Shown here in pieces: positions 1 to 53,842 of a DNA stretch of 53,842 bases (within the stretch, counting starts at the first letter, position 1; every line of letters begins with the position of its first letter). This DNA comes from Candidatus Peregrinibacteria bacterium. Lineage in GTDB: Bacteria > Patescibacteriota > Gracilibacteria > UBA1369 > JABINC01. The notes below the pieces were generated by a model. That model worked only from the letters and a program-made list of their open reading frames with translations. It ran no database searches and was not told the DNA's origin. The stretch is from assembly GCA_030700255.1 (NCBI GenBank), contig JAUYJN010000004.1:1-53842 (forward strand). The letters are read 5' to 3'. A program made the translations under genes and the position numbers.

Positions 1-2
1 GG

Positions 3-518
3 GTGATCGAGGATGATAAAACGAGTGAAGGAGAAGTTGAGGTGGCAGCAGATTGTGGGACGAAAGTTGAAAATGCGGTGAAAAACGGGTCAGCGCGCAA
101 AAAACTTCAACTTAATCTTTCCGAAAATACGCTTAACCAACTTTTGGAATTGCAAGAAAAAGGGCTTAAAATAGACGAATTGTTCAATGAATTCTTACAA
201 AAAAGAAACCAAGGAATCGCGGAGGAGAAGGCGGAGATTGAGCAAGAGATAGCTATAAAAGAGCAAGAAAAAATGGCGAATGGCGAAGAAGTATCGAGGT
301 ATGTGCCACGAAAAGTTAAGGAAATTGTGAAAAAAGAATTCGGCACAAAATGTGCGGTGCGGAATTGCGAAAAAAACGCTGAACAGATTCATCGAACGAA
401 GCGATTTGAGCTTACCCATAGCCACAATCCGTATTTCATGGCGCCATTCTGCAAAGCGCACCATGACATCGCTCACTCGATTGACGAGAGGTTTTTGAAG
501 ATGAAGGGGGGAAAGTGA
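3..518 (+). CDS. HNH endonuclease-like protein (5' end probably outside window)
   Basis: The first in-frame start seen is a GTG at the window edge, so the N-terminus may be incomplete. Residues 35-90 are charged and probably helical or coiled coil. The C-terminal third carries Cys-x4-Cys (CAVRNC), then QIH, then HNP, and ends with FCKAHHDIAH. This is the spacing of a zinc-supported HNH nuclease fold, preceded by an R-Y-V-P stretch that I recall from other HNH proteins of this type. Nuclease activity is inferred from the fold only. It could act in DNA repair, restriction or mobile-element biology, and nothing next to it settles which. It ends in TGA. Confidence 0.65.
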   Translation: MIEDDKTSEGEVEVAADCGTKVENAVKNGSARKKLQLNLSENTLNQLLELQEKGLKIDELFNEFLQKRNQGIAEEKAEIEQEIAIKEQEKMANGEEVSRYVPRKVKEIVKKEFGTKCAVRNCEKNAEQIHRTKRFELTHSHNPYFMAPFCKAHHDIAHSIDERFLKMKGGK

Positions 519-555
519 TGGTGACGGGTGAGGTGGGGAAAAGTGAGGTGAAATC

Positions 556-684
556 ATGAAAGTTGCCAGGTGGAAGCGAAACGAAGGTTGGAGGCAGGTA
601 ACAAAACCGCACCAAAAAAACAGACCTCGTTATTTGAAAAATGGTGAAGCTTTAATTCAATCGCTACTACAGAATATCTTGTAA
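556..684 (+). CDS. possible 42-residue basic peptide
   Basis: A short ORF starts at an ATG preceded by an AGGTG Shine-Dalgarno-like sequence 6 nt upstream. The product begins MKVARWKRNEGW and is rich in Lys, Arg and Trp. No family is recognised. It fills part of the 215-bp gap between the HNH gene and the sigma factor. It may equally be chance. Confidence 0.25.
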   Translation: MKVARWKRNEGWRQVTKPHQKNRPRYLKNGEALIQSLLQNIL

Positions 685-733
685 ATTAGTAAAGGGATGG
701 TATCTTTACCTCTAAGATTTTTAATAAAAAAAC

Positions 734-1831
734 ATGTCTGACTCTGCTGGGAAATGGCCTGAAGAAGCTAGTCTTGAAATTGGCTCGGCGACGAAAAAAG
801 GCCGAGATACTAATGACTCAGTAACTGGTGGTGGTTACGATTATGACGCTATTGCAAATGATGAGCTGCCACCGAATCGGCATGACCTATTGGAGGCTAT
901 AAACCTAGGGGATGCTGTTTTAAAGCAAAAAGCCAGATCAAAACCAAGAAGTGAAGAAGGTAATGAAGAGCAAAGTTTGATTGGCAAACTACTTAAAGCC
1001 GCCGAAAGATTTCCCAATCTCACAAGGGAGCAAGAGCAAGATCTCGGCAAATTATCTTTAGAAGGCGAAAATGATGATATAAAAGCCGCTGCTCGACTTA
1101 AACTTGTACAACATAACATACGACTGGTTATATCTGTTGCAAAAAAAGAATGTTGGCGAGCACCCCACCTCCCATTTGCAGATTTAGTCCAGGAGGGCTT
1201 CTTTGGGCTTATGCGTGCGGCCGAAAAATTTGAATATCATCGTGGAGTTAGATTTTCCACCTATGCTGTATGGTGGGTAAAGCAAGCGGTAAAGAGAGGA
1301 ATATCCGGACAGTCTCATCTAATTCACCGAAGTATAGATGCCGTAAAAGATACAAATAAAATCATGATGACTATAAGAGCAATGACGAATGAGCTCAATC
1401 GTGACCCAACACCCAAAGAGATTGCAGCGCGGCTAAATATTAAAATAACAAAGGTAAGAGAGCTTCTACTGATAAGCCTACACCCACTCTCATTTGAAAC
1501 GCCTATTGGAAAAGATAGTAAGAATACACTTGGAAATTATATTTCTAATAATGGGGCTGAAGTTGTTGAATGTCCCACTGATAACAATCAATTAAGGGCA
1601 CGACTAAATGATGTACTCGCTGACCTGCGTCCACGTGAAGAAAAAATAATGAGATTGCGATTTGGATTACCATGCGAAGGATATCCGAAGCTACGCGCCC
1701 CAATGTCATTTGAAGAAATTAGTAAAGAATTTGGCCTCACCCGTGAACGCATTAGGCAGATCGAAGCTCAAGCTCTTGGCAAATTGCGGCACCCAACTAG
1801 GAAACGCCAACTAAAAGATTTCACAGAGTAA
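734..1831 (+). CDS. RNA polymerase sigma-70 factor, RpoD/SigA type
   Basis: This is a sigma factor that directs RNA polymerase to promoters. An acidic N-terminus of about 85 residues comes first. Region 1.2 follows (residues 90-125, with LTREQEQDL). Region 2 has the core-binding and -10-melting sequences (FADLVQEGFFGLMRAAEKF and STYAVWWVKQAV). Region 3 spans about 205-275, and region 4 has the -35-reading helix-turn-helix (EEISKEFGLTRERIRQIE). The stretch after region 2.4 reads QSHLIHRSIDAVK, where housekeeping RpoD usually has QARTIRIPVHM, so promoter preference may differ from a standard RpoD. Whether it is the main or an alternative factor cannot be decided from this window. A hairpin terminator follows. 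Confidence 0.92.
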   Translation: MSDSAGKWPEEASLEIGSATKKGRDTNDSVTGGGYDYDAIANDELPPNRHDLLEAINLGDAVLKQKARSKPRSEEGNEEQSLIGKLLKAAERFPNLTREQEQDLGKLSLEGENDDIKAAARLKLVQHNIRLVISVAKKECWRAPHLPFADLVQEGFFGLMRAAEKFEYHRGVRFSTYAVWWVKQAVKRGISGQSHLIHRSIDAVKDTNKIMMTIRAMTNELNRDPTPKEIAARLNIKITKVRELLLISLHPLSFETPIGKDSKNTLGNYISNNGAEVVECPTDNNQLRARLNDVLADLRPREEKIMRLRFGLPCEGYPKLRAPMSFEEISKEFGLTRERIRQIEAQALGKLRHPTRKRQLKDFTE

Positions 1832-1940
1832 CACTGCATCTTGTGTTGACAGAGGTGTCTACATACTACATTTTGGTCTATTTAATGTTGCAATAGAAAA
1901 GATTGTTATATAAACTCATTGTGGGTGAAAAATATTGAGC

Positions 1941-1980
1941 AAAAGGGGCTTTGATCGCAAGATCAGGCCTTTTTTGTTTG
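1941..1980 (+). terminator. intrinsic terminator after the sigma factor
   Basis: A G/C-containing stem (arms about 1943-1956 and 1961-1971, with G-T wobbles and one bulged T) closes on a GCAA tetraloop at 1957-1960. It is followed by the T-run TTTTTTGTTTG. This separates the sigma gene from the DUF881 operon promoter that starts immediately downstream. Confidence 0.75.
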
Positions 1981-2039
1981 TCTATAGACACCGGTAGACA
2001 AAGTTTTGCACAATACTTACTTTAGCGTTAAGATGTCTA
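1979..2039 (+). promoter_or_regulatory. DUF881 operon promoter with TGTCTA operators
   Basis: The promoter is -35 TTGCAC (2006-2011), 17-bp spacer, -10 TAAGAT (2029-2034). A perfect palindrome TGTCTATAGACA lies at 1979-1990, a half-site TAGACA at 1995-2000, and TGTCTA at 2034-2039 overlaps the -10. Another TGTCTA is at 1856-1861. The 17-mer TAGACAAAGTTTTGCAC at 1995-2011 recurs exactly at 4418-4434, upstream of the GH18-like gene. The arrangement suggests repression or activation by the regulator encoded at 3466-4266. Confidence 0.6.
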
Positions 2040-2072
2040 TTGTCTGATATATTTATATTATCAAGGCTATTG

Positions 2073-2810
2073 ATGAGGTCGACTATCACAATTACATTTT
2101 TGTTTCTAATGGCCGGAGCCTTGATTGGTGTGCTTTTTAGCACCCAGTTTACAGAAAACCTCCTAATCCCCGGTTCACACCCAACCGAGGTGATAGAAGC
2201 TCAGCATGAGCTCGTTATGCTGTATACTGAGGAACAGGGTGTGCTCAAGAGCCAAATTACAAACCTCCGTTCTTCTATCGCTGATCTGCAAGAACAAAAT
2301 TCATATTTTATACCAACGGAAGAGCAAAACAAATTAAATAAAATTAAATCGGATCTTGGGCTTACACAAATCACCGGCCCCGGGATCGAAATAATTTTTG
2401 AAGACTCCCCTACCGTAAATCGTCCAGAGCTCGATGTAAATAACGATGCACTAATACACGCCGCCGATCTAAGAGATTTGACCAATTTGATATTTTCTAC
2501 AAATACCAAGGGAATTGCCATAAACAACCAGCGTATAATATTTAGCTCCCCTATCAATTGCGTAGGCAATACGATCCTTGTAAATAACTTTAACATGCTT
2601 CCACCATTTACAATTTCAGTTGTCACCGATAATCCAACTGAGATATTGCGGCTTCTTACTGATGACAAACTACTTTTTGATATATACAGAAGGGTAGAGG
2701 ATCATGGTATTGTGCTAAAATTTCAAGCCAAAGATTCAATTTCACTTCCACTATATAATGGGAATTTTAGAACGGATAACCTGGCGAAAATTACAGAAAT
2801 ACAACAATAA
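2073..2810 (+). CDS. DUF881-family membrane protein, first of pair
   Basis: The ATG at 2073 has AAGG 6 nt upstream and lies downstream of the predicted transcription start. A TTG at 2040 would give 11 more residues but overlaps the promoter, so it is rejected. The product has one N-terminal membrane segment (TFLFLMAGALIGVLFS), a coiled coil (about residues 45-80) and a C-terminal domain typical of DUF881 (ITGPGIEIIFEDSP, then GIAINNQRI). Members in Firmicutes are small membrane proteins (YlxW/YlxX) near division genes; their biochemical role is not settled. It is 12 nt upstream of a second DUF881 gene and almost certainly co-transcribed with it. Confidence 0.85.
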   Translation: MRSTITITFLFLMAGALIGVLFSTQFTENLLIPGSHPTEVIEAQHELVMLYTEEQGVLKSQITNLRSSIADLQEQNSYFIPTEEQNKLNKIKSDLGLTQITGPGIEIIFEDSPTVNRPELDVNNDALIHAADLRDLTNLIFSTNTKGIAINNQRIIFSSPINCVGNTILVNNFNMLPPFTISVVTDNPTEILRLLTDDKLLFDIYRRVEDHGIVLKFQAKDSISLPLYNGNFRTDNLAKITEIQQ

Positions 2811-2822
2811 TTATCTATAAAA

Positions 2823-3464
2823 ATGGGTTCAAAGGAATACAAACAGTTAAAGCCTCTTCTCATAATAGTTGGAGCCCTATGCGGATTTTTTATAGTTTTG
2901 CAATTTCGCTCTTTTAAAGAAGTTGAAAATATAGTTCGTGATAGCAATGCAAATAATATTTTTCGTGAAATACAGGTTTTGAAACTTACAAACGATGAGC
3001 TCAAACAAGAAATTGTCGAACTGACTCTCGAATTAGAAAATCTGACGGATGGGCGTTCATTTCTAGAATCTATTCGTACGGCACTTGAGAAAAACAGAAT
3101 CATCGCCGGGCTAACAACTGTGCAAGGCCCCGGGATAATGATGACATTGGATAAAAAGATTGATACGTCATGGCTTGTAGATACGCAAAACGAGCTATGG
3201 ACAGCAGGGGCCGAGGCTATCGCAGTAAATGGTATTCGGCTTTCGCCGTATACCAAAGGGTTTGAAAATTTCAACGGACAGATTTATTTAAATAAAGTCC
3301 CAATTCGTGTGCCATACAAAATAGAGGCCATAGGTAATGCGGATGTATTGGTGAAAATACTGGTACAGCAAGGATCTATCTCCGCTCGCATCTCAAATGT
3401 TTACCCTGGTATCAAAATAAATGTCAGTCAAATTGACAGTATTACAATGAATGCCGTTAGATAA
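2823..3464 (+). CDS. DUF881-family membrane protein, second of pair
   Basis: The layout matches its upstream neighbour: a membrane segment at about residues 10-27 (PLLIIVGALCGFFIVLQF), a coiled coil at about 35-80, then the DUF881 core with VQGPGIMMTLD and EAIAVNGIRLSP. The two proteins are similar but clearly diverged, so this is an old duplication that may form a heteromeric envelope complex. That last point is inference. The gene ends 1 nt before the convergent regulator gene ends, with no obvious terminator between them. Confidence 0.85.
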   Translation: MGSKEYKQLKPLLIIVGALCGFFIVLQFRSFKEVENIVRDSNANNIFREIQVLKLTNDELKQEIVELTLELENLTDGRSFLESIRTALEKNRIIAGLTTVQGPGIMMTLDKKIDTSWLVDTQNELWTAGAEAIAVNGIRLSPYTKGFENFNGQIYLNKVPIRVPYKIEAIGNADVLVKILVQQGSISARISNVYPGIKINVSQIDSITMNAVR

Positions 3465-3465
3465 C

Positions 3466-4266
3466 CTATTTACTCATCAACCAGATAATTGGCTGCAAAA
3501 CTATCAATGAGATTGCTAGGATTGCGAAAATCCATTTATTGAGCTGCTCGCTCTGCACCAATCGACGAGCTTTTTTGAGTTGGATCTCACGCTTTTCTAT
3601 TTGCACCTTTAGGCCGGATTCAAGTTTACGAAATTGCTCCTTCTGCTTTCTGTATTCAAGCATAGGAATCATAGACTCTATTTGAGCCTCAAGTTGCCCT
3701 ACTTTGTAATTTGCCGACTCTATGCGCTTTTGGTTCAATCTGTGTTCTTCTTTTAGTTCCTCATATAGTTTCTGATAAATCCCCTCAGAATAATAATATG
3801 CAAACTGAGAAGATGAATTTTGCGGGGCGTACGGAGTCATGCTTGGAGCGGTGTTTTGAGCAATGTGTAACGGCCGAATCACAACATTTTCTTCGATTTT
3901 GTCATTGTGCAAAACTTGTTTTCCAAGAAGTGACAACACCTTTTCCTGCGTCTCAGTCAATGACGACCCCGTGTCTACTTTGTCTACATCGTGTCTACTC
4001 GTGTCTATATTGATTATACCATGATTTTCGCCAGTTTCTAGGCCCTGATGTTGTCTAGTCGAATCTTCGAGGACACCTTGCTCACGAGCCTTCTTAAACA
4101 TCCTAACCTCCTCTTCATCTAGCCAAATACGGCCATTCACCTTTCGGCTATACAAACGCTTATTTTTCACGTGTCTATCGAGTGTTCTTTGACTAATTGA
4201 CAAAATATCAGCAGCCGCCTGCCTGTCTATCCTCCCATCCATGTTTTGTCTACTTTGTCTACTCAT
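3466..4266 (-). CDS. membrane-anchored MerR/BldC-like DNA-binding regulator
   Basis: An N-terminal helix-turn-helix with a following wing (RQAAADILSISQRTLDRHV, then GRIWLDEEEV) resembles the excisionase/MerR/BldC group. A variable linker follows, then a coiled coil (about 150-235) and one C-terminal membrane helix (WIFAILAISLIVLQPIIWLM) ending in SK. A DNA-binding head on a tail-anchored stalk suggests a membrane-tethered regulator. Its own promoter and coding DNA contain many TGTCTA sites. The first eight residues (MSRQSRQN) are encoded by the operator repeats themselves, so the ATG at 4242 is an alternative start. It converges on the DUF881 pair and diverges from the GH18-like gene. Confidence 0.72.
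   Translation of the reverse strand: MSRQSRQNMDGRIDRQAAADILSISQRTLDRHVKNKRLYSRKVNGRIWLDEEEVRMFKKAREQGVLEDSTRQHQGLETGENHGIINIDTSRHDVDKVDTGSSLTETQEKVLSLLGKQVLHNDKIEENVVIRPLHIAQNTAPSMTPYAPQNSSSQFAYYYSEGIYQKLYEELKEEHRLNQKRIESANYKVGQLEAQIESMIPMLEYRKQKEQFRKLESGLKVQIEKREIQLKKARRLVQSEQLNKWIFAILAISLIVLQPIIWLMSK
3972..4007. promoter_or_regulatory. phased TGTCTA array inside the regulator gene
   Basis: Four head-to-tail TGTCTA elements begin at 3972, 3981, 3992 and 4002, that is 9, 11 and 10 bp apart, roughly one helical turn each. They encode the residues DTSRHDVDKVDTG of the regulator on the minus strand. Single copies also lie at 4052, 4172 and 4224 in the same gene. Confidence 0.5.
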
Positions 4267-4288
4267 GTCTACTCGTGTCTACATTATA
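4247..4288 (-). promoter_or_regulatory. regulator promoter with phased TGTCTA array
   Basis: TGTCTA begins at 4247, 4256, 4266 and 4276 on the plus strand (spacing 9, 10, 10 bp). A minus-strand TATAAT occupies 4283-4288, so transcription would begin inside the array, close to the ATG at 4266. No good -35 is seen. The layout fits direct autoregulation. Confidence 0.6.
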
Positions 4289-4390
4289 TAATACAATATT
4301 TTTAAGGAAGTGCCACCACCTATCTTGCAGACATTTTACCACACCTTTTTGGATTGGCAAATAAAGAGTGTAACAAAGGGTGTGACACTC

Positions 4391-4482
4391 TTCTATAGAC
4401 ATGTCAATAGACGTCTATAGACAAAGTTTTGCACCGCCAACCTAGACATGTCTACTTATTCTTTGTACAGTTAGTCTGTCTA
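4391..4482 (+). promoter_or_regulatory. GH18-like gene promoter region with TGTCTA sites
   Basis: Half-sites TAGACA or TGTCTA occur at 4396, 4418, 4443, 4449 and 4477. The pair at 4443-4454 forms the palindrome TAGACATGTCTA. The 17-mer at 4418-4434 is identical to the one at the DUF881 promoter and supplies the same -35 TTGCAC (4429-4434). The -10 here is poor (CTACTT at a 17-bp spacer), which suggests activator dependence. Confidence 0.55.
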
Positions 4483-4506
4483 CTTTGAACTGACAAAAAA
4501 TAACTA

Positions 4507-5535
4507 ATGCATACTTTTCTGAAAATTTGCTCCAAGATACTTATCCTCCTACTTGTGCTCGGGTTACTTGCGCTTGGGTTAATAAAATATTTTGTATTTG
4601 GAGTTCATACAAATATCAAAGCCGACATCGGACTCAAAAAAACAAACGCTGTATGGATGGCTCATGAATGGGTGCAAATAAAATCTCCGAATGAAAAGGT
4701 TCACACCCTACTTTCTGAAATGATAAGTAATGACATTTCACTTATATTCCTACATACAGGGCCAATAGGGGATGATGGCATCATACCGGAGTCTCGTTAT
4801 CCGGAGGCTAAAAGGTTCTTGGAGATGTCCAAAAGCTTTGCTCCGGATATGAAATTTCACGCTTGGATAGGGCAGGTACGCAACGAATTACATATCGAGA
4901 ATCCGGAAATCCGACAAAATATTATCAAAGATTCAATTCACTTAATCAAAGACATCGGTTTTGATGGAATTCATCTAAATATAGAACCTATGCAGTCAGA
5001 CCCTGATTTCGCACTACTTATCTGGGAGTTACGTCGAGAATTTGAAGCAGAGGGGGTTCCGGCGGAGCTCTCTGCAGCAATCAGCCCCATAGTGCCGGAA
5101 TTGCCGATAAAGGCTCTTAAACTGATCTCCAAAGACTCATTTCTTGGCCATGATCTATCCCTCAACTATAGCAGCCTAAAATACACAAAAGAAATAGCAG
5201 GAAACCTCGACTACGTCGTTATGATGAGTTATGACACAAGCTTTAAAGATCTTAAACTTTATAAATGGTTCATGGAGCAAGAGCTTATATTTTTACTCAA
5301 AGTAGCTCCTGGCAAAGCGCTCATGGGGATCCCATCTTACGAAGATGTCCGCAATAATTTTGATTCCAATATAGAGAATGTAAGTACCGCCATAGATGGA
5401 GTGAAAATCGGACTGCAAAATATACGTACAAACCCTGACGATCTCATAGGCCTCGCTATCTATGCCAGATGGACAACAGATAAATCAGAATGGAAGACCT
5501 GGCGCGAAAAATGGCTTGGAGTAGTTAGCCGTTAA
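4507..5535 (+). CDS. membrane-anchored GH18-like glycoside hydrolase fold protein
   Basis: An N-terminal membrane anchor (residues 8-30, ILILLLVLGLLALGLIKYFV) precedes a TIM-barrel-like domain. Residues near 152-160 read FDGIHLNIEP at the place of the GH18 signature DxxDxDxE: the first Asp and the catalytic-position Glu are kept, while the two middle Asp are His and Asn. VVMMSYDTSF matches the GH18 Met-x-Tyr-Asp strand. It may cut or bind a glycan outside the membrane, but the altered signature leaves activity uncertain. It lies 17 nt upstream of ybeY and shares operator sites with the DUF881 operon. Confidence 0.68.
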   Translation: MHTFLKICSKILILLLVLGLLALGLIKYFVFGVHTNIKADIGLKKTNAVWMAHEWVQIKSPNEKVHTLLSEMISNDISLIFLHTGPIGDDGIIPESRYPEAKRFLEMSKSFAPDMKFHAWIGQVRNELHIENPEIRQNIIKDSIHLIKDIGFDGIHLNIEPMQSDPDFALLIWELRREFEAEGVPAELSAAISPIVPELPIKALKLISKDSFLGHDLSLNYSSLKYTKEIAGNLDYVVMMSYDTSFKDLKLYKWFMEQELIFLLKVAPGKALMGIPSYEDVRNNFDSNIENVSTAIDGVKIGLQNIRTNPDDLIGLAIYARWTTDKSEWKTWREKWLGVVSR

Positions 5536-5551
5536 TAATATATTACCCACT

Positions 5552-6031
5552 ATGATTCACTTAAAAACATTTTTACACGCAGATACTTTAGCAGGACTTC
5601 TTCCGGATGGATGGGAGACCGCTCTCAACGAACTGATCTTGGCTGCAAACAAAAAACTCATAGCTCTAAACCATATAGATGAGGCTTCCGTAGAGATTAT
5701 CGAAGTGAACTTTCAGTCAAATGACCAAATCGCAGAAGTAAATAAAAATCTTCGATCTATCGATAGTCCAACAGACGTACTCTCACTTCGACTAACTGAT
5801 TCACTACACAACAACGAAATACCAAATCTCCCTGAGGAAGTTTTTGGCGAAATCTACATATCACTCGAAAAATGCCAAGAACAAGCCGATGAAATCGGCC
5901 AAAGCTTCATCACTGAACTCACCTTCCTAACCCTCCATGGCATCCTACATATATTCAACTACGACCACATGACCCCCGAAGAAGAAGAAGAAATGATGAG
6001 CATCGCCTATGAGATTTTGCGTAGAACTTAG
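5552..6031 (+). CDS. ybeY: endoribonuclease YbeY (16S rRNA maturation)
   Basis: YbeY is a zinc-dependent single-strand endoribonuclease in rRNA maturation and ribosome quality control. The family's metal site is visible as HGILHIFNYDH (about residues 128-139), matching H-G-x-L-H-x4-D-H. Upstream, SIDSPTDVLS matches the conserved segment before the active site. At 159 residues it has normal length. It follows the GH18-like gene by 17 nt and is probably read from the same message. Confidence 0.92.
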   Translation: MIHLKTFLHADTLAGLLPDGWETALNELILAANKKLIALNHIDEASVEIIEVNFQSNDQIAEVNKNLRSIDSPTDVLSLRLTDSLHNNEIPNLPEEVFGEIYISLEKCQEQADEIGQSFITELTFLTLHGILHIFNYDHMTPEEEEEMMSIAYEILRRT

Positions 6032-6075
6032 CGTGAAATGACCAGAGTCATCTATAATCTTGAAATCCTAAATGT

Positions 6076-6104
6076 TTGACCAGTAGGCTTATTTGTGGTA
6101 TAAT
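6076..6104 (+). promoter_or_regulatory. promoter for the small membrane protein
   Basis: TTGACC (6076-6081), 17-bp spacer, TATAAT (6099-6104). The predicted start of transcription is near 6111, leaving a leader of about 25 nt to the ATG at 6136. Confidence 0.6.
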
Positions 6105-6135
6105 TATACGATTTAGATTTATAAAGATTTAAAAA

Positions 6136-6294
6136 ATGTCAAAAAAGATGAAACCAATTAGGTTACTCGTTGTCGCTCTCACACTCGTTGTGATAGGAGC
6201 AATCTTATTTAGCACGATGCCGGATAATATAAGTGCACGCTTGAACGGCACATCTAGTGAAATTGGAAACGTCCAACATTTTTCAAATCAGTAA
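6136..6294 (+). CDS. small single-span membrane protein, 52 aa
   Basis: The ORF encodes a basic start (MSKKMKPIR), one hydrophobic segment (LLVVALTLVVIGAILFS) and a short polar tail. It sits directly behind a strong promoter, which supports expression. No family is recognised. It could be an exported peptide or a small membrane modulator. It is followed immediately by the promoter of tRNA-Pro. Confidence 0.5.
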   Translation: MSKKMKPIRLLVVALTLVVIGAILFSTMPDNISARLNGTSSEIGNVQHFSNQ

Positions 6295-6323
6295 TTGACT
6301 TCAAATAGCAGATTTTATATACT
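6295..6323 (+). promoter_or_regulatory. tRNA-Pro promoter
   Basis: TTGACT (6295-6300), 17-bp spacer, TATACT (6318-6323). It lies 63 bp ahead of the mature tRNA 5' end. Confidence 0.62.
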
Positions 6324-6386
6324 CCCCGTGCTTTGAAACGGATGTTTTACTGATAATAAAGCGACAATCAGGAGTTTGATACACAT

Positions 6387-6463
6387 CGGGGTGTAGCACA
6401 GTTGGCTAGTGCGCGCGGTTTGGGACCGCGAGGTCGAAGGTTCGAGTCCTTTCACCCCGACCA
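6387..6463 (+). tRNA. tRNA-Pro (anticodon TGG)
   Basis: The acceptor arms CGGGGTG (6387-6393) and CACCCCG (6453-6459) pair, followed by A and an encoded CCA. The anticodon stem CGCGG/CCGCG encloses the loop TTTGGGA, giving TGG. The T-loop contains TTCGAGT. The length is 77 nt. Confidence 0.95.
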
Positions 6464-6503
6464 GAAAATACTGAACGAAGCTCGAACCTATTTTAGCGGA
6501 AAG

Positions 6504-6523
6504 TATGGATGCTAGCATCCATA
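6504..6523. repeat. 20-bp perfect palindrome
   Basis: Arms of ten bases meet without a loop around GCTAGC. It lies 40 bp after tRNA-Pro. There is no T-run, so it is at best a weak terminator or processing stem. Confidence 0.4.
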
Positions 6524-6571
6524 AACTTTTCATAAAACAATCAGCAATCTATAGTCCTCACCGCCTTTTTC

Positions 6572-6600
6572 TTGAATTTCTTAAACTTTTCATGTATATT
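6572..6600 (+). promoter_or_regulatory. promoter for the HTH-phosphoribosyltransferase gene
   Basis: TTGAAT (6572-6577), 17-bp spacer, TATATT (6595-6600). Transcription would begin near 6607. This rules out the TTG at 6606 as a ribosome-bound start and favours the ATG at 6639. Confidence 0.55.
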
Positions 6601-6638
6601 GCACGTTGCATTATGCAATACGCAATAAATTCACTAAT

Positions 6639-7640
6639 ATGCCAAAAAATACAAAACAGCAAATAATGGATTCTATCCTACGCTACGGACAAATTACCGT
6701 GAAGGAAGTGGTGGAGCAGTTTGATATTGAAAGGCGCATGGCTCAATACCATCTCAAAAAACTGATAGAATCCGGTTCAGTAGAAAAAATAGGGAAAGTT
6801 CCCCGTGTGTTCTATGTTCCCACAATAAGAGCTCTGCCAATTGATCGAACAAAATCTCAAGAGAAAGCAGATTCCACAATGATATTTGGGAAAGAGGAGA
6901 GGATTATTGATGATAATTTTCTGCTCATTACTCCTTTGGGTAAAAAGGTATATGGAACTGCCGGCTTCACGAAGTGGTGCCAAGAGCGTGAGTTTTTGGT
7001 TGACCAAAAAGCTAAAGAATATGTTGAGCTTTTCAAAAAATATGAAAAACAAAAAGAAAACGGCTTTTTTAATGGAAAAGAAAAACTCAAAGAAACATTC
7101 CATGATTCTATTTTGGATGGCATGTGGTATATGGATTTTTACGCTTGGCCTATTTTTGGGAAAACAAAACTTGGACAACTCTTACTGTATGCGAAACAAG
7201 GTCAGGATCGAAAATTGATTGATGAAATTTTGACTATTGCGCAACCCAAATTTAAGGAGTTTCTTTCTTGGAAAAAAATTGATGCCGTGGCTTTTACGCC
7301 ACCCTCAATAAAACGAGAAATTCAGTTCATGCATGTTTTGGAAAAACAGCTCAATATTGAATTGCCAAAAATAGAAGTTCAAAAGGCTAGGATGGAAATT
7401 GTTCGTCCACAGAAATCACTTTCCAAGCTTCATGAGCGAATTGGGAATGCCGCCACGACAATGTATGTGCTAAAATCTCCAAAATATAAAACAGTTTTGG
7501 TGATTGATGACGCAGTCGGTTCCGGAGCGACCATGCACGAAATCGCCAGAAAAATGAAACATCAGGAACAAGCCGAAAAAGTTTTTGGGCTAAGTCTTAC
7601 CGGTTCCGCCAAAGGGTTTGATATAATCAGTGAAGTATAA
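6639..7640 (+). CDS. winged-HTH and ComF-like phosphoribosyltransferase fusion
   Basis: Residues 1-60 form a helix-turn-helix with wing (ITVKEVVEQFDIERRMAQYHL). The C-terminal part resembles ComF-type phosphoribosyltransferases: PPSIKREIQF, then SLSKLHERIGN, and the PRPP loop VLVIDDAVGSGATM near residue 290. The middle (about 95-200) is charged and helical. A DNA-binding head on a PRPP-binding domain suggests a nucleotide-sensing regulator, as in PurR-like fusions, or a regulator of DNA uptake. Both are inference. The ATG at 6639 is chosen from the promoter position; there is no clear Shine-Dalgarno. Confidence 0.75.
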   Translation: MPKNTKQQIMDSILRYGQITVKEVVEQFDIERRMAQYHLKKLIESGSVEKIGKVPRVFYVPTIRALPIDRTKSQEKADSTMIFGKEERIIDDNFLLITPLGKKVYGTAGFTKWCQEREFLVDQKAKEYVELFKKYEKQKENGFFNGKEKLKETFHDSILDGMWYMDFYAWPIFGKTKLGQLLLYAKQGQDRKLIDEILTIAQPKFKEFLSWKKIDAVAFTPPSIKREIQFMHVLEKQLNIELPKIEVQKARMEIVRPQKSLSKLHERIGNAATTMYVLKSPKYKTVLVIDDAVGSGATMHEIARKMKHQEQAEKVFGLSLTGSAKGFDIISEV

Positions 7641-7721
7641 ATCTAGTCTTCCTAATTAACGAAGCAGAAGATAGAATTTATTTGATAGAGAATTGATACA
7701 GAGACAAGTAATTGAAAACAC

Positions 7722-8333
7722 ATGGAAACAAAATCGACAAAAACATTCACCGAACTATTTGATGTTATTTTGAACGGAGATAAAGAGGAGAGCCGCAAAG
7801 CGGCAAGAGGGGTAAGGAAACTTTTGCATGACTCTAAAAGCGGTGGACAATATCACGAGATTCAATCAATCATAGAAAATGCACCGAATGAATATGTAAA
7901 CATTATTGAGGATTGGCGGATGGAAAATTTTGTTGTGGCCGTGTCAGTCTTATATTTCCTGCATGGCAGAGAACAGCAGCCGGATTTTTTGTTTCCCTGG
8001 TTTTTGTATCTGCTTAAAAATCAAAATGGTAATATCAGAAATGCTGCTAGGCGTATGATGGAAAATGAACTTGGGCCGCTGACTTTTCATATTCGCTGTC
8101 CGGAATATGAGCACAGTAAATCAAAATCGGAAAAATCAAATTATATTTTGTTGAGTTTATATGTATCCTTGAATGAGTTATTGGGCTATATGTGGGAACC
8201 TAAATATAAAAGATATAAATATGTGGATTCTTTGCCGACCGGTTCATACAAAACAATTCAGTTGATTTTGTTCAGAATGCATGAGAGTTGCGGCGAAATA
8301 TATATGGAACAATTAAAAAGTAAGTTAAGGTGA
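7722..8333 (+). CDS. hypothetical helical protein
   Basis: This is a 203-residue protein with no recognised family. It is largely alpha-helical by composition, with a possible HEAT-like region (FLYLLKNQNGNIRNAARRMM). It has no signal peptide or membrane helix. It follows the HTH-phosphoribosyltransferase by 81 nt in the same direction and may share its transcript. Confidence 0.6.
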   Translation: METKSTKTFTELFDVILNGDKEESRKAARGVRKLLHDSKSGGQYHEIQSIIENAPNEYVNIIEDWRMENFVVAVSVLYFLHGREQQPDFLFPWFLYLLKNQNGNIRNAARRMMENELGPLTFHIRCPEYEHSKSKSEKSNYILLSLYVSLNELLGYMWEPKYKRYKYVDSLPTGSYKTIQLILFRMHESCGEIYMEQLKSKLR

Positions 8334-8887
8334 TAAAAGAAATATAGATAAACCCACCCAGCTCACCCTAATTCCGCCCCGAAAAAGGCGTAGATTTGGG
8401 GATATAGGTAAAAAATAGTTCCTCTTCCTGTTTAGTTTTGGCTTTGGCGAACGATGGGGCTTAGGTTTAGGTTTAGGTAAGCTATTGAATGCAGTTTACA
8501 TTTTATCAGAACAAAATGGCTTGTTTGAGCTATTATATGAGGCTAAAAGTGTGCGCCCGCACACTTTTGAAAGTCAGAAAACAGGTGGAAAAACTGAACA
8601 TTATAAACAGATGCGATGCCAATGCAAAAAAAATGAAACACAAAATGAGGGTACAATTTAACAAGGAAATACTAAAACGGCTTATACAAGCCCAACTCAA
8701 CCACTTTTTCCCCGGGGAAAATTTTGTGGGGAGGCAATCTTTATCCTTCCGCTCGTCCTTAAAACCGACCTTTCCCTTCATCCTCTGGGAAGTCTATCTT
8801 TCCCTCCTCAACTTTTTTGAAATCAATTTTGTTAAAATTAAAGAGTTTGCATAATTCGACCTTTGTAGTAAAGTCCAGGGAGACCGT
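8334..8887. other. intergenic region without a convincing gene
   Basis: The stretch contains a triple TTTAGG-like repeat (about 8461-8478), a strong palindrome (8545-8568) and a purine/pyrimidine-skewed tail. An open frame at 8489-8854 has odd composition (Met-Lys-Phe rich, no ribosome site) and crosses the palindrome, so I do not call it. It may be decayed coding DNA. Confidence 0.5.
8545..8568. repeat. 24-bp inverted repeat, 11-bp arms
   Basis: AAAAGTGTGCG is mirrored exactly after a CC spacer. It would form a stable stem on either strand and ends in four T in both directions, so it may work as a weak bidirectional terminator. Confidence 0.5.
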
Positions 8888-8918
8888 ATGACATTTAAAA
8901 AATTAAGAAGCAAAAGAG

Positions 8919-9668
8919 ATGTTTTTTTTCACCATATGGCTGTTCGCCGGCCTCCTTCTTACGGAGGAGATATTTCATCGCTATCCGCGGTTTGCTTTGG
9001 CTTTTTTTTCAATTGCCACAGTTATACTGTCTTCCTGTTGGATATTGCTGGTGGGAAACATAGATTGGTTCCCATGGGTTAAGGTCCTTTCCATTGCGAG
9101 TGGGATCTTTATGCTTTCCTTATTGAGAGTCACAAGACTCGGCGGTAATGCCACGATCATTCAACTGATAGTTTACGCGTTTCTTGTGGTGAACATATTA
9201 GAGGCGACCATGAGGGACGCGGTCACCGGCGACACTGCGAATTATTTGAATGTCGTGACCGGTTTTCTCTTAGTGGCAACTTTGGAAAAACTTCGCACAA
9301 TCCATATCGATAAGATTGGACGATATATGGATTTGTACTGGAGTGGCATGACCTTGCCGTGGATTATCGGGTATACGTTATGGAATTGGATGTTCATATA
9401 TCTCAATTTTGGATTTCAGAGTTCCCTGCAGCACATTGCCGTGCTTGCGTCCGCGTTGATTATCGGATTCACAAATAAAGACCGATGGCTCCAGGCACGA
9501 GTGTTCACGTTGGGTATGTATTTTATCCTGTTTCATTCATTCCCGCATCTCAACTCCGTGCCATCCACCGATATGCCCAACGAACGCCTTGGTCTGTTCC
9601 TGTCACTCATCCCATTCGCATATATGGTTGTGTACGCAATTTTCTATCTACGTAGAGTAAAACTGTAA
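8919..9668 (+). CDS. polytopic membrane protein, N-terminal frame uncertain at a T8 tract
   Basis: The 249-residue frame is highly hydrophobic, with about seven to eight membrane helices, and resembles the DUF5692-type membrane proteins I recall. That assignment is tentative. The ATG at 8919 is preceded only by weak purines. An ATG at 8888 has a good Shine-Dalgarno (AGGGAG, 6 nt spacing) and codes MTFKKLRSKRDVFF, then leaves the frame at eight T (8922-8929). Removing one T would join the two frames into a single protein. So the gene may be frameshifted, phase-variable, corrected by slippage, or affected by an assembly error. Confidence 0.6.
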   Translation: MFFFTIWLFAGLLLTEEIFHRYPRFALAFFSIATVILSSCWILLVGNIDWFPWVKVLSIASGIFMLSLLRVTRLGGNATIIQLIVYAFLVVNILEATMRDAVTGDTANYLNVVTGFLLVATLEKLRTIHIDKIGRYMDLYWSGMTLPWIIGYTLWNWMFIYLNFGFQSSLQHIAVLASALIIGFTNKDRWLQARVFTLGMYFILFHSFPHLNSVPSTDMPNERLGLFLSLIPFAYMVVYAIFYLRRVKL

Positions 9669-9669
9669 G

Positions 9670-9807
9670 GCGAGCGAATTTTACACAAAAGCACTTGAAA
9701 AAAATCCACATCACCCTAACTGGATTTGGGCATATGCCGACATGCTTTACGAGCACGAAGATTACGAAAACGCTTCGTTCAGTATTTGCGACCATTTTTG
9801 GTTATAA
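9670..9807 (+). pseudogene. TPR-protein remnant
   Basis: One open frame without its own start reads FYTKALEKNPHHPNWIWAYA, then DMLYEHEDYENA. This fits a tetratricopeptide repeat (A at helix turns, Y/W pattern). It ends in TAA and sits in the short gap between the membrane protein and the SLH gene. It is probably the relic of a deleted TPR gene. Confidence 0.42.
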
Positions 9808-9809
9808 GA

Positions 9810-11651
9810 CTATCCTTGGTAGCTGATGTTTTGGGTTTCGAAGTCGAATGTGTCGACTTCGAAACCGTTTGTCCAATCAAGGGTTGAAAGACTGTGATTT
9901 TTGTCGGAGATATCCGACCATATGAAATCGCTACTTGAGAGGGCGGTAGCTGAAGAGGTGAGTAGGGTGGAATCATTGGCTGCCGTTAAGGTCAGGGCAA
10001 GGTTTTGCGACTGAGCCGTATTGGTAAGGCTAATATCTGCTTTTAATATAAATGTTACAGTTTGACCGGAAGGGATTTTCATAGGCGTTGCCGGGACAAT
10101 CGTTACCTTGCCGCCGGAAACTGATGCGGCTGTATTGATAGCATTGCCTGAATTTTCCACATAAAGTTTGTAATTTGAAGATGTGATCCCGCTAGATTCT
10201 TGGATATTAAATGTAAGCTTACTCCATTCCACGTCTCCATTTGGATGCGCGCTCATTTTGAATTTATAAACTTTTGTATTGTTGAGTGAGGTATAAATTT
10301 TCTTTGGAATAAATTCATTATCCACTTCTATAATAGGGTAGCTCTTTCTTATTATATGAGTTTGAATATAAGGGCCCGTTGGACCTGCGTTTAAGGTTAT
10401 GTTGTTTGAAGCTACCGAAAGTCCATTGGTATTTGAAATAGCATCTATAGCGCCACCATTTTCTATATAAAGCTTGAGAAATGAACCGGACCGGTCTGCG
10501 TTTGAAATATCATGAATCTCTGCAAGCACATTTAATTTGTGGCGCTTACCTTTGGGTAAAACATGTGAGAATCCATTGAAATTCACAATTGCGTCACCGC
10601 CCCCACTCGTATCACTAAAAGAGGCCGTATCTATAACTTTGCCCTCGTGGACAAGGAAAAATGTACCAAATCTACCGCTGAAATTATTTGAATCATCATC
10701 GTTCCTGAGTGTAAGCCCACGGAAGATAATACTATCGTATATTGGTGTGATTTCGAATTGTGCGATGTGTGCTGCGCAAGATCCATTCGGACAAGTTCCA
10801 GTGGGCGCATTTAACCGAGCAAAATTGTTATATGTCACGGCGTCAAAATCCGGAAAATCCACTTCAGGAATTAGTACGTCCTCTTCAATTGGATCCATCT
10901 CGACATTTGGCCCTACAGTAACGTTCGGCTCTAAATATGGTATAAAATCAGCATCTAATTCCGGGAATATGCTTGTAACCGGCACAACCTTTTTATCCTC
11001 TTCAGTTAAAACATATGGTGAGCCTGCGGCTCTGTAGAGCATGGTTACAAATTCGGAGCGAGTCACGGCGACGCCGGGACGAGCGCGTCCCAAAATATCT
11101 CCCCTAATAATCCCCGCGACACACATAGTATCTATAAACGGTGAGTACCAGGCATAATAATCTACATCTTTAAATACAGTGCCACAGGCTACATTCTCAA
11201 ATTCATAAGCTTGTGTAAGCACTTTTGCGATAGCTCCCCGCGTGACTTCGTCACGCGGCCCAAAAAAGCCCGTCGCAACACCATCCTCATTTGTATATCC
11301 ACCAAAAAGATTATTTTTCTTACCGGAATGCACATAATCATAATGCCATGCCGATGGAGAAACATCCAAAAATGCCTGCGTGAGCCCGTGTTCTACCGGC
11401 AATTTAAGTGCAATCATCATCATTTTTGCCATTTCCGCCCGATTTACACTATCTCCCGGCCTAAACCATGCAAAATTAGTGGCCGAGCTCACGCTCGACC
11501 CATCTACTATCCCCTCAGAAACCGCCCAATTCAGCGCGTCCCCATAATAAATATCCTGAGATGCGTACGCCGAATTCACATAAAAACACAAAGCTACGAT
11601 GACCGAACTAATCGATATCAAAAACTTTTTTATTGTAAACTTTGTTTTCAT
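9810..11651 (-). CDS. secreted protein with three SLH domains
   Basis: A signal peptide (KKFLISISSVIVALCFYVNSAYA) is followed by three S-layer-homology repeats, at about residues 30-85, 90-150 and 155-212. These show FRPGDSVNRAEMAKM, FGPRDEVTRGAIAKVL and ARPGVAVTRSEFVTML. The remaining 400 residues are Thr/Ser/Asn-rich, beta-strand-like and without a named domain. SLH repeats usually bind pyruvylated cell-wall polymers, so this is likely a surface or S-layer-associated protein. It lies 46 nt downstream of the purine nucleoside phosphorylase gene in the same direction. A 14-bp-arm inverted repeat lies near its 3' end. Confidence 0.9.
   Translation of the reverse strand: MKTKFTIKKFLISISSVIVALCFYVNSAYASQDIYYGDALNWAVSEGIVDGSSVSSATNFAWFRPGDSVNRAEMAKMMMIALKLPVEHGLTQAFLDVSPSAWHYDYVHSGKKNNLFGGYTNEDGVATGFFGPRDEVTRGAIAKVLTQAYEFENVACGTVFKDVDYYAWYSPFIDTMCVAGIIRGDILGRARPGVAVTRSEFVTMLYRAAGSPYVLTEEDKKVVPVTSIFPELDADFIPYLEPNVTVGPNVEMDPIEEDVLIPEVDFPDFDAVTYNNFARLNAPTGTCPNGSCAAHIAQFEITPIYDSIIFRGLTLRNDDDSNNFSGRFGTFFLVHEGKVIDTASFSDTSGGGDAIVNFNGFSHVLPKGKRHKLNVLAEIHDISNADRSGSFLKLYIENGGAIDAISNTNGLSVASNNITLNAGPTGPYIQTHIIRKSYPIIEVDNEFIPKKIYTSLNNTKVYKFKMSAHPNGDVEWSKLTFNIQESSGITSSNYKLYVENSGNAINTAASVSGGKVTIVPATPMKIPSGQTVTFILKADISLTNTAQSQNLALTLTAANDSTLLTSSATALSSSDFIWSDISDKNHSLSTLDWTNGFEVDTFDFETQNISYQG
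9834..9866. repeat. inverted repeat with 14-bp arms in the SLH gene
   Basis: GGTTTCGAAGTCGA (9834-9847) and its exact complement (9853-9866) flank the 5-nt loop ATGTG. It codes the C-terminal residues near FEVDTFDFET. There is no T-run on the minus strand within the element. Confidence 0.55.
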
Positions 11652-11697
11652 ACGCCGATAATATCAAAACACCTTACAAAACTCCAGTGTATCAATA

Positions 11698-12654
11698 TTA
11701 ATCCCTTGGGAAGTTTCGAATCGCATTTTTTGCAAACTCAAGCAAAACATCTTCTTTACTCCTGCCTACGGCCTGATTTGCCTCATGACTATGAACGCCT
11801 ACTCCATTTGTTGTGAGAGCAATGGCCCCTCCGGGAATATTATTTTCTGCACAAGCCCGAGCATCTCTAGCTTGACTCATTCCAACCATATCAACACCAT
11901 TACGGGCAAGTACCCTTTGAAGTCTAGGTGGTTCCCAAGTGGGTCCAAACGTATCAGCATAAATTACTTCCGGAGCAGATCCTTGAACCTCCATTAATGT
12001 CTTTCGTAAAAAAGCAAAGTATCTATCATCATGGCTGTGCAGCCATGCATAATACGGGCCTGTAAATCCACTTGCATACCTATGCATAGCAGTCTGCACC
12101 ATTTCAGGTGCGATTTCACGTATAATTCCTATTTGTCCAACTTGCATATGTGTAAGTGGACGTCCTCCACGAGCGACCAACGCATCTCTTTCAATCGCTT
12201 CATTGATCATTTTACGCATAATATCAGCCTCTGATCGAGATAAAGTTTTCTCTATATCTTCATCAAGTGGCAGAGGTCCGGCCAGAGACCCGGCTCCACA
12301 TGACAATATCACTCCGCGTAAATTCTTACGTAATCCTGTTATTATTATATCTGAAGCCTCTTGCCCACCTTCATATCCATGAACTTTTGATAGATCCAGA
12401 TATTCAACGCCATCTACCTCCCTTACCTCCGCTCTCTTCTCCGTATGCCCATCCGGCCCACCCTGCCCAAGTTCGACACCGGGAACGAGAGGCCAATAAT
12501 CCAAACGTGTACCCTCAATTGGTAGAGAGTTTGATAAAAGCCCACCCCATCCGGTACCTCGGAAAACTCCAACGAATTTTTCACTTCCATACAACCCAGC
12601 CGCTACATCCTCTACATCGCCAATTCTATCCTCCCTTTCTGATTTTGATAACAT
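11698..12654 (-). CDS. purine nucleoside phosphorylase (PNP/MTAP family)
   Basis: The protein resembles trimeric purine nucleoside phosphorylases, which split purine nucleosides with phosphate for salvage. VGVFRGTGWGGL stands at the phosphate-loop position (usual GSGLG). DTFGPTWEPP corresponds to the GPxFETPAE segment with the Glu kept, GVDMVGMSQ to the GxDxVGMS segment, and ALTTNGVGV to the base-binding TN. At 318 residues it is slightly long. Several signature residues differ, so the substrate (inosine, adenosine, methylthioadenosine) is open. It may be co-transcribed with the SLH gene downstream. Confidence 0.82.
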   Translation of the reverse strand: MLSKSEREDRIGDVEDVAAGLYGSEKFVGVFRGTGWGGLLSNSLPIEGTRLDYWPLVPGVELGQGGPDGHTEKRAEVREVDGVEYLDLSKVHGYEGGQEASDIIITGLRKNLRGVILSCGAGSLAGPLPLDEDIEKTLSRSEADIMRKMINEAIERDALVARGGRPLTHMQVGQIGIIREIAPEMVQTAMHRYASGFTGPYYAWLHSHDDRYFAFLRKTLMEVQGSAPEVIYADTFGPTWEPPRLQRVLARNGVDMVGMSQARDARACAENNIPGGAIALTTNGVGVHSHEANQAVGRSKEDVLLEFAKNAIRNFPRD

Positions 12655-12758
12655 AATGCTTGAATTAATAATAGTTTTGGATTCTAAACTATCAAGTTTA
12701 ATTTTGGCAAGGTGGAGTTCACATCGTTTTGGAGAGTTGGGGGATCTCAGTTATAATA

Positions 12759-13265
12759 ATGCGTGTGAAAATACAATTTTCAAAAATATTGGGGACAAAT
12801 GTGGTGAGCAATCAAGCTGAAGGCGTGATTTCGCTGGTGACCGGTGTTAGTATTGATCCTGAAAATGGGAGTGTGATTGCTCTTAAGTGTGGGTTCAAGC
12901 AAATTTTGACTCCTTTTGATATTATTAAATGGGGTAAATTTGTACATATAAATGATAGCGAAGCACTGACTACCAAGGAAAATGTGATTCGCCTGCAAAC
13001 TATCCCAAAGGGTTCTGATGACATACTCTACAAGCCGGTTTACACCGAAAGTAATGAATTTATCGGGCGTGTGTATGATTTTTCTATCGAAACCAAAGCT
13101 ATGATGCTATGGCAGATTTTTATAAAGAAAAAATTCTTTTTTTACACTACTTTTGAAACGCTCATCCAATACAAGAGCATCGTAGAGATAAAAGCTGATA
13201 AAATAATTGTAAAAGATCTGCATGAAACCATAAAAGCTAAAACTGTCCCCGTTGTTACCGCTTAA
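12759..13265 (+). CDS. PRC-barrel domain protein
   Basis: The first part (FSKILGTNVVSNQAEGVIS, then GVSIDPENGSVIAL) has the beta pattern of a PRC barrel, and a second similar unit follows (YTESNEFIGRVYDFSIE). PRC barrels bind RNA or protein partners, as in RimM and photosynthetic reaction centre H. The function here is unknown. The ATG at 12759 is preferred to the TTG at 12729. A TATAAT sits just 1 nt upstream of that ATG, so the true promoter must be elsewhere or the start lies further in. The DUF192 gene starts 4 nt after its stop. Confidence 0.7.
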   Translation: MRVKIQFSKILGTNVVSNQAEGVISLVTGVSIDPENGSVIALKCGFKQILTPFDIIKWGKFVHINDSEALTTKENVIRLQTIPKGSDDILYKPVYTESNEFIGRVYDFSIETKAMMLWQIFIKKKFFFYTTFETLIQYKSIVEIKADKIIVKDLHETIKAKTVPVVTA

Positions 13266-13268
13266 GTT

Positions 13269-13772
13269 ATGATGAAAAAAAACTTCACGCAACGCGCGCA
13301 GCTTGCGTTGCGAAATAAGGCGTGCAAAGCACTTCCAATATTCAAATCCTTCACGGTACTCGGGTTCACAGCGCTCGCGCTCGCTTCGTGCGGTGCGCAG
13401 AAAGCTAATGTATTGATAGATGGGGTAGATGTGCCGGTAAAGGTGGCGCGGAGCGACTCTGATCGCATGCTCGGGCTCTCAGGCAGGGAATCTCTAAGTG
13501 AGGATAGCGGACTTCTGTTTGTATTTGAGAACCCGGGGCTCCATAGTATCTGGATGAAAGATATGAATTTTCCAATAGATATAATCTGGATAGGTCTTGA
13601 TGACTCTAAAGACGGCAAACTACGAGTATTTGATATAAGACAAAATGTAAACCCAGATACTTATCCAACTTCTTTTAAACCAGTTATCCCAAGTTTGTAT
13701 GTACTTGAAGTAAATAGCGGGTTCGCTGAAAATCATGACATCAATATAGGCGATACGGTAAATATAGATTGA
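13269..13772 (+). CDS. DUF192-family lipoprotein
   Basis: After a basic N-terminus there is a signal segment ending in a lipobox (ALASC, about residues 37-41), so the protein is probably lipid-anchored outside the membrane. The DUF192 core follows: DRMLGLSGRESLSEDSGLLF, HSIWMKDMNFPIDIIWI and YVLEVNSGFAENHDINIGD. The biochemical role of DUF192 is not established. It is in an operon with the PRC-barrel gene and ends at a strong terminator. The first 30 codons contain an inverted repeat (13288-13312). Confidence 0.85.
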   Translation: MMKKNFTQRAQLALRNKACKALPIFKSFTVLGFTALALASCGAQKANVLIDGVDVPVKVARSDSDRMLGLSGRESLSEDSGLLFVFENPGLHSIWMKDMNFPIDIIWIGLDDSKDGKLRVFDIRQNVNPDTYPTSFKPVIPSLYVLEVNSGFAENHDINIGDTVNID

Positions 13773-13799
13773 GGGTGGTTTCGCGCGGAGCGCGAAAAT

Positions 13800-13830
13800 A
13801 AAACGCCCCATTTTTGATGGGGCGTTTTTG
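13800..13830 (+). terminator. intrinsic terminator after the DUF192 gene
   Basis: AAAACGCCCCAT (13800-13811) pairs with ATGGGGCGTTTT (13817-13828) and is followed by T. A smaller hairpin (TTTCGCGC / GCGCGAAA, 13779-13797) stands just upstream. The flanking A and T runs allow it to serve the convergent gene ending at 13864 as well. Confidence 0.87.
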
Positions 13831-13863
13831 TAATTAAATTATAGCACTTAAATTGCGGACGTC

Positions 13864-14274
13864 TTAGTCGGTACCTACGAGTAATCCATTGATTAGAGTA
13901 TTTACAAGTGCGAATGATATCAAGATTATGATGATACCGATCACAGCGTAAAGAATAACTTTCTTACCGTTTTCAGTCTTACCGTCGTCACCAGCTGCAG
14001 TCATATATAAGAATCCTCCGTAGATCACAAGTAGTACTGCGAGCAGTCCTAGGAACCCAAGGAAGAAATTCAGGAATTGAAGAAGTAACATACGAAAGTC
14101 TCCTCCAGTTGCATCACCTATACGAGTTGGGTTATCTGTAGGTGTAATAAGATCTGTCTGTGCGAACGCCAAATCCGGCGCATTGAAGTGGTACGCGAAC
14201 AAAACTGCCAATCCTAAAAGTGGAATGAAATACAAAGTTTGTCGCGAAAAAAGTGTTTTAAGTGCTTTTTTCAT
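13864..14274 (-). CDS. VirB2/TrbC-like two-span membrane protein
   Basis: A signal or anchor segment (LYFIPLLGLAVLFAYHF) and a processing-like AFAQ site are followed by two membrane helices (FLNFFLGFLGLLAVLLVIYG and VILYAVIGIIIILISFALV) with a short loop containing AAGDDGKTENGKK. This matches the pilin-like small proteins (VirB2/TrbC type) common in Patescibacteria. It could be a pilus subunit or a small envelope protein. No other type IV secretion gene is adjacent; a VirD4-like ATPase is at 51.3 kb. Confidence 0.7.
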   Translation of the reverse strand: MKKALKTLFSRQTLYFIPLLGLAVLFAYHFNAPDLAFAQTDLITPTDNPTRIGDATGGDFRMLLLQFLNFFLGFLGLLAVLLVIYGGFLYMTAAGDDGKTENGKKVILYAVIGIIIILISFALVNTLINGLLVGTD

Positions 14275-14396
14275 GGATATTTTGGTTATCTATTTGAGTT
14301 TTTTTATTAGTTCTTAGTAATTTTAACAAAGATTTTTAGCTCATACAAGCAATAATGCTAGAAATATCCAATATATTTAACTTACAAATAAGACTT

Positions 14397-15308
14397 CTAA
14401 TCACTTAAACACGTCCCATCCGGCATAATAATGCGAACTTCAGGGCGTAAATTTATGTCAAATTTCTCTTTTATAGTCCTTTGTGCGAGATTTTTTAAAT
14501 CAATTAAATCCTGTGTTTTGGCGGTGCCGTCATTCATAAAAAAGTTTCCATGCTTCTCAGATATATAGGCACCGCCAATCTTTGTCCCTTTAAGGTCTGC
14601 AACATCTATAAGTCTACCAGCAGAGTCTCCATCTGGATTTTTGAAGAAAGACCCATTGTTTCGACCAGCTGGCTGATGTTCTTTACGAAAATTTAGCGCA
14701 TCTATCGCTTTTTGCTTGGCTTCATCATTTTTATCTATTTTCTCAAGTTTCAAAATTACTTTCAAAATAATTTCACCAGTCTTATGCAGGGCTGAATGCC
14801 TATATGCGAATCCAAAATATTCTGCGCTGACCTCTCTTATGGAATCCATATCCGCATCGTACAAAATTATCGATTCCACGAAATCTCCAATGCTTGCTTT
14901 GTGAGCTTCAGCATTGCCAAAGATCGCCCCACCGACGGTGCCCGGCAATCCATAAAGAGATTCAATCCCCGTAAGGCCTCGGTCGATTGACTCTTTTGCG
15001 ATCTGAGAAGTCAAAGCCCCAGGGGCAGCAATTACAAGGCTATCATTTTCAAAATCATCTTTAAATCCAAAATTATTAGCGGCTACCTTTATTATAAGCC
15101 CCCTAAGTCCCTCATCATGAAATACCGTATTTGAGCCACCTCCAAGTACAAAATAAGGCAAATTATTTTCACGTGCTTCACGAATTAATTTTGGGATATC
15201 ATCCGTATTATCAACTTCTACAAAAAAATCAGCAGGCCCACCGAGGGCGTACCAGCAATGCTTGCTAAGAGGCTCGTCCCTTCTTAATTGTGGAAATGCC
15301 TTAAACAC
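14397..15308 (-). CDS. murB: UDP-N-acetylenolpyruvoylglucosamine reductase MurB
   Basis: MurB reduces enolpyruvyl-UDP-GlcNAc to UDP-MurNAc with NADPH and FAD. The FAD-binding part shows YALGGPADFFVEV and YFVLGGGSNTV, with GLPGTVGGAI after it. The catalytic segment NNGSFFKNP has the Ser, and LRPEVRI holds the C-terminal Glu. The open frame runs on into the neighbouring tRNA, so the GTG at 15308 (VFKAFPQLRRDEP) is taken as the start. With murA just beyond the two tRNA genes, two early steps of peptidoglycan synthesis are clustered here. Confidence 0.94.
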   Translation of the reverse strand: MFKAFPQLRRDEPLSKHCWYALGGPADFFVEVDNTDDIPKLIREARENNLPYFVLGGGSNTVFHDEGLRGLIIKVAANNFGFKDDFENDSLVIAAPGALTSQIAKESIDRGLTGIESLYGLPGTVGGAIFGNAEAHKASIGDFVESIILYDADMDSIREVSAEYFGFAYRHSALHKTGEIILKVILKLEKIDKNDEAKQKAIDALNFRKEHQPAGRNNGSFFKNPDGDSAGRLIDVADLKGTKIGGAYISEKHGNFFMNDGTAKTQDLIDLKNLAQRTIKEKFDINLRPEVRIIMPDGTCLSD

Positions 15309-15326
15309 TATGTGATGTAAAAAAAA

Positions 15327-15411
15327 TGGTGGGCAGGAAGGGATTCGAACCCCTGAAGGCGTAGCCAACAGATTTACAGTCTGCCCCGTTTAACCACTCC
15401 GGAACCTGCCC
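15327..15411 (-). tRNA. tRNA-Tyr (anticodon GTA)
   Basis: The acceptor arms GGGCAGG/CCTGCCC, discriminator A and an encoded CCA are visible on the minus strand. The anticodon loop CTGTAAA gives GTA. A long variable arm is present, as expected of bacterial tRNA-Tyr. The length is 85 nt. Confidence 0.95.
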
Positions 15412-15435
15412 ACAGCTTACTTCTCTAAAAAAAGA

Positions 15436-15511
15436 TGGAGCCACCTGTCGGAGTCGAACCGACGACAATCCGCTTACAAGGCGGACGCTCTACCAACTGA
15501 GCTAAGGTGGC
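15436..15511 (-). tRNA. tRNA-Thr (anticodon TGT)
   Basis: On the minus strand GCCACCT pairs with AGGTGGC, followed by T and an encoded CCA. The anticodon loop CTTGTAA gives TGT, and the T-loop reads GGTTCGACTCC. It is 24 nt upstream of tRNA-Tyr, and the two are probably one transcript. Confidence 0.95.
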
Positions 15512-15542
15512 TTAAATCCATACACTTTAAAAGAGCGTAGGG

Positions 15543-15572
15543 ATAGTACTAAAGTAGTATAGGTTGAGTCAA
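15543..15572 (-). promoter_or_regulatory. promoter for tRNA-Thr/tRNA-Tyr
   Basis: On the minus strand TTGACT (15567-15572), 18-bp spacer, TACTAT (15543-15548). It lies about 30 bp ahead of tRNA-Thr. Confidence 0.5.
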
Positions 15573-15662
15573 TAAGAACTATAATTTATATACTAAAATA
15601 CATTGGACTTAAGGCGTATTAATCCTCTATAACTTTATTCGTACAAACTAACTGCATGACTG

Positions 15663-16934
15663 ATGTCAAAATTCCTAGTAAAAGGTGGGCATGCCCTAAA
15701 AGGGACTGTGAAAATCAGTGGATCAAAAAATGCGACCTTGCCTATTATGTGCGCAGCTCTTTTGGCAGATGACAAAGTTACTTTGCAAAATGTACCGAGG
15801 ATTTCAGATGTAAATACAATGAGAACTGTGTTCAAGGCACTCAGTGTGAAGACAGAATGGAAAGGGAAGGCGGGAACTGCCGATGGAAATACTTTGATAA
15901 TTGATCCGCGAGGGCTCAAATGCGCTCCGATTACACACGACCTAGTTAGCAAGATGAGGGCTTCCAGCTTACTTCTTGGCCCACTGACTGCAAAATGCGG
16001 AAAGGCAAGCTTGGCATTTCCCGGAGGATGCGTACTTGGGAAAAGATCTATGAGTGCACATACCGATGGGCTCCGACAATTCAAAGCAGAGATAGAAGAA
16101 AATGAAAAAGGAATCACTATAAAGGGGCCTTTGAAATCAGGCGTGATAATCATGCCGGAGATGAGTGTGACCGCTACTGAAAATATCATTATGGCTGCAG
16201 TTCTTACGAAAGGAGTGAGCGAAATCCACCTGGCTGCATGCGAGCCGCATGTTCAAGATTTATGCCATTTCTTAAATCATCTTGGAGCAAAAATCTCAGG
16301 AATTGGGTCAAATAGCCTAGTTGTAGAAGGAGTTTCAAATATATCCGGAGGCATATATTCTATCGTTTCCGACTACCTGGAAGCCGGAACTTTGGCGCTT
16401 GCCGCTGTGCTTACGCGCGGAGAAGTTACTCTTGAAGATGTCAATCTCAGAGATTTGGATTTCTTTTTCTATAAGCTGAAAGAGGCTGGCGCGAAGTTTA
16501 AATTCGATGGTAATTCTGTGACATTCAAACCGGTGACAAAACTAAATGCAGTAAATATTAAAACTGCCGTTCATCCTGGATTTCCTACGGACCTTCAAGC
16601 TCCATTTGCCGTACTCATGACTCAGGCCGAAGGCCTGAGTGAAGTATTTGAAACATTATTTGAAGGACGGCTCGCATATCTTTTTGAACTCGAAAAGATG
16701 GGCGCAAAAGTCGCCTTCTTAAATCCTCATCAAGCAAAAATCTTCGGACCTACACAACTAAATGCAGTACCAATCGCATCTTGCGACATTCGCGCCGGGG
16801 CCGCAATGGTACTCGCCGCCCTCATCGCTGATGGCGAAACAGAAATCTCAAATGTAATCTACATAGACCGCGGCTACGAAGACCTCGAAGGTAAGCTAAC
16901 AGCGCTCGGCGCAAACATCAACAGGATTGAATAA
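15663..16934 (+). CDS. murA: UDP-N-acetylglucosamine 1-carboxyvinyltransferase MurA
   Basis: MurA transfers enolpyruvate from PEP to UDP-GlcNAc, the first committed step of peptidoglycan synthesis. Lys22-Asn23 are present in SGSKNA. The loop Cys, target of fosfomycin, is present at about residue 123 (FPGGCVLGKR), and PTDLQAPF carries the catalytic-base Asp. The length of 423 is normal. An inverted repeat with 9-bp arms (16620-16640) lies inside the gene. The gene converges with a small RHH gene ending 1 nt past its stop, with no terminator visible. Confidence 0.97.
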   Translation: MSKFLVKGGHALKGTVKISGSKNATLPIMCAALLADDKVTLQNVPRISDVNTMRTVFKALSVKTEWKGKAGTADGNTLIIDPRGLKCAPITHDLVSKMRASSLLLGPLTAKCGKASLAFPGGCVLGKRSMSAHTDGLRQFKAEIEENEKGITIKGPLKSGVIIMPEMSVTATENIIMAAVLTKGVSEIHLAACEPHVQDLCHFLNHLGAKISGIGSNSLVVEGVSNISGGIYSIVSDYLEAGTLALAAVLTRGEVTLEDVNLRDLDFFFYKLKEAGAKFKFDGNSVTFKPVTKLNAVNIKTAVHPGFPTDLQAPFAVLMTQAEGLSEVFETLFEGRLAYLFELEKMGAKVAFLNPHQAKIFGPTQLNAVPIASCDIRAGAAMVLAALIADGETEISNVIYIDRGYEDLEGKLTALGANINRIE

Positions 16935-16935
16935 A

Positions 16936-17157
16936 TTAGTTCCTGCGGGCGAGTAGCAGTTCAAGCTTATCAAGCTCGCGCTTCATACTCACCGCTGACT
17001 CAATAATATCCTTTCCGTTTATTATAATGATAGGGTTTTTGACGAAATTTTCGAGTGCGGTTTTCACAACCAAGGTCAGTGGTATATCAAGCTTTTTGGC
17101 TTGCTCAAGCGCCCGCCTCCTCCGCGATTCATCTAAACGAATTGTAAAATTTGCCAT
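16936..17157 (-). CDS. ribbon-helix-helix protein (antitoxin-like)
   Basis: This 73-residue protein starts with a short beta strand (MANFTIRLDES) and two helices (RRRRALEQAKKLDIPLTLVV, then ALENFVKN), the Arc/MetJ/CopG pattern. A second helical part may bind a toxin. No toxin gene lies beside it. The 410 bp upstream hold two arrays of an 11-bp repeat, which a ribbon-helix-helix protein could bind cooperatively. Confidence 0.55.
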   Translation of the reverse strand: MANFTIRLDESRRRRALEQAKKLDIPLTLVVKTALENFVKNPIIIINGKDIIESAVSMKRELDKLELLLARRN

Positions 17158-17284
17158 GCTTAAGATGTTAAATGGTAATAATTTTAGGTTCTAATTTGGA
17201 ACATATAGTTGGATGCCGGATGTAGCGAAATATTGGACTGAGTTTGCATGATGAGTAAAAGGCAATAGTACGATGTGCACTTAC

Positions 17285-17328
17285 GCCGTTGATGCGATAT
17301 AAATGCATTGTTGGTGCAAAGTTAGTGC
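17285..17328. repeat. 11-bp repeat array A (RRTGC), four units
   Basis: GATGC, AATGC, GGTGC and AGTGC begin at 17291, 17302, 17313 and 17324, exactly 11 bp apart, each preceded by a T/A-rich half. The units resemble GTTRRTGC. The array lies between the RHH gene start and the ComEC-like gene end. Confidence 0.68.
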
Positions 17329-17429
17329 AGGGCATGATGGTGTAATTGAACATAGTAAGGTTTGTTATTTCCCATAATAGAGGTGTCTCCTGGTCGGGTT
17401 AGCTTTGAGACTTAAAACTACGCAGACAC

Positions 17430-17473
17430 ATAGGCAGTGCGAAAATAGTGCTATGTAAGTGCTGTGTTAGTGC
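17430..17473. repeat. 11-bp repeat array B (AGTGC), four units
   Basis: AGTGC begins at 17436, 17447, 17458 and 17469, again exactly 11 bp apart. The rest of each unit varies. Arrays A and B are in the same orientation. The remaining intergenic DNA (17158-17568) shows no gene. Confidence 0.7.
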
Positions 17474-17568
17474 GAGTAACGAATGTCGGATTTTTAGGTT
17501 CGCTCTAATGTGGCTGTAATGATGGCTGACCAACAGCTCAATAGTTGCTGGTGATTAATAGTTAATGA

Positions 17569-18471
17569 TTATTGGTTAGTTAAATTCATAGGCATTGTTA
17601 TCCGGCCTTCGAGGTCGTTGCGGTGAACCTCTACATTCATAGCTGAAAGCTTCTCCAATGTTTCCGGATGTGGGTGTTCAAATTGGTTATCTGCCCCGAC
17701 CTGAATAACTGCTATTTTTGGCGAAACTGCATCGAGGAAAGCTTGCAAAGAGCTTGTTCGAGAGCCATGGTGACCAATTTTGAGAATATCGGCTGTAAGT
17801 GCGGTTGCGGGATATACACTTAAAATTTGTTGTTCACATTCTTTTTCACAATCACCGGTAAACATAAAACTCCTATAATAAGATTCAAGGCTCCGGAGCC
17901 TTGAAATGTATGACATTCTAATAACTATAGAAGCATTATTTGCATTGTCGTACTTTTGACCGGTTATCAGATTAATCGGATGAAAAATATCTAGTAAAAT
18001 CTCCCCATCGCCGGACGGAACCTTGATGTCAGTAGAAGCTTCTGCAAAGTGGATTTGTAGGCCGGAAGAGGCCTCTTCCATACGGGCAAATTCAAGGAAT
18101 TGTCTATATAAACCACTCCCATAATCGTCGCCGGCAAGTAGTAAATGATGCACATTATAGCGCTGGATTACCTCAAGAAGCCCCTCCAAATGATCTCTAT
18201 GCGGATGAGTTAAAACCATAAGATCGATATCATGTGCGAAAAATGGCAGAACCTCTCCGATTTGCTCAAGTACGGTTTCACCCGGGCCACCATCTATGAG
18301 TATAGTATGGAGCTCCGGCGTAACTATAAGCACAGAATCGCCCTGCCCAATATCGAGAAAATTTACCTCAGCTTGTGTTGGAATTTTAACGAATGTTAAA
18401 TGAAGCAAAGCCACTGCGATAAGAAGTCCAATTATTAGCTTATTTATGTGTTTTAAAACGAATTGAAGCAT
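17569..18471 (-). CDS. ComEC/Rec2-type metallo-beta-lactamase-fold hydrolase
   Basis: One N-terminal membrane anchor (IIGLLIAVALLHLTFV) precedes a metallo-beta-lactamase fold: FLDIGQGDSVLI, LIDGGPG, the metal site THPHRDH, FTGDC and IGHHGSRTS. This is the domain at the C-terminus of ComEC, here without the DNA channel. It faces outside and may degrade a DNA strand during uptake or have another phosphodiesterase role. Stand-alone versions are common in small genomes. A perfect 22-bp palindrome (17884-17905) lies within the coding sequence at SRLRSLES. Confidence 0.86.
   Translation of the reverse strand: MLQFVLKHINKLIIGLLIAVALLHLTFVKIPTQAEVNFLDIGQGDSVLIVTPELHTILIDGGPGETVLEQIGEVLPFFAHDIDLMVLTHPHRDHLEGLLEVIQRYNVHHLLLAGDDYGSGLYRQFLEFARMEEASSGLQIHFAEASTDIKVPSGDGEILLDIFHPINLITGQKYDNANNASIVIRMSYISRLRSLESYYRSFMFTGDCEKECEQQILSVYPATALTADILKIGHHGSRTSSLQAFLDAVSPKIAVIQVGADNQFEHPHPETLEKLSAMNVEVHRNDLEGRITMPMNLTNQ
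17884..17905. repeat. 22-bp perfect palindrome inside a gene
   Basis: Arms TTCAAGGCTCC (17884-17894) and their complement (17895-17905) meet without a loop. It is in frame in the ComEC-like gene. Confidence 0.6.
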
Positions 18472-18531
18472 AAAAAGTCAGTAAGAATACCGCTTTTATA
18501 CTCTACAAAGTTAAAAAAACTTTAAAATCCA

Positions 18532-19269
18532 CTAAGCGGCAAGGGGCTGCTTTTCTAGTAATTCAATCCAAGCCCCGGAACCTATTGCCGCCGGTATAAG
18601 CATCCCAATACCTGAAGACTTCTCCCTGTACTCCATTTTAAGTTTTCGAATTTGCTTTCTTTCACCTTTACTCAAACTTCCCTTACGAATAATTTCAACC
18701 TCTTCGTCTCCAATTTTCTTTACTATAATCTCTTTTTCAAGAGCTTTCTCGTAAGCACGCCTAAGTAGGAACAATAATTCCTCACGAATGTCATCCAATG
18801 TCGGCTCAGGGCGAATATTTGGCAGCCTCCTTTGCACAGGCGACTCATCTCCCCAATATATATCCTGCAAATCCTTTGGCACCTCTATGCGTTTTTTCAA
18901 AAATGAGACCTGAGCCCTCGTACCATCAAGTATATTGGCAATCCCCTCTTCACTTATCAAAGCCTCTACTCCAAACCGTACTCGTTCTTCAGGCGACATA
19001 TCTAAAATTATATCACATGGAGGTATGCCATCCATCACTTTGCTATATGGTAACCTTCTATACCTATAACTAACGCCATTTATTAATACGACATTATCGC
19101 CTTGCGACTCAGTTATCTTAAAGGGCTTTTTGGCTTTCTTGCGCGCCTTCTCTGCTTCGACCCATCTACTCCGAGCCCTATGATGCTTATCAGGATGATT
19201 CCCAGCTCTAATTGGTTTTGGTCCCTTGGCTCTTGCTCTAGCCAAAGTACCGCCTTCTAATCCAGTCAT
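18532..19269 (-). CDS. hypothetical basic protein, 245 aa
   Basis: I do not recognise a family. The N-terminus is strongly basic (ARARAKGPKPIRAGNHPDKH, RKKAKKP). The middle has VVLINGVSYRYRRLP, and the C-terminal half is helical and charged, ending with a small hydrophobic stretch (GMLIPAAIGSGAWIELL). There is no signal peptide. It lies 49 nt downstream of another small unknown gene in the same direction and probably shares its transcript. Confidence 0.6.
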   Translation of the reverse strand: MTGLEGGTLARARAKGPKPIRAGNHPDKHHRARSRWVEAEKARKKAKKPFKITESQGDNVVLINGVSYRYRRLPYSKVMDGIPPCDIILDMSPEERVRFGVEALISEEGIANILDGTRAQVSFLKKRIEVPKDLQDIYWGDESPVQRRLPNIRPEPTLDDIREELLFLLRRAYEKALEKEIIVKKIGDEEVEIIRKGSLSKGERKQIRKLKMEYREKSSGIGMLIPAAIGSGAWIELLEKQPLAA

Positions 19270-19318
19270 AATAAATTATAGATAATAAATAAATTTATAT
19301 ATTTCGAATGAACTGAAT

Positions 19319-19585
19319 CTATTGATTCGTTCCTTCCAGAATACTACGCTCCTCAGCCTTCAATCTTCTAATACCTTTTCTTAATCCCTTTGCTGGGCGA
19401 TTTGAAACTCCTTCTTCCACTCTCCGTTCGGCTTGAACTTCAAGCAACTTCAATTTTGACCTCACTTCAAATAATGTAATCCTGGTCGCACTATCGCTTG
19501 AATTAATTTTGGGAGCCTGTGGCTGTGCAACCGGGACGTCACTCAATACTTGACGATGCATTCTTCTATCTGAAAATCTTGTCAT
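19319..19585 (-). CDS. hypothetical small basic protein, 88 aa
   Basis: This is a charged, probably helical protein (LFEVRSKLKLLEVQAERRVEEG, then basic KGLRKGIRRLKAEE). It has no known family and no membrane segment. A minus-strand TTGACA at 19644-19649 with a weak AAAACT 17 bp downstream could drive it and the following 245-residue gene. Confidence 0.45.
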   Translation of the reverse strand: MTRFSDRRMHRQVLSDVPVAQPQAPKINSSDSATRITLFEVRSKLKLLEVQAERRVEEGVSNRPAKGLRKGIRRLKAEERSILEGTNQ

Positions 19586-19869
19586 AAAGATTTATATTAA
19601 ATAATAAAACTTAGTCCGTGAGTTTTGCATTCTGATAGATTTTTGTCAAGTTTGTTTAAGGCATCAGCTTTATTCCACTACAAAGAAAAAGGCCACCTCT
19701 CTATATTCAGTGACCTTTTCCCTGGAGTGCGGCTTTATGGCGCATTCCTTTTTGTTTTTGTTCCCGATACCTCACGGCATTAGGATTTTTGTTTTTACTC
19801 CCGATTTTAAATGGGAGTGGTGGTATGATGGCCGGTATCATGTTTAGTGATAAAAGCCGGTTACCAGTA
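19586..19869. other. structured intergenic region of unknown role
   Basis: Besides the putative 19319 gene promoter and a minus-strand terminator, it holds a plus-oriented hairpin with T-run (19724-19759), a near-duplicate 20-mer TTTTTGTTTTT-N2-TCCCGAT at 19749-19768 and 19786-19805 (period 37), a small stem CTCCC/GGGAG (19799-19817) and repeated GCCGGT. No ORF is seen. It may encode a small RNA or be a long 3' UTR of the LPETG-protein gene. Confidence 0.5.
19686..19720 (-). terminator. terminator downstream of the LPETG-protein gene
   Basis: On the minus strand AAAAGGTCAC pairs with GTGGCCTTTT, with one G-T wobble, around a 14-nt loop, ending in TTTTT. It lies 150 bp beyond the stop of the gene ending at 19870, so the transcript would have a long 3' UTR. 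Confidence 0.6.
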
Positions 19870-21660
19870 TTAGATAGATCTCTTTTTACGTAGACTTACA
19901 AATGCTGTCCCCAGCATTGAAAGAGCGAACATAAGGGCAAGACCAGGCCCTGTTTCAGGAAGTTTTACTTCTACAACCACTCCTTCGCTTTCGTTTCCGG
20001 CAGCGTCTCTAGAAGTAATCTTAAACCAGTAAGTCATACCGGCCATCAAGTCACTGATATCGTATTCCGATACTAGTGGTGGAAGCACGATTTTTTCAGA
20101 GAAATCAGTACCATCCGTACTTTGATAGATGATCTGTTCTATAGCATCTTCCGAGACGCTGATAGTCCATGTAAGATGAACCATTTTGTCCCCTAAACTT
20201 GCTAAGAAATTAGTTACCTCTTCCGGTGGAATAACATCTATAAGTTCAAGTGTTTGCGCTTGAAATTCGATTCCATCGCCTGAATCTATAACAGCTCCGG
20301 ATGCAGTCACTACATTCATAATAGATAAAACATAGTCATGCCCTGGCTCCATACCTTCTACTATAAGCTTAGCTGACATACTGTCTTCCATTAATTCTTC
20401 AAGACTTATTACCAGCATAGGCACTTCTCCGGTCATAGGGTCGGCCACTGCATCTTTTTCTGTAACCATAAAATGTGTCTCAGCCTCTACAAATTGTACC
20501 GGCTCTGAAAACATGATTTCAAGCTCTGCATCTGATACAACTTTTACGGAAGTAACACCTTCCGGTAAATTCTCCTCCGCTGCATTGTATAAATTTCCTA
20601 ATTCTTCTTCATCAAGAATTGTACCTCCGGTGATGTCACCATTTTCAACAGCCTCTCCAAGCGCAGCCTCTAAAGCAGCCATTTCTTCAGGAGTCAAATC
20701 TCCAAACATGTCATCCATAGCACCATTCAATCCTGAATTAATTGTAACGTAATCACCGGTACCTGCTATAAATGTAGCTGTGTCTGATGTTCCACTACGT
20801 ACTGATTTACCATATAGATCTTCAACAGTTATACCTGCTGTCAAAATATATTCACTATCAGGATCTTGTGGGGCAGTTTCAATAATTACAACCTTCTTAT
20901 TTGTATTCAAAATCTCTGCTCCAAGTAATGGAAGAAATTCTCCGGTTAGATTATCTTCGACCAAAAATGCAGTTTGAGGCTCATCCTCAGGCAATTGCAC
21001 CGGCTCTGAGAATACTACCTTGATTTGTACGTTTGAATATCCCTCGGCTGATTTTACCATTGGAGCCTTGCCATCATCTCCAAGTGGAAGTGGCGTTACA
21101 ACCTCTTCAACAAATGCCGCCTCCGGAGTCGCCTCAACTTCAAAACTGTAACTCTCACTTTCATTCCCGGCTGCATCGTATGCAGTAACAGCAAAATAAT
21201 ATGTTACATCGTTCTCAATATTTTTTATTTCATATTCAATCGTATCACCAACTTCTAATGTATTTGAGTATTGACCACCTTGCGCATTTACAGACTCAAG
21301 TCCGTAATAGACCTTATAACCTTCAACTCCAACATTATCAGTTGCAACGTCCCAAGTTAGATCTATCATCGAGTCACTTGCAGTCGCTCTAACGTTTTCA
21401 ACGTCAGATGGAGTCTCTAGGTCGGCAGGTCCTTCTTCTGCAAAGACAAGCGAGCTTAAGCTCACCAGCATAGCGGTAACCAGAACGAATCCTGTTACCA
21501 TTGCGAGTAATTTCCTGAGTGTAGATGTGCGGCCATGCGCATTAAAGTTGGATGCTGTTGCTTCGCTCCCTATAGTGCAAGCCAAGCTCGTATCCATTCG
21601 CGGCCCGCATGTTCGCGCCTCTTTGGGAGCGGCATCTATGTTATACATTTCTGTGTTCAT
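19870..21660 (-). CDS. LPETG-anchored surface protein with Fn3 and SbsA-like domains
   Basis: A polar N-terminus of about 50 residues precedes an export segment (LLAMVTGFVLVTAMLVSLSS). Then come a fibronectin type III domain (about 77-180), two SbsA-like Ig domains (about 200-300 and 365-470, each with the FSEPVQ strand) and a second Fn3 domain (about 475-566, with DAAGNES). It ends in LPETG (567-571), a hydrophobic stretch and RKKRS, the layout of a sortase substrate. No sortase gene lies in the window. A minus-strand TATAAT near 21717 suggests its promoter. It is probably an adhesive surface protein. Confidence 0.87.
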   Translation of the reverse strand: MNTEMYNIDAAPKEARTCGPRMDTSLACTIGSEATASNFNAHGRTSTLRKLLAMVTGFVLVTAMLVSLSSLVFAEEGPADLETPSDVENVRATASDSMIDLTWDVATDNVGVEGYKVYYGLESVNAQGGQYSNTLEVGDTIEYEIKNIENDVTYYFAVTAYDAAGNESESYSFEVEATPEAAFVEEVVTPLPLGDDGKAPMVKSAEGYSNVQIKVVFSEPVQLPEDEPQTAFLVEDNLTGEFLPLLGAEILNTNKKVVIIETAPQDPDSEYILTAGITVEDLYGKSVRSGTSDTATFIAGTGDYVTINSGLNGAMDDMFGDLTPEEMAALEAALGEAVENGDITGGTILDEEELGNLYNAAEENLPEGVTSVKVVSDAELEIMFSEPVQFVEAETHFMVTEKDAVADPMTGEVPMLVISLEELMEDSMSAKLIVEGMEPGHDYVLSIMNVVTASGAVIDSGDGIEFQAQTLELIDVIPPEEVTNFLASLGDKMVHLTWTISVSEDAIEQIIYQSTDGTDFSEKIVLPPLVSEYDISDLMAGMTYWFKITSRDAAGNESEGVVVEVKLPETGPGLALMFALSMLGTAFVSLRKKRSI

Positions 21661-21829
21661 TTTTTTTGGGTTTAAATATTGTTTTTTGTATTTATTTTTA
21701 AATTCAAATCATAAGATTATAGCAGAAAAAGACTTCTTATTCATGCATGAGGTCTTGACTCGACGAATACGATGTTCTGTAATAACATTCATGTTTTTAA
21801 GTAAAGTAACGATGAAAAATCACTTTTTA

Positions 21830-23074
21830 CTAACCAGTTAATTTTTCTATAGAAATTTTTTCGATTTTTTTACCTTTCATTTCTTCAACGATAAACACGA
21901 ATCCGGATACTTCAACTCGCTCTCCTTTGCGCGGGAAGCGGTTTAAGCGTGAAAGTATAAAAAATGACAATGGCTTGTGCGGAGGGGATGGCAATATGAC
22001 TCCTAGCGCCTTGTTTAAATCATAGATTTCAACTCCACCGGAAGCCTCCCATTCCATATTTCCGATTTTTGTTATTTCATCCTCCGCTTCATCATGCTCA
22101 TCTATAATCTCACCGACTATTTCTTCGAGAAGGTCTTCCAATGTCACAAGTCCAGTGACTCCACCATGCTCATCGAGCACCATAGCTATATGTATATGGC
22201 TTTTTTGAAATTCTTTAAATAACTCATTTATTTTTTTAGTTTCCGGGACCTGTAACACTTGCTGTAAATCAAGATCCTTTAAAGGTTTATCAAACTCACC
22301 TTTTTGTAAATGAAGCAGTATATCTTTTACTGTGACTACCCCTATAACGTTATCCGTTGAATCTTCATAAACGGGGATTCTACTATGAGTATGATCCAAT
22401 ACAAATTGACCCGCCTCTTTGACCGTCGCATTACTTGGCAATAAATCAATCGATACCCTAGGTGTCATAACTTGCTCTACATACGTATCATCAAAATCAA
22501 GGACGTTTTCTATAAGTTCGCGTTCGGAGTGCTCTATCGAGCCCTCCTCCGCTCCAAGTGACGCCATCGCAAGTAACTCATCCTCACTGGCATGCATTAC
22601 TACACCTTGCGCTCCAGCCACTTTTTCAACGGCTTTATTTATAAGTTTGAGAAGCCAAATTATTGGAAGTAGAATTTTGGAAAGTACGAATAACACAGGG
22701 CTCACTAAGAGTGAAAGCTTCACAGCATACTTGGCTGCAAATGTTTTTGGCATCACCTCTCCAAAAACAAGAAGAAGAAATGTCATAATTCCGGTAGTAA
22801 TACCGATAGCACTAGACTCAAAAATCCTTGAAAATACTACCGTGGCAAAGACTGAAGCGAGAATATTCGCTATGTTATTACCAATTAAAATCGTAATAAG
22901 TAATGTCTCCGGGTCAGATTTTAGCTTTGCCACTACGTGTGAGAACTTACGTTTTTTATCACAAAGCTCACGAACCTTTGATTGAGTTAGACTCGTTAAT
23001 GCTGTCTCTGATGCCGAGAAGAAGGCGGATAATACAATTAGGATAAGTAGTATAAGTATACTGGGGAGGTCCAT
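21830..23074 (-). CDS. HlyC/CorC (CNNM) family membrane protein
   Basis: DUF21 at residues 1-175 has three to four membrane helices and SAFFSASETALTSL. Next come a CBS pair (about 190-320; MTPRVSIDLLP, SRIPVYEDSTDNVIGVV, HIAMVLDEHGGVTGLVTLED) and a C-terminal CorC_HlyC domain (VSGFVFIVEEMKGKKIEKI). The family is linked to magnesium or other divalent-cation transport and adenosine-nucleotide sensing. At 414 residues it has the usual length. It is a single gene with no close neighbours. Confidence 0.93.
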   Translation of the reverse strand: MDLPSILILLILIVLSAFFSASETALTSLTQSKVRELCDKKRKFSHVVAKLKSDPETLLITILIGNNIANILASVFATVVFSRIFESSAIGITTGIMTFLLLVFGEVMPKTFAAKYAVKLSLLVSPVLFVLSKILLPIIWLLKLINKAVEKVAGAQGVVMHASEDELLAMASLGAEEGSIEHSERELIENVLDFDDTYVEQVMTPRVSIDLLPSNATVKEAGQFVLDHTHSRIPVYEDSTDNVIGVVTVKDILLHLQKGEFDKPLKDLDLQQVLQVPETKKINELFKEFQKSHIHIAMVLDEHGGVTGLVTLEDLLEEIVGEIIDEHDEAEDEITKIGNMEWEASGGVEIYDLNKALGVILPSPPHKPLSFFILSRLNRFPRKGERVEVSGFVFIVEEMKGKKIEKISIEKLTG

Positions 23075-23436
23075 TTAAGGGGGTTGTATTAAAATCTTTA
23101 AAATTTATTCTGTGCATACGTTTATGTACACCCCTAATAATATCATTTTTCTATTATAAAGGTAAACACAGAATAAGTTTGACAAAATTTGTCATATGGG
23201 TATTATTCTTCCATACAAAAAGAATCTTTATGAATTCATTGCGCAATATCATTACGGGTCTCAAGCTCATTGGCTCACTACAAGTGGGGGAGGCCTTGGT
23301 GTTGGCATAAAGAATTCATAAAACGCTCTTAACCCTCTCTCGCTTAAAACCAAGCAGATAAGTTTGTTATTAAATCTTATTTATCAACTTATTTGCGTGT
23401 TGACGTACAAGGCTGTCTATCTTAATAAGAATTCCA
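23075..23436. promoter_or_regulatory. intergenic region with promoter, inverted repeats and a micro-ORF
   Basis: A plus-strand promoter has TTGACA (23179-23184), 16-bp spacer, TATTAT (23201-23206). It overlaps a near-perfect inverted repeat TGACAAA-A-TTTGTCA (23180-23194). TTATTCTGTG (23105-23114) is mirrored at 23167-23176. A 26-codon ORF (23230-23310, MNSLRNIITGLKLIGSL) lies behind this promoter. A second promoter follows at 23400-23428. Confidence 0.45.
23400..23428 (+). promoter_or_regulatory. promoter for the 90-aa gene
   Basis: TTGACG (23400-23405), 17-bp spacer containing one TGTCTA (23414), TAATAA (23423-23428). The predicted transcript starts within 2-3 nt of the ATG at 23437, so the message is nearly leaderless. 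Confidence 0.5.
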
Positions 23437-23709
23437 ATGGCAATTGTTGAAAAGCATTATGATTATTTTCCTAGGGGTAAGCCTCAGTTTCCTGATGAGC
23501 GCGACAAATGGGATGCTAGAATTGGAGTTATCATGAGCTATGAGCTAGATAAGTATTATAGACTAGGGGCAATAGAATGGCTTAAGACCGGGACCCGGAC
23601 TGCAATATCTGAAGCTCTGGCCACGAGGCTTAATGGCTTGGTTAAGGTGTATCCAAATGGGGAGGTTGAAATCATTGGTTGTAAGTTCTTAGCGGCGAGT
23701 CGCTGGTAA
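23437..23709 (+). CDS. hypothetical protein, 90 aa
   Basis: A soluble small protein, no family recognised (MAIVEKHYDYFPRGKPQFPD, later VYPNGEVEIIGCKFLAASRW). A well-placed promoter supports it. It is followed by argS after 81 bp containing two TGTCTA sites 10 bp apart (23723 and 23733). Confidence 0.5.
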   Translation: MAIVEKHYDYFPRGKPQFPDERDKWDARIGVIMSYELDKYYRLGAIEWLKTGTRTAISEALATRLNGLVKVYPNGEVEIIGCKFLAASRW

Positions 23710-23790
23710 AATTATTGAGGAATGTCTAAATGTGTCTATTGTTCTCAACTTATCATTTTGTTAAGCTCGCTGAGGTTCTTATATTAAACA

Positions 23791-25611
23791 ATGACAACTT
23801 TAGAAAAAATTCAGGTTTTGGTGCAGCGCGCGCTTGAAGATTCGAGCCTCTGGGAGGGTTTAAAAAGCTCTGGGATGAGCGATTTTCAAATACACATCGA
23901 ATATCCGCGCGAGGCTCTACACGGAGACTATGCGACAAATGTCGCTATGCAGATAGCAGCACCTCTTGGGAAAAACCCTCGAGAAGTTGCTGAGATTTTG
24001 GTAGAGGCTATTTTGAAAACTGACGGCGTTGAAAAAATTATAGATGGCACTCCGGGGATTGCAGGGCCCGGATTTATAAATATTCGTGTGAAAAATGAAG
24101 TGCTTATTGATTCTATCAAAGATGCTGTCGAAAGAGGTGATAAATTTGGCAATTCAGAAGGCTTGGGAGGGCAAAAAATAATGCTGGAATTTGCACACCC
24201 AAACACCCATAAAGCGTTTCATATAGGGCATTTGCGCAATATCTGCCTTGGTGAATCTTTGGTAAGATTTTTGGAGTCACAAGGTGCTCATGTTTTCCGT
24301 GCCAACTACCAAGGTGATATCGGTCCGCATGTAGCAAAATGTATATGGGGTATGAAAAATATGCCTGAAAAGGATGGGCTCAGCCCTGTTCATAGCGAGA
24401 TTGAGGCGAGGGAGCTTGAGTCTAATTATCTAACTTCGCCAGAGCGCAAAGTTGAATATCTTGGTGCTGCCTATGCCTTCGGCGGCAAAGCGTACGAATC
24501 CGACAAAGACGGTTCAAAAGGAATTCAGGCTGAAATCAAAAAAATTAACATGCAAATTTACAAAAAAGACCCTGCTATCATGCCACTATGGGAAGTGACT
24601 CGCCAATGGAGCTTGGATTATTTTGATTACACGTATAGCCGCCTCGGTAGCCGTTTTGACCACTTATTTTTTGAAAGCCAAATGTACGAGCGAGGGGCTG
24701 AAATTGTAAAAAAATATATGGGGAAGATTTTTGAAGAATCAGATGGGGCGATTGTGTTCAAAGGTGAAAATTATGGACTACACACTCGTGTTTTTATCAC
24801 AAGCGAAGGGAATTCAACCTATGAAGGCAAAGAACTTGCTAATGTCGAGACACAATACGGCGTTTGGAATTTTGATAAAATCGTACATATAGTTGCAAAT
24901 GAACAATCCGGATATTTCAAAGTTGTATTCAAGGCTATAGAGCTCATTGAGCCAAAATTTGAAGGAAAGCAATTTCATGTCGATTACGGAATGGTGAAGC
25001 TTTCTTCTGGGAAAATGTCGAGTCGCACCGGGGACATTGTCACGGCGGAGAGTTTGATCGATGATGCCAAAACAAAAATAATGGATATCTTAAATGAAAA
25101 CATAAAGTCCGGGAGTTCACATTTAAGCGAATCAGAAAAAGAAGACGTCTCAGAAAAAGTCGCTATAGGAGCGGTGAAATTTACCATGCTTCATGCCGAT
25201 TCCAAAAAAGATATCGCTTTTGATATGGAGCAATCCCTCAAACTCACCGGAGATAGCGGGCCTTATTTACAATACGGATATACTCGTATAGCTTCGATTT
25301 TGAAAAAAATCGAAGGACAGTCAGGAGATGCTGATTTTTCACAATTCAATGATTTGGACTGGACCCTTGCTAAGCAAATACTTAGGTTCGAAGAAGAAGT
25401 AACGGCTTCTGCAAACGAGCTCACGACTCACAATACAGCTCATTATTTGGTCAGTCTCGTAGCTGATTTTTCTCGTTGGTATGAGAACAACCGCGTGGCT
25501 CAAGCCGAAGCCGGACTGCTCAGCGCTAGAGTTGAACTCCTAAAAGCAATTCAGAACGTACTCGCAAACGGACTTTATCTGCTCGGTATTGAAACTGTTG
25601 AGAGAATGTAA
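23791..25611 (+). CDS. argS: arginyl-tRNA synthetase
   Basis: ArgS charges tRNA-Arg with arginine using ATP. The N-terminal additional domain shows HGDYATNVAM. The class I signature is present as HPNTHKAFHIGH (HIGH at about 143-146), followed by RANYQGDIGPHV. KMSSRTGD at about 408 is the family's KMSK variant. The C-terminal anticodon domain ends with NGLYLLGIETVERM. The length of 606 is slightly above the usual 550-590. tRNA-Ser follows after 72 bp. Confidence 0.97.
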   Translation: MTTLEKIQVLVQRALEDSSLWEGLKSSGMSDFQIHIEYPREALHGDYATNVAMQIAAPLGKNPREVAEILVEAILKTDGVEKIIDGTPGIAGPGFINIRVKNEVLIDSIKDAVERGDKFGNSEGLGGQKIMLEFAHPNTHKAFHIGHLRNICLGESLVRFLESQGAHVFRANYQGDIGPHVAKCIWGMKNMPEKDGLSPVHSEIEARELESNYLTSPERKVEYLGAAYAFGGKAYESDKDGSKGIQAEIKKINMQIYKKDPAIMPLWEVTRQWSLDYFDYTYSRLGSRFDHLFFESQMYERGAEIVKKYMGKIFEESDGAIVFKGENYGLHTRVFITSEGNSTYEGKELANVETQYGVWNFDKIVHIVANEQSGYFKVVFKAIELIEPKFEGKQFHVDYGMVKLSSGKMSSRTGDIVTAESLIDDAKTKIMDILNENIKSGSSHLSESEKEDVSEKVAIGAVKFTMLHADSKKDIAFDMEQSLKLTGDSGPYLQYGYTRIASILKKIEGQSGDADFSQFNDLDWTLAKQILRFEEEVTASANELTTHNTAHYLVSLVADFSRWYENNRVAQAEAGLLSARVELLKAIQNVLANGLYLLGIETVERM

Positions 25612-25683
25612 TATTTCCTTGCAATAGTGAAGCAAACTGGCTATTAATACATAGCGTTGTTTCGACCAAACGTTTTACATTGC

Positions 25684-25771
25684 GGAGAGATGGCAGAGTG
25701 GTCGAATGCAACGGTCTTGAAAACCGTCAGGCCGCAAGGTCTCCAGGGTTCGAATCCCTGTCTCTCCGCCA
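25684..25771 (+). tRNA. tRNA-Ser (anticodon TGA)
   Basis: Acceptor arms GGAGAGA/TCTCTCC, discriminator G and an encoded CCA. The anticodon loop CTTGAAA within ACGGT/ACCGT gives TGA. The long variable arm CAGGCCGCAAGGTCTC fits class II. The length is 88 nt. Confidence 0.96.
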
Positions 25772-25829
25772 TTTTTGCTTGCAAAAAAACCTATAAGTAG
25801 GGTACTATTCTTCCTTTTAAAGGAAAATC

Positions 25830-27260
25830 ATGGGAAGAAAAGATCCAGGTCCAACTAGGCAAATGCCAACCGTAGATGAAGTAGAAGATGATGCTACCGG
25901 TAGAGTTCTAACTGATGCTGATAGTTTTTTTAATGGAGAGCCTGTTTTTGAAGAGGCCAAAGAGGTTGATCCTGAAATTTCAGTTCCTGTTGTTGATAAT
26001 AGCGTTGGGGTTGAAACTCTAATACCTGAACGTGCCGCTGAAACAGGGGGCGCAGTAGTTGCATTCGAGCCTTTGGAGGAGGATGGGAGCTTTGGAGTCT
26101 CGGACCGTACCGTCCCAATTATGGAGGCCTTGCGCACCGATACTGCTAAAGCTCTCACTGAAATGACGGATGGATGGGATGATGATTTAGAAAAAAAGCT
26201 TGAAGAAGCGAAGATAAAAATCTTGCTTGATAATTGCAAGTCGATGTTTAGAAGATTTTCTCCAAAAGCTATGGCAAGACTTGCAAACTTAATATTGGAA
26301 AATCCTGAAGCCGGCTTCGTATGGATAAAATCTTTGGATGTACTTATACGATGTGATGCCGATAAAATATCTAAGAATCCTATCAAGGGTCCAGGCATGT
26401 ATATATTAAACCTTGAGGATTCTGATACAGACATCACCCTCTTGGCTTCAAGTCCAAAGGATACCGGAGATGGGCTTTTGGCTTCATCTTTCAAAAAAGC
26501 TCATGCGGGAGTAGTAGGAGAAGCGACAAGTCATGGTCTACCCGCATCAGCAACTGTCAGCTATATGGGTAGGTCTCCCCTAAATGCACTTTTTATACCG
26601 GCTAGCCTAATACAGGCTCTGCCTGCTGACGCTCAAGCTGAATTGCTGACAAGAGGGCTCGAAGCCAGAAATTATTTAAGTGGGTTAAATCTTGATATGA
26701 CCATGGATACAGCTGAGGATACCGCTCCATATACAATTCCGATGAATAGCCTACCAAAAGAAACTCTAAATTGGCTTATCGATTCCGGATTGGCTGAAGC
26801 TGTGAATGCTGCAGATATTTCAACTTATGATGAGGATATTGAAAGTGGAAAAGATGTAACTGCCAGATCATATTACGCCGGTGATGATATTGAGCTACTT
26901 CAAGGTTATGTAGCTTATATAAAAAGTGGAGTATTAAGTGTAGCGGAAAATCAAACTGCAGGTTTTGGCGAAAATAAGGTTCTCGCAAGAATAAGCGAGG
27001 GCAACCTAACCGGAGAGATGGTCGCTGCAACAGGTAATGCGCCCAGCGCTAAATTAACTGCTGAAACAGTGGTTGAGATTGTATATATACGTATACCAAA
27101 AACTACCAAAGGCATGCCAAATCGCAAAGAAGTTCTCGAGGAAAGAATAGCTGCTCTGCGAGCTTTGCATTTTAACTTAGCTTCTACTTTGCAACGCGCC
27201 GCATCTCATAGAAATGCGCTTGCGGCACAGGCGAGCAAAAGAGCTCGAAGAAGAAGGTAG
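25830..27260 (+). CDS. hypothetical protein, 476 aa
   Basis: No family is recognised. The first 95 residues are acidic and low in structure. The middle (about 100-300) mixes helices and strands (KAMARLANLILENPEAGFVW, GPGMYILNLEDSDTDITLL, ASATVSYMGRSPLNALFIPA). The C-terminus is helical and ends in a strongly basic tail (KRARRRR). There is no signal peptide or membrane helix, so it is probably cytoplasmic, perhaps nucleic-acid-associated through the tail. It follows tRNA-Ser by 58 bp. Confidence 0.65.
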   Translation: MGRKDPGPTRQMPTVDEVEDDATGRVLTDADSFFNGEPVFEEAKEVDPEISVPVVDNSVGVETLIPERAAETGGAVVAFEPLEEDGSFGVSDRTVPIMEALRTDTAKALTEMTDGWDDDLEKKLEEAKIKILLDNCKSMFRRFSPKAMARLANLILENPEAGFVWIKSLDVLIRCDADKISKNPIKGPGMYILNLEDSDTDITLLASSPKDTGDGLLASSFKKAHAGVVGEATSHGLPASATVSYMGRSPLNALFIPASLIQALPADAQAELLTRGLEARNYLSGLNLDMTMDTAEDTAPYTIPMNSLPKETLNWLIDSGLAEAVNAADISTYDEDIESGKDVTARSYYAGDDIELLQGYVAYIKSGVLSVAENQTAGFGENKVLARISEGNLTGEMVAATGNAPSAKLTAETVVEIVYIRIPKTTKGMPNRKEVLEERIAALRALHFNLASTLQRAASHRNALAAQASKRARRRR

Positions 27261-27283
27261 TAGCATGAAGAGGTCGCTGAATT

Positions 27284-27311
27284 TTACATCCACCACTTAG
27301 TCTGATACAAT
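27284..27311 (+). promoter_or_regulatory. promoter for the holin-like gene
   Basis: TTACAT (27284-27289), 16-bp spacer, TACAAT (27306-27311), 30 bp ahead of the ATG. Confidence 0.5.
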
Positions 27312-27341
27312 CGGGGGTAAGTTATTCTTAATCAAAAATTT

Positions 27342-27620
27342 ATGTTAAATGCAAAAGCGCTAGGAATGTCCGGAGGTTTGCTTTGGGGATCTTGTATGCT
27401 TGTTTCTACTTTTATCGGAATGTATTTCGTAGGTTATGCGTCTGGTTATTTTGACATGCTTATGGGTATGTATCCAGGATATGAACTATCTGTTCCAGGT
27501 GCATTTATTGGATTCGCCTATGGCTTCGCCGATGGATTTATCGGCATGTTCCTACTCGGATGGCTATACAACCGATGCGACGCTAAATGCCCATTTGTAG
27601 GTAGCAAAAAAAAGAAATAG
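27342..27620 (+). CDS. small two-span membrane protein, holin-like
   Basis: Two or three Gly-rich membrane segments (GGLLWGSCMLVSTFIGMYFV and GAFIGFAYGFADGFIGMFLL) end in WLYNRC and a Lys tail. The GFxDGxIGGxxxxWLYN pattern occurs in short proteins often labelled bacteriophage holin. I recall that label and do not take it as proof of lysis function. No phage genes are near. It may be a glycine-zipper membrane protein of unknown role. Confidence 0.6.
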   Translation: MLNAKALGMSGGLLWGSCMLVSTFIGMYFVGYASGYFDMLMGMYPGYELSVPGAFIGFAYGFADGFIGMFLLGWLYNRCDAKCPFVGSKKKK

Positions 27621-27632
27621 CCCAGTTTTTAC

Positions 27633-27660
27633 TTGAGTAATTTTGTGTGTAGTGTAAGAT
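27633..27660 (+). promoter_or_regulatory. promoter of the first Cys-rich family gene
   Basis: TTGAGT (27633-27638), 16-bp spacer, TAAGAT (27655-27660). It lies 30 bp ahead of the original ATG at 27690, not of the internal ATG at 27757. Confidence 0.52.
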
Positions 27661-27689
27661 CCGGTACTTAAGTTTATTAGTTTTGTCTT

Positions 27690-27812
27690 ATGGAAAATAT
27701 CTTGAGGAATCAAAAATGTGGAACGTGTAGTAAGGATTTCCCTATCACAGATATAGATGAAAAAATCTATGCAAAGTTTGAGGTCAAAAGTCCCAAGGAT
27801 TGCGATTTTTAA
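27690..27812 (+). pseudogene. N-terminal stub of Cys-rich family copy A
   Basis: Forty codons read MENILRNQKCGTCSKDFPI and on to KIYAKFEV. This matches the N-terminal zinc module of the family (compare CKQCKTLFEI at 44.9 kb), then runs out of frame and stops. About 80-90 codons of the usual N-terminal region are missing at the junction near 27770-27790, where the frame changes to that of the ORF 27757-29049. Confidence 0.7.
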
Positions 27813-29049
27813 TTCCAAAAGTGAGAACTCCGAATATACCGTTCATAGTGGTGGTAACCGAAATTGCTACATGTCTTCCTCGCTTGTCGATTGCGAAGAT
27901 GTTCATTACACGGATTGGGGGTTTTATTGTAAGGACTCTCTCGATCTATATATGTGTACCGGTTGCGAACTTTGTTACTTCTGTTTTTCTTGTGAAAAAT
28001 GTTATAGCAGTATGTACCTTGAACACTCTGAAGGTTTGAATTTTTCTTACCTTTGTTTTGATTGTCGAGGTTCAAACAATCTTATCGGATGCAGTGAGCT
28101 TCGCAACAAAGAATACATGGTCCTAAATCAAAAAGTTACTCCTGAAGAATTTGAAAAATATTTGCATGCATTAAAAACCAACCCGGAATACAGAAAAGAA
28201 TTTTTGAAAAGTTACGATCAATTAAAAGCGCAAACTCCAAAGCGTTTTGCGATGGAAAAAAATTGTGAAAATTGCACCGGAAATAATTTGGTAAATGCAA
28301 AAAATGCTACAAATTGTTATGACTCAAAAAATCTGGAAGATGTAAGGTACTGCCAGGATACAGGTGATATGAAAGACTGCTGTGATTGTACCAGGATCGG
28401 CACGGGAGAAATGCTTTACGAATGTAAAGCGATTATAGATTTAAATTACAGTAAGTTTTGTAATCTCTGCTATTACTCAAGCAACTTGCAATACTGCGAT
28501 AACTGTCAAAATGCACATGATTCTTTTGGATGCATGAGTTTGAAAAATAATAAATTTTGTATTTTGAATAAGCAGTATACAAAAGAAAAGTATGAAGAGT
28601 TGATGCCGCAAATAATCGAGCACATGAAAAAAGAAAAATCATATGGAGAATTTTTCCCAGTTGAATTAACTGTGTATGGATACAATGAGACCAAAGCTTT
28701 TGAGTGGTTCCCAATGACTCGGCAAGAAGTTTTGGCAAAAGGTTGGGAATGGAGAGAAAAAGATATCAGGCAATACCTACCCGGAACAAACGAAATCTTA
28801 GCATGTGTTGATTGCGGAAAAAATTATAGGATTATTCCTTATGAAGGAAAATTTTATGAGAAACTTGGATTACCGATTCCAAAAAAATGTCCAGACTGCA
28901 GGCACTTTGAAAGAGTGGCATGGCAGAGCCCAAGGCGGCTCTGGGAGAGGGTTTGTATGAAATGCTCGACCGATTTTAAAACAACATACTCTCCGGATAA
29001 AACTGATATAGTTTATTGCGACGCATGTTATTTGGGTACTTTGAATTAA
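27757..29049 (+). CDS. Cys-rich repeat protein copy A, N-terminally truncated
   Basis: This 430-residue frame aligns with residues about 115 to the end of the full-length paralogues. From N to C it has KVPRIAIFN, a Cys-rich core, GCSELRNKEYMVLNQ, a second core, FGCMSLKNNKFCILNKQYT, GEFFP, and an intact C-terminal zinc module with four Cys pairs (CVDC, CPDC, CMKC, CDAC). The real promoter and ATG belong to an upstream stub in another frame, so translation would need the internal ATG at 27757. It is either a pseudogene or a shortened variant. The function of the family is unknown. Confidence 0.75.
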   Translation: MKKSMQSLRSKVPRIAIFNSKSENSEYTVHSGGNRNCYMSSSLVDCEDVHYTDWGFYCKDSLDLYMCTGCELCYFCFSCEKCYSSMYLEHSEGLNFSYLCFDCRGSNNLIGCSELRNKEYMVLNQKVTPEEFEKYLHALKTNPEYRKEFLKSYDQLKAQTPKRFAMEKNCENCTGNNLVNAKNATNCYDSKNLEDVRYCQDTGDMKDCCDCTRIGTGEMLYECKAIIDLNYSKFCNLCYYSSNLQYCDNCQNAHDSFGCMSLKNNKFCILNKQYTKEKYEELMPQIIEHMKKEKSYGEFFPVELTVYGYNETKAFEWFPMTRQEVLAKGWEWREKDIRQYLPGTNEILACVDCGKNYRIIPYEGKFYEKLGLPIPKKCPDCRHFERVAWQSPRRLWERVCMKCSTDFKTTYSPDKTDIVYCDACYLGTLN

Positions 29050-29131
29050 ATTGTTTTTCTATTTAAAAAGTTTTGTGATATAAGATACAAGATGTATTTA
29101 TTTTTGTATTTATTTTTTAATTTACGTACAT

Positions 29132-30331
29132 ATGAGAGTCGTACTAAATCTAAAACATCTACTTGAGAACAAGCTTATTACAAGCTCGGAAGCTAGTAGA
29201 TTTAAAAGCCTTTCTATGAAGGCTACGTTCCAGTTCGCTGTTAGTTTACTTATGATATTTGGCTTACTCGCACTCGGAGCAGGAGCTTTTGCTATGAAAC
29301 CGGGGCCTGAAATGATGACGCTTCTCGGTGTTGTTATGCTTGGTCTTGGAATTGTTTTTGGAAGAGTGAAAGGTGAATATTCATGGGCATTTGTGAGCTT
29401 CGTTGCCTTGGTCGCCGGTTCGCTTTTGACTGCTAGTGGAATAAGCATGGAACTTGCAAATGTTGAAATTGCGGCACTTGTATCTGCAGTTTTATTTATG
29501 CTTGTTGCAGTCATTGCTAACAGCGGATTCCTCAGTGCTTTGTCTGCTATAGCTATTGCTGCGACAGTAGGTGGTGGTGCTGAATATGGTTTCAATAGTA
29601 GTTACCTACTAGGTCTTGAATCTCGAATTCTTGCTATAGTAGTTTTCGTTATTCTTGGAGCTTTCGCGCTACAATTATCTAAAAAACTTAAGCCGGCCGG
29701 GGGGCGAATAGCTCTTGTTTTTGCACGTACATCTCTTGTTATAATCAACGTTGCATTTTGGGCAGGGTCACTACTTGGAGATACTGTTGGAAGAATAAAT
29801 TATGAAGCAATGGCTGAGGCGGATTACGATAAGCTTGCAACTGCATACAACACTTTGTTGCCATCATGGTTCGGTGGGGCAGTGATATATTCTCCAAATT
29901 TCTTTGCTATCGCATGGGCTGTTGCAATCATACTTATCGGAATATGGGCTGTTAGAAAAAACAGTGCTTTTGTTTTGAATGTTGTCACTGTTTTTGCAGC
30001 TTTGCATTTTTACACACAATGGTTTGAAAGATTTGGAACAGAGTCATGGAGCTTGCTTACTGCAGGTGGCGTTGCGGTCCTAATCGCATTTGGTCTTAGT
30101 TTTATAAATGAAGACAGGCCGGCTAGAGTAACTTCTCTACCAACTCCTGCAAAAGCAACGCCTACTGTTGCAAAAAAAGTTGTAGCGAAAAAAATGGCTA
30201 AGAAGAAAGTTACTGCTAAAAAGCCGGTTGTGAAGAAGGCTGCTGTGAAAAAAGCAGCAGTTAAGAAAGTTGCTGTAAAAAAAGTTGTTGTTAAGAAGGC
30301 AAAGAAGAAAAAGGCTACAAAGAAAAAATAA
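29132..30331 (+). CDS. polytopic membrane protein with histone-like Lys/Ala tail
   Basis: After a cytoplasmic helix (LLENKLITSSEASRFKSL), like the start of DUF2157 proteins, come about nine to ten membrane helices. The last 54 residues (about 346-399) are almost only Lys, Val and Ala in short repeats (VKKAAVKKAAVKKVAVKK), like bacterial histone H1-like tails. The tail would face the cytoplasm if the helix count is even and could contact DNA or RNA. That is inference. The gene ends at a bidirectional terminator shared with the convergent TrmB-like gene. Confidence 0.75.
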   Translation: MRVVLNLKHLLENKLITSSEASRFKSLSMKATFQFAVSLLMIFGLLALGAGAFAMKPGPEMMTLLGVVMLGLGIVFGRVKGEYSWAFVSFVALVAGSLLTASGISMELANVEIAALVSAVLFMLVAVIANSGFLSALSAIAIAATVGGGAEYGFNSSYLLGLESRILAIVVFVILGAFALQLSKKLKPAGGRIALVFARTSLVIINVAFWAGSLLGDTVGRINYEAMAEADYDKLATAYNTLLPSWFGGAVIYSPNFFAIAWAVAIILIGIWAVRKNSAFVLNVVTVFAALHFYTQWFERFGTESWSLLTAGGVAVLIAFGLSFINEDRPARVTSLPTPAKATPTVAKKVVAKKMAKKKVTAKKPVVKKAAVKKAAVKKVAVKKVVVKKAKKKKATKKK

Positions 30332-30342
30332 AGTGATTGACC

Positions 30343-30377
30343 AAAAAGACCTCCGCTTTTGGCGGAGGTCTTTTTTT
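30343..30377. terminator. bidirectional intrinsic terminator
   Basis: AAAAAGACCTCCGC (30343-30356) pairs with the sequence 30362-30375 around a TTTTG loop. It has A-run and T-run flanks on both sides and separates the converging genes at 30331 and 30376. Confidence 0.9.
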
Positions 30378-31134
30378 ATAACTGCTCCCAAAGCATTTCG
30401 AATACTGTCATCATGGATGCGAAGTAGTCCGGTTGGGTGATTTTGATAGCAACTTCTTTGCTTGGTGCGTAGTGAAGTAGGTAGACGGAGCCGCCCATGA
30501 AGATCATGTCCGAAAGTATTTTTTTGTCGGCTGAAATCTTTTTGAATTTATGGTTGGGGTTTTTTGAATTCTTTATAAACCAATCCGCTTCCGGGCCGTC
30601 AACAACTATGTCGCGGATATGCGGTTTTGTTATAGCGGATTCTTTGAGATGTTCGAGTCCGATTTTCTTAAGTTCATCTGAATGAAATACAATCCCCGGA
30701 TTGAAGATCGAACAGTAATCCCCACCGCCGAGCGCGGTCTCGAGCGAGGCGTATACAGTGTCTATAGAATCAAGAGCGCGAATGTCGAACACGCCAAAGT
30801 CTTGATCTGATTTAAATGCTATTTCGTCGAGGTGAGTTTCAAGTAGGTGCGCGGAAGTTTTGAGATCATTAAATTTTCGCTCAGCATTTTTTGTCAAAAC
30901 TTTTGAAATCATCTGCGGTGAGAGTGACGCAAAATATGTCGTATCTTTTCGCTTTTGCTTCGCGACTAAGTTTTGAGCGATTAGAGTTTCGAGTATCGCA
31001 TAAACAGTCGGACGTTTTAAGTTCGTCGCCTTGGAAATCAAAGTCGCAGTCGTAGCCCCACGCTTGAGCAGATGTATCAGCACAGCCTGTTCGCTAGGAT
31101 TGAATCCGCAAGTTGAGAGAAGATTTGAAATCAT
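30376..31134 (-). CDS. TrmB-family transcriptional regulator
   Basis: The N-terminal winged helix (FNPSEQAVLIHLLKRGATTA, KATNLKRPTVYAILETLIAQ) is followed by a coiled segment and a C-terminal ligand or phospholipase-D-like domain ending VAIKITQPDYFASMMTVFEML. The order matches TrmB-type regulators, known for sugar control in archaea and frequent in Patescibacteria. It is divergent from Cys-rich copy B. Its promoter (31217-31246) abuts an element that also occurs at Cys-rich copy C. A Cys-rich family target is therefore a reasonable guess. Confidence 0.82.
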   Translation of the reverse strand: MISNLLSTCGFNPSEQAVLIHLLKRGATTATLISKATNLKRPTVYAILETLIAQNLVAKQKRKDTTYFASLSPQMISKVLTKNAERKFNDLKTSAHLLETHLDEIAFKSDQDFGVFDIRALDSIDTVYASLETALGGGDYCSIFNPGIVFHSDELKKIGLEHLKESAITKPHIRDIVVDGPEADWFIKNSKNPNHKFKKISADKKILSDMIFMGGSVYLLHYAPSKEVAIKITQPDYFASMMTVFEMLWEQL

Positions 31135-31161
31135 AGGAAATTGTTACTTCGTACCTTATTT

Positions 31162-31188
31162 CGCAACTCAAGCCTTCGGCGAGTTGCG
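31162..31188. repeat. hairpin upstream of the TrmB-like gene
   Basis: CGCAACTC (31162-31169) pairs with GAGTTGCG (31181-31188). Inside, GCC-TTC-GGC adds three pairs beyond an AA bulge. It lies in the 5' leader of the minus-strand TrmB-like message, so it could shape its translation. Confidence 0.5.
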
Positions 31189-31216
31189 TGATTGTCAGAA
31201 AATTATTGACAAGTTT

Positions 31217-31302
31217 AGTATAGCATAAATTGGCTTATACGAGCAATATTTATTGCATCATAAAATAAAGGTTATTGAAAACTTTTGAATATGTTTTATA
31301 AT
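31217..31302. promoter_or_regulatory. divergent promoters of TrmB-like gene and Cys-rich copy B
   Basis: Minus strand: TTGCTC (31241-31246), 18-bp spacer, TATACT (31217-31222). Plus strand: TTGAAA (31275-31280), 16-bp spacer, TATAAT (31297-31302). Between them, 31250-31264 reads TTATTGCATCATAAA, found again at 39068-39082 over the start of Cys-rich copy C. It is a candidate regulator site. Confidence 0.55.
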
Positions 31303-31351
31303 AGCTTACGAAAGATCACCTACATATATAAACCCCTAACCATCACTTACT

Positions 31352-33025
31352 ATGACACAAGTTACATCGAAAAAATCAGGCATTACATTTGAAGTTTCGG
31401 ACAAGGATAAAAAATTTATTGAAAATATTTCTCCTGTTATAAATGGGAAGAAATTTGAGATACCGCTTCCGACGACTACTCCGGATGAAAGACAACAGCG
31501 TCGGCTCGCGCACAGAAACGAAAGAAATTTATACAAAAGAAAGTGCGACGGTACCGGTAAAGATATTATTTCAACTTATCGAGCCGAAGCCCCATTTCCA
31601 GTCTACAGCATTCAACATTGGTGGAGCGACAAATGGAACGCAAAAGATTATGCGCAAGATTTTGATTTTAGCCGTCCATTTTTCGAGCAATTCGCCGAAT
31701 TACAAAAAAAAGTCCCAAGACTCGGCGTGCTCCAAGAGCAAAATGAAAATTCGGATTATACGAATTGCGCTACAAATTTAAAAGATTGCTATTTACTCTT
31801 CTCATCCGATTACAATCGTTCGTGTTATTACGGGGTCTGGATTCAGCGCTCAAATGACTGTCTCGACAACTTACTCCTCGATGACTCAGAGCTCGCTTAC
31901 GACTGTATTTTCTCAAAAAAACTCTACAACTGTAAAACGTGCATGTATTCATCTTTGTGCTCCGACTCGGCATTTCTACTTGATTGCAAAAACTGCACCA
32001 ATTGCTTCATGTGCTTCGGACTTCGCAATCAAGAATACTGCTTGTTTAACAAAAAAGTTACAAAAGAGGAATACGAGGATTACATGAAAAAATATCCACT
32101 TACGTCACGAACAAATTACGATTATTTCAAAAATCATTTCTTGGAATTCATCAAAGATGCGCCATATCTATATATGCGACGTAACGGACGGATTGAGAAT
32201 TCTACAGGAGATTTCTTGACTGATGTCGAGAATTGCGAAGAGTGCTTCGAAGCAACTGAAGCCAAAGATTGCAAATACGTTCAAGGCGCATTTCAAGTAA
32301 AAGATGCGATGGATTGTTGCTATGTGAATAATGAGTTCGGCTATGAAAATTGCGAATGTTTCCCGATGCCATTTGGCGCAAAATTCTGCGTAAACTGCTA
32401 CTCCGGATCAGACCTAATGTACTGCGACTCTTGTATGAATAACTGCCGAGATTGTTTCGGATGCGTCGGCCTCAAACAATCACAATATTGTATTTTGAAC
32501 AAGCAATATACCAAAGAAGAGTATGAAGAATTGTTACCGAAAATCATTGAACATATGAAAAATGACGGCTCATTTGGTGAATTTTTCCCTGGAAATTTGA
32601 GCCCATATTCTTACCAAGAAAGTGTGGCGATGGATTTTTTTCCACTGACAAAAGAGCGAGCGATAGCGAGCGGATTTAAATGGGAGGAGGTTGATGATAA
32701 GCAATACGTGCCTCAATCCATAGCCGTAGCTGATGACTTGAAAGACATAGATGATTCGATTTGTAGCCAAGTCCTCTCCTGCATCGAAACCGGGAAAAAC
32801 TTCCGCATCATTCCGCAAGAACTTGCGTTTTACAAAAAAGTCGGATTACCGATTCCAAATCTTTGCCCGGAAACTCGTCATCAAGAGCGTGCGAAATTCA
32901 GAAACTCACGACACTTATATGACAGAACTTGCTCTGCCTCTGGAGTAGCGCTTAAATCAACTTACGCACCTGATCGCCCTGAAAAAGTTTACTCAGAAGA
33001 AGAATACTTAAAATTGATTGGGTAG
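31352..33025 (+). CDS. Cys-rich repeat protein copy B, full length
   Basis: 557 residues. The N-terminal module keeps the fold sequence (RRLAHRNERNLYKRKCDGTG, YSIQHWWSDKW) but has lost most Cys. Next come DFDFSRPFFEQF and NSDYTNCATNLKDCYL, the first Cys-rich core ending CFMCFGLRNQEYCLFNKK, and a linker helix. The second core ends CFGCVGLKQSQYCILNKQYT, then GEFFP and PLTKERA. The C-terminal module (CIETG, CPETRHQER, CSASG, YSEEEY) has single Cys where others have pairs. There is no signal or membrane segment, so it is probably cytoplasmic. The function is unknown. It is expressed from its own promoter, divergent from a TrmB-like gene. Confidence 0.85.
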   Translation: MTQVTSKKSGITFEVSDKDKKFIENISPVINGKKFEIPLPTTTPDERQQRRLAHRNERNLYKRKCDGTGKDIISTYRAEAPFPVYSIQHWWSDKWNAKDYAQDFDFSRPFFEQFAELQKKVPRLGVLQEQNENSDYTNCATNLKDCYLLFSSDYNRSCYYGVWIQRSNDCLDNLLLDDSELAYDCIFSKKLYNCKTCMYSSLCSDSAFLLDCKNCTNCFMCFGLRNQEYCLFNKKVTKEEYEDYMKKYPLTSRTNYDYFKNHFLEFIKDAPYLYMRRNGRIENSTGDFLTDVENCEECFEATEAKDCKYVQGAFQVKDAMDCCYVNNEFGYENCECFPMPFGAKFCVNCYSGSDLMYCDSCMNNCRDCFGCVGLKQSQYCILNKQYTKEEYEELLPKIIEHMKNDGSFGEFFPGNLSPYSYQESVAMDFFPLTKERAIASGFKWEEVDDKQYVPQSIAVADDLKDIDDSICSQVLSCIETGKNFRIIPQELAFYKKVGLPIPNLCPETRHQERAKFRNSRHLYDRTCSASGVALKSTYAPDRPEKVYSEEEYLKLIG

Positions 33026-33070
33026 ATAACAGAAATGACTAAAAGAATTCCCGCGTAGTCATCATGAATA

Positions 33071-33394
33071 TCACTTTGAAGTCTGTTGAAGTATCTTGAT
33101 GATCGCTTTTACAAGTGGATTGCTTTTTTCAAGTTTTGGAATGATCTTTTTTCCTTCACGTTCTTTTTGGAGAAGATTGTTGAGTGTTAAGATCTTGATA
33201 TGCTGTGAAGTAAGTGGCAAAGAAATACCTAAGATTTCCGCTATCTCACTTACCGAACAATTCGGTTCATGCATAAGAATACAAAAAATATGGTAACGAT
33301 TGACATCACTCAACGCTTTGAATACAGCGACAATATCTTTGTTTTTTTCGTTAAATAGTTTTTTTATTTTAGGGGAATTTTTTTTACGTAACAT
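33071..33394 (-). CDS. ArsR-family transcriptional regulator
   Basis: A compact winged-helix protein: VFKALSDVNRYHIFCILMHE, SVSEIAEILGISLPLTSQHI, then a wing and C-terminal helix. It lacks an evident CxC metal site in the recognition helix, so the signal need not be a metal. The ATG at 33394 is preferred to the TTG at 33412, which overlaps the operator. The 18-bp inverted repeat at 33404-33421 recurs at the lipoprotein gene promoter upstream (34450-34467), so both genes are probably controlled by this protein. Confidence 0.85.
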   Translation of the reverse strand: MLRKKNSPKIKKLFNEKNKDIVAVFKALSDVNRYHIFCILMHEPNCSVSEIAEILGISLPLTSQHIKILTLNNLLQKEREGKKIIPKLEKSNPLVKAIIKILQQTSK

Positions 33395-33403
33395 AGTTTT
33401 AAT

Positions 33404-33421
33404 ATTAAACAATTATTTAAT
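33404..33421 (-). promoter_or_regulatory. ArsR operator at its own gene
   Basis: ATTAAACAATTATTTAAT, with 6-bp arms. On the minus strand TTGACC lies upstream with an AATAAT at 16 bp inside the operator, so binding would block the -10. Confidence 0.65.
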
Positions 33422-33469
33422 TGATACTCTATTGGTCAAAATACGTCAATGGTATTATTATTTATGTCT

Positions 33470-34405
33470 CTACTGCACATGAATTACCGACATGCCCGGC
33501 TGATCCTGAACACGACGAACGGCATCCTCAATACAACTGGCAATACCGTCTTGAACAAATTGAGCTGTATTTCGATTGCTGAATGCATCATCAAAATCGA
33601 GCGAGGGATCTCTAAAATCTACTGATCGAATGATCGCATCTTCATTAGGCCCTTCCGCTTCATCATTATTAATTCCATCGTCCAAATTCATGTGCAATGC
33701 TGTCCACCAATTACGCATATCAAATTGAACAGCTCCAGAATGACCGTTAGGGAAAACTGCGATTTCGGTTTCCATAAGGTCTTCAGCTTCAGAATTATGA
33801 TGAGTCACAGCTCTGAGACTGGTAAACCCGGTGTCGCCCTCATTAATCAAATAAGTAAGTGGGTTCGCTCTGAACTCCGGACCATTGGCAAAACCCGGAA
33901 AGCCGGGAATTAGGATCTGAGTACGAATTTTTCGTAAAGGCTCAGAATTAGTATCGTTTTCATTTTGAGAAACAAAAGTAATAGGAATCTCAGCGTCTTC
34001 AATGAGGTTTTCAATTTCCTCTTCAGTAAGGTCGCTTGGGTCAATATTAGATGGAAGATATGGCAATAATAAACCAAGCATTTCTCCAGACATCGCATCC
34101 TTCACATCTGGCACTTTCATCGCACACAAATCATAGTTTGCCTGTGCAGTGATAAAATCGGCATTCGCAATACCATCTAAAGGATGGGGGCAAATTAAAT
34201 TCGCAGACAATGCTCCTAATGCATCAGAAATACATCCACGTATACCACTTGAAGTGATATTTAGAGTAGGCGAAGGTAATGTCGGTGTATCCGAATACAG
34301 TGATTCGGGCTCTATCTCTGGAGCTAAGGACAACGAGGTGTCGCTGCATCCGCTGCCGACCGCCAAGGCCATTAAGGTTGCCAAAATCGGTGCTTTGTTA
34401 CGCAT
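33470..34405 (-). CDS. putative lipoprotein, unknown function
   Basis: A signal peptide with lipobox (LMALAVGSGC; Cys about residue 20) indicates lipid anchoring. The mature part is acidic, with no family recognised. It has a TEEEIENLIEDAEI helix, NDDEAEGPNED-like acidic loops and several Cys (GCISDALG, NLICPHP, YDLCAM, ASCIED) that may form disulphides. It is preceded by a clear promoter (34482-34510) and the ArsR-type operator, and is followed 76 nt later by the ArsR gene. Confidence 0.72.
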   Translation of the reverse strand: MRNKAPILATLMALAVGSGCSDTSLSLAPEIEPESLYSDTPTLPSPTLNITSSGIRGCISDALGALSANLICPHPLDGIANADFITAQANYDLCAMKVPDVKDAMSGEMLGLLLPYLPSNIDPSDLTEEEIENLIEDAEIPITFVSQNENDTNSEPLRKIRTQILIPGFPGFANGPEFRANPLTYLINEGDTGFTSLRAVTHHNSEAEDLMETEIAVFPNGHSGAVQFDMRNWWTALHMNLDDGINNDEAEGPNEDAIIRSVDFRDPSLDFDDAFSNRNTAQFVQDGIASCIEDAVRRVQDQPGMSVIHVQ

Positions 34406-34449
34406 AAGTTTTCATGGGTTAGTTATATGTAAAGACTTTCGATTCTTTG

Positions 34450-34510
34450 ATTAAACAATTATTTAATCGTTTAAGGTATAAGTATTACGCCTTAAACTAA
34501 CCCATGTCAA
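34450..34510 (-). promoter_or_regulatory. lipoprotein-gene promoter and ArsR operator
   Basis: On the minus strand TTGACA (34505-34510), 17-bp spacer, TAATAC (34482-34487). The 18-mer ATTAAACAATTATTTAAT at 34450-34467 is identical to the one at the arsR-like gene. Here its arms extend to GATTAAA/TTTAATC. It lies just downstream of the transcription start, a repressor position. Confidence 0.7.
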
Positions 34511-34568
34511 TACAAAAGGCTAAAGAACCAGGAACTCGGAAGTTGAAAAGCGATTTGGATAGTGTAAG

Positions 34569-34913
34569 TTAAAACACCAAAGCCATTCTTCCTTTGACCT
34601 CTCGGAATGTTTCTTTATCCAAATTTGAAACTCGTTTCTTTAATCTTTTTTTATCAAGTGTCCTAATTTGAAAAAGTAATGCGACACTATCTTGGCTTAG
34701 TTGTGATATTTTTTTCTCAAGAAAATATGTCGTTGAGTAACCTTGCATTTGTAAGTTAGAAGTAATTGGGGCGATGATCGCCGTATTGAGATGTTCGTTC
34801 AATCTATTGTTTTGCAAAATTAACACAGGCTTAAAGCCGCCCTGCTCGTGACCCTTAACAGGATTCAAATCTGCGAGACAAATATCCCCTTGTTGTATTA
34901 AAGTTTCTTTCAT
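34569..34913 (-). CDS. MazF/PemK-type toxin (endoribonuclease)
   Basis: The typical MazF order is seen: QGDICLADLNPVKGHEQGGF, KPVLILQNN, TAIIAPITS and later QDSVALLFQIRTLDKKRL. Proteins of this family cut mRNA at short sequences. The ATG at 34913 begins 2 nt after the antitoxin stop, so 12 extra upstream codons of the open frame are not used. It forms a TA operon with the ribbon-helix-helix gene upstream. Confidence 0.87.
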   Translation of the reverse strand: MKETLIQQGDICLADLNPVKGHEQGGFKPVLILQNNRLNEHLNTAIIAPITSNLQMQGYSTTYFLEKKISQLSQDSVALLFQIRTLDKKRLKKRVSNLDKETFREVKGRMALVF

Positions 34914-34915
34914 AT

Positions 34916-35161
34916 TTAAAATGATATTTCGTCCCCAAGTAAAAGCCATTCATCTTCCGAGGGTAAGTCGTCGCATGTGATTTTTGACAACTCTTTGGCC
35001 TCCTGCTCCAATCTTTGATCTATATAATTTCTCAATGCAGCCTCTACTATTGAACTTTTGCTCGTATTCATATTTTCTGCTAACTGGTCCAACATTGCAT
35101 TGATAGATGGCAAAATGGTCACTGATATTTTGAATTTATTTTGTGTATGTACTTTTTTCAT
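34916..35161 (-). CDS. ribbon-helix-helix antitoxin of the MazF module
   Basis: An 81-residue CopG-like protein: KISVTILPSINAMLDQLAEN, then SKSSIVEAALRNYIDQRL. The acidic C-terminal tail (CDDLPSEDEWLLLGDE) is suited to wrap the toxin. A palindrome (35189-35202) over its -10 is the likely autoregulatory site. Confidence 0.82.
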   Translation of the reverse strand: MKKVHTQNKFKISVTILPSINAMLDQLAENMNTSKSSIVEAALRNYIDQRLEQEAKELSKITCDDLPSEDEWLLLGDEISF

Positions 35162-35188
35162 ATGATTTGAATTAATTATCGTACTAAT

Positions 35189-35228
35189 TAGTAGTACTAC
35201 TATATCATACTTTTAGTGAGAATGTCGA
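35189..35228 (-). promoter_or_regulatory. MazEF-like promoter and operator
   Basis: On the minus strand TCGACA (35223-35228), 18-bp spacer, TATAGT (35199-35204). The perfect palindrome TAGTAGTACTACTA (35189-35202) overlaps the -10. Confidence 0.58.
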
Positions 35229-35286
35229 GTTAATAAATCATAAAAATGACTTAAGTTTCTTTTGGATTTAAGTATAATGCGCCCAT

Positions 35287-36156
35287 ATGGAATATTTGGT
35301 TGCGGACAATTGGGAGGATTATGAGCTCATCGATATGGGGGATGGTGAGAAATTAGAGCGATGGGGAGATGCTATTTTGCGTCGTCCTGATCCGCAAGTG
35401 ATATGGCCGAAATTTGATTTGTCGCTCTGGGAGAATGCTGATGCTGTTTATCATAGAAGTGCTCGGGGTGGAGGGAGTTGGGAGTACAATAAAAAACTCC
35501 CTGATAAGTGGGTAATCAATTATGGGGATTTGAAATTTTTTGTAAAAACTATGTCATTCAAACATACCGGGATTTTTCCTGAGCAAGGTGTAAATTGGGA
35601 TTATATGATGCAAGCGATCAAGGGAGCAGGAAGACCTATTAAAGTATTGAATTTGTTTGGATATACAGGGGGGGCGACGGTCGCTGCTGCTGCGGCCGGA
35701 GCGGAGGTTACGCACGTCGACTCAGCCAAAGGTATGGTTTATTGCGCCAGTGAAAATGCGGAACTCTCAGGGCTTAAGAATGCGAAAACAAAATGGATGG
35801 TCGACGATGCAATTAAGTTTGTAGATCGTGATCTTCGTCGTGGTAATACCTATGACGGAATCATCATGGATCCTCCGGCATATGGCAAAGGGCCCAAAGG
35901 TGAGACTTGGAGATGCGAAGATGACCTTTATAAATTTATAGAAAAATGTGCGAAGCTACTTTCCAAAAAACCACTCTTCTTTATAGTAAATTCATATACC
36001 GCAGGATTTTCATCAATGGCTATTAAAAATATGATCGAATCGACAGTCGGAAAAGCCCACAAAGGCGAAATCAAATTCGGAGAGATAGGGCTCAAAGCTA
36101 GCGCAAGCGATATGGTGTTGCCATGTGGGGTTTTTGTAAGATTCGAAGGGAAGTAA
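35287..36156 (+). CDS. class I SAM-dependent methyltransferase, RlmI/RlmK-like
   Basis: The Rossmann motif I is VLNLFGYTGGATVAAAAAGA, with HVDSAKGM as the acidic end of strand 2. The catalytic NPPY-like motif is MDPPAYGKGP, as in rRNA cytosine/guanine methyltransferases of the RlmI/RlmK type. The N-terminal part has FGIFPEQ-like sequence (HTGIFPEQGVNW), also typical. Length is 289 residues. The probable role is 23S rRNA methylation; the target base is not determined. Confidence 0.85.
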   Translation: MEYLVADNWEDYELIDMGDGEKLERWGDAILRRPDPQVIWPKFDLSLWENADAVYHRSARGGGSWEYNKKLPDKWVINYGDLKFFVKTMSFKHTGIFPEQGVNWDYMMQAIKGAGRPIKVLNLFGYTGGATVAAAAAGAEVTHVDSAKGMVYCASENAELSGLKNAKTKWMVDDAIKFVDRDLRRGNTYDGIIMDPPAYGKGPKGETWRCEDDLYKFIEKCAKLLSKKPLFFIVNSYTAGFSSMAIKNMIESTVGKAHKGEIKFGEIGLKASASDMVLPCGVFVRFEGK

Positions 36157-36183
36157 TTTAAGAAAGTTTTAACTCCTTTTTAA

Positions 36184-36674
36184 TTGCAAACATATAGTGC
36201 TTTTGATAATATACGTACAAGCATTTGTAGGGAATCTTCGGACCCAGAACGGTCTCAACCGTTAACAAGTGCTTCTTTTACTTGCCTTAAAACTTTATGC
36301 TTACCAGATTTATATAATTGGAATGCTTTGAATATTCGTAAAATCCATTATCTTCTAATGAATGATTTGGACGATCCATTGATAGTTGGAAAATGGAAAA
36401 AAGAAGGATGTATCCGCCACTCTTGGCAATTGAATTTTATATAAGATTCGAATCGATACATCCATTTATAGATGGTAACGGAAGAACTGGCCGAATCTTG
36501 TTTGATGCAATTTTATTTCACACTGACTATATGCCGATAGTTTTCTTTACCGAAAATCACGCCTCTCATTGCAAAGCTATCACGAAAGCAGTCGAAGGCA
36601 GATATGGAAATTTCCAAAAACACTTCCTAGAACAAGCTGAAAAAACCATAAAATTAATAAAGCTTCATGAGTGA
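36184..36674 (+). pseudogene. broken Fic/DOC-family gene
   Basis: The second half (frame from 36393) holds the complete Fic motif HPFIDGNGRTGR and downstream helices. The first half (frame from 36184) ends out of frame after GKWKKEGCIR. The segment between the P-P turn and the Fic helix is also shorter than in the intact neighbour. It appears frameshifted and partly deleted. The intact Fic gene 70 bp downstream is only distantly similar, so this is not a recent tandem copy. Confidence 0.65.
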
Positions 36675-36744
36675 ACGGTGTTGAAGTTCCTATGTCAAAA
36701 TAGATATCTATACGTTAAAATTAACCTACAAATAAATCCAAAAT

Positions 36745-37476
36745 ATGACAATTCAAGAATACCTAAATAAAATTCGTGAGCTTAAAATCGAGTTAGATAA
36801 AAAGAGACCGCTCAATGAAGGTGAGCTGCGAGAACTTCGTAAATGGTACGATGTAACATACACCTATAATTCAAATGCAATTGAAGGAAATTCACTCACG
36901 CTCGCTGAAACAAAAGTTGTTATAGAGGACGGGATAACAATAGGTGGCAAGCCTTTACGTGAAATATATGAGGTGAAAAATCATAAGGAAGTTCTTGAGA
37001 GAATGTTTGATTTTGTGAAAGGGCAAGGTGAAATTGAGGAGGGTGTAATTTTAAATTTTCATAAAGTGTTGCTTAATGATATAGATACAGAAAATGCAGG
37101 CATCTACCGAAATGTACAAGTATATATCTCGGGTAGTGAAGATATATTACCGCCAGCAAAAGAGGTGCCTTCTTTGATGCGACAATTGTATTCTTGGTAT
37201 GAAGAGTCAAAGAATTTAAACCCATGTTTACTCGCTGCAAAATTTCATTATAAATTTGTTAAAATACATCCTTTTATAGATGGAAATGGTAGAATGGCGA
37301 GATTGTTGATGAACCTGATTCTTGTTAAAAATGGATTTCCACCTGTGATCGTTCCCGTTGTACGCAGGCTCGAATATATACGCAGTATTCAAAACGGCGA
37401 AGAGGCTTTTGATGAATTTACTATGAGTGTAATCGTTGAGGGTCTGAAAGATTATTTAAGGATGGTTGGAGAGTGA
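36745..37476 (+). CDS. Fic family protein
   Basis: Fic proteins usually transfer AMP to target proteins. The catalytic motif HPFIDGNGRMAR is at about residues 178-189. The inhibitory motif (S/T)xxxE(G/N) is present near the N-terminus as SNAIEGN, so activity would be held down in the resting state. The hairpin flap and GIYRNVQVYI segment are also typical. 243 residues. Its target is unknown. It sits between a broken Fic gene and the convergent TrmB-like gene ending 3 nt beyond its stop. Confidence 0.9.
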   Translation: MTIQEYLNKIRELKIELDKKRPLNEGELRELRKWYDVTYTYNSNAIEGNSLTLAETKVVIEDGITIGGKPLREIYEVKNHKEVLERMFDFVKGQGEIEEGVILNFHKVLLNDIDTENAGIYRNVQVYISGSEDILPPAKEVPSLMRQLYSWYEESKNLNPCLLAAKFHYKFVKIHPFIDGNGRMARLLMNLILVKNGFPPVIVPVVRRLEYIRSIQNGEEAFDEFTMSVIVEGLKDYLRMVGE

Positions 37477-37479
37477 TTT

Positions 37480-38238
37480 TTACTGAGCGACGAATGCGGT
37501 AGCTCCAAGCCAAGAAAGGTTGAATACAGCACGCTGGGTTTTGGCGTAGACGGCAGACTCGATAAGGATGCCGATAAGTTCATCTGGGTTAAGTGAGATT
37601 ATGGCGACGGAGTTATCGTAGATAGAGATTTGGTTTTCGAAGTCGAATTCTTTTGGGTTTACGAAGAGAATTTCTACAAGCTCGCGTGGAAAATCTTTTG
37701 GGTAAAAAGTGTCGAGAAATGCTCGTGAAGCCTCTGTTGATGGCGAGAGAAATCGAGCCTTTACGTTTTTTTTCACAAGTTTTTTTGTGTATTCAGGTAG
37801 GTAGTCTGGTAAAAATTCACCAAGTGCCTCGAGGTTTGTATAACCTAATACTTCGCTTTTTGCTTCGAGTGTTTGATCGAACAAAGCCTTTATCCCTTCG
37901 ATACCTTCAAATGATCTTATAATCGGCTTGAACGCATCTACGTTTGTTAATTTAAGAAGTTCAGGAACTATCTTTTCTGCGAGCTCGAGTTTTTCTTCCT
38001 GTTGATTAATCAAAACCTGAGGAGGCTCAGCTACAAAAAATTTCGTCCCATCCTTTGTATAACTTGTGATGAGTCTTTTTTTCTTCAGCTTTTCAAGTAT
38101 GTGATAACAATTCACGCGTGGGACGCTCGACCTACTTGCAATTGAGCTCGCATACGAACCACCAAGCTCAATTATTGTAAGGTAAACCTGAGCTTCATCT
38201 TTGGTTAGGCCGATATTTTGAAGGTCTGAGTTAAGCAC
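37480..38238 (-). CDS. TrmB-family transcriptional regulator
   Basis: A winged helix at residues 5-70 (GLTKDEAQVYLTIIELGGSY, SVPRVNCYHILEKLKKKRLI), then a coiled coil and a C-terminal sensor domain (EVLGYTNLEALGEFLPDYL, ISIYDNSVAIISL). Overall it resembles the regulator at 30.4 kb, but identity is limited. It starts 8 nt after the HepT gene and is probably part of the same transcript. This would link it to the TA module, or let it control the tandem Cys-rich genes nearby. Confidence 0.82.
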   Translation of the reverse strand: MLNSDLQNIGLTKDEAQVYLTIIELGGSYASSIASRSSVPRVNCYHILEKLKKKRLITSYTKDGTKFFVAEPPQVLINQQEEKLELAEKIVPELLKLTNVDAFKPIIRSFEGIEGIKALFDQTLEAKSEVLGYTNLEALGEFLPDYLPEYTKKLVKKNVKARFLSPSTEASRAFLDTFYPKDFPRELVEILFVNPKEFDFENQISIYDNSVAIISLNPDELIGILIESAVYAKTQRAVFNLSWLGATAFVAQ

Positions 38239-38246
38239 GAAAAGTT

Positions 38247-38594
38247 TTAATTTTCTAAAATCATCTTTTCAAGATCCTTTTTCAATTTTGGTAATTTATT
38301 TTGAATAATACTCCACAGTAACTCGTAGTCTATTTCAAAATAGTCATGAACCAATTTGTCACGTGTGCCAGCAATCCTCCTCCATTCAACCTCCGGATAC
38401 TTTTCTTTTAATTCGTTTGGAATTCGTTTTGCAGCCTCACCAAGGATTTCAATACTTTTACAAAACGCTTTGCATAAAACCTTATCTCCAAAAAAACTAT
38501 CAAAATCAAGCCCCCTTGACTCTTGCAAAATAAACTCCGCCTCATCTTTCATGTGGCATAAATATTCAATTGGATTCTTCGATAACATACTCAA
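38247..38594 (-). CDS. HepT-like toxin (DUF86, HEPN RNase)
   Basis: A helical HEPN protein with the Rx4HxY motif as RDKLVHDY near residue 83 and the usual [12 protein letters not shown] helix. It pairs with the nucleotidyltransferase gene upstream, overlapping it by 29 bp. In known HepT/MntA pairs the nucleotidyltransferase adds AMP to the toxin Tyr to silence it. An alternative start is Met3. Confidence 0.88.
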
Positions 38595-38886
38595 CTTCTT
38601 TTAAAATATAAGGACCAATATACGGACTCAGCGCCTTGTCCGTGACAAGCTCGACTTCTCTACCCAAACCATCTTCGAGAAAATAGGCCAAGTCAATAAA
38701 ATTGTCATAGTTTTTTTTCTCTTTATGAAACGAGACTAGAAAATCAATGTCACTGCTGTCCGTTTGCTCGCCACGAACAAAGGATCCAAAAAGTCCAAGT
38801 TTTTTCGCCCCGTACCCTTCGATAACGTTCTTATTATCAAGAATGAATTTCTTTATCGCCTTTTTGTCTTTTACAGCTTTTACCAT
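38566..38886 (-). CDS. MntA-like nucleotidyltransferase antitoxin
   Basis: The minimal nucleotidyltransferase motif GSx10DxD is complete: [27 protein letters not shown] matches the later metal-binding strand. At 106 residues it has typical length. It comes first in the operon and overlaps the toxin gene start. Confidence 0.9.
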
Positions 38887-39067
38887 ATAGTCATATTATG
38901 ACATTAGAAAGATACATTTAATACTTATTAAAAGCAACTAAATCGAGACCCGGCCCAAGCTGTTGTAAATATTTTTCTACAGTATTTTAGCGCTTTTGGT
39001 AGCCAAATGCAATACGTTGGTATAGACTCCCTTACAAGAAGTTGGTACACTTGCCACTTGTAATATT

Positions 39068-39082
39068 TTATTGCATCATAAA
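39068..39082 (+). promoter_or_regulatory. shared 15-mer at the start of copy C
   Basis: TTATTGCATCATAAA, identical to 31250-31264 in the TrmB/copy B divergent region; upstream similarity continues as AATATT. It overlaps the first base of the ATG, so binding there could block translation or early transcription. Confidence 0.4.
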
Positions 39083-40749
39083 TGAACCCAATCACAAAAA
39101 CATGTCGAGTGACAAATCAACCCTTTATTATCACGGAGGAGGAGCGGAAATTCTGCGAGCAAATGGAAGTTCCAGTTCCAGATATTTGCGCAGAGGAGCG
39201 GATTCGTAGACTTATGAATGAAAGAAATGCGCGAAATTTGTATTATAGAAAATGTGATTTAACCGGGAAGCAAATACTTTCTCAACATCATCCCGATAGC
39301 CCTTTCCCCGTATATGAAGCTACGCAGTGGTGGGGCGATTCATTTGATGGACTTGATTATGGAGTGGACTTTGATTTTGATCGGCCATTTTTTGAACAGT
39401 ATTTGGAGCTAAAAAATAAAGTACCACACATGTCAGCATTTGTAATTAGTGGGACTCTTGAAAACAGCGACTATACAAATTGCACCGGATATATAAAAAA
39501 TTGTTATTTGATTTCCGAATCTGATTATGATGAGGATTGTTATTTTTCAAATAGAATTTATCATAGCAAAGATGTAATGGATTCATCGAATTGCACGGAA
39601 TCTGAACTTTGTTATCAATGCGTTGACTGCACAGGCTGTAACCGACTTTTGTACTCTGAAGAATGCACACAATGTCGCGACGGTTACTTTTTATATAGCT
39701 GCAAAGACTGTAGTGACTGTATTGGTTGCATAAACCAAAATCACAAAAAATATATGATTTTCAATGTGCAATATACAAAAGCTGAATATGAAAAATATAA
39801 GACGGCATTCCAATTGAATACACACCCTGGAGTTGCAGACTTAAGAAAAAAATGTGAAGATTTTTTTAACCAACATCCGCACAAAGCGTTGCAACAAGAA
39901 CATAATGAAAACTCAACTGGTGATCATTTATACCATTCAAAAAATAGTTCGAATTGTTTCGATTCATCAAATTTAGAAGATTGCATAAATTGCGTGAGAG
40001 TTGCGGGAGGAGTTAAGTCCGCTATGGATTACACCTCTTGGGGATTTAAAGCTGAGCTAATATATATGAGTAGTGCTTGTGGCGACAACGTATACAATTT
40101 GAAATTCTGTAGTAGCTGCACCACAAACGTAAGTAATTGCACCTACTGCTACATGCTCACAAGTTGCAGTGATTGCTTCGGATGCGTCGGCCTTAAAAAG
40201 AAAAAATACTGCATATTCAACAAGCAATATACCAAGGAAGAGTACGAGGCACTTGTGCCGAAAATTATTGAGCACATGAAAAAAACTGGGGAATGGGGCA
40301 GATACTTCCCGCAAGAAATATCATCGTTCGCATACAATGAATCGATTGCTATGGAGAATTTCCCACTTACAAAACCTGAGGCAATTGCACTCGGATATAG
40401 CTGGCGCGACGAAGATGATTCCAATGCGTATCAAGGCCCAAAAGTTGAAATACCCGACTCTATCGATGAAGTGAATGACGAGATTTGTAAACAAATTCTC
40501 AAGTGTGAATCGTCTGGGAAATTATATAAAATCATTCCACAGGAATTGAAATTTTATAGACAACTTGGTATACCGCTCCCGCACAGATGCCCTGCACAAA
40601 GGCATGCGGACAGGTACGCTCGAAGAAATACATATAAATTATATGAAAGGAAATGCGCTGCAAGCGGTGAGAAGATTTTGACTTCATACCCACCTGAAAG
40701 CCAAGTCCCTGTATACTCTGAACAAGAATTTTTAAAAGTAATTTACTAA
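39082..40749 (+). CDS. Cys-rich repeat protein copy C, first of tandem trio
   Basis: 555 residues with the full family order. The N-terminal module (CRVT, CAEERIRRL, RNARNLYYRKCDLTGKQIL, YEATQWWGD) is followed by DFDFDRPFFEQY and NSDYTNC. The first Cys-rich core ends in CIGCINQNHKKYMIFN and the second in CFGCVGLKKKKYCIFNKQYT. GRYFPQE follows, then a C-terminal module with Cys singles (CESSG, CPAQRHADR, CAASG, YSEQEF). The 15-mer at 39068-39082 over its start also lies in front of copy B. Its stop overlaps the next ATG (TAATG), so copies C, D and E are translationally coupled. Confidence 0.85.
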   Translation: MNPITKTCRVTNQPFIITEEERKFCEQMEVPVPDICAEERIRRLMNERNARNLYYRKCDLTGKQILSQHHPDSPFPVYEATQWWGDSFDGLDYGVDFDFDRPFFEQYLELKNKVPHMSAFVISGTLENSDYTNCTGYIKNCYLISESDYDEDCYFSNRIYHSKDVMDSSNCTESELCYQCVDCTGCNRLLYSEECTQCRDGYFLYSCKDCSDCIGCINQNHKKYMIFNVQYTKAEYEKYKTAFQLNTHPGVADLRKKCEDFFNQHPHKALQQEHNENSTGDHLYHSKNSSNCFDSSNLEDCINCVRVAGGVKSAMDYTSWGFKAELIYMSSACGDNVYNLKFCSSCTTNVSNCTYCYMLTSCSDCFGCVGLKKKKYCIFNKQYTKEEYEALVPKIIEHMKKTGEWGRYFPQEISSFAYNESIAMENFPLTKPEAIALGYSWRDEDDSNAYQGPKVEIPDSIDEVNDEICKQILKCESSGKLYKIIPQELKFYRQLGIPLPHRCPAQRHADRYARRNTYKLYERKCAASGEKILTSYPPESQVPVYSEQEFLKVIY

Positions 40750-42455
40750 TGGCACATTTAACTCAAACATGTAGGATTTCAGGAAAGCAATTTATCGTAA
40801 GCGATGAAGACCAAGCTATGCTCAGTAAATTGTCGCCGGTGCTCAATGGAAAGAAATACGACTTGCCACTTCCGACACTCTGCCCAGAAGAAAGGCAAAG
40901 ACGACGGATGGCATTTCGAAATGATCGGACTCTTTATTATAGAAAATGTGACTTAACGGATAAACAAATTCTTTCACAATACCCAAGTGAATGCGCATAC
41001 ACGATTTATGATGCAAATATTTATTGGACGGATAAGTGGGATCCGATGCGATATGGGCATGACTTTGATTTCAGTCGGCCGTTTTTTGAACAATTCGAAG
41101 AGTTTTTAAAAACCGTTCCACGCATTTCCGTAAATGGTCTAAACAATGAAAATTGTGACTTCACCAGCTTCGCAGGATGGAGCAAAAACTGCTATCTCAC
41201 ATGTACTGCTGATTATAATGAAGACTGCTACTACATCTATTACGCATTAAAAAATAACGATTGTTGCGATGCATGTTTTATTACAGAGTCTCAACTTTGT
41301 TATGAATGCACTGATGTAAAAAAATGCTATCACTGCCTGTATTCACAAAATCTTACAAATAGCTCAGATTGTATTTTGAGCAGAGATCTCATTGGATGCC
41401 AAAATTGTTTCGGATGCATCGGGCTTCGTAATAAACAATATTATTATTTCAATGAAAAATTAAGCCCTGAAGAATGGCAACAAAAAGTTGATGCATGGAA
41501 TCTGCATTCTGCAATTGGACTGAATAATGCAAGGAATGAAATTGCAAAATTCTTCTTACAATTCCCGCGGCGTGCGGTCGAAACCACCGGATCCGAAAAT
41601 GTACTTGGGGATTATGTATTTTTCTCACAAAATTGTTACCACTGTTTTGATGTGAAAGAATCTCAAGATTTACGATATTGCTCTCATATAATCAACGCCA
41701 AAGACTCAATGGATTGGGATTATTATGGCTCTGATGGAGAACTGTGCTACGAGATGCAAAGCTCTGCTGGGGGCGTAAAAAACTGCGCCTTCTCAACAAA
41801 CTGTTGGGGTAATGATTCGTATCTTTTGTACTGTGATCTTTGTACCAAATCCAAAAATTGCTTCGGATGTATAGGACTACGAAATGCTGAGTATTGTATT
41901 TTTAACAAGCAATATTCAAAGGAAGAATATTTTGAAATGGTTGATAGAATCATAGAACATATGAAAAGAAAACCGCTTCCTTCGGGGCAAGCAAACGAGT
42001 GGGGTGAATTTTTCCCTGCGAATTTAAGCCCACATGCTTACAATGAGTCAGTAGCAACAGACTACTACCCACTTACAAAAGAAGGGATTTTATCGCAAGG
42101 ATTTAGGTTTGAAGAGGTTGGGTATACCAGTGATTACCAAGGAGTTGTTCCGAGTACTCCTGACAATATAAATGATATTGATGAATCTATTTGCAAACAA
42201 ATTTTGAAATGCGAGACCTCTGAAAAATTATTTAAAATCATCCCACAAGAATTTAGATTTTACAAAAACAATGAAATACCAATCCCTAGGCGCTCTCCTG
42301 AGCAAAGATACAAAGACAGAATGAACCTCCGAAATCCCCGTGTAATTTTTGATAGAAATTGTGCTAAGTGCGCTGCCCCAATGCAGACGACCTTCGCACC
42401 AGACCGCCCAGAAATCGTATACTGCGAAAAGTGCTATTTAGAAAATGTTAATTAA
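40749..42455 (+). CDS. Cys-rich repeat protein copy D, second of tandem trio
   Basis: 568 residues. It starts with MAHLTQTCRISGKQFIVSD, then CPEERQRRRMAFRNDRTLYY, YDANIYWTDKW and DFDFSRPFFEQF. The cores end in CFGCIGLRNKQYYYFNE and CFGCIGLRNAEYCIFNKQYS. The C-terminal module is mixed: CETS and SPEQ lack the second Cys, but CAKC and CEKC keep both, enough for one zinc ribbon. It overlaps the stop of copy C by 1 nt and is followed by copy E after 1 nt. Confidence 0.85.
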   Translation: MAHLTQTCRISGKQFIVSDEDQAMLSKLSPVLNGKKYDLPLPTLCPEERQRRRMAFRNDRTLYYRKCDLTDKQILSQYPSECAYTIYDANIYWTDKWDPMRYGHDFDFSRPFFEQFEEFLKTVPRISVNGLNNENCDFTSFAGWSKNCYLTCTADYNEDCYYIYYALKNNDCCDACFITESQLCYECTDVKKCYHCLYSQNLTNSSDCILSRDLIGCQNCFGCIGLRNKQYYYFNEKLSPEEWQQKVDAWNLHSAIGLNNARNEIAKFFLQFPRRAVETTGSENVLGDYVFFSQNCYHCFDVKESQDLRYCSHIINAKDSMDWDYYGSDGELCYEMQSSAGGVKNCAFSTNCWGNDSYLLYCDLCTKSKNCFGCIGLRNAEYCIFNKQYSKEEYFEMVDRIIEHMKRKPLPSGQANEWGEFFPANLSPHAYNESVATDYYPLTKEGILSQGFRFEEVGYTSDYQGVVPSTPDNINDIDESICKQILKCETSEKLFKIIPQEFRFYKNNEIPIPRRSPEQRYKDRMNLRNPRVIFDRNCAKCAAPMQTTFAPDRPEIVYCEKCYLENVN

Positions 42456-42456
42456 T

Positions 42457-44121
42457 ATGACACCAATCACTCAAACATGTCGCCTGTCCGGAGTTCAGTT
42501 CGTTATCAGTGATTTGGAACAAGAATTTTTACGCAAAATGGAAGTGCCACTTCCGACCATCTCGCCATATGAAAGAATGCGACGCAGACTCTCATTTCGA
42601 AATGAACGACTTTTGTATCATCGCAAATGCGATCTCACTGGGAAGCAGATTATTTCTTCTGCATCTCAAGATAAAAAATATCCTGTGTACTGCGCTGATG
42701 CTTGGTGGAGCGATGATTGGAGTCCGCTGGATTATGGGCGTGACTTTGATTTTAGTCGGCCGTTTTTTGAACAATATTTTGAGCTGCGTGATCAAGTGCC
42801 GCGCCTCGCGCTGCAACAGCAACGCCCAATGATCAATAGTGAATATTGCAACTGTGCTTCGAAGAATAAAAATTGTTATCTGTGTTTTTCAACCAATCAT
42901 TGCGAGGATTGCTATTACGGCTCGTGGATTAATTTTTCAAAAGACTGCGTGGACAACGAAAACTCACTTAAAAATGAACTAGCTTACGAAACCAACGACT
43001 GCGAAAGCTGTTACAATTGTGTCTACTCCGAAGAGTGCCATAACTGCAATGATGTGTATTTTTCCAAAGCATGCATCGGCTGTAAAAATATTATTTTTTG
43101 CACAAATTTAAAAAACAAAGAGTACTGTATTTTTAATAAAAAATATTCAAAAGATGAGTTTAAAAAATTCAAACAGGAAATGAATTTAGGCTCAAATAAA
43201 AAATTTAGTGAGCATGTCGCGACATTTGAAAAAATGAAATCCGGCATGATCGTAAAAGAATACCACGGAACAAATAACGAAAATGTAACAGGCAACCATA
43301 TAACAAATTGCAAAAATAGTTTTTGGAGTTATATGGTGACTGACTGTGAGGATGCGACGCACTGCGCAAGCGTTGAAGTTGGAGTTAGGAATTGTATGGA
43401 TTACACATACTGGGGAGGAAACGCCGAAAGAATTTATGAATGCCAAGCCTGCGGATATGATCTTTTTAATTTGAGATTTTGTAATCTTTGTTGGAGCAAC
43501 TGCTCGGATCTCACATACTGTGACCACTGTTTCTCAAGCTCTGATTGCTTCGGATGTATCGGTTTAAAAAAGGCAAAGTATTGTATTTTGAATAAACAAT
43601 ATACCAAGGAAGAATATGAAGAATTGGTACCGAGGATAATTGAGCATATGAAAAAAACTAAAGAATTTGGCGAATTTTTCCCAACTTCAGGATCGCCGTT
43701 TGCGTACAATGAAACGCTCGCTGTTGAATATACGCCTCTCAATCGTGAGGAAGTTTTGGCTCGAGGAAATATGTGGAAAGAGGCAGATGCAATCGCTAAG
43801 TACCAAGGCCCGAAAGTCGAAATCCCCGATAATATAACTGATGCGCCTGAGGATATTTGTTCGCAAATTTTGACCTGTGAAGTTAGTGGGAAATTATACA
43901 AAGTCATTCCACAGGAACTGAGATTTTTGCGTAAAATGAATCTACCAATCCCAAGACGCTGCCCAGACCAACGGCACGCCGATCGCATGGCTAGACGAAA
44001 CCCAAGGGTGCTTTATCAAAGACAATGCGCCAAGACTCACAAGGAAATCTGGACTACATACTCTCCAGAAAGACCTGAAAAAGTTTACTGCGAAGAGGCT
44101 TATAGGGAAGAATTTATATAG
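42457..44121 (+). CDS. Cys-rich repeat protein copy E, third of tandem trio
   Basis: The ATG at 42457 (MTPITQTCRLSGVQFVIS) aligns with copies C and D. An ATG at 42445 would overlap copy D and is not preferred. The order is the usual one: RNERLLYHRKCDLTGKQII, DFDFSRPFFEQY, IIFCTNLKNKEYCIFNKK, CFGCIGLKKAKYCILNKQYT, EFFP, then CEVSG, CPDQRHADR, CAKTH, CEEAY. Zinc pairs are again reduced to single Cys. It converges with the ParE-like gene, whose end overlaps by 8 nt. Confidence 0.85.
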   Translation: MTPITQTCRLSGVQFVISDLEQEFLRKMEVPLPTISPYERMRRRLSFRNERLLYHRKCDLTGKQIISSASQDKKYPVYCADAWWSDDWSPLDYGRDFDFSRPFFEQYFELRDQVPRLALQQQRPMINSEYCNCASKNKNCYLCFSTNHCEDCYYGSWINFSKDCVDNENSLKNELAYETNDCESCYNCVYSEECHNCNDVYFSKACIGCKNIIFCTNLKNKEYCIFNKKYSKDEFKKFKQEMNLGSNKKFSEHVATFEKMKSGMIVKEYHGTNNENVTGNHITNCKNSFWSYMVTDCEDATHCASVEVGVRNCMDYTYWGGNAERIYECQACGYDLFNLRFCNLCWSNCSDLTYCDHCFSSSDCFGCIGLKKAKYCILNKQYTKEEYEELVPRIIEHMKKTKEFGEFFPTSGSPFAYNETLAVEYTPLNREEVLARGNMWKEADAIAKYQGPKVEIPDNITDAPEDICSQILTCEVSGKLYKVIPQELRFLRKMNLPIPRRCPDQRHADRMARRNPRVLYQRQCAKTHKEIWTTYSPERPEKVYCEEAYREEFI

Positions 44122-44392
44122 AGTCTCTATAAATGCCATTTCTGTGTTGAACTTTAAGAATCATAAAATAATCCTCATTCTTTTCTCGACCTAGATACTC
44201 AAGAAGCAACCTATAATCGCCCACGCGCAAACGATGGGTTGCCGGCTCTATACATTCAACCGAAACAAGTATGGAAAATATGTCGGGGTGACGTTTAATT
44301 GATTTGAGCTTATTTACTATCCGCCCTTGTATATCCTGTGACGGTTTTTCAAATGTCTTTTTACCCTTTTTTGTAAATTCAAAAATACTCAT
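44114..44392 (-). CDS. ParE/RelE-type toxin
   Basis: A 92-residue RelE-fold protein with EPATHRLRVGDYRLLLEYLG, the central beta-sheet signature, and KVQHRNGIYR at the end. It could act on ribosome-bound mRNA or on gyrase; sequence alone does not separate the two. It begins 4 nt after the Phd-like antitoxin stop. Its 3' end overlaps the end of Cys-rich copy E on the other strand. Confidence 0.85.
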   Translation of the reverse strand: MSIFEFTKKGKKTFEKPSQDIQGRIVNKLKSIKRHPDIFSILVSVECIEPATHRLRVGDYRLLLEYLGREKNEDYFMILKVQHRNGIYRDSI

Positions 44393-44396
44393 TTGC

Positions 44397-44645
44397 TTAT
44401 ATTACAAAACCGCTTGGGCCAGAATCATGTGATTCTTGCATCTGTTTCTTCAAGGCCTCCTTGTTTAATTCTATTTCATAATCTTCCAAATAGTCCTCGA
44501 TCAAACTTTGGCAACCATCAAAATATGGGAGCATAACAACTTTTCCTTGCCCACGATTCGTGACTATATAAGTAGTCATTTCGATATTATTTGCGATTTC
44601 GCACATTCTTTTTTGCGCCTGTGTTGTTGTTATAATTTTAGACAT
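44397..44645 (-). CDS. Phd/YefM-type antitoxin
   Basis: An 82-residue protein with the Phd/YefM fold order: ITTTQAQKRMCEIANNIEM, YIVTNRGQGKVVMLPYFDG, then an acidic helical tail. It is upstream of its toxin, as is usual. Confidence 0.85.
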   Translation of the reverse strand: MSKIITTTQAQKRMCEIANNIEMTTYIVTNRGQGKVVMLPYFDGCQSLIEDYLEDYEIELNKEALKKQMQESHDSGPSGFVI

Positions 44646-44678
44646 ATATATTTAGTTATATAGATAAATACTGATTTC

Positions 44679-44700
44679 ACTATATATTTTACTATATATT
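44679..44700. promoter_or_regulatory. direct repeats upstream of the Phd/ParE operon
   Basis: ACTATATATT occurs at 44679-44688 and 44691-44700, 12 bp apart, within AT-rich DNA that also has AGTTATATAG at 44654-44663. These are likely antitoxin-binding sites. The rest of 44646-44867 has no gene. Confidence 0.4.
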
Positions 44701-44867
44701 AGAATATGTATCAATGCATATATTTAAAAAAACGTAAATGCACTTATATCATAAGATCTTAAAATATTTTTAAAATCTTTAGTAAAAAAAACTATAAAAT
44801 AAATGACAATTTTTCAAGAGTACTATACTATTTACCCAACTTAAAACTCGAATGAACCGTCGCCACC

Positions 44868-46544
44868 ATGGAAAACTGCAAACAATGCAAAACTCTATTT
44901 GAAATTACTGGAAATGACCGTGAGTTTTATGATAAAATTTCTCCGGTTTTTAGTGGTGTGAAATATTCAATCCCAAGTCCGACTTTGTGTCCGGCATGTC
45001 GAAGTATGAGACGGCTTACATATAGAAATGGAAGGACTCTTTATCAAAGGAAGTGTGATGGCACTTCCAAAGATATAATTTCTGTATATCATCCTGAGAC
45101 GCCTTTCCCCGTATACTCTGTCGAACATTGGTATTCGGACAAATGGGATGGGCTTGAATATGGGCGAGATTTTGATTTCAACCGTCCATTTTTTGAGCAA
45201 TTTCATGAACTGTCTCAGGTGGCCCCAAGAGCCTGCTTGCTCAATGAAGCAAATGAGAATTCAGAATATACAAGCTATGCAGGGTGGAATAAAGACTGCT
45301 ACCTTGTGTTTTATTCCGATCGTAATCAACAGTCATATTATCTTGGGGATTCGTTTTATAATGTAAGTTGTTTAGACTGTTCATTTTCAAATAGAAATGA
45401 ACTTTGCTATGAGCTTATTAATTCATTTAATTGCTACAATAGTAAATTTATCTACGATTCACAGTTGTGCTATGACTCGTGGTTTTTGAAAAATTGCGTT
45501 GGATGCAAGAATTGTATCGGGTGCGTCAACTTAAGAAATAAAGAATATTGTATTTTCAATGAGCAGTGCACGAAAGGGCAATACGAGGCAAAATTAAAAG
45601 AATTCAGCTTTGATAGTCATAGCTACCTTGAGGAATTCAAAAGGCGGTTCCAAGAATATTTGCTTAAATTTCAAATGAAATATCTTCATGGAATAAATAA
45701 TGAAAATGTATCCGGTGATTACATTAATAACTCACGAAACCTTGCAGAATGTTTTCATGTAGAGGCGAGTCAGGACTGCGCGTACTTAAATGACTGTCAA
45801 AAATGCAACGACTGCTACGACATGGATGGCTGGGGCGGAAGCGGGGCCGAACGTGTATATGAAGGGCAAACTGTTGGGGAATCTGTATTGAACGTACTTT
45901 TTTCCAGTTTCATAATCAGTTCGTCATACGACATCTTGTACTCGGAATTTTGTACAAATGGCTCGAACAATTTGTTCGGTTGCTCTGGTTTAAAAAAACA
46001 ACAATATTGCATTTTGAATAAAAAATATTCAAAAGAAGAATATGAAAAATTGGTGCCGAGGATAATAGAGCATATGAAAAGCAGTGGTGAGTTTGGTGAA
46101 TTTTTCCCAGCAAGTTTAAGTCCATTTGGCTACAATGAAACTCAAGCTTATGAGCAATTTCCGCTTTCAAAAGAAGTCGCTCTTAGCAAAGATCTGAAGT
46201 GGAGGGATCGAGACCCTAAGGATTATCTACCACAAAATTTCGCTATAACCGATCGAATACATGATGTATCTGATGATATATGCGGTATGACTTTAGCATG
46301 CGAAGTAACACATAAAAATTATAAAATAATTCCACGCGAATTACAGTTTTATAAAACAATGGGATTGCCGATACCACGTCTCAGCGCCGATCAAAGACAT
46401 ACAGAGCGATTTAAATTACAAAACCCTAGATTTCTTTTTGATAGGGTTTGCTCAAATTGTAATACAAACTTACAATCATCTTTCAAATCAGACCGCCCCG
46501 AAAAAATACTTTGTGAAAAGTGTTATTTGGCTGATGTGTACTAA
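44868..46544 (+). CDS. Cys-rich repeat protein copy F, full length
   Basis: 558 residues. The N-terminal module keeps two Cys pairs (CKQC, CPAC) before RNGRTLYQRKCDGTSKDII and YSVEHWYSDKW. DFDFNRPFFEQF and NSEYTSYAGWNKDCYL follow. The cores end in CIGCVNLRNKEYCIFNEQ and LFGCSGLKKQQYCILNKKYS. GEFFP and PLSKEVA lead to a C-terminal module with CEVT and SADQ (pairs lost) but CSNC and CEKC kept. It sits between the Phd/ParE and RelBE modules. Upstream DNA (44769-44799) resembles that at 47154-47184. Confidence 0.85.
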   Translation: MENCKQCKTLFEITGNDREFYDKISPVFSGVKYSIPSPTLCPACRSMRRLTYRNGRTLYQRKCDGTSKDIISVYHPETPFPVYSVEHWYSDKWDGLEYGRDFDFNRPFFEQFHELSQVAPRACLLNEANENSEYTSYAGWNKDCYLVFYSDRNQQSYYLGDSFYNVSCLDCSFSNRNELCYELINSFNCYNSKFIYDSQLCYDSWFLKNCVGCKNCIGCVNLRNKEYCIFNEQCTKGQYEAKLKEFSFDSHSYLEEFKRRFQEYLLKFQMKYLHGINNENVSGDYINNSRNLAECFHVEASQDCAYLNDCQKCNDCYDMDGWGGSGAERVYEGQTVGESVLNVLFSSFIISSSYDILYSEFCTNGSNNLFGCSGLKKQQYCILNKKYSKEEYEKLVPRIIEHMKSSGEFGEFFPASLSPFGYNETQAYEQFPLSKEVALSKDLKWRDRDPKDYLPQNFAITDRIHDVSDDICGMTLACEVTHKNYKIIPRELQFYKTMGLPIPRLSADQRHTERFKLQNPRFLFDRVCSNCNTNLQSSFKSDRPEKILCEKCYLADVY

Positions 46545-46548
46545 GTCT

Positions 46549-46827
46549 CTAAGCGAGTCTTTTTCCCGCTTCTATATAAACATCTGAGCGGTGGCGGATC
46601 GCGAAGATTTTGACTGTTTTACCTTCTATTCTAAAAACGACTCTGAAATTTCCAACCCTTAACTTCCTGTAGCCTTTGAGTGAGCGCCGGAGTGGTTTTG
46701 CAAACTGCTCGGGAGATGACATGAGTTTTTGCTCAATTGCTTTTTTAATTTTATCTCGAACTGGTGATGATAATTTTGGGATATCAACATTTTTGACCTC
46801 TCTCACATATATAACATTGTACGTCAT
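46549..46827 (-). CDS. RelE-type toxin
   Basis: The sequence shows the RelE fold: TYNVIYVREVKNVDIPKL, KPLRRSLKGYRKLRVGNF, RVVFRIEGKTVKIFAIRHR and a final YIEAGKR. The ATG at 46827 overlaps the antitoxin stop as ATGA, a translational coupling. RelE-type toxins usually cut mRNA in the ribosome. Confidence 0.87.
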   Translation of the reverse strand: MTYNVIYVREVKNVDIPKLSSPVRDKIKKAIEQKLMSSPEQFAKPLRRSLKGYRKLRVGNFRVVFRIEGKTVKIFAIRHRSDVYIEAGKRLA

Positions 46828-47060
46828 GACCAAATATCTTCATGGGATATAAATTTTGTATCTTTTTTATCCCTTTCCTCTGCGAGCAAATTTAGAAAAT
46901 CATCCTCATCTAACTCAATTGCAACCTCAATAAGCTCAACGGCTTTTGACGAGACAGAGATTCCGTCGCGCTCTGCGAGTGCCTCCAGAGCTTCATACGT
47001 CTTCTCAGAAGGCGTTAAGTTAACTCTTTTTTTGTTGGTTGGCATGAGTAAGTTTTTCAT
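46824..47060 (-). CDS. RHH-type antitoxin of the RelE module
   Basis: KKRVNLTPSEKTYEALEALA, SVSSKAVELIEVAIEL and an acidic tail (DEDDFLNLLAEERDKKDTKF) indicate a ribbon-helix-helix antitoxin. The ATG at 47060 fits a promoter whose transcript would begin near 47068. The longer frame to 47084 would begin upstream of it. Confidence 0.78.
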   Translation of the reverse strand: MKNLLMPTNKKRVNLTPSEKTYEALEALAERDGISVSSKAVELIEVAIELDEDDFLNLLAEERDKKDTKFISHEDIWS

Positions 47061-47074
47061 AAAATTACGTTTAT

Positions 47075-47103
47075 AGTGTACCATAAGTGTTACACCATTT
47101 CAA
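47075..47103 (-). promoter_or_regulatory. RelBE operon promoter
   Basis: On the minus strand TTGAAA (47098-47103), 17-bp spacer, TACACT (47075-47080). Confidence 0.5.
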
Positions 47104-47231
47104 TGGATATAAAAATCTGTGTTTATATAGATAGCATACAAAGTTAAAAATTCTTTAAAATCTCGTTTAAAAAAAACTCTAAAAAATGGCTTTCCATAAC
47201 ATCATCTTGTTTTCAAGGAATTGCTTCGCTA

Positions 47232-47251
47232 TACTGTTAACAGTAACAGTA
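47232..47251 (+). promoter_or_regulatory. VapBC operator-like inverted repeat
   Basis: TACTGTTA (47232-47239) is mirrored by TAACAGTA (47244-47251). An overlapping perfect palindrome ACTGTTAACAGT lies at 47233-47244. It is 12 bp ahead of the VapB-like ATG, an expected place for autoregulation. Confidence 0.5.
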
Positions 47252-47263
47252 CTTTTTGAAATT

Positions 47264-47512
47264 ATGAAAACTCAAAAAAACAAAACTCAGGCGGCCCAGG
47301 TGTATTTCCCAAAGAGCGTATATTTTAAAATCAAAATAGAGGCCAAGCGTGAGGACAAGCCGATGGCCGCATGGATTCGCGACATTGTTCTCAAAGAACT
47401 TGAAAAGAAAAATAAGGGTAAAAAGAGGCTTTCTGATTTGAAAACTTTTTCTGTGCCAGAGTTCAAAGGCTTCAAACCTGAAGATATTGATAAAATTGTT
47501 TATGAATTATGA
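47264..47512 (+). CDS. VapB-like antitoxin
   Basis: The ATG at 47264 (MKTQKNKTQAAQVYF) is preferred; the open frame extends to 47186 but its first 26 codons cross the operator. YFPKSVYFKIKIEAKREDKP and AWIRDIVLKELEKK suggest a ribbon-helix-helix DNA-binding part. The C-terminal VPEFKGFKPEDIDKIVYEL would cover the toxin. Its stop overlaps the toxin ATG (ATGA). Confidence 0.78.
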   Translation: MKTQKNKTQAAQVYFPKSVYFKIKIEAKREDKPMAAWIRDIVLKELEKKNKGKKRLSDLKTFSVPEFKGFKPEDIDKIVYEL

Positions 47513-47886
47513 TATTTGCAGATACATCTTTTTTGATAGGCTACTTGATCGAGGAAGATCCTCATCATGAGAAGGCTCTTGAAATTGCCGCAACAATTGA
47601 GGATGATTTGCTTGTCACACATGATGTTTTAAAAGAGTTCGTTACCGTAGTTACTTACAAATCCTCAAGTGAAGTAGCCTTCGCGCTTTTTACAGCTGTT
47701 AAATCTAGCTACTTTATACAGGTGATGAATGAAGTTGAAGGGCACTTTGAAGAAACCATGGCAATCTTCGATCTACTTGGCCATCATAAATTTTCTTATA
47801 CCGATTGTTCGCTAATTGCAATCGCCCAAATGCTCGAAGGCGAGGTACTTACTTTTGATAAGAGATTGGAAAAGGCGCTGGAGTAA
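47509..47886 (+). CDS. VapC-like PIN-domain toxin
   Basis: The PIN nuclease acidic residues are in place: FADTSFLIGYL (first Asp), DVLKEFVTV (Glu), FSYTDCSLIAIA (Asp) and TFDKRLEK (Asp). VapC toxins cut tRNA or rRNA. At 125 residues it has normal length. Cys-rich copy G begins 34 nt after it in the same direction and may be read through from this operon. Confidence 0.88.
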   Translation: MIFADTSFLIGYLIEEDPHHEKALEIAATIEDDLLVTHDVLKEFVTVVTYKSSSEVAFALFTAVKSSYFIQVMNEVEGHFEETMAIFDLLGHHKFSYTDCSLIAIAQMLEGEVLTFDKRLEKALE

Positions 47887-47919
47887 TGTAAACTTGCATT
47901 CTGAAATTAAGAAAAATTT

Positions 47920-49620
47920 ATGGAAGGAATTATTCGCACTAAAAAATGTTCAAACGATTGCTGTGATGGTGAGATTCCCATCACTTCTTGGGATATAGAA
48001 TTTTTCAAGAAAATGGATGTGGCGGAACCAACTGAATGTTTTGATTGTCGACAACAGTTGAAACTTTCTTTTCGTAATGAGCGGAAACTCTATCACAATA
48101 AATGTGGGCTGTGTAATAAGCCGATTGTCGCTATTTATTCGCCTGATCACCGCCTAGCTGGCGGGACAAGTAAACCGTACCTCGTATATTGCACGACTTG
48201 TTGGTGGGGAGACGGCTGGGATCCACTTGGTTATGGAAGAGATTTTGATTTTAGTCGACCAGCTTTTGATCAAATTCGTGAGCTTCATGAGGCTGTACCA
48301 AAGCTCGCACTACTCGTACTCGGAGATAATATAAATAGTGATTATGCGCATGATGCCTATCGCTTAGAGAATTGTTATTTAACATTTGATGGGGAGCAGG
48401 CGAGGGATTGCTATTATGGAGAGACGTTCTCTCACACCAAGAATTGCATGGATTTTTTTGTCACGAAAGAGTGCGAGCTCTGCTATGAAACGGTGAACTG
48501 CAAGGGGTGTTACAATGTGAATTTTTCCCGATATTCTCAAAATTGTTCTGATTCGAGTTTCCTACTTAATTGCAAGGGTTGCAAGAACTGTTTTGGATGC
48601 GTGAATCTTCAGCAAAAGGAATATCATGTTTTTAATAAACCTTATTCCAAAGAAGAATATGAGAAAATCGTCGCTTCATACGGACTTTCAAATCATTCAA
48701 ATCTTGTGAAATTCCGATCAGAGATCGAGGCGTTTTTTCTTGGGTTTCCTAGAAAACATATCAATGGGATTATGAATGACAATGCCACTGGGGATAATTT
48801 GAATAACTGCAAGGACACGACCGAATGCTATGACTGTGATAATTTGCGAGATTGCAAATACTGCACAAATGTACAGATGGGTGCGGCTGACTGTTACGAT
48901 GTGAATATTTGGGGTGGCGATACAAGCATGGTTTTTAACTGTGTTGGGGCTGGCGCTGGGACTCAAAATGTAATCGGGAGCTTCTATGCCGGAGTTGGGG
49001 CCAACAATATATATCACTCTCTGGTTTGCATGAATAATAATAAAAATTTATTCGGGTGCGTTGGGCTTCGTCAAAAAAAGTTTTGCATTTTAAACAAACA
49101 ATATACCGAGGCGGAATGGGGGCCTATGTTTGAAAAAATTAAAACTTATATGAAATCGACTGGAGAGTGGGGCACGTTCTTTCCACCAGCGGTGAGCCCA
49201 TTTGGATACAATGAAACTATGGCAATTGAGTATTATCCACTGACTAAAGATCAGGCCCTGGAACGTGGATTCAAATGGCGAGACCCAGATCCAAAAGAAT
49301 ATTTAGCACAAACATACATAACTCCCGAAGATATTTCACAAGTAGATGATGGGATCTTGAAAGAAATTTTGGCATGTACCTGCTGTGGCAAGAATTTTAA
49401 ATTAGTACCTCAAGAGCTCAAGATTTATCGCCAAAAAGGATTCCCAATTCCTAGGAAATGCTGTGATTGTCGACACCTTGATAGATTGGCTCTGAGGAAT
49501 CCAAGGAAGCTTTGGGAAAGGAATTGCACTAAATGTTCAGCTAATATAAGTAGTTCATACGCCCCGGAGCGTCCTGAGAAAGTTTATTGTGAGAAGTGTT
49601 ATTTAGCGGAAGTTTATTAA
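47920..49620 (+). CDS. Cys-rich repeat protein copy G, zinc sites complete
   Basis: 566 residues. This copy keeps Cys pairs at both ends. N-terminal: CSNDCC, CFDC, CGLC and CTTC around FRNERKLYHNKCG. C-terminal: CTCC, CCDC, CTKC and CEKC around LRNPRKLWERNC. Between them are DFDFSRPAFDQI, NSDYAHDAYRLENCYL, a first core ending CFGCVNLQQKEYHVFNK, a linker helix and a second core ending LFGCVGLRQKKFCILNKQYT, then GTFFPPAVSPFGYNET. It is the most complete copy and the best model of the ancestral protein. It lies directly behind VapBC. Confidence 0.87.
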   Translation: MEGIIRTKKCSNDCCDGEIPITSWDIEFFKKMDVAEPTECFDCRQQLKLSFRNERKLYHNKCGLCNKPIVAIYSPDHRLAGGTSKPYLVYCTTCWWGDGWDPLGYGRDFDFSRPAFDQIRELHEAVPKLALLVLGDNINSDYAHDAYRLENCYLTFDGEQARDCYYGETFSHTKNCMDFFVTKECELCYETVNCKGCYNVNFSRYSQNCSDSSFLLNCKGCKNCFGCVNLQQKEYHVFNKPYSKEEYEKIVASYGLSNHSNLVKFRSEIEAFFLGFPRKHINGIMNDNATGDNLNNCKDTTECYDCDNLRDCKYCTNVQMGAADCYDVNIWGGDTSMVFNCVGAGAGTQNVIGSFYAGVGANNIYHSLVCMNNNKNLFGCVGLRQKKFCILNKQYTEAEWGPMFEKIKTYMKSTGEWGTFFPPAVSPFGYNETMAIEYYPLTKDQALERGFKWRDPDPKEYLAQTYITPEDISQVDDGILKEILACTCCGKNFKLVPQELKIYRQKGFPIPRKCCDCRHLDRLALRNPRKLWERNCTKCSANISSSYAPERPEKVYCEKCYLAEVY

Positions 49621-49746
49621 AAACTTTCTGAAAAAACTCTAAAAAAAATTGTCGAGGTTTTTTGACGTACAAAAATCTATAAGGGTTGCTATATCGCAAT
49701 CTTGATTAATCAAACGTTGCTGTTATGCTGTCTCCGGTTTTAAAGT

Positions 49747-51009
49747 ATGATTTTTATTAAAGTGATTTACGAAAAATTTGAAAAATTAAGGTTGGTGATG
49801 GGTGTCCTTGGAAATCCTGAAAAAAACATAAGATTTGTTCATGTGACAGGTTCAAAGGGCAAGGGTTCTGTATGCGCTATGACGGCATCAATACTCAAAG
49901 AGGCAGGGTGGAAAGTTGGGCTTTTTACCTCTCCGCATATTCAAAAATGGAATGAGCGGGTGAGGGTAAATGGTGTCGATATAAGTGATGAAGACTTGAA
50001 AATATTTGAGAATCGGGTTGATACAATATGTAGCGAAATTCAAATTGAGCTCACTGAAATGGAGAGGTTTTTTATGATTGCACTTGGATATTTCGGCGAA
50101 CAAAAAGTTGAGATTGCCGTAGTTGAGGTCGGGATAGGGGGGAGAAAGGATGCGACAAATGTGATTGATGGGATAGTCTCAATTATTACAAATATCGAGC
50201 TTGAGCACACTGAAATACTTGGGGAGACATTGGAGAAAATTGCGCTGGATAAAGCCGGGATAATTAAGGAAGGTTCAGTGTGTATAACTGCCGAAACGGA
50301 TAGTCGATTAATCGAAGTTTTTGCGAAAGAGGCCGGTGAAAAAAAAGCGAAATTGATAGTGCTCGAGCCATCTGACACGGATTTGATTAGTCAAACTATC
50401 AAGGGTCAGGTTTTTAATTTTATGAATTATAATAACGTAGAAATCCCTCTACTTGGACGACACCAAACTTCAAATGCGACGATCGCAATAATGTGCTGCG
50501 AGGCACTGAATACAAAGGGAGTAAAGATAGATGAAAACAACATTCGAAATGGACTCAAAAATGTAAGTTGGCCACTCCGACTCGAAGTGATAAATTTGAA
50601 AGATAAAAACATGCCGACAATAATTATCGATGGAGCGCATACGCCAAAATCAATACAAAGAGTCGTGCAATCCCTCAACAAACTCTGTAATCAAAAGAAA
50701 AAAATAGTTATCGCCGGATTTTCGGAAGATAAAAAATATGCCAAAATACTAGAGATACTGCTTAAAGATTTGATATCTCCCAAAGATGAATTAATCCTTA
50801 CTCAAGCCAAATATAAAGGTTTGGATGTTGATACTATAGCCGAGTGCCTAAATGGAGCGCACGCCCATATCACGTATTCAGTCGCTACAGCGCACGCAAA
50901 AGCTCAAAAGCTGGCACAAAAAACGGATGTTATTATCTGCCTCGGAAGTCTTTATCTCGGTGCGGAATACTATAAAATTCTTACTAAATCTTCATATATA
51001 AATCTATAA
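49747..51009 (+). CDS. folC: folylpolyglutamate/dihydrofolate synthase FolC
   Basis: A Mur-ligase-fold enzyme adding glutamate to folates (and possibly making dihydrofolate). The ATP loop is VTGSKGKGSVCAM, followed by GLFTSPHIQKWNERVRVNG, VVEVGIGGRKDATNVI, TNIELEHTEILG and KAGIIKEG, all family hallmarks. The C-terminal domain has TIIIDGAHTPKS. At 420 residues it has normal length. The first start, ATG 49747, gives a short N-terminus. A strong palindrome follows the stop. Confidence 0.94.
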   Translation: MIFIKVIYEKFEKLRLVMGVLGNPEKNIRFVHVTGSKGKGSVCAMTASILKEAGWKVGLFTSPHIQKWNERVRVNGVDISDEDLKIFENRVDTICSEIQIELTEMERFFMIALGYFGEQKVEIAVVEVGIGGRKDATNVIDGIVSIITNIELEHTEILGETLEKIALDKAGIIKEGSVCITAETDSRLIEVFAKEAGEKKAKLIVLEPSDTDLISQTIKGQVFNFMNYNNVEIPLLGRHQTSNATIAIMCCEALNTKGVKIDENNIRNGLKNVSWPLRLEVINLKDKNMPTIIIDGAHTPKSIQRVVQSLNKLCNQKKKIVIAGFSEDKKYAKILEILLKDLISPKDELILTQAKYKGLDVDTIAECLNGAHAHITYSVATAHAKAQKLAQKTDVIICLGSLYLGAEYYKILTKSSYINL

Positions 51010-51014
51010 TTCCA

Positions 51015-51036
51015 AAAGTCTGCCCGGGCAGACTTT
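51015..51036. repeat. 22-bp perfect palindrome after folC
   Basis: AAAGTCTGCCC is mirrored without a loop. It lies 6 bp after the folC stop and ends in CTTTGG, so it may act as a weak terminator or 3' stabiliser. The following 51037-51196 is G-rich and shows no gene. Confidence 0.5.
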
Positions 51037-51196
51037 GGCGTGTGGGCGCAGACGGATAAGCGGAGGTACTTTCGTTTGCGTGCTAAAAAAATGTGAGTTG
51101 ATGAATGGGAAATTTTTTGGGTGGTGGTTAAATAGGAAGTTGGTGATGCGGGGTTGAGGGTCAATGTTGGGGCGCGGGTGAGGTAGCCGATGAGCA

Positions 51197-51225
51197 TTGT
51201 AAAAAAGCCATATTTATGCTAAAAT
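51197..51225 (+). promoter_or_regulatory. promoter for the VirD4-like ATPase gene
   Basis: TTGTAA (51197-51202), 17-bp spacer, TAAAAT (51220-51225). The leader to the ATG at 51296 is about 64 nt. Confidence 0.52.
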
Positions 51226-51295
51226 TGTATATTAAATATGTATGGTTTTACGTTATATTTAAAATGCATGTAAAAGATTTCAAAAAGATAAACTT

Positions 51296-53581
51296 ATGGG
51301 TGACAAAGTAGAACAAAAAAAGGATCATTCAGCACATTCAAGTGGAATGGAAATTCTTCACGTCATCGTGTCTCAAGGTACACCTGATAATCCGAAACTT
51401 GAAAAGCTCTTTTTGAGTTTTCTTGATAATTTGCATAATACCTCTAAGGGCAAAAGAATGGCCTTTGAAATGTTCGGCTATAACCAATACACATACTTCT
51501 TTGTAGCCGTTGAAACAGAGGTCGCCAGACTTGTGGAGGGTTTGATTTATTCGACTTTTCCAGGGGCCGAAATCAAGCCAATGGATGACTATACCAGATT
51601 TTATAACCCGGAAGAAAATACGCTTATGGGTACAAGTATCACCCTCAAGATGAGTGATATATATCCATTGAAAATTTACAATGAATTCGAAGAGGATTCT
51701 TTGTCCGGAATATTCTCGGTGATTTCAAAGATGGCACACAAGGATCAAGCTTGGATTCAGATACTCGTGAACCCTCGGGATGATAACTGGGCGTACCATT
51801 TTGAACGTAAAATGAAAATGAAATACAATAAGTTCAAAAGAAATTTCAGACTCAAAAATTACGCCAGGCTCAAAGATAAAAATGTATTCTTCGAAGAGGA
51901 GAATTCGAATTTTGTAAGCAAAACCGAATTCAATCCATTTGAAATTCAAATAAAGTTTGGAGCTGTAGCCAAAACCCCAGCGGAGGCGAAGAAAAATCTA
52001 ATAGCGATAGCAAAGGCATTTTATCAATTCAACAAAACCGACTACAATGAATTCATACTAAGTAAGGCAAAAAAAGGTGATGCGTTTTTGAAAGAATACA
52101 AGGCTCGCAAAATGACTACCTCTTCGATCTTGAGTGCGCAGGAGCTCGCAACACTCTACCATTTTCCAAATGCAGACCACGTACCACATGTCGTCCACGT
52201 ACTCGCAAAAAAACATGAACCACCAAAGGATCTGCCAACCGGCGGAGAGAATGTTTCTATGTTTGGTAAGACCAATTATCATAATAATTTTGAAGAATTT
52301 GGTATCAAACGTGAAGATAGAAGGCGGCATCTTTATGTCGTTGGTAAGTCCGGTACCGGTAAATCAAAATTACTGGAAATGCTCGTGCAGCAAGACATAA
52401 TCAATGGCCATGGAGTAGGTGTGCTCGATCCACATGGAGATCTCGTTGATAATATTCTTCGCATGGTTCCGGAGCACCGCATGAAAGATGTGATTTATTT
52501 TGATCCGGGGGATACGGAATTTCCAATTGCGTTTAATCCGCTGGAAAAAGTTGATGAAAAATACAAGATGCAACTCACGATCGGATTTATAGATATTTTC
52601 AAAAAACTATTTGGTACCAACTGGTCAGACAGACTTGAGCATGTACTTCGATATACAACTTTAGCACTTTTGGATTCGCCAAACACAACGGTACTTTCGA
52701 TTTTAAAAATGCTTTCGGATAAAAACTATCGTCAGAGCATTGTCGCTAGAATCACGGATTCCGTCGTAAAAAACTTCTGGGTAAATGAATTTGCCGGATG
52801 GAGTGAGAAATTCGATGCGGAAGCGATAACGCCACTTTTGAATAAAGTCGGACAGCTTGTATCTACAAACATGGTGCGAAATATGATCGGACAACCTATC
52901 AATACCTTCGACATTCGTGACGTGATGGATAACCAAAAAATCCTTCTGATGAAGGTTTCAAAAGGTCTACTTGGAGAGGAAAACTCACAACTTCTCGGTT
53001 CTATGATTATTACAAAAGTTTATCAATCGGCCATGGCCAGAGCCGATATGAAAGAAGAAGATCGTAAAGATTTTTACTTCTATGTAGATGAGTTTCAAAA
53101 TTTCGCAACGGACACTTTCTCGGAAATCCTTTCCGAGGCTCGTAAGTATCACTTATGTCTAACAATTGCGCATCAGTATATCGGGCAGCTTAATGACGAT
53201 GTCCGCAAAACTGTATTTGGTAATGTAGGTTCTATGATTTCATTTCGTGTTGGTGCGGAAGATGCCATAATCCTCGCTGATGAATACACTCCGGTTTTCT
53301 CTGTTCGAGATATTATCAATCTCGGAGTACGAGAATTTTATACAAAACTTTCTATCGATGGCGAACTCTCTGAGGCGTTTTCCGGAAGAACTCTCGACAT
53401 CAAATATGAAGATAAAGATTTTAGCCGCGAGATAATCGCGCAGTCTCGAGAAAAATATGCCAAGAGCCGTGAAGTTGTCGAAGAGCTTCTCACCCGTTGG
53501 GATGAAGGCTCAACCGAAAAGGTTGCCGACGTCAGCAACATAATCAAACAAGAAGAGGATTTTGAGATGCCTTTGATATAG
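51296..53581 (+). CDS. VirD4/TraG-like ATPase with N-terminal accessory domain
   Basis: 761 residues. The first 330 form an alpha/beta region without membrane helices (GAEIKPMDDYTRFYNPEENT, NPRDDNWAYHFERKMKMKYN). The P-loop is VVGKSGTGKSKLLEML at about 350, with GVLDPHGDLVDNIL after it. Walker B is FYFYVDEFQNFATD near 597, then LSEARKYHLCLTIAHQYIGQ (TraG/TraM-recognition-like). Such ATPases drive DNA or protein transfer, or pilus dynamics, in type IV secretion-like machines of Patescibacteria. With no membrane helix it must dock on partners. A VirB2-like gene is 37 kb away. Confidence 0.85.
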   Translation: MGDKVEQKKDHSAHSSGMEILHVIVSQGTPDNPKLEKLFLSFLDNLHNTSKGKRMAFEMFGYNQYTYFFVAVETEVARLVEGLIYSTFPGAEIKPMDDYTRFYNPEENTLMGTSITLKMSDIYPLKIYNEFEEDSLSGIFSVISKMAHKDQAWIQILVNPRDDNWAYHFERKMKMKYNKFKRNFRLKNYARLKDKNVFFEEENSNFVSKTEFNPFEIQIKFGAVAKTPAEAKKNLIAIAKAFYQFNKTDYNEFILSKAKKGDAFLKEYKARKMTTSSILSAQELATLYHFPNADHVPHVVHVLAKKHEPPKDLPTGGENVSMFGKTNYHNNFEEFGIKREDRRRHLYVVGKSGTGKSKLLEMLVQQDIINGHGVGVLDPHGDLVDNILRMVPEHRMKDVIYFDPGDTEFPIAFNPLEKVDEKYKMQLTIGFIDIFKKLFGTNWSDRLEHVLRYTTLALLDSPNTTVLSILKMLSDKNYRQSIVARITDSVVKNFWVNEFAGWSEKFDAEAITPLLNKVGQLVSTNMVRNMIGQPINTFDIRDVMDNQKILLMKVSKGLLGEENSQLLGSMIITKVYQSAMARADMKEEDRKDFYFYVDEFQNFATDTFSEILSEARKYHLCLTIAHQYIGQLNDDVRKTVFGNVGSMISFRVGAEDAIILADEYTPVFSVRDIINLGVREFYTKLSIDGELSEAFSGRTLDIKYEDKDFSREIIAQSREKYAKSREVVEELLTRWDEGSTEKVADVSNIIKQEEDFEMPLI

Positions 53582-53589
53582 GGTACAAT
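53562..53589 (+). promoter_or_regulatory. promoter at the end of the VirD4-like gene
   Basis: TTGAGA (53562-53567), 16-bp spacer, TACAAT (53584-53589). Transcription would start at or next to the ATG at 53596, making a leaderless message possible. Confidence 0.4.
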
Positions 53590-53595
53590 ACCTCC

Positions 53596-53832
53596 ATGGT
53601 AAAGCAATTTGTAATTATCGAACCATGGGGTGGGGGCGTTTTAACACCTCTGCCGGATATGGGCCTTGGCCGGAAATGCTTAAAAAATGCTTGGAATAAA
53701 GGGGGCTCTTTAAACAAATTGGGCAATGCTATGCGCGAAGTTTGCCAGCTGAACGCCGTGTTTCAAAGGCTGTGTGCGCGCACACGTCTTGAACACCGTG
53801 CTTCAGATGTCATTCTTAAGAACAAGCCATGA
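53596..53832 (+). CDS. hypothetical protein, 78 aa
   Basis: MVKQFVIIEPWGGGVLTPLP begins a small basic protein without a known family. Its TGA overlaps an ATG (53829) as ATGA, so a further gene may begin there and run out of the window (first codons ATG AAG TAC GTA). The coupling and the promoter support it. The unusual composition and a 14-bp palindrome (53772-53785) within it argue for caution. Confidence 0.35.
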   Translation: MVKQFVIIEPWGGGVLTPLPDMGLGRKCLKNAWNKGGSLNKLGNAMREVCQLNAVFQRLCARTRLEHRASDVILKNKP

Positions 53833-53842
53833 AGTACGTATT

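Follow-up and report, generated by a model that had tools for sequence, protein, structure and literature searches.

In Candidatus Peregrinibacteria, the gene for a predicted membrane-anchored winged helix-turn-helix (wHTH) protein carries a dense array of the hexamer TAGACA/TGTCTA, located partly beside the gene and partly within its coding sequence. We consider it somewhat probable that the protein, held at the membrane, binds cooperatively to the many sites of this element at the gene encoding it, which would provide feedback control of a local kind. The array was studied in a stretch of 53,842 nucleotides (contig JAUYJN010000004.1, positions 1 to 53,842 of the forward strand), which we refer to as the window, and which contained the following features.

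3466..4266, minus strand: open reading frame (ORF) of the regulator, 266 amino acids, with predicted MerR-type wHTH, disordered linker, long helix and C-terminal transmembrane (TM) segment
4081..4233, minus strand: part coding for the predicted winged HTH, residues 12-62 (AlphaFold2 pLDDT above 90)
3808..4080, minus strand: part coding for the predicted disordered linker, residues 63-153, which bears in-gene sites (pLDDT 41-55 over most of it)
3472..3807, minus strand: part coding for a single long helix predicted by AlphaFold2, residues 154-265, with a hydrophobic C-terminal segment at about 3481-3540
3972-4007, plus strand: array A, four TGTCTA starting at 3972, 3981, 3992 and 4002 (spacing 9/11/10)
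4247-4281, plus strand: array B, four TGTCTA starting at 4247, 4256, 4266 and 4276 (spacing 9/10/10)
4052-4057, plus strand: single TGTCTA in the ORF
4172-4177, plus strand: single TGTCTA in the ORF
4224-4229, plus strand: single TGTCTA in the ORF
4396..4482: five sites in the divergent intergenic region between the regulator and GH18 genes (4396 minus, 4418 minus, 4443 minus, 4449 plus, 4477 plus)
1856..2039: second local group of five sites (1856, 1979, 1985, 1995, 2034), between a sigma-70 gene and the DUF881 pair
4507..5535, plus strand: divergent neighbour, GH18-like protein (Pfam PF00704, E=6e-13)
2040..3464, plus strand: two DUF881 genes, convergent with the regulator gene (Pfam PF05949)

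An earlier note on this DNA had described two arrays of four TGTCTA sites with spacings of 9/11/10 and 9/10/10 bp in or at the regulator gene, and the exact positions agreed with that description. The sites of both arrays are on the plus strand and read TAGACA in the direction of the regulator gene. Array A lies entirely within the ORF, in the stretch coding for linker residues ~87-99, while array B spans the listed ATG (4266) at the start of the ORF. An in-frame ATG at 4242 is a possible alternative start, and if this is the one used, array B lies entirely upstream of the ORF. Tandem Repeats Finder reported both arrays as imperfect 10-mers, and an Rfam search gave no matching element. The window as a whole contained 30 TGTCTA, only a modest excess over the chance mean of 21, of which 21 were located within 1856-4482 (2.6 kb). 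With 16 sites in 700 bp, TAGACA clustered locally far more strongly than any other hexamer of the window (log10 P of about -18 after correction for windows; Poisson probability of ~1e-26 relative to the remainder of the window). It was also noted that one more phased TGTCTA pair, about as many as expected by chance, is present at 23723-23738, upstream of a large ORF (23791-25611) that looks like an arginyl-tRNA synthetase gene.

The comparison set consisted of 67 distinct Peregrinibacteria loci, each examined between positions -500 and +350 relative to the HTH start, 56 kb in total. These regions contained 618 sites, or 11.0 per kb, versus 0.27 per kb in the flanking DNA. TAGACA/TGTCTA was the top hexamer identified de novo, with 618 occurrences versus about 16 expected (40-fold) and presence in 66 of the 67 loci, and the next hexamers in rank were its own extensions GTAGAC, CTAGAC, and ATAGAC. 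TCGACA and TGGACA were also raised at the loci, and the -35-like sequence TTGACA was raised less. In the distant members L057, L157, L179, and L116, TCGACA or GTCGAC was raised in place of or beside TAGACA, hinting that the motif and the protein change together. The array accompanied the regulator gene whether the divergent neighbour was a gene for an FG-GAP/SLH, GH18, TrmH/SpoU, YbeY, or unrelated protein, and the cluster in the divergent intergenic region was conserved. Judged by this comparison of loci, the array is real and ancient, and its association with the regulator gene is conserved throughout the order. Arrays A and B resemble each other, as they would if they had arisen by chance or by tandem-repeat slippage in a single genome. 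We give this explanation hardly any credence, and it is refuted by the enrichment of the same hexamer at the orthologous gene across the order, where it is clustered at the regulator gene in both orientations and with variable spacing. The distant members L177, L175, L179, L119, L056, and L154 contained 0 to 2 exact sites, and a changed motif (TCGACA, TGGACA) was only partly visible in them.

About 40% of the sites were located inside the ORF, mostly in the part coding for the disordered linker. Resampling of synonymous codons, based on the codon usage of neighbouring genes and with the peptide held fixed, gave an expectation of 36.9 +/- 5.5 in-gene sites, whereas 253 were observed, a sevenfold excess. 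The HTH-coding part contained 68 sites versus 11 expected and the linker-coding part 185 versus 26. Because the in-gene sites exceed the synonymous-codon expectation, the DNA, and not the protein alone, is by this measure under selection in the coding part. Furthermore, the dipeptides VD and MS, which correspond to GTAGAC and ATGTCT read in one frame, were 9-fold enriched in the linkers of the family. The true excess is probably larger than the resampling figure, since the test fixes a peptide that is itself enriched. The amino acid composition of the linker (VD, MST, MSID) seems to be dictated by the DNA sites inside the gene, a clear case of overlapping selection. Within the genus of the window, the in-gene arrays differed in order and orientation, with four direct sites in genome G000 and two sites on one strand and four on the other in genome G001, which indicates turnover of the individual sites within a cluster that itself persists.

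The upstream direct repeats are helically phased. Same-strand pairs upstream of the gene in the 67 loci peaked at 10-11, 22, 33-34, and 44 bp, and direct pairs at 9-12 bp numbered 89 versus 29.9 under the null (maximum 48 in 1000 reshuffles), with direct, head-to-tail pairs making up a fraction of 0.86 of all upstream pairs at this distance. The amplitude at a period of 10-11.5 bp was 0.63 versus a null maximum of 0.20 (1000 reshuffles); the null treats the loci as independent and they share ancestry, so that the significance is overstated while the effect size is unaffected. Inverted pairs were also common, at an offset of 6 (TGTCTATAGACA) and an offset of 4, and a perfect palindrome TGTCTATAGACA is present at 1979 in the second site group. 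The head-to-tail arrangement emphasised previously was thus borne out as a strong preference at one helical turn, but inverted pairs of the type TGTCTATAGACA and sites embedded in coding sequence are equally characteristic of the element.

The architecture proposed in the earlier note for the regulator, a winged HTH followed by a long coiled-coil helix and a C-terminal membrane segment, was upheld as a prediction from AlphaFold2 and hydropathy. A helix of 112 residues was predicted by AlphaFold2 at the site where the coiled coil would be situated. Each of the 67 distinct homologues had a hydrophobic C-terminus (hydropathy of 2.0-3.0 over 19 residues, within 12 residues of the end), and for this reason the protein is predicted to be tail-anchored in the membrane. 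In Pfam, HTH_17 was found in 27 of 27 family members scanned, and it was the sole match of the window protein, although below the cut-off (E=5.6e-4). The Pfam matches of the window protein thus included neither the C-terminal effector-binding domain of classical MerR regulators nor DUF536, which is present in RocS and Par. A profile search of solved structures placed RacA first with a weak E-value of 0.07, and RacA was also first in a Foldseek search with the wHTH model (E 7.6e-3), which additionally returned BldC (6ama/6amk; TMq 0.71 for 6ama_B), Xis, RdfS, GlnR, and the wHTH of pSK1 Par (8csh). The E-values of the fold matches were weak, the best being 7.6e-3, as expected for a domain of 61 residues.

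BldC of Streptomyces, with which the regulator had been compared previously, has a MerR-like wHTH, and its molecules line up head to tail on direct repeats that vary in number and lie about one turn apart (PMC5859096), a spacing that the DNA sites at the regulator gene also show. The comparison holds in that BldC was among the best fold matches. However, BldC is a soluble protein of 68 residues that has neither a coiled coil nor a membrane segment; its regulon is genome-wide and its 9-bp repeats are AT-rich, whereas the regulator has the predicted 112-residue helix and TM segment and no regulon of many promoters. The architectures of RacA, RocS, and pSK1 Par appear to be closer.

RacA of Bacillus subtilis, the best profile and fold match to the regulator wHTH, combines a wHTH with a coiled coil. 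RacA gets to the pole through DivIVA, and its sites are spread over the nucleoid, whereas those associated with the regulator are at one locus. RacA binds centromere-like repeats (PMC11500499), and it does so as a symmetric dimer (PMC5859096). RocS of Streptococcus pneumoniae and Par of the Staphylococcus plasmid pSK1 have an N-terminal MerR-type wHTH, a coiled coil, and C-terminal membrane attachment, the last of these demonstrated for RocS and suggested for Par (PMC11500499); for the regulator, an N-terminal MerR-type wHTH, a long helix, and a C-terminal membrane segment are predicted in the same order. RocS, a membrane-bound wHTH/coiled-coil protein, is needed for chromosome segregation in the pneumococcus (PMC11500499). 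Unlike these proteins, the regulator is predicted to have a hydrophobic TM segment rather than an amphipathic helix, as well as a long disordered linker, and there is a single conserved array in and beside its own chromosomal gene. Excisionases of the Xis/RdfS type (HTH_17/TIGR01764) belong to the same wHTH superfamily and oligomerise on repeats (PMC11963761), but no integrase, att site, or mobile element was seen at the regulator gene, and its neighbourhood is vertically conserved.

The regulator protein was found in 88 of 99 genomes searched from the same genus, order, and class, and on this count the family is near-universal in the order. Named records of the family were almost all from Candidatus Peregrinibacteria or Gracilibacteria. 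Some members were present in class-level relatives, and a phylum-wide draw returned full-length members from the same order only. The remaining matches spanned the HTH part alone, and the ones looked at proved to be different proteins whose genes had no TGTCTA cluster, for which reason an extension of the family beyond the order was rejected. A single-sequence scan of viral contigs revealed no relatives, and a viral or mobile origin was likewise rejected on this basis and on the vertical conservation of the neighbourhood. The literature searched contained no description of a DNA-binding regulator or a protein for chromosome positioning from Peregrinibacteria, and no mention of the TGTCTA/TAGACA motif.

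The regulator gene was mostly divergent from a set of neighbours coding for FG-GAP/SLH-like surface, TrmH/SpoU-like, GH18, and YbeY proteins and convergent with two DUF881 genes, with MurI and GuaA beyond, and the DUF881 cluster adjoined it in 41 of the 67 loci (neighbour clusters 2, 4, 5, 6, 8, 9, and 10 were named by inspecting the sequence rather than by family search). A sigma-70 gene is located at 734-1831 of the window, on the far side of the two DUF881 genes. The sister genome L061 lacks DUF881 and has a run of several ORFs of the sigma-70 cluster downstream of the regulator. The conserved envelope-type genes around the regulator, and the presence of sites before DUF881 and GH18 in the window, are what would be expected if the protein acted on TGTCTA operators in the promoters of these genes and of further envelope genes, in line with the compact envelope regulon of the earlier note. 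Several results make such a regulon quite improbable. Site densities per 200 bp before the genes were 0.17 for DUF881 (80 genes, with 5 of the 14 sites coming from this window), 0.15 for GH18 genes not abutting the regulator, 0.18 for MurI, and 0.05 for YbeY, that is, about background for all four unless the gene abuts the regulator, and the site group at 1856..2039 was not conserved at DUF881 promoters elsewhere. The genome scan for phased TGTCTA pairs, which had been put forward as a check, placed 7 of the 8 pairs in the 1.37-Mb genome of the window at the regulator locus, with no genome-wide spread; the genome-wide counts for this genome are based on pair patterns, not on each single site. 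Perfect palindromes were also largely at the regulator locus. In the complete genome of a relative (G052, HGW-Peregrinibacteria-1, 998,424 bp, the same contig as L129), the sole cluster of at least 4 TGTCTA within 700 bp was at the regulator gene. A genome-wide regulon was therefore rejected, and since the promoters of the neighbours are at background unless abutting, the array belongs to the regulator gene.

One genus contained a second TGTCTA cluster: immediately before ftsA-ftsZ, a 5'-nuclease-like gene carries 7 sites within a stretch of about 400 bp (L211:15386-16170, corresponding to ~175.4-176.2 kb of G041:C1; also in L222, L223, and L224). A link to cell division through this cluster was rejected, as it is limited to that genus and was absent from the other genera examined.

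The simplest explanation of these results is that the protein binds its own gene region at the membrane and exerts feedback there. The array would be the element to which the wHTH protein binds, its gene overlapping the array, and copies of the protein would be dimerised by the predicted coiled coil and fixed to the membrane by the C-terminal helix. The protein would bind cooperatively to a number of sites that ranges from several to almost 20, located between the divergent genes and in the first third of the coding sequence, with neighbouring wHTHs one helical turn apart and head to tail, as in BldC, and with some sites occupied as inverted pairs. The resulting nucleoprotein patch would bring the DNA to the membrane and exert feedback on the promoter of the protein itself, and it may also control the divergent gene where the two abut. 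Against this account, the 10-19 sites, many of them deep in the coding region, exceed the needs of ordinary autoregulation, the distant members have 0 to 2 exact sites, and the 67 loci, which come from genomes derived from metagenome assemblies (MAGs), share ancestry and are not independent. The family occurs almost throughout the order, and its putative target, defined by sequence, occupies essentially a single place in each genome, so that DNA binding tethered to the membrane can be tested directly here.

A partition or anchoring system would likewise be expected to have an array of this size, lying partly in coding sequence, and a protein with this order of domains. In the main rival reading, it is conceivable, though we hold it to be doubtful, that the protein pins the single array locus to the membrane as a centromere-like tether and so positions or segregates the chromosome, with autoregulation as a by-product. 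Autoregulation is usual for partition loci. The many sites of mixed orientation, the single cluster per chromosome in the complete relative, the near-universal presence in the order, and the first rank of RacA in both searches fit such a tether, as does the match in architecture to RocS, RacA, and pSK1 Par, all of which are segregation or partition proteins (PMC11500499). The ParB N-terminal domain (ParB_N, PF02195) was absent from the regulator protein in Pfam and was found neither in genome G000 nor in 15 of 22 genomes tested, but its presence in the other 7 leaves no clean pattern of replacement. The locus was not beside dnaA in any of the 22 genomes, dnaA being on another contig or far off, and the GC skew did not change sign over the locus and for the most part held its sign on six contigs, 240-313 kb in length. 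A position at the origin or terminus is therefore not supported, nor is an origin-linked centromere, but a tether elsewhere is conceivable. We regard a one-protein anchoring system of Peregrinibacteria, in which one centromere-like site, lying within and next to the gene of a tail-anchored wHTH protein, is held at the cell membrane by that protein, as a tentative reading; if it is true, the stretch of the gene that codes for the disordered linker also contains the sites to which the protein binds.

Self-binding with feedback also presupposes that the regulator is the binder. The phased direct repeats, together with the inverted repeats, resemble iterons, and the complete relative has a one-directional GC skew, so that a different factor might instead bind the array, which could for instance be a replication element of the iteron type, with its position at the regulator gene being structural. 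This is unlikely, considering that array and wHTH gene occur together at almost every locus, that no replication-initiator domain was found in the regulator protein in Pfam, and that no DnaA-box cluster was present at the locus in the complete relative or in the window. The GC skew of the relative, a single contig of 998 kb (G052:C1, PGYE01000001.1, loci L062-L111) with genes on both strands, never switched sign and lay between -0.22 and -0.37 in all 50-kb bins. One-directional GC skew has been reported for some Microgenomates, and Peregrinibacteria were stated to be typical (PMC7143001). The skew of this relative resembles the Microgenomates case, which suggests one-directional replication or a matter of assembly.
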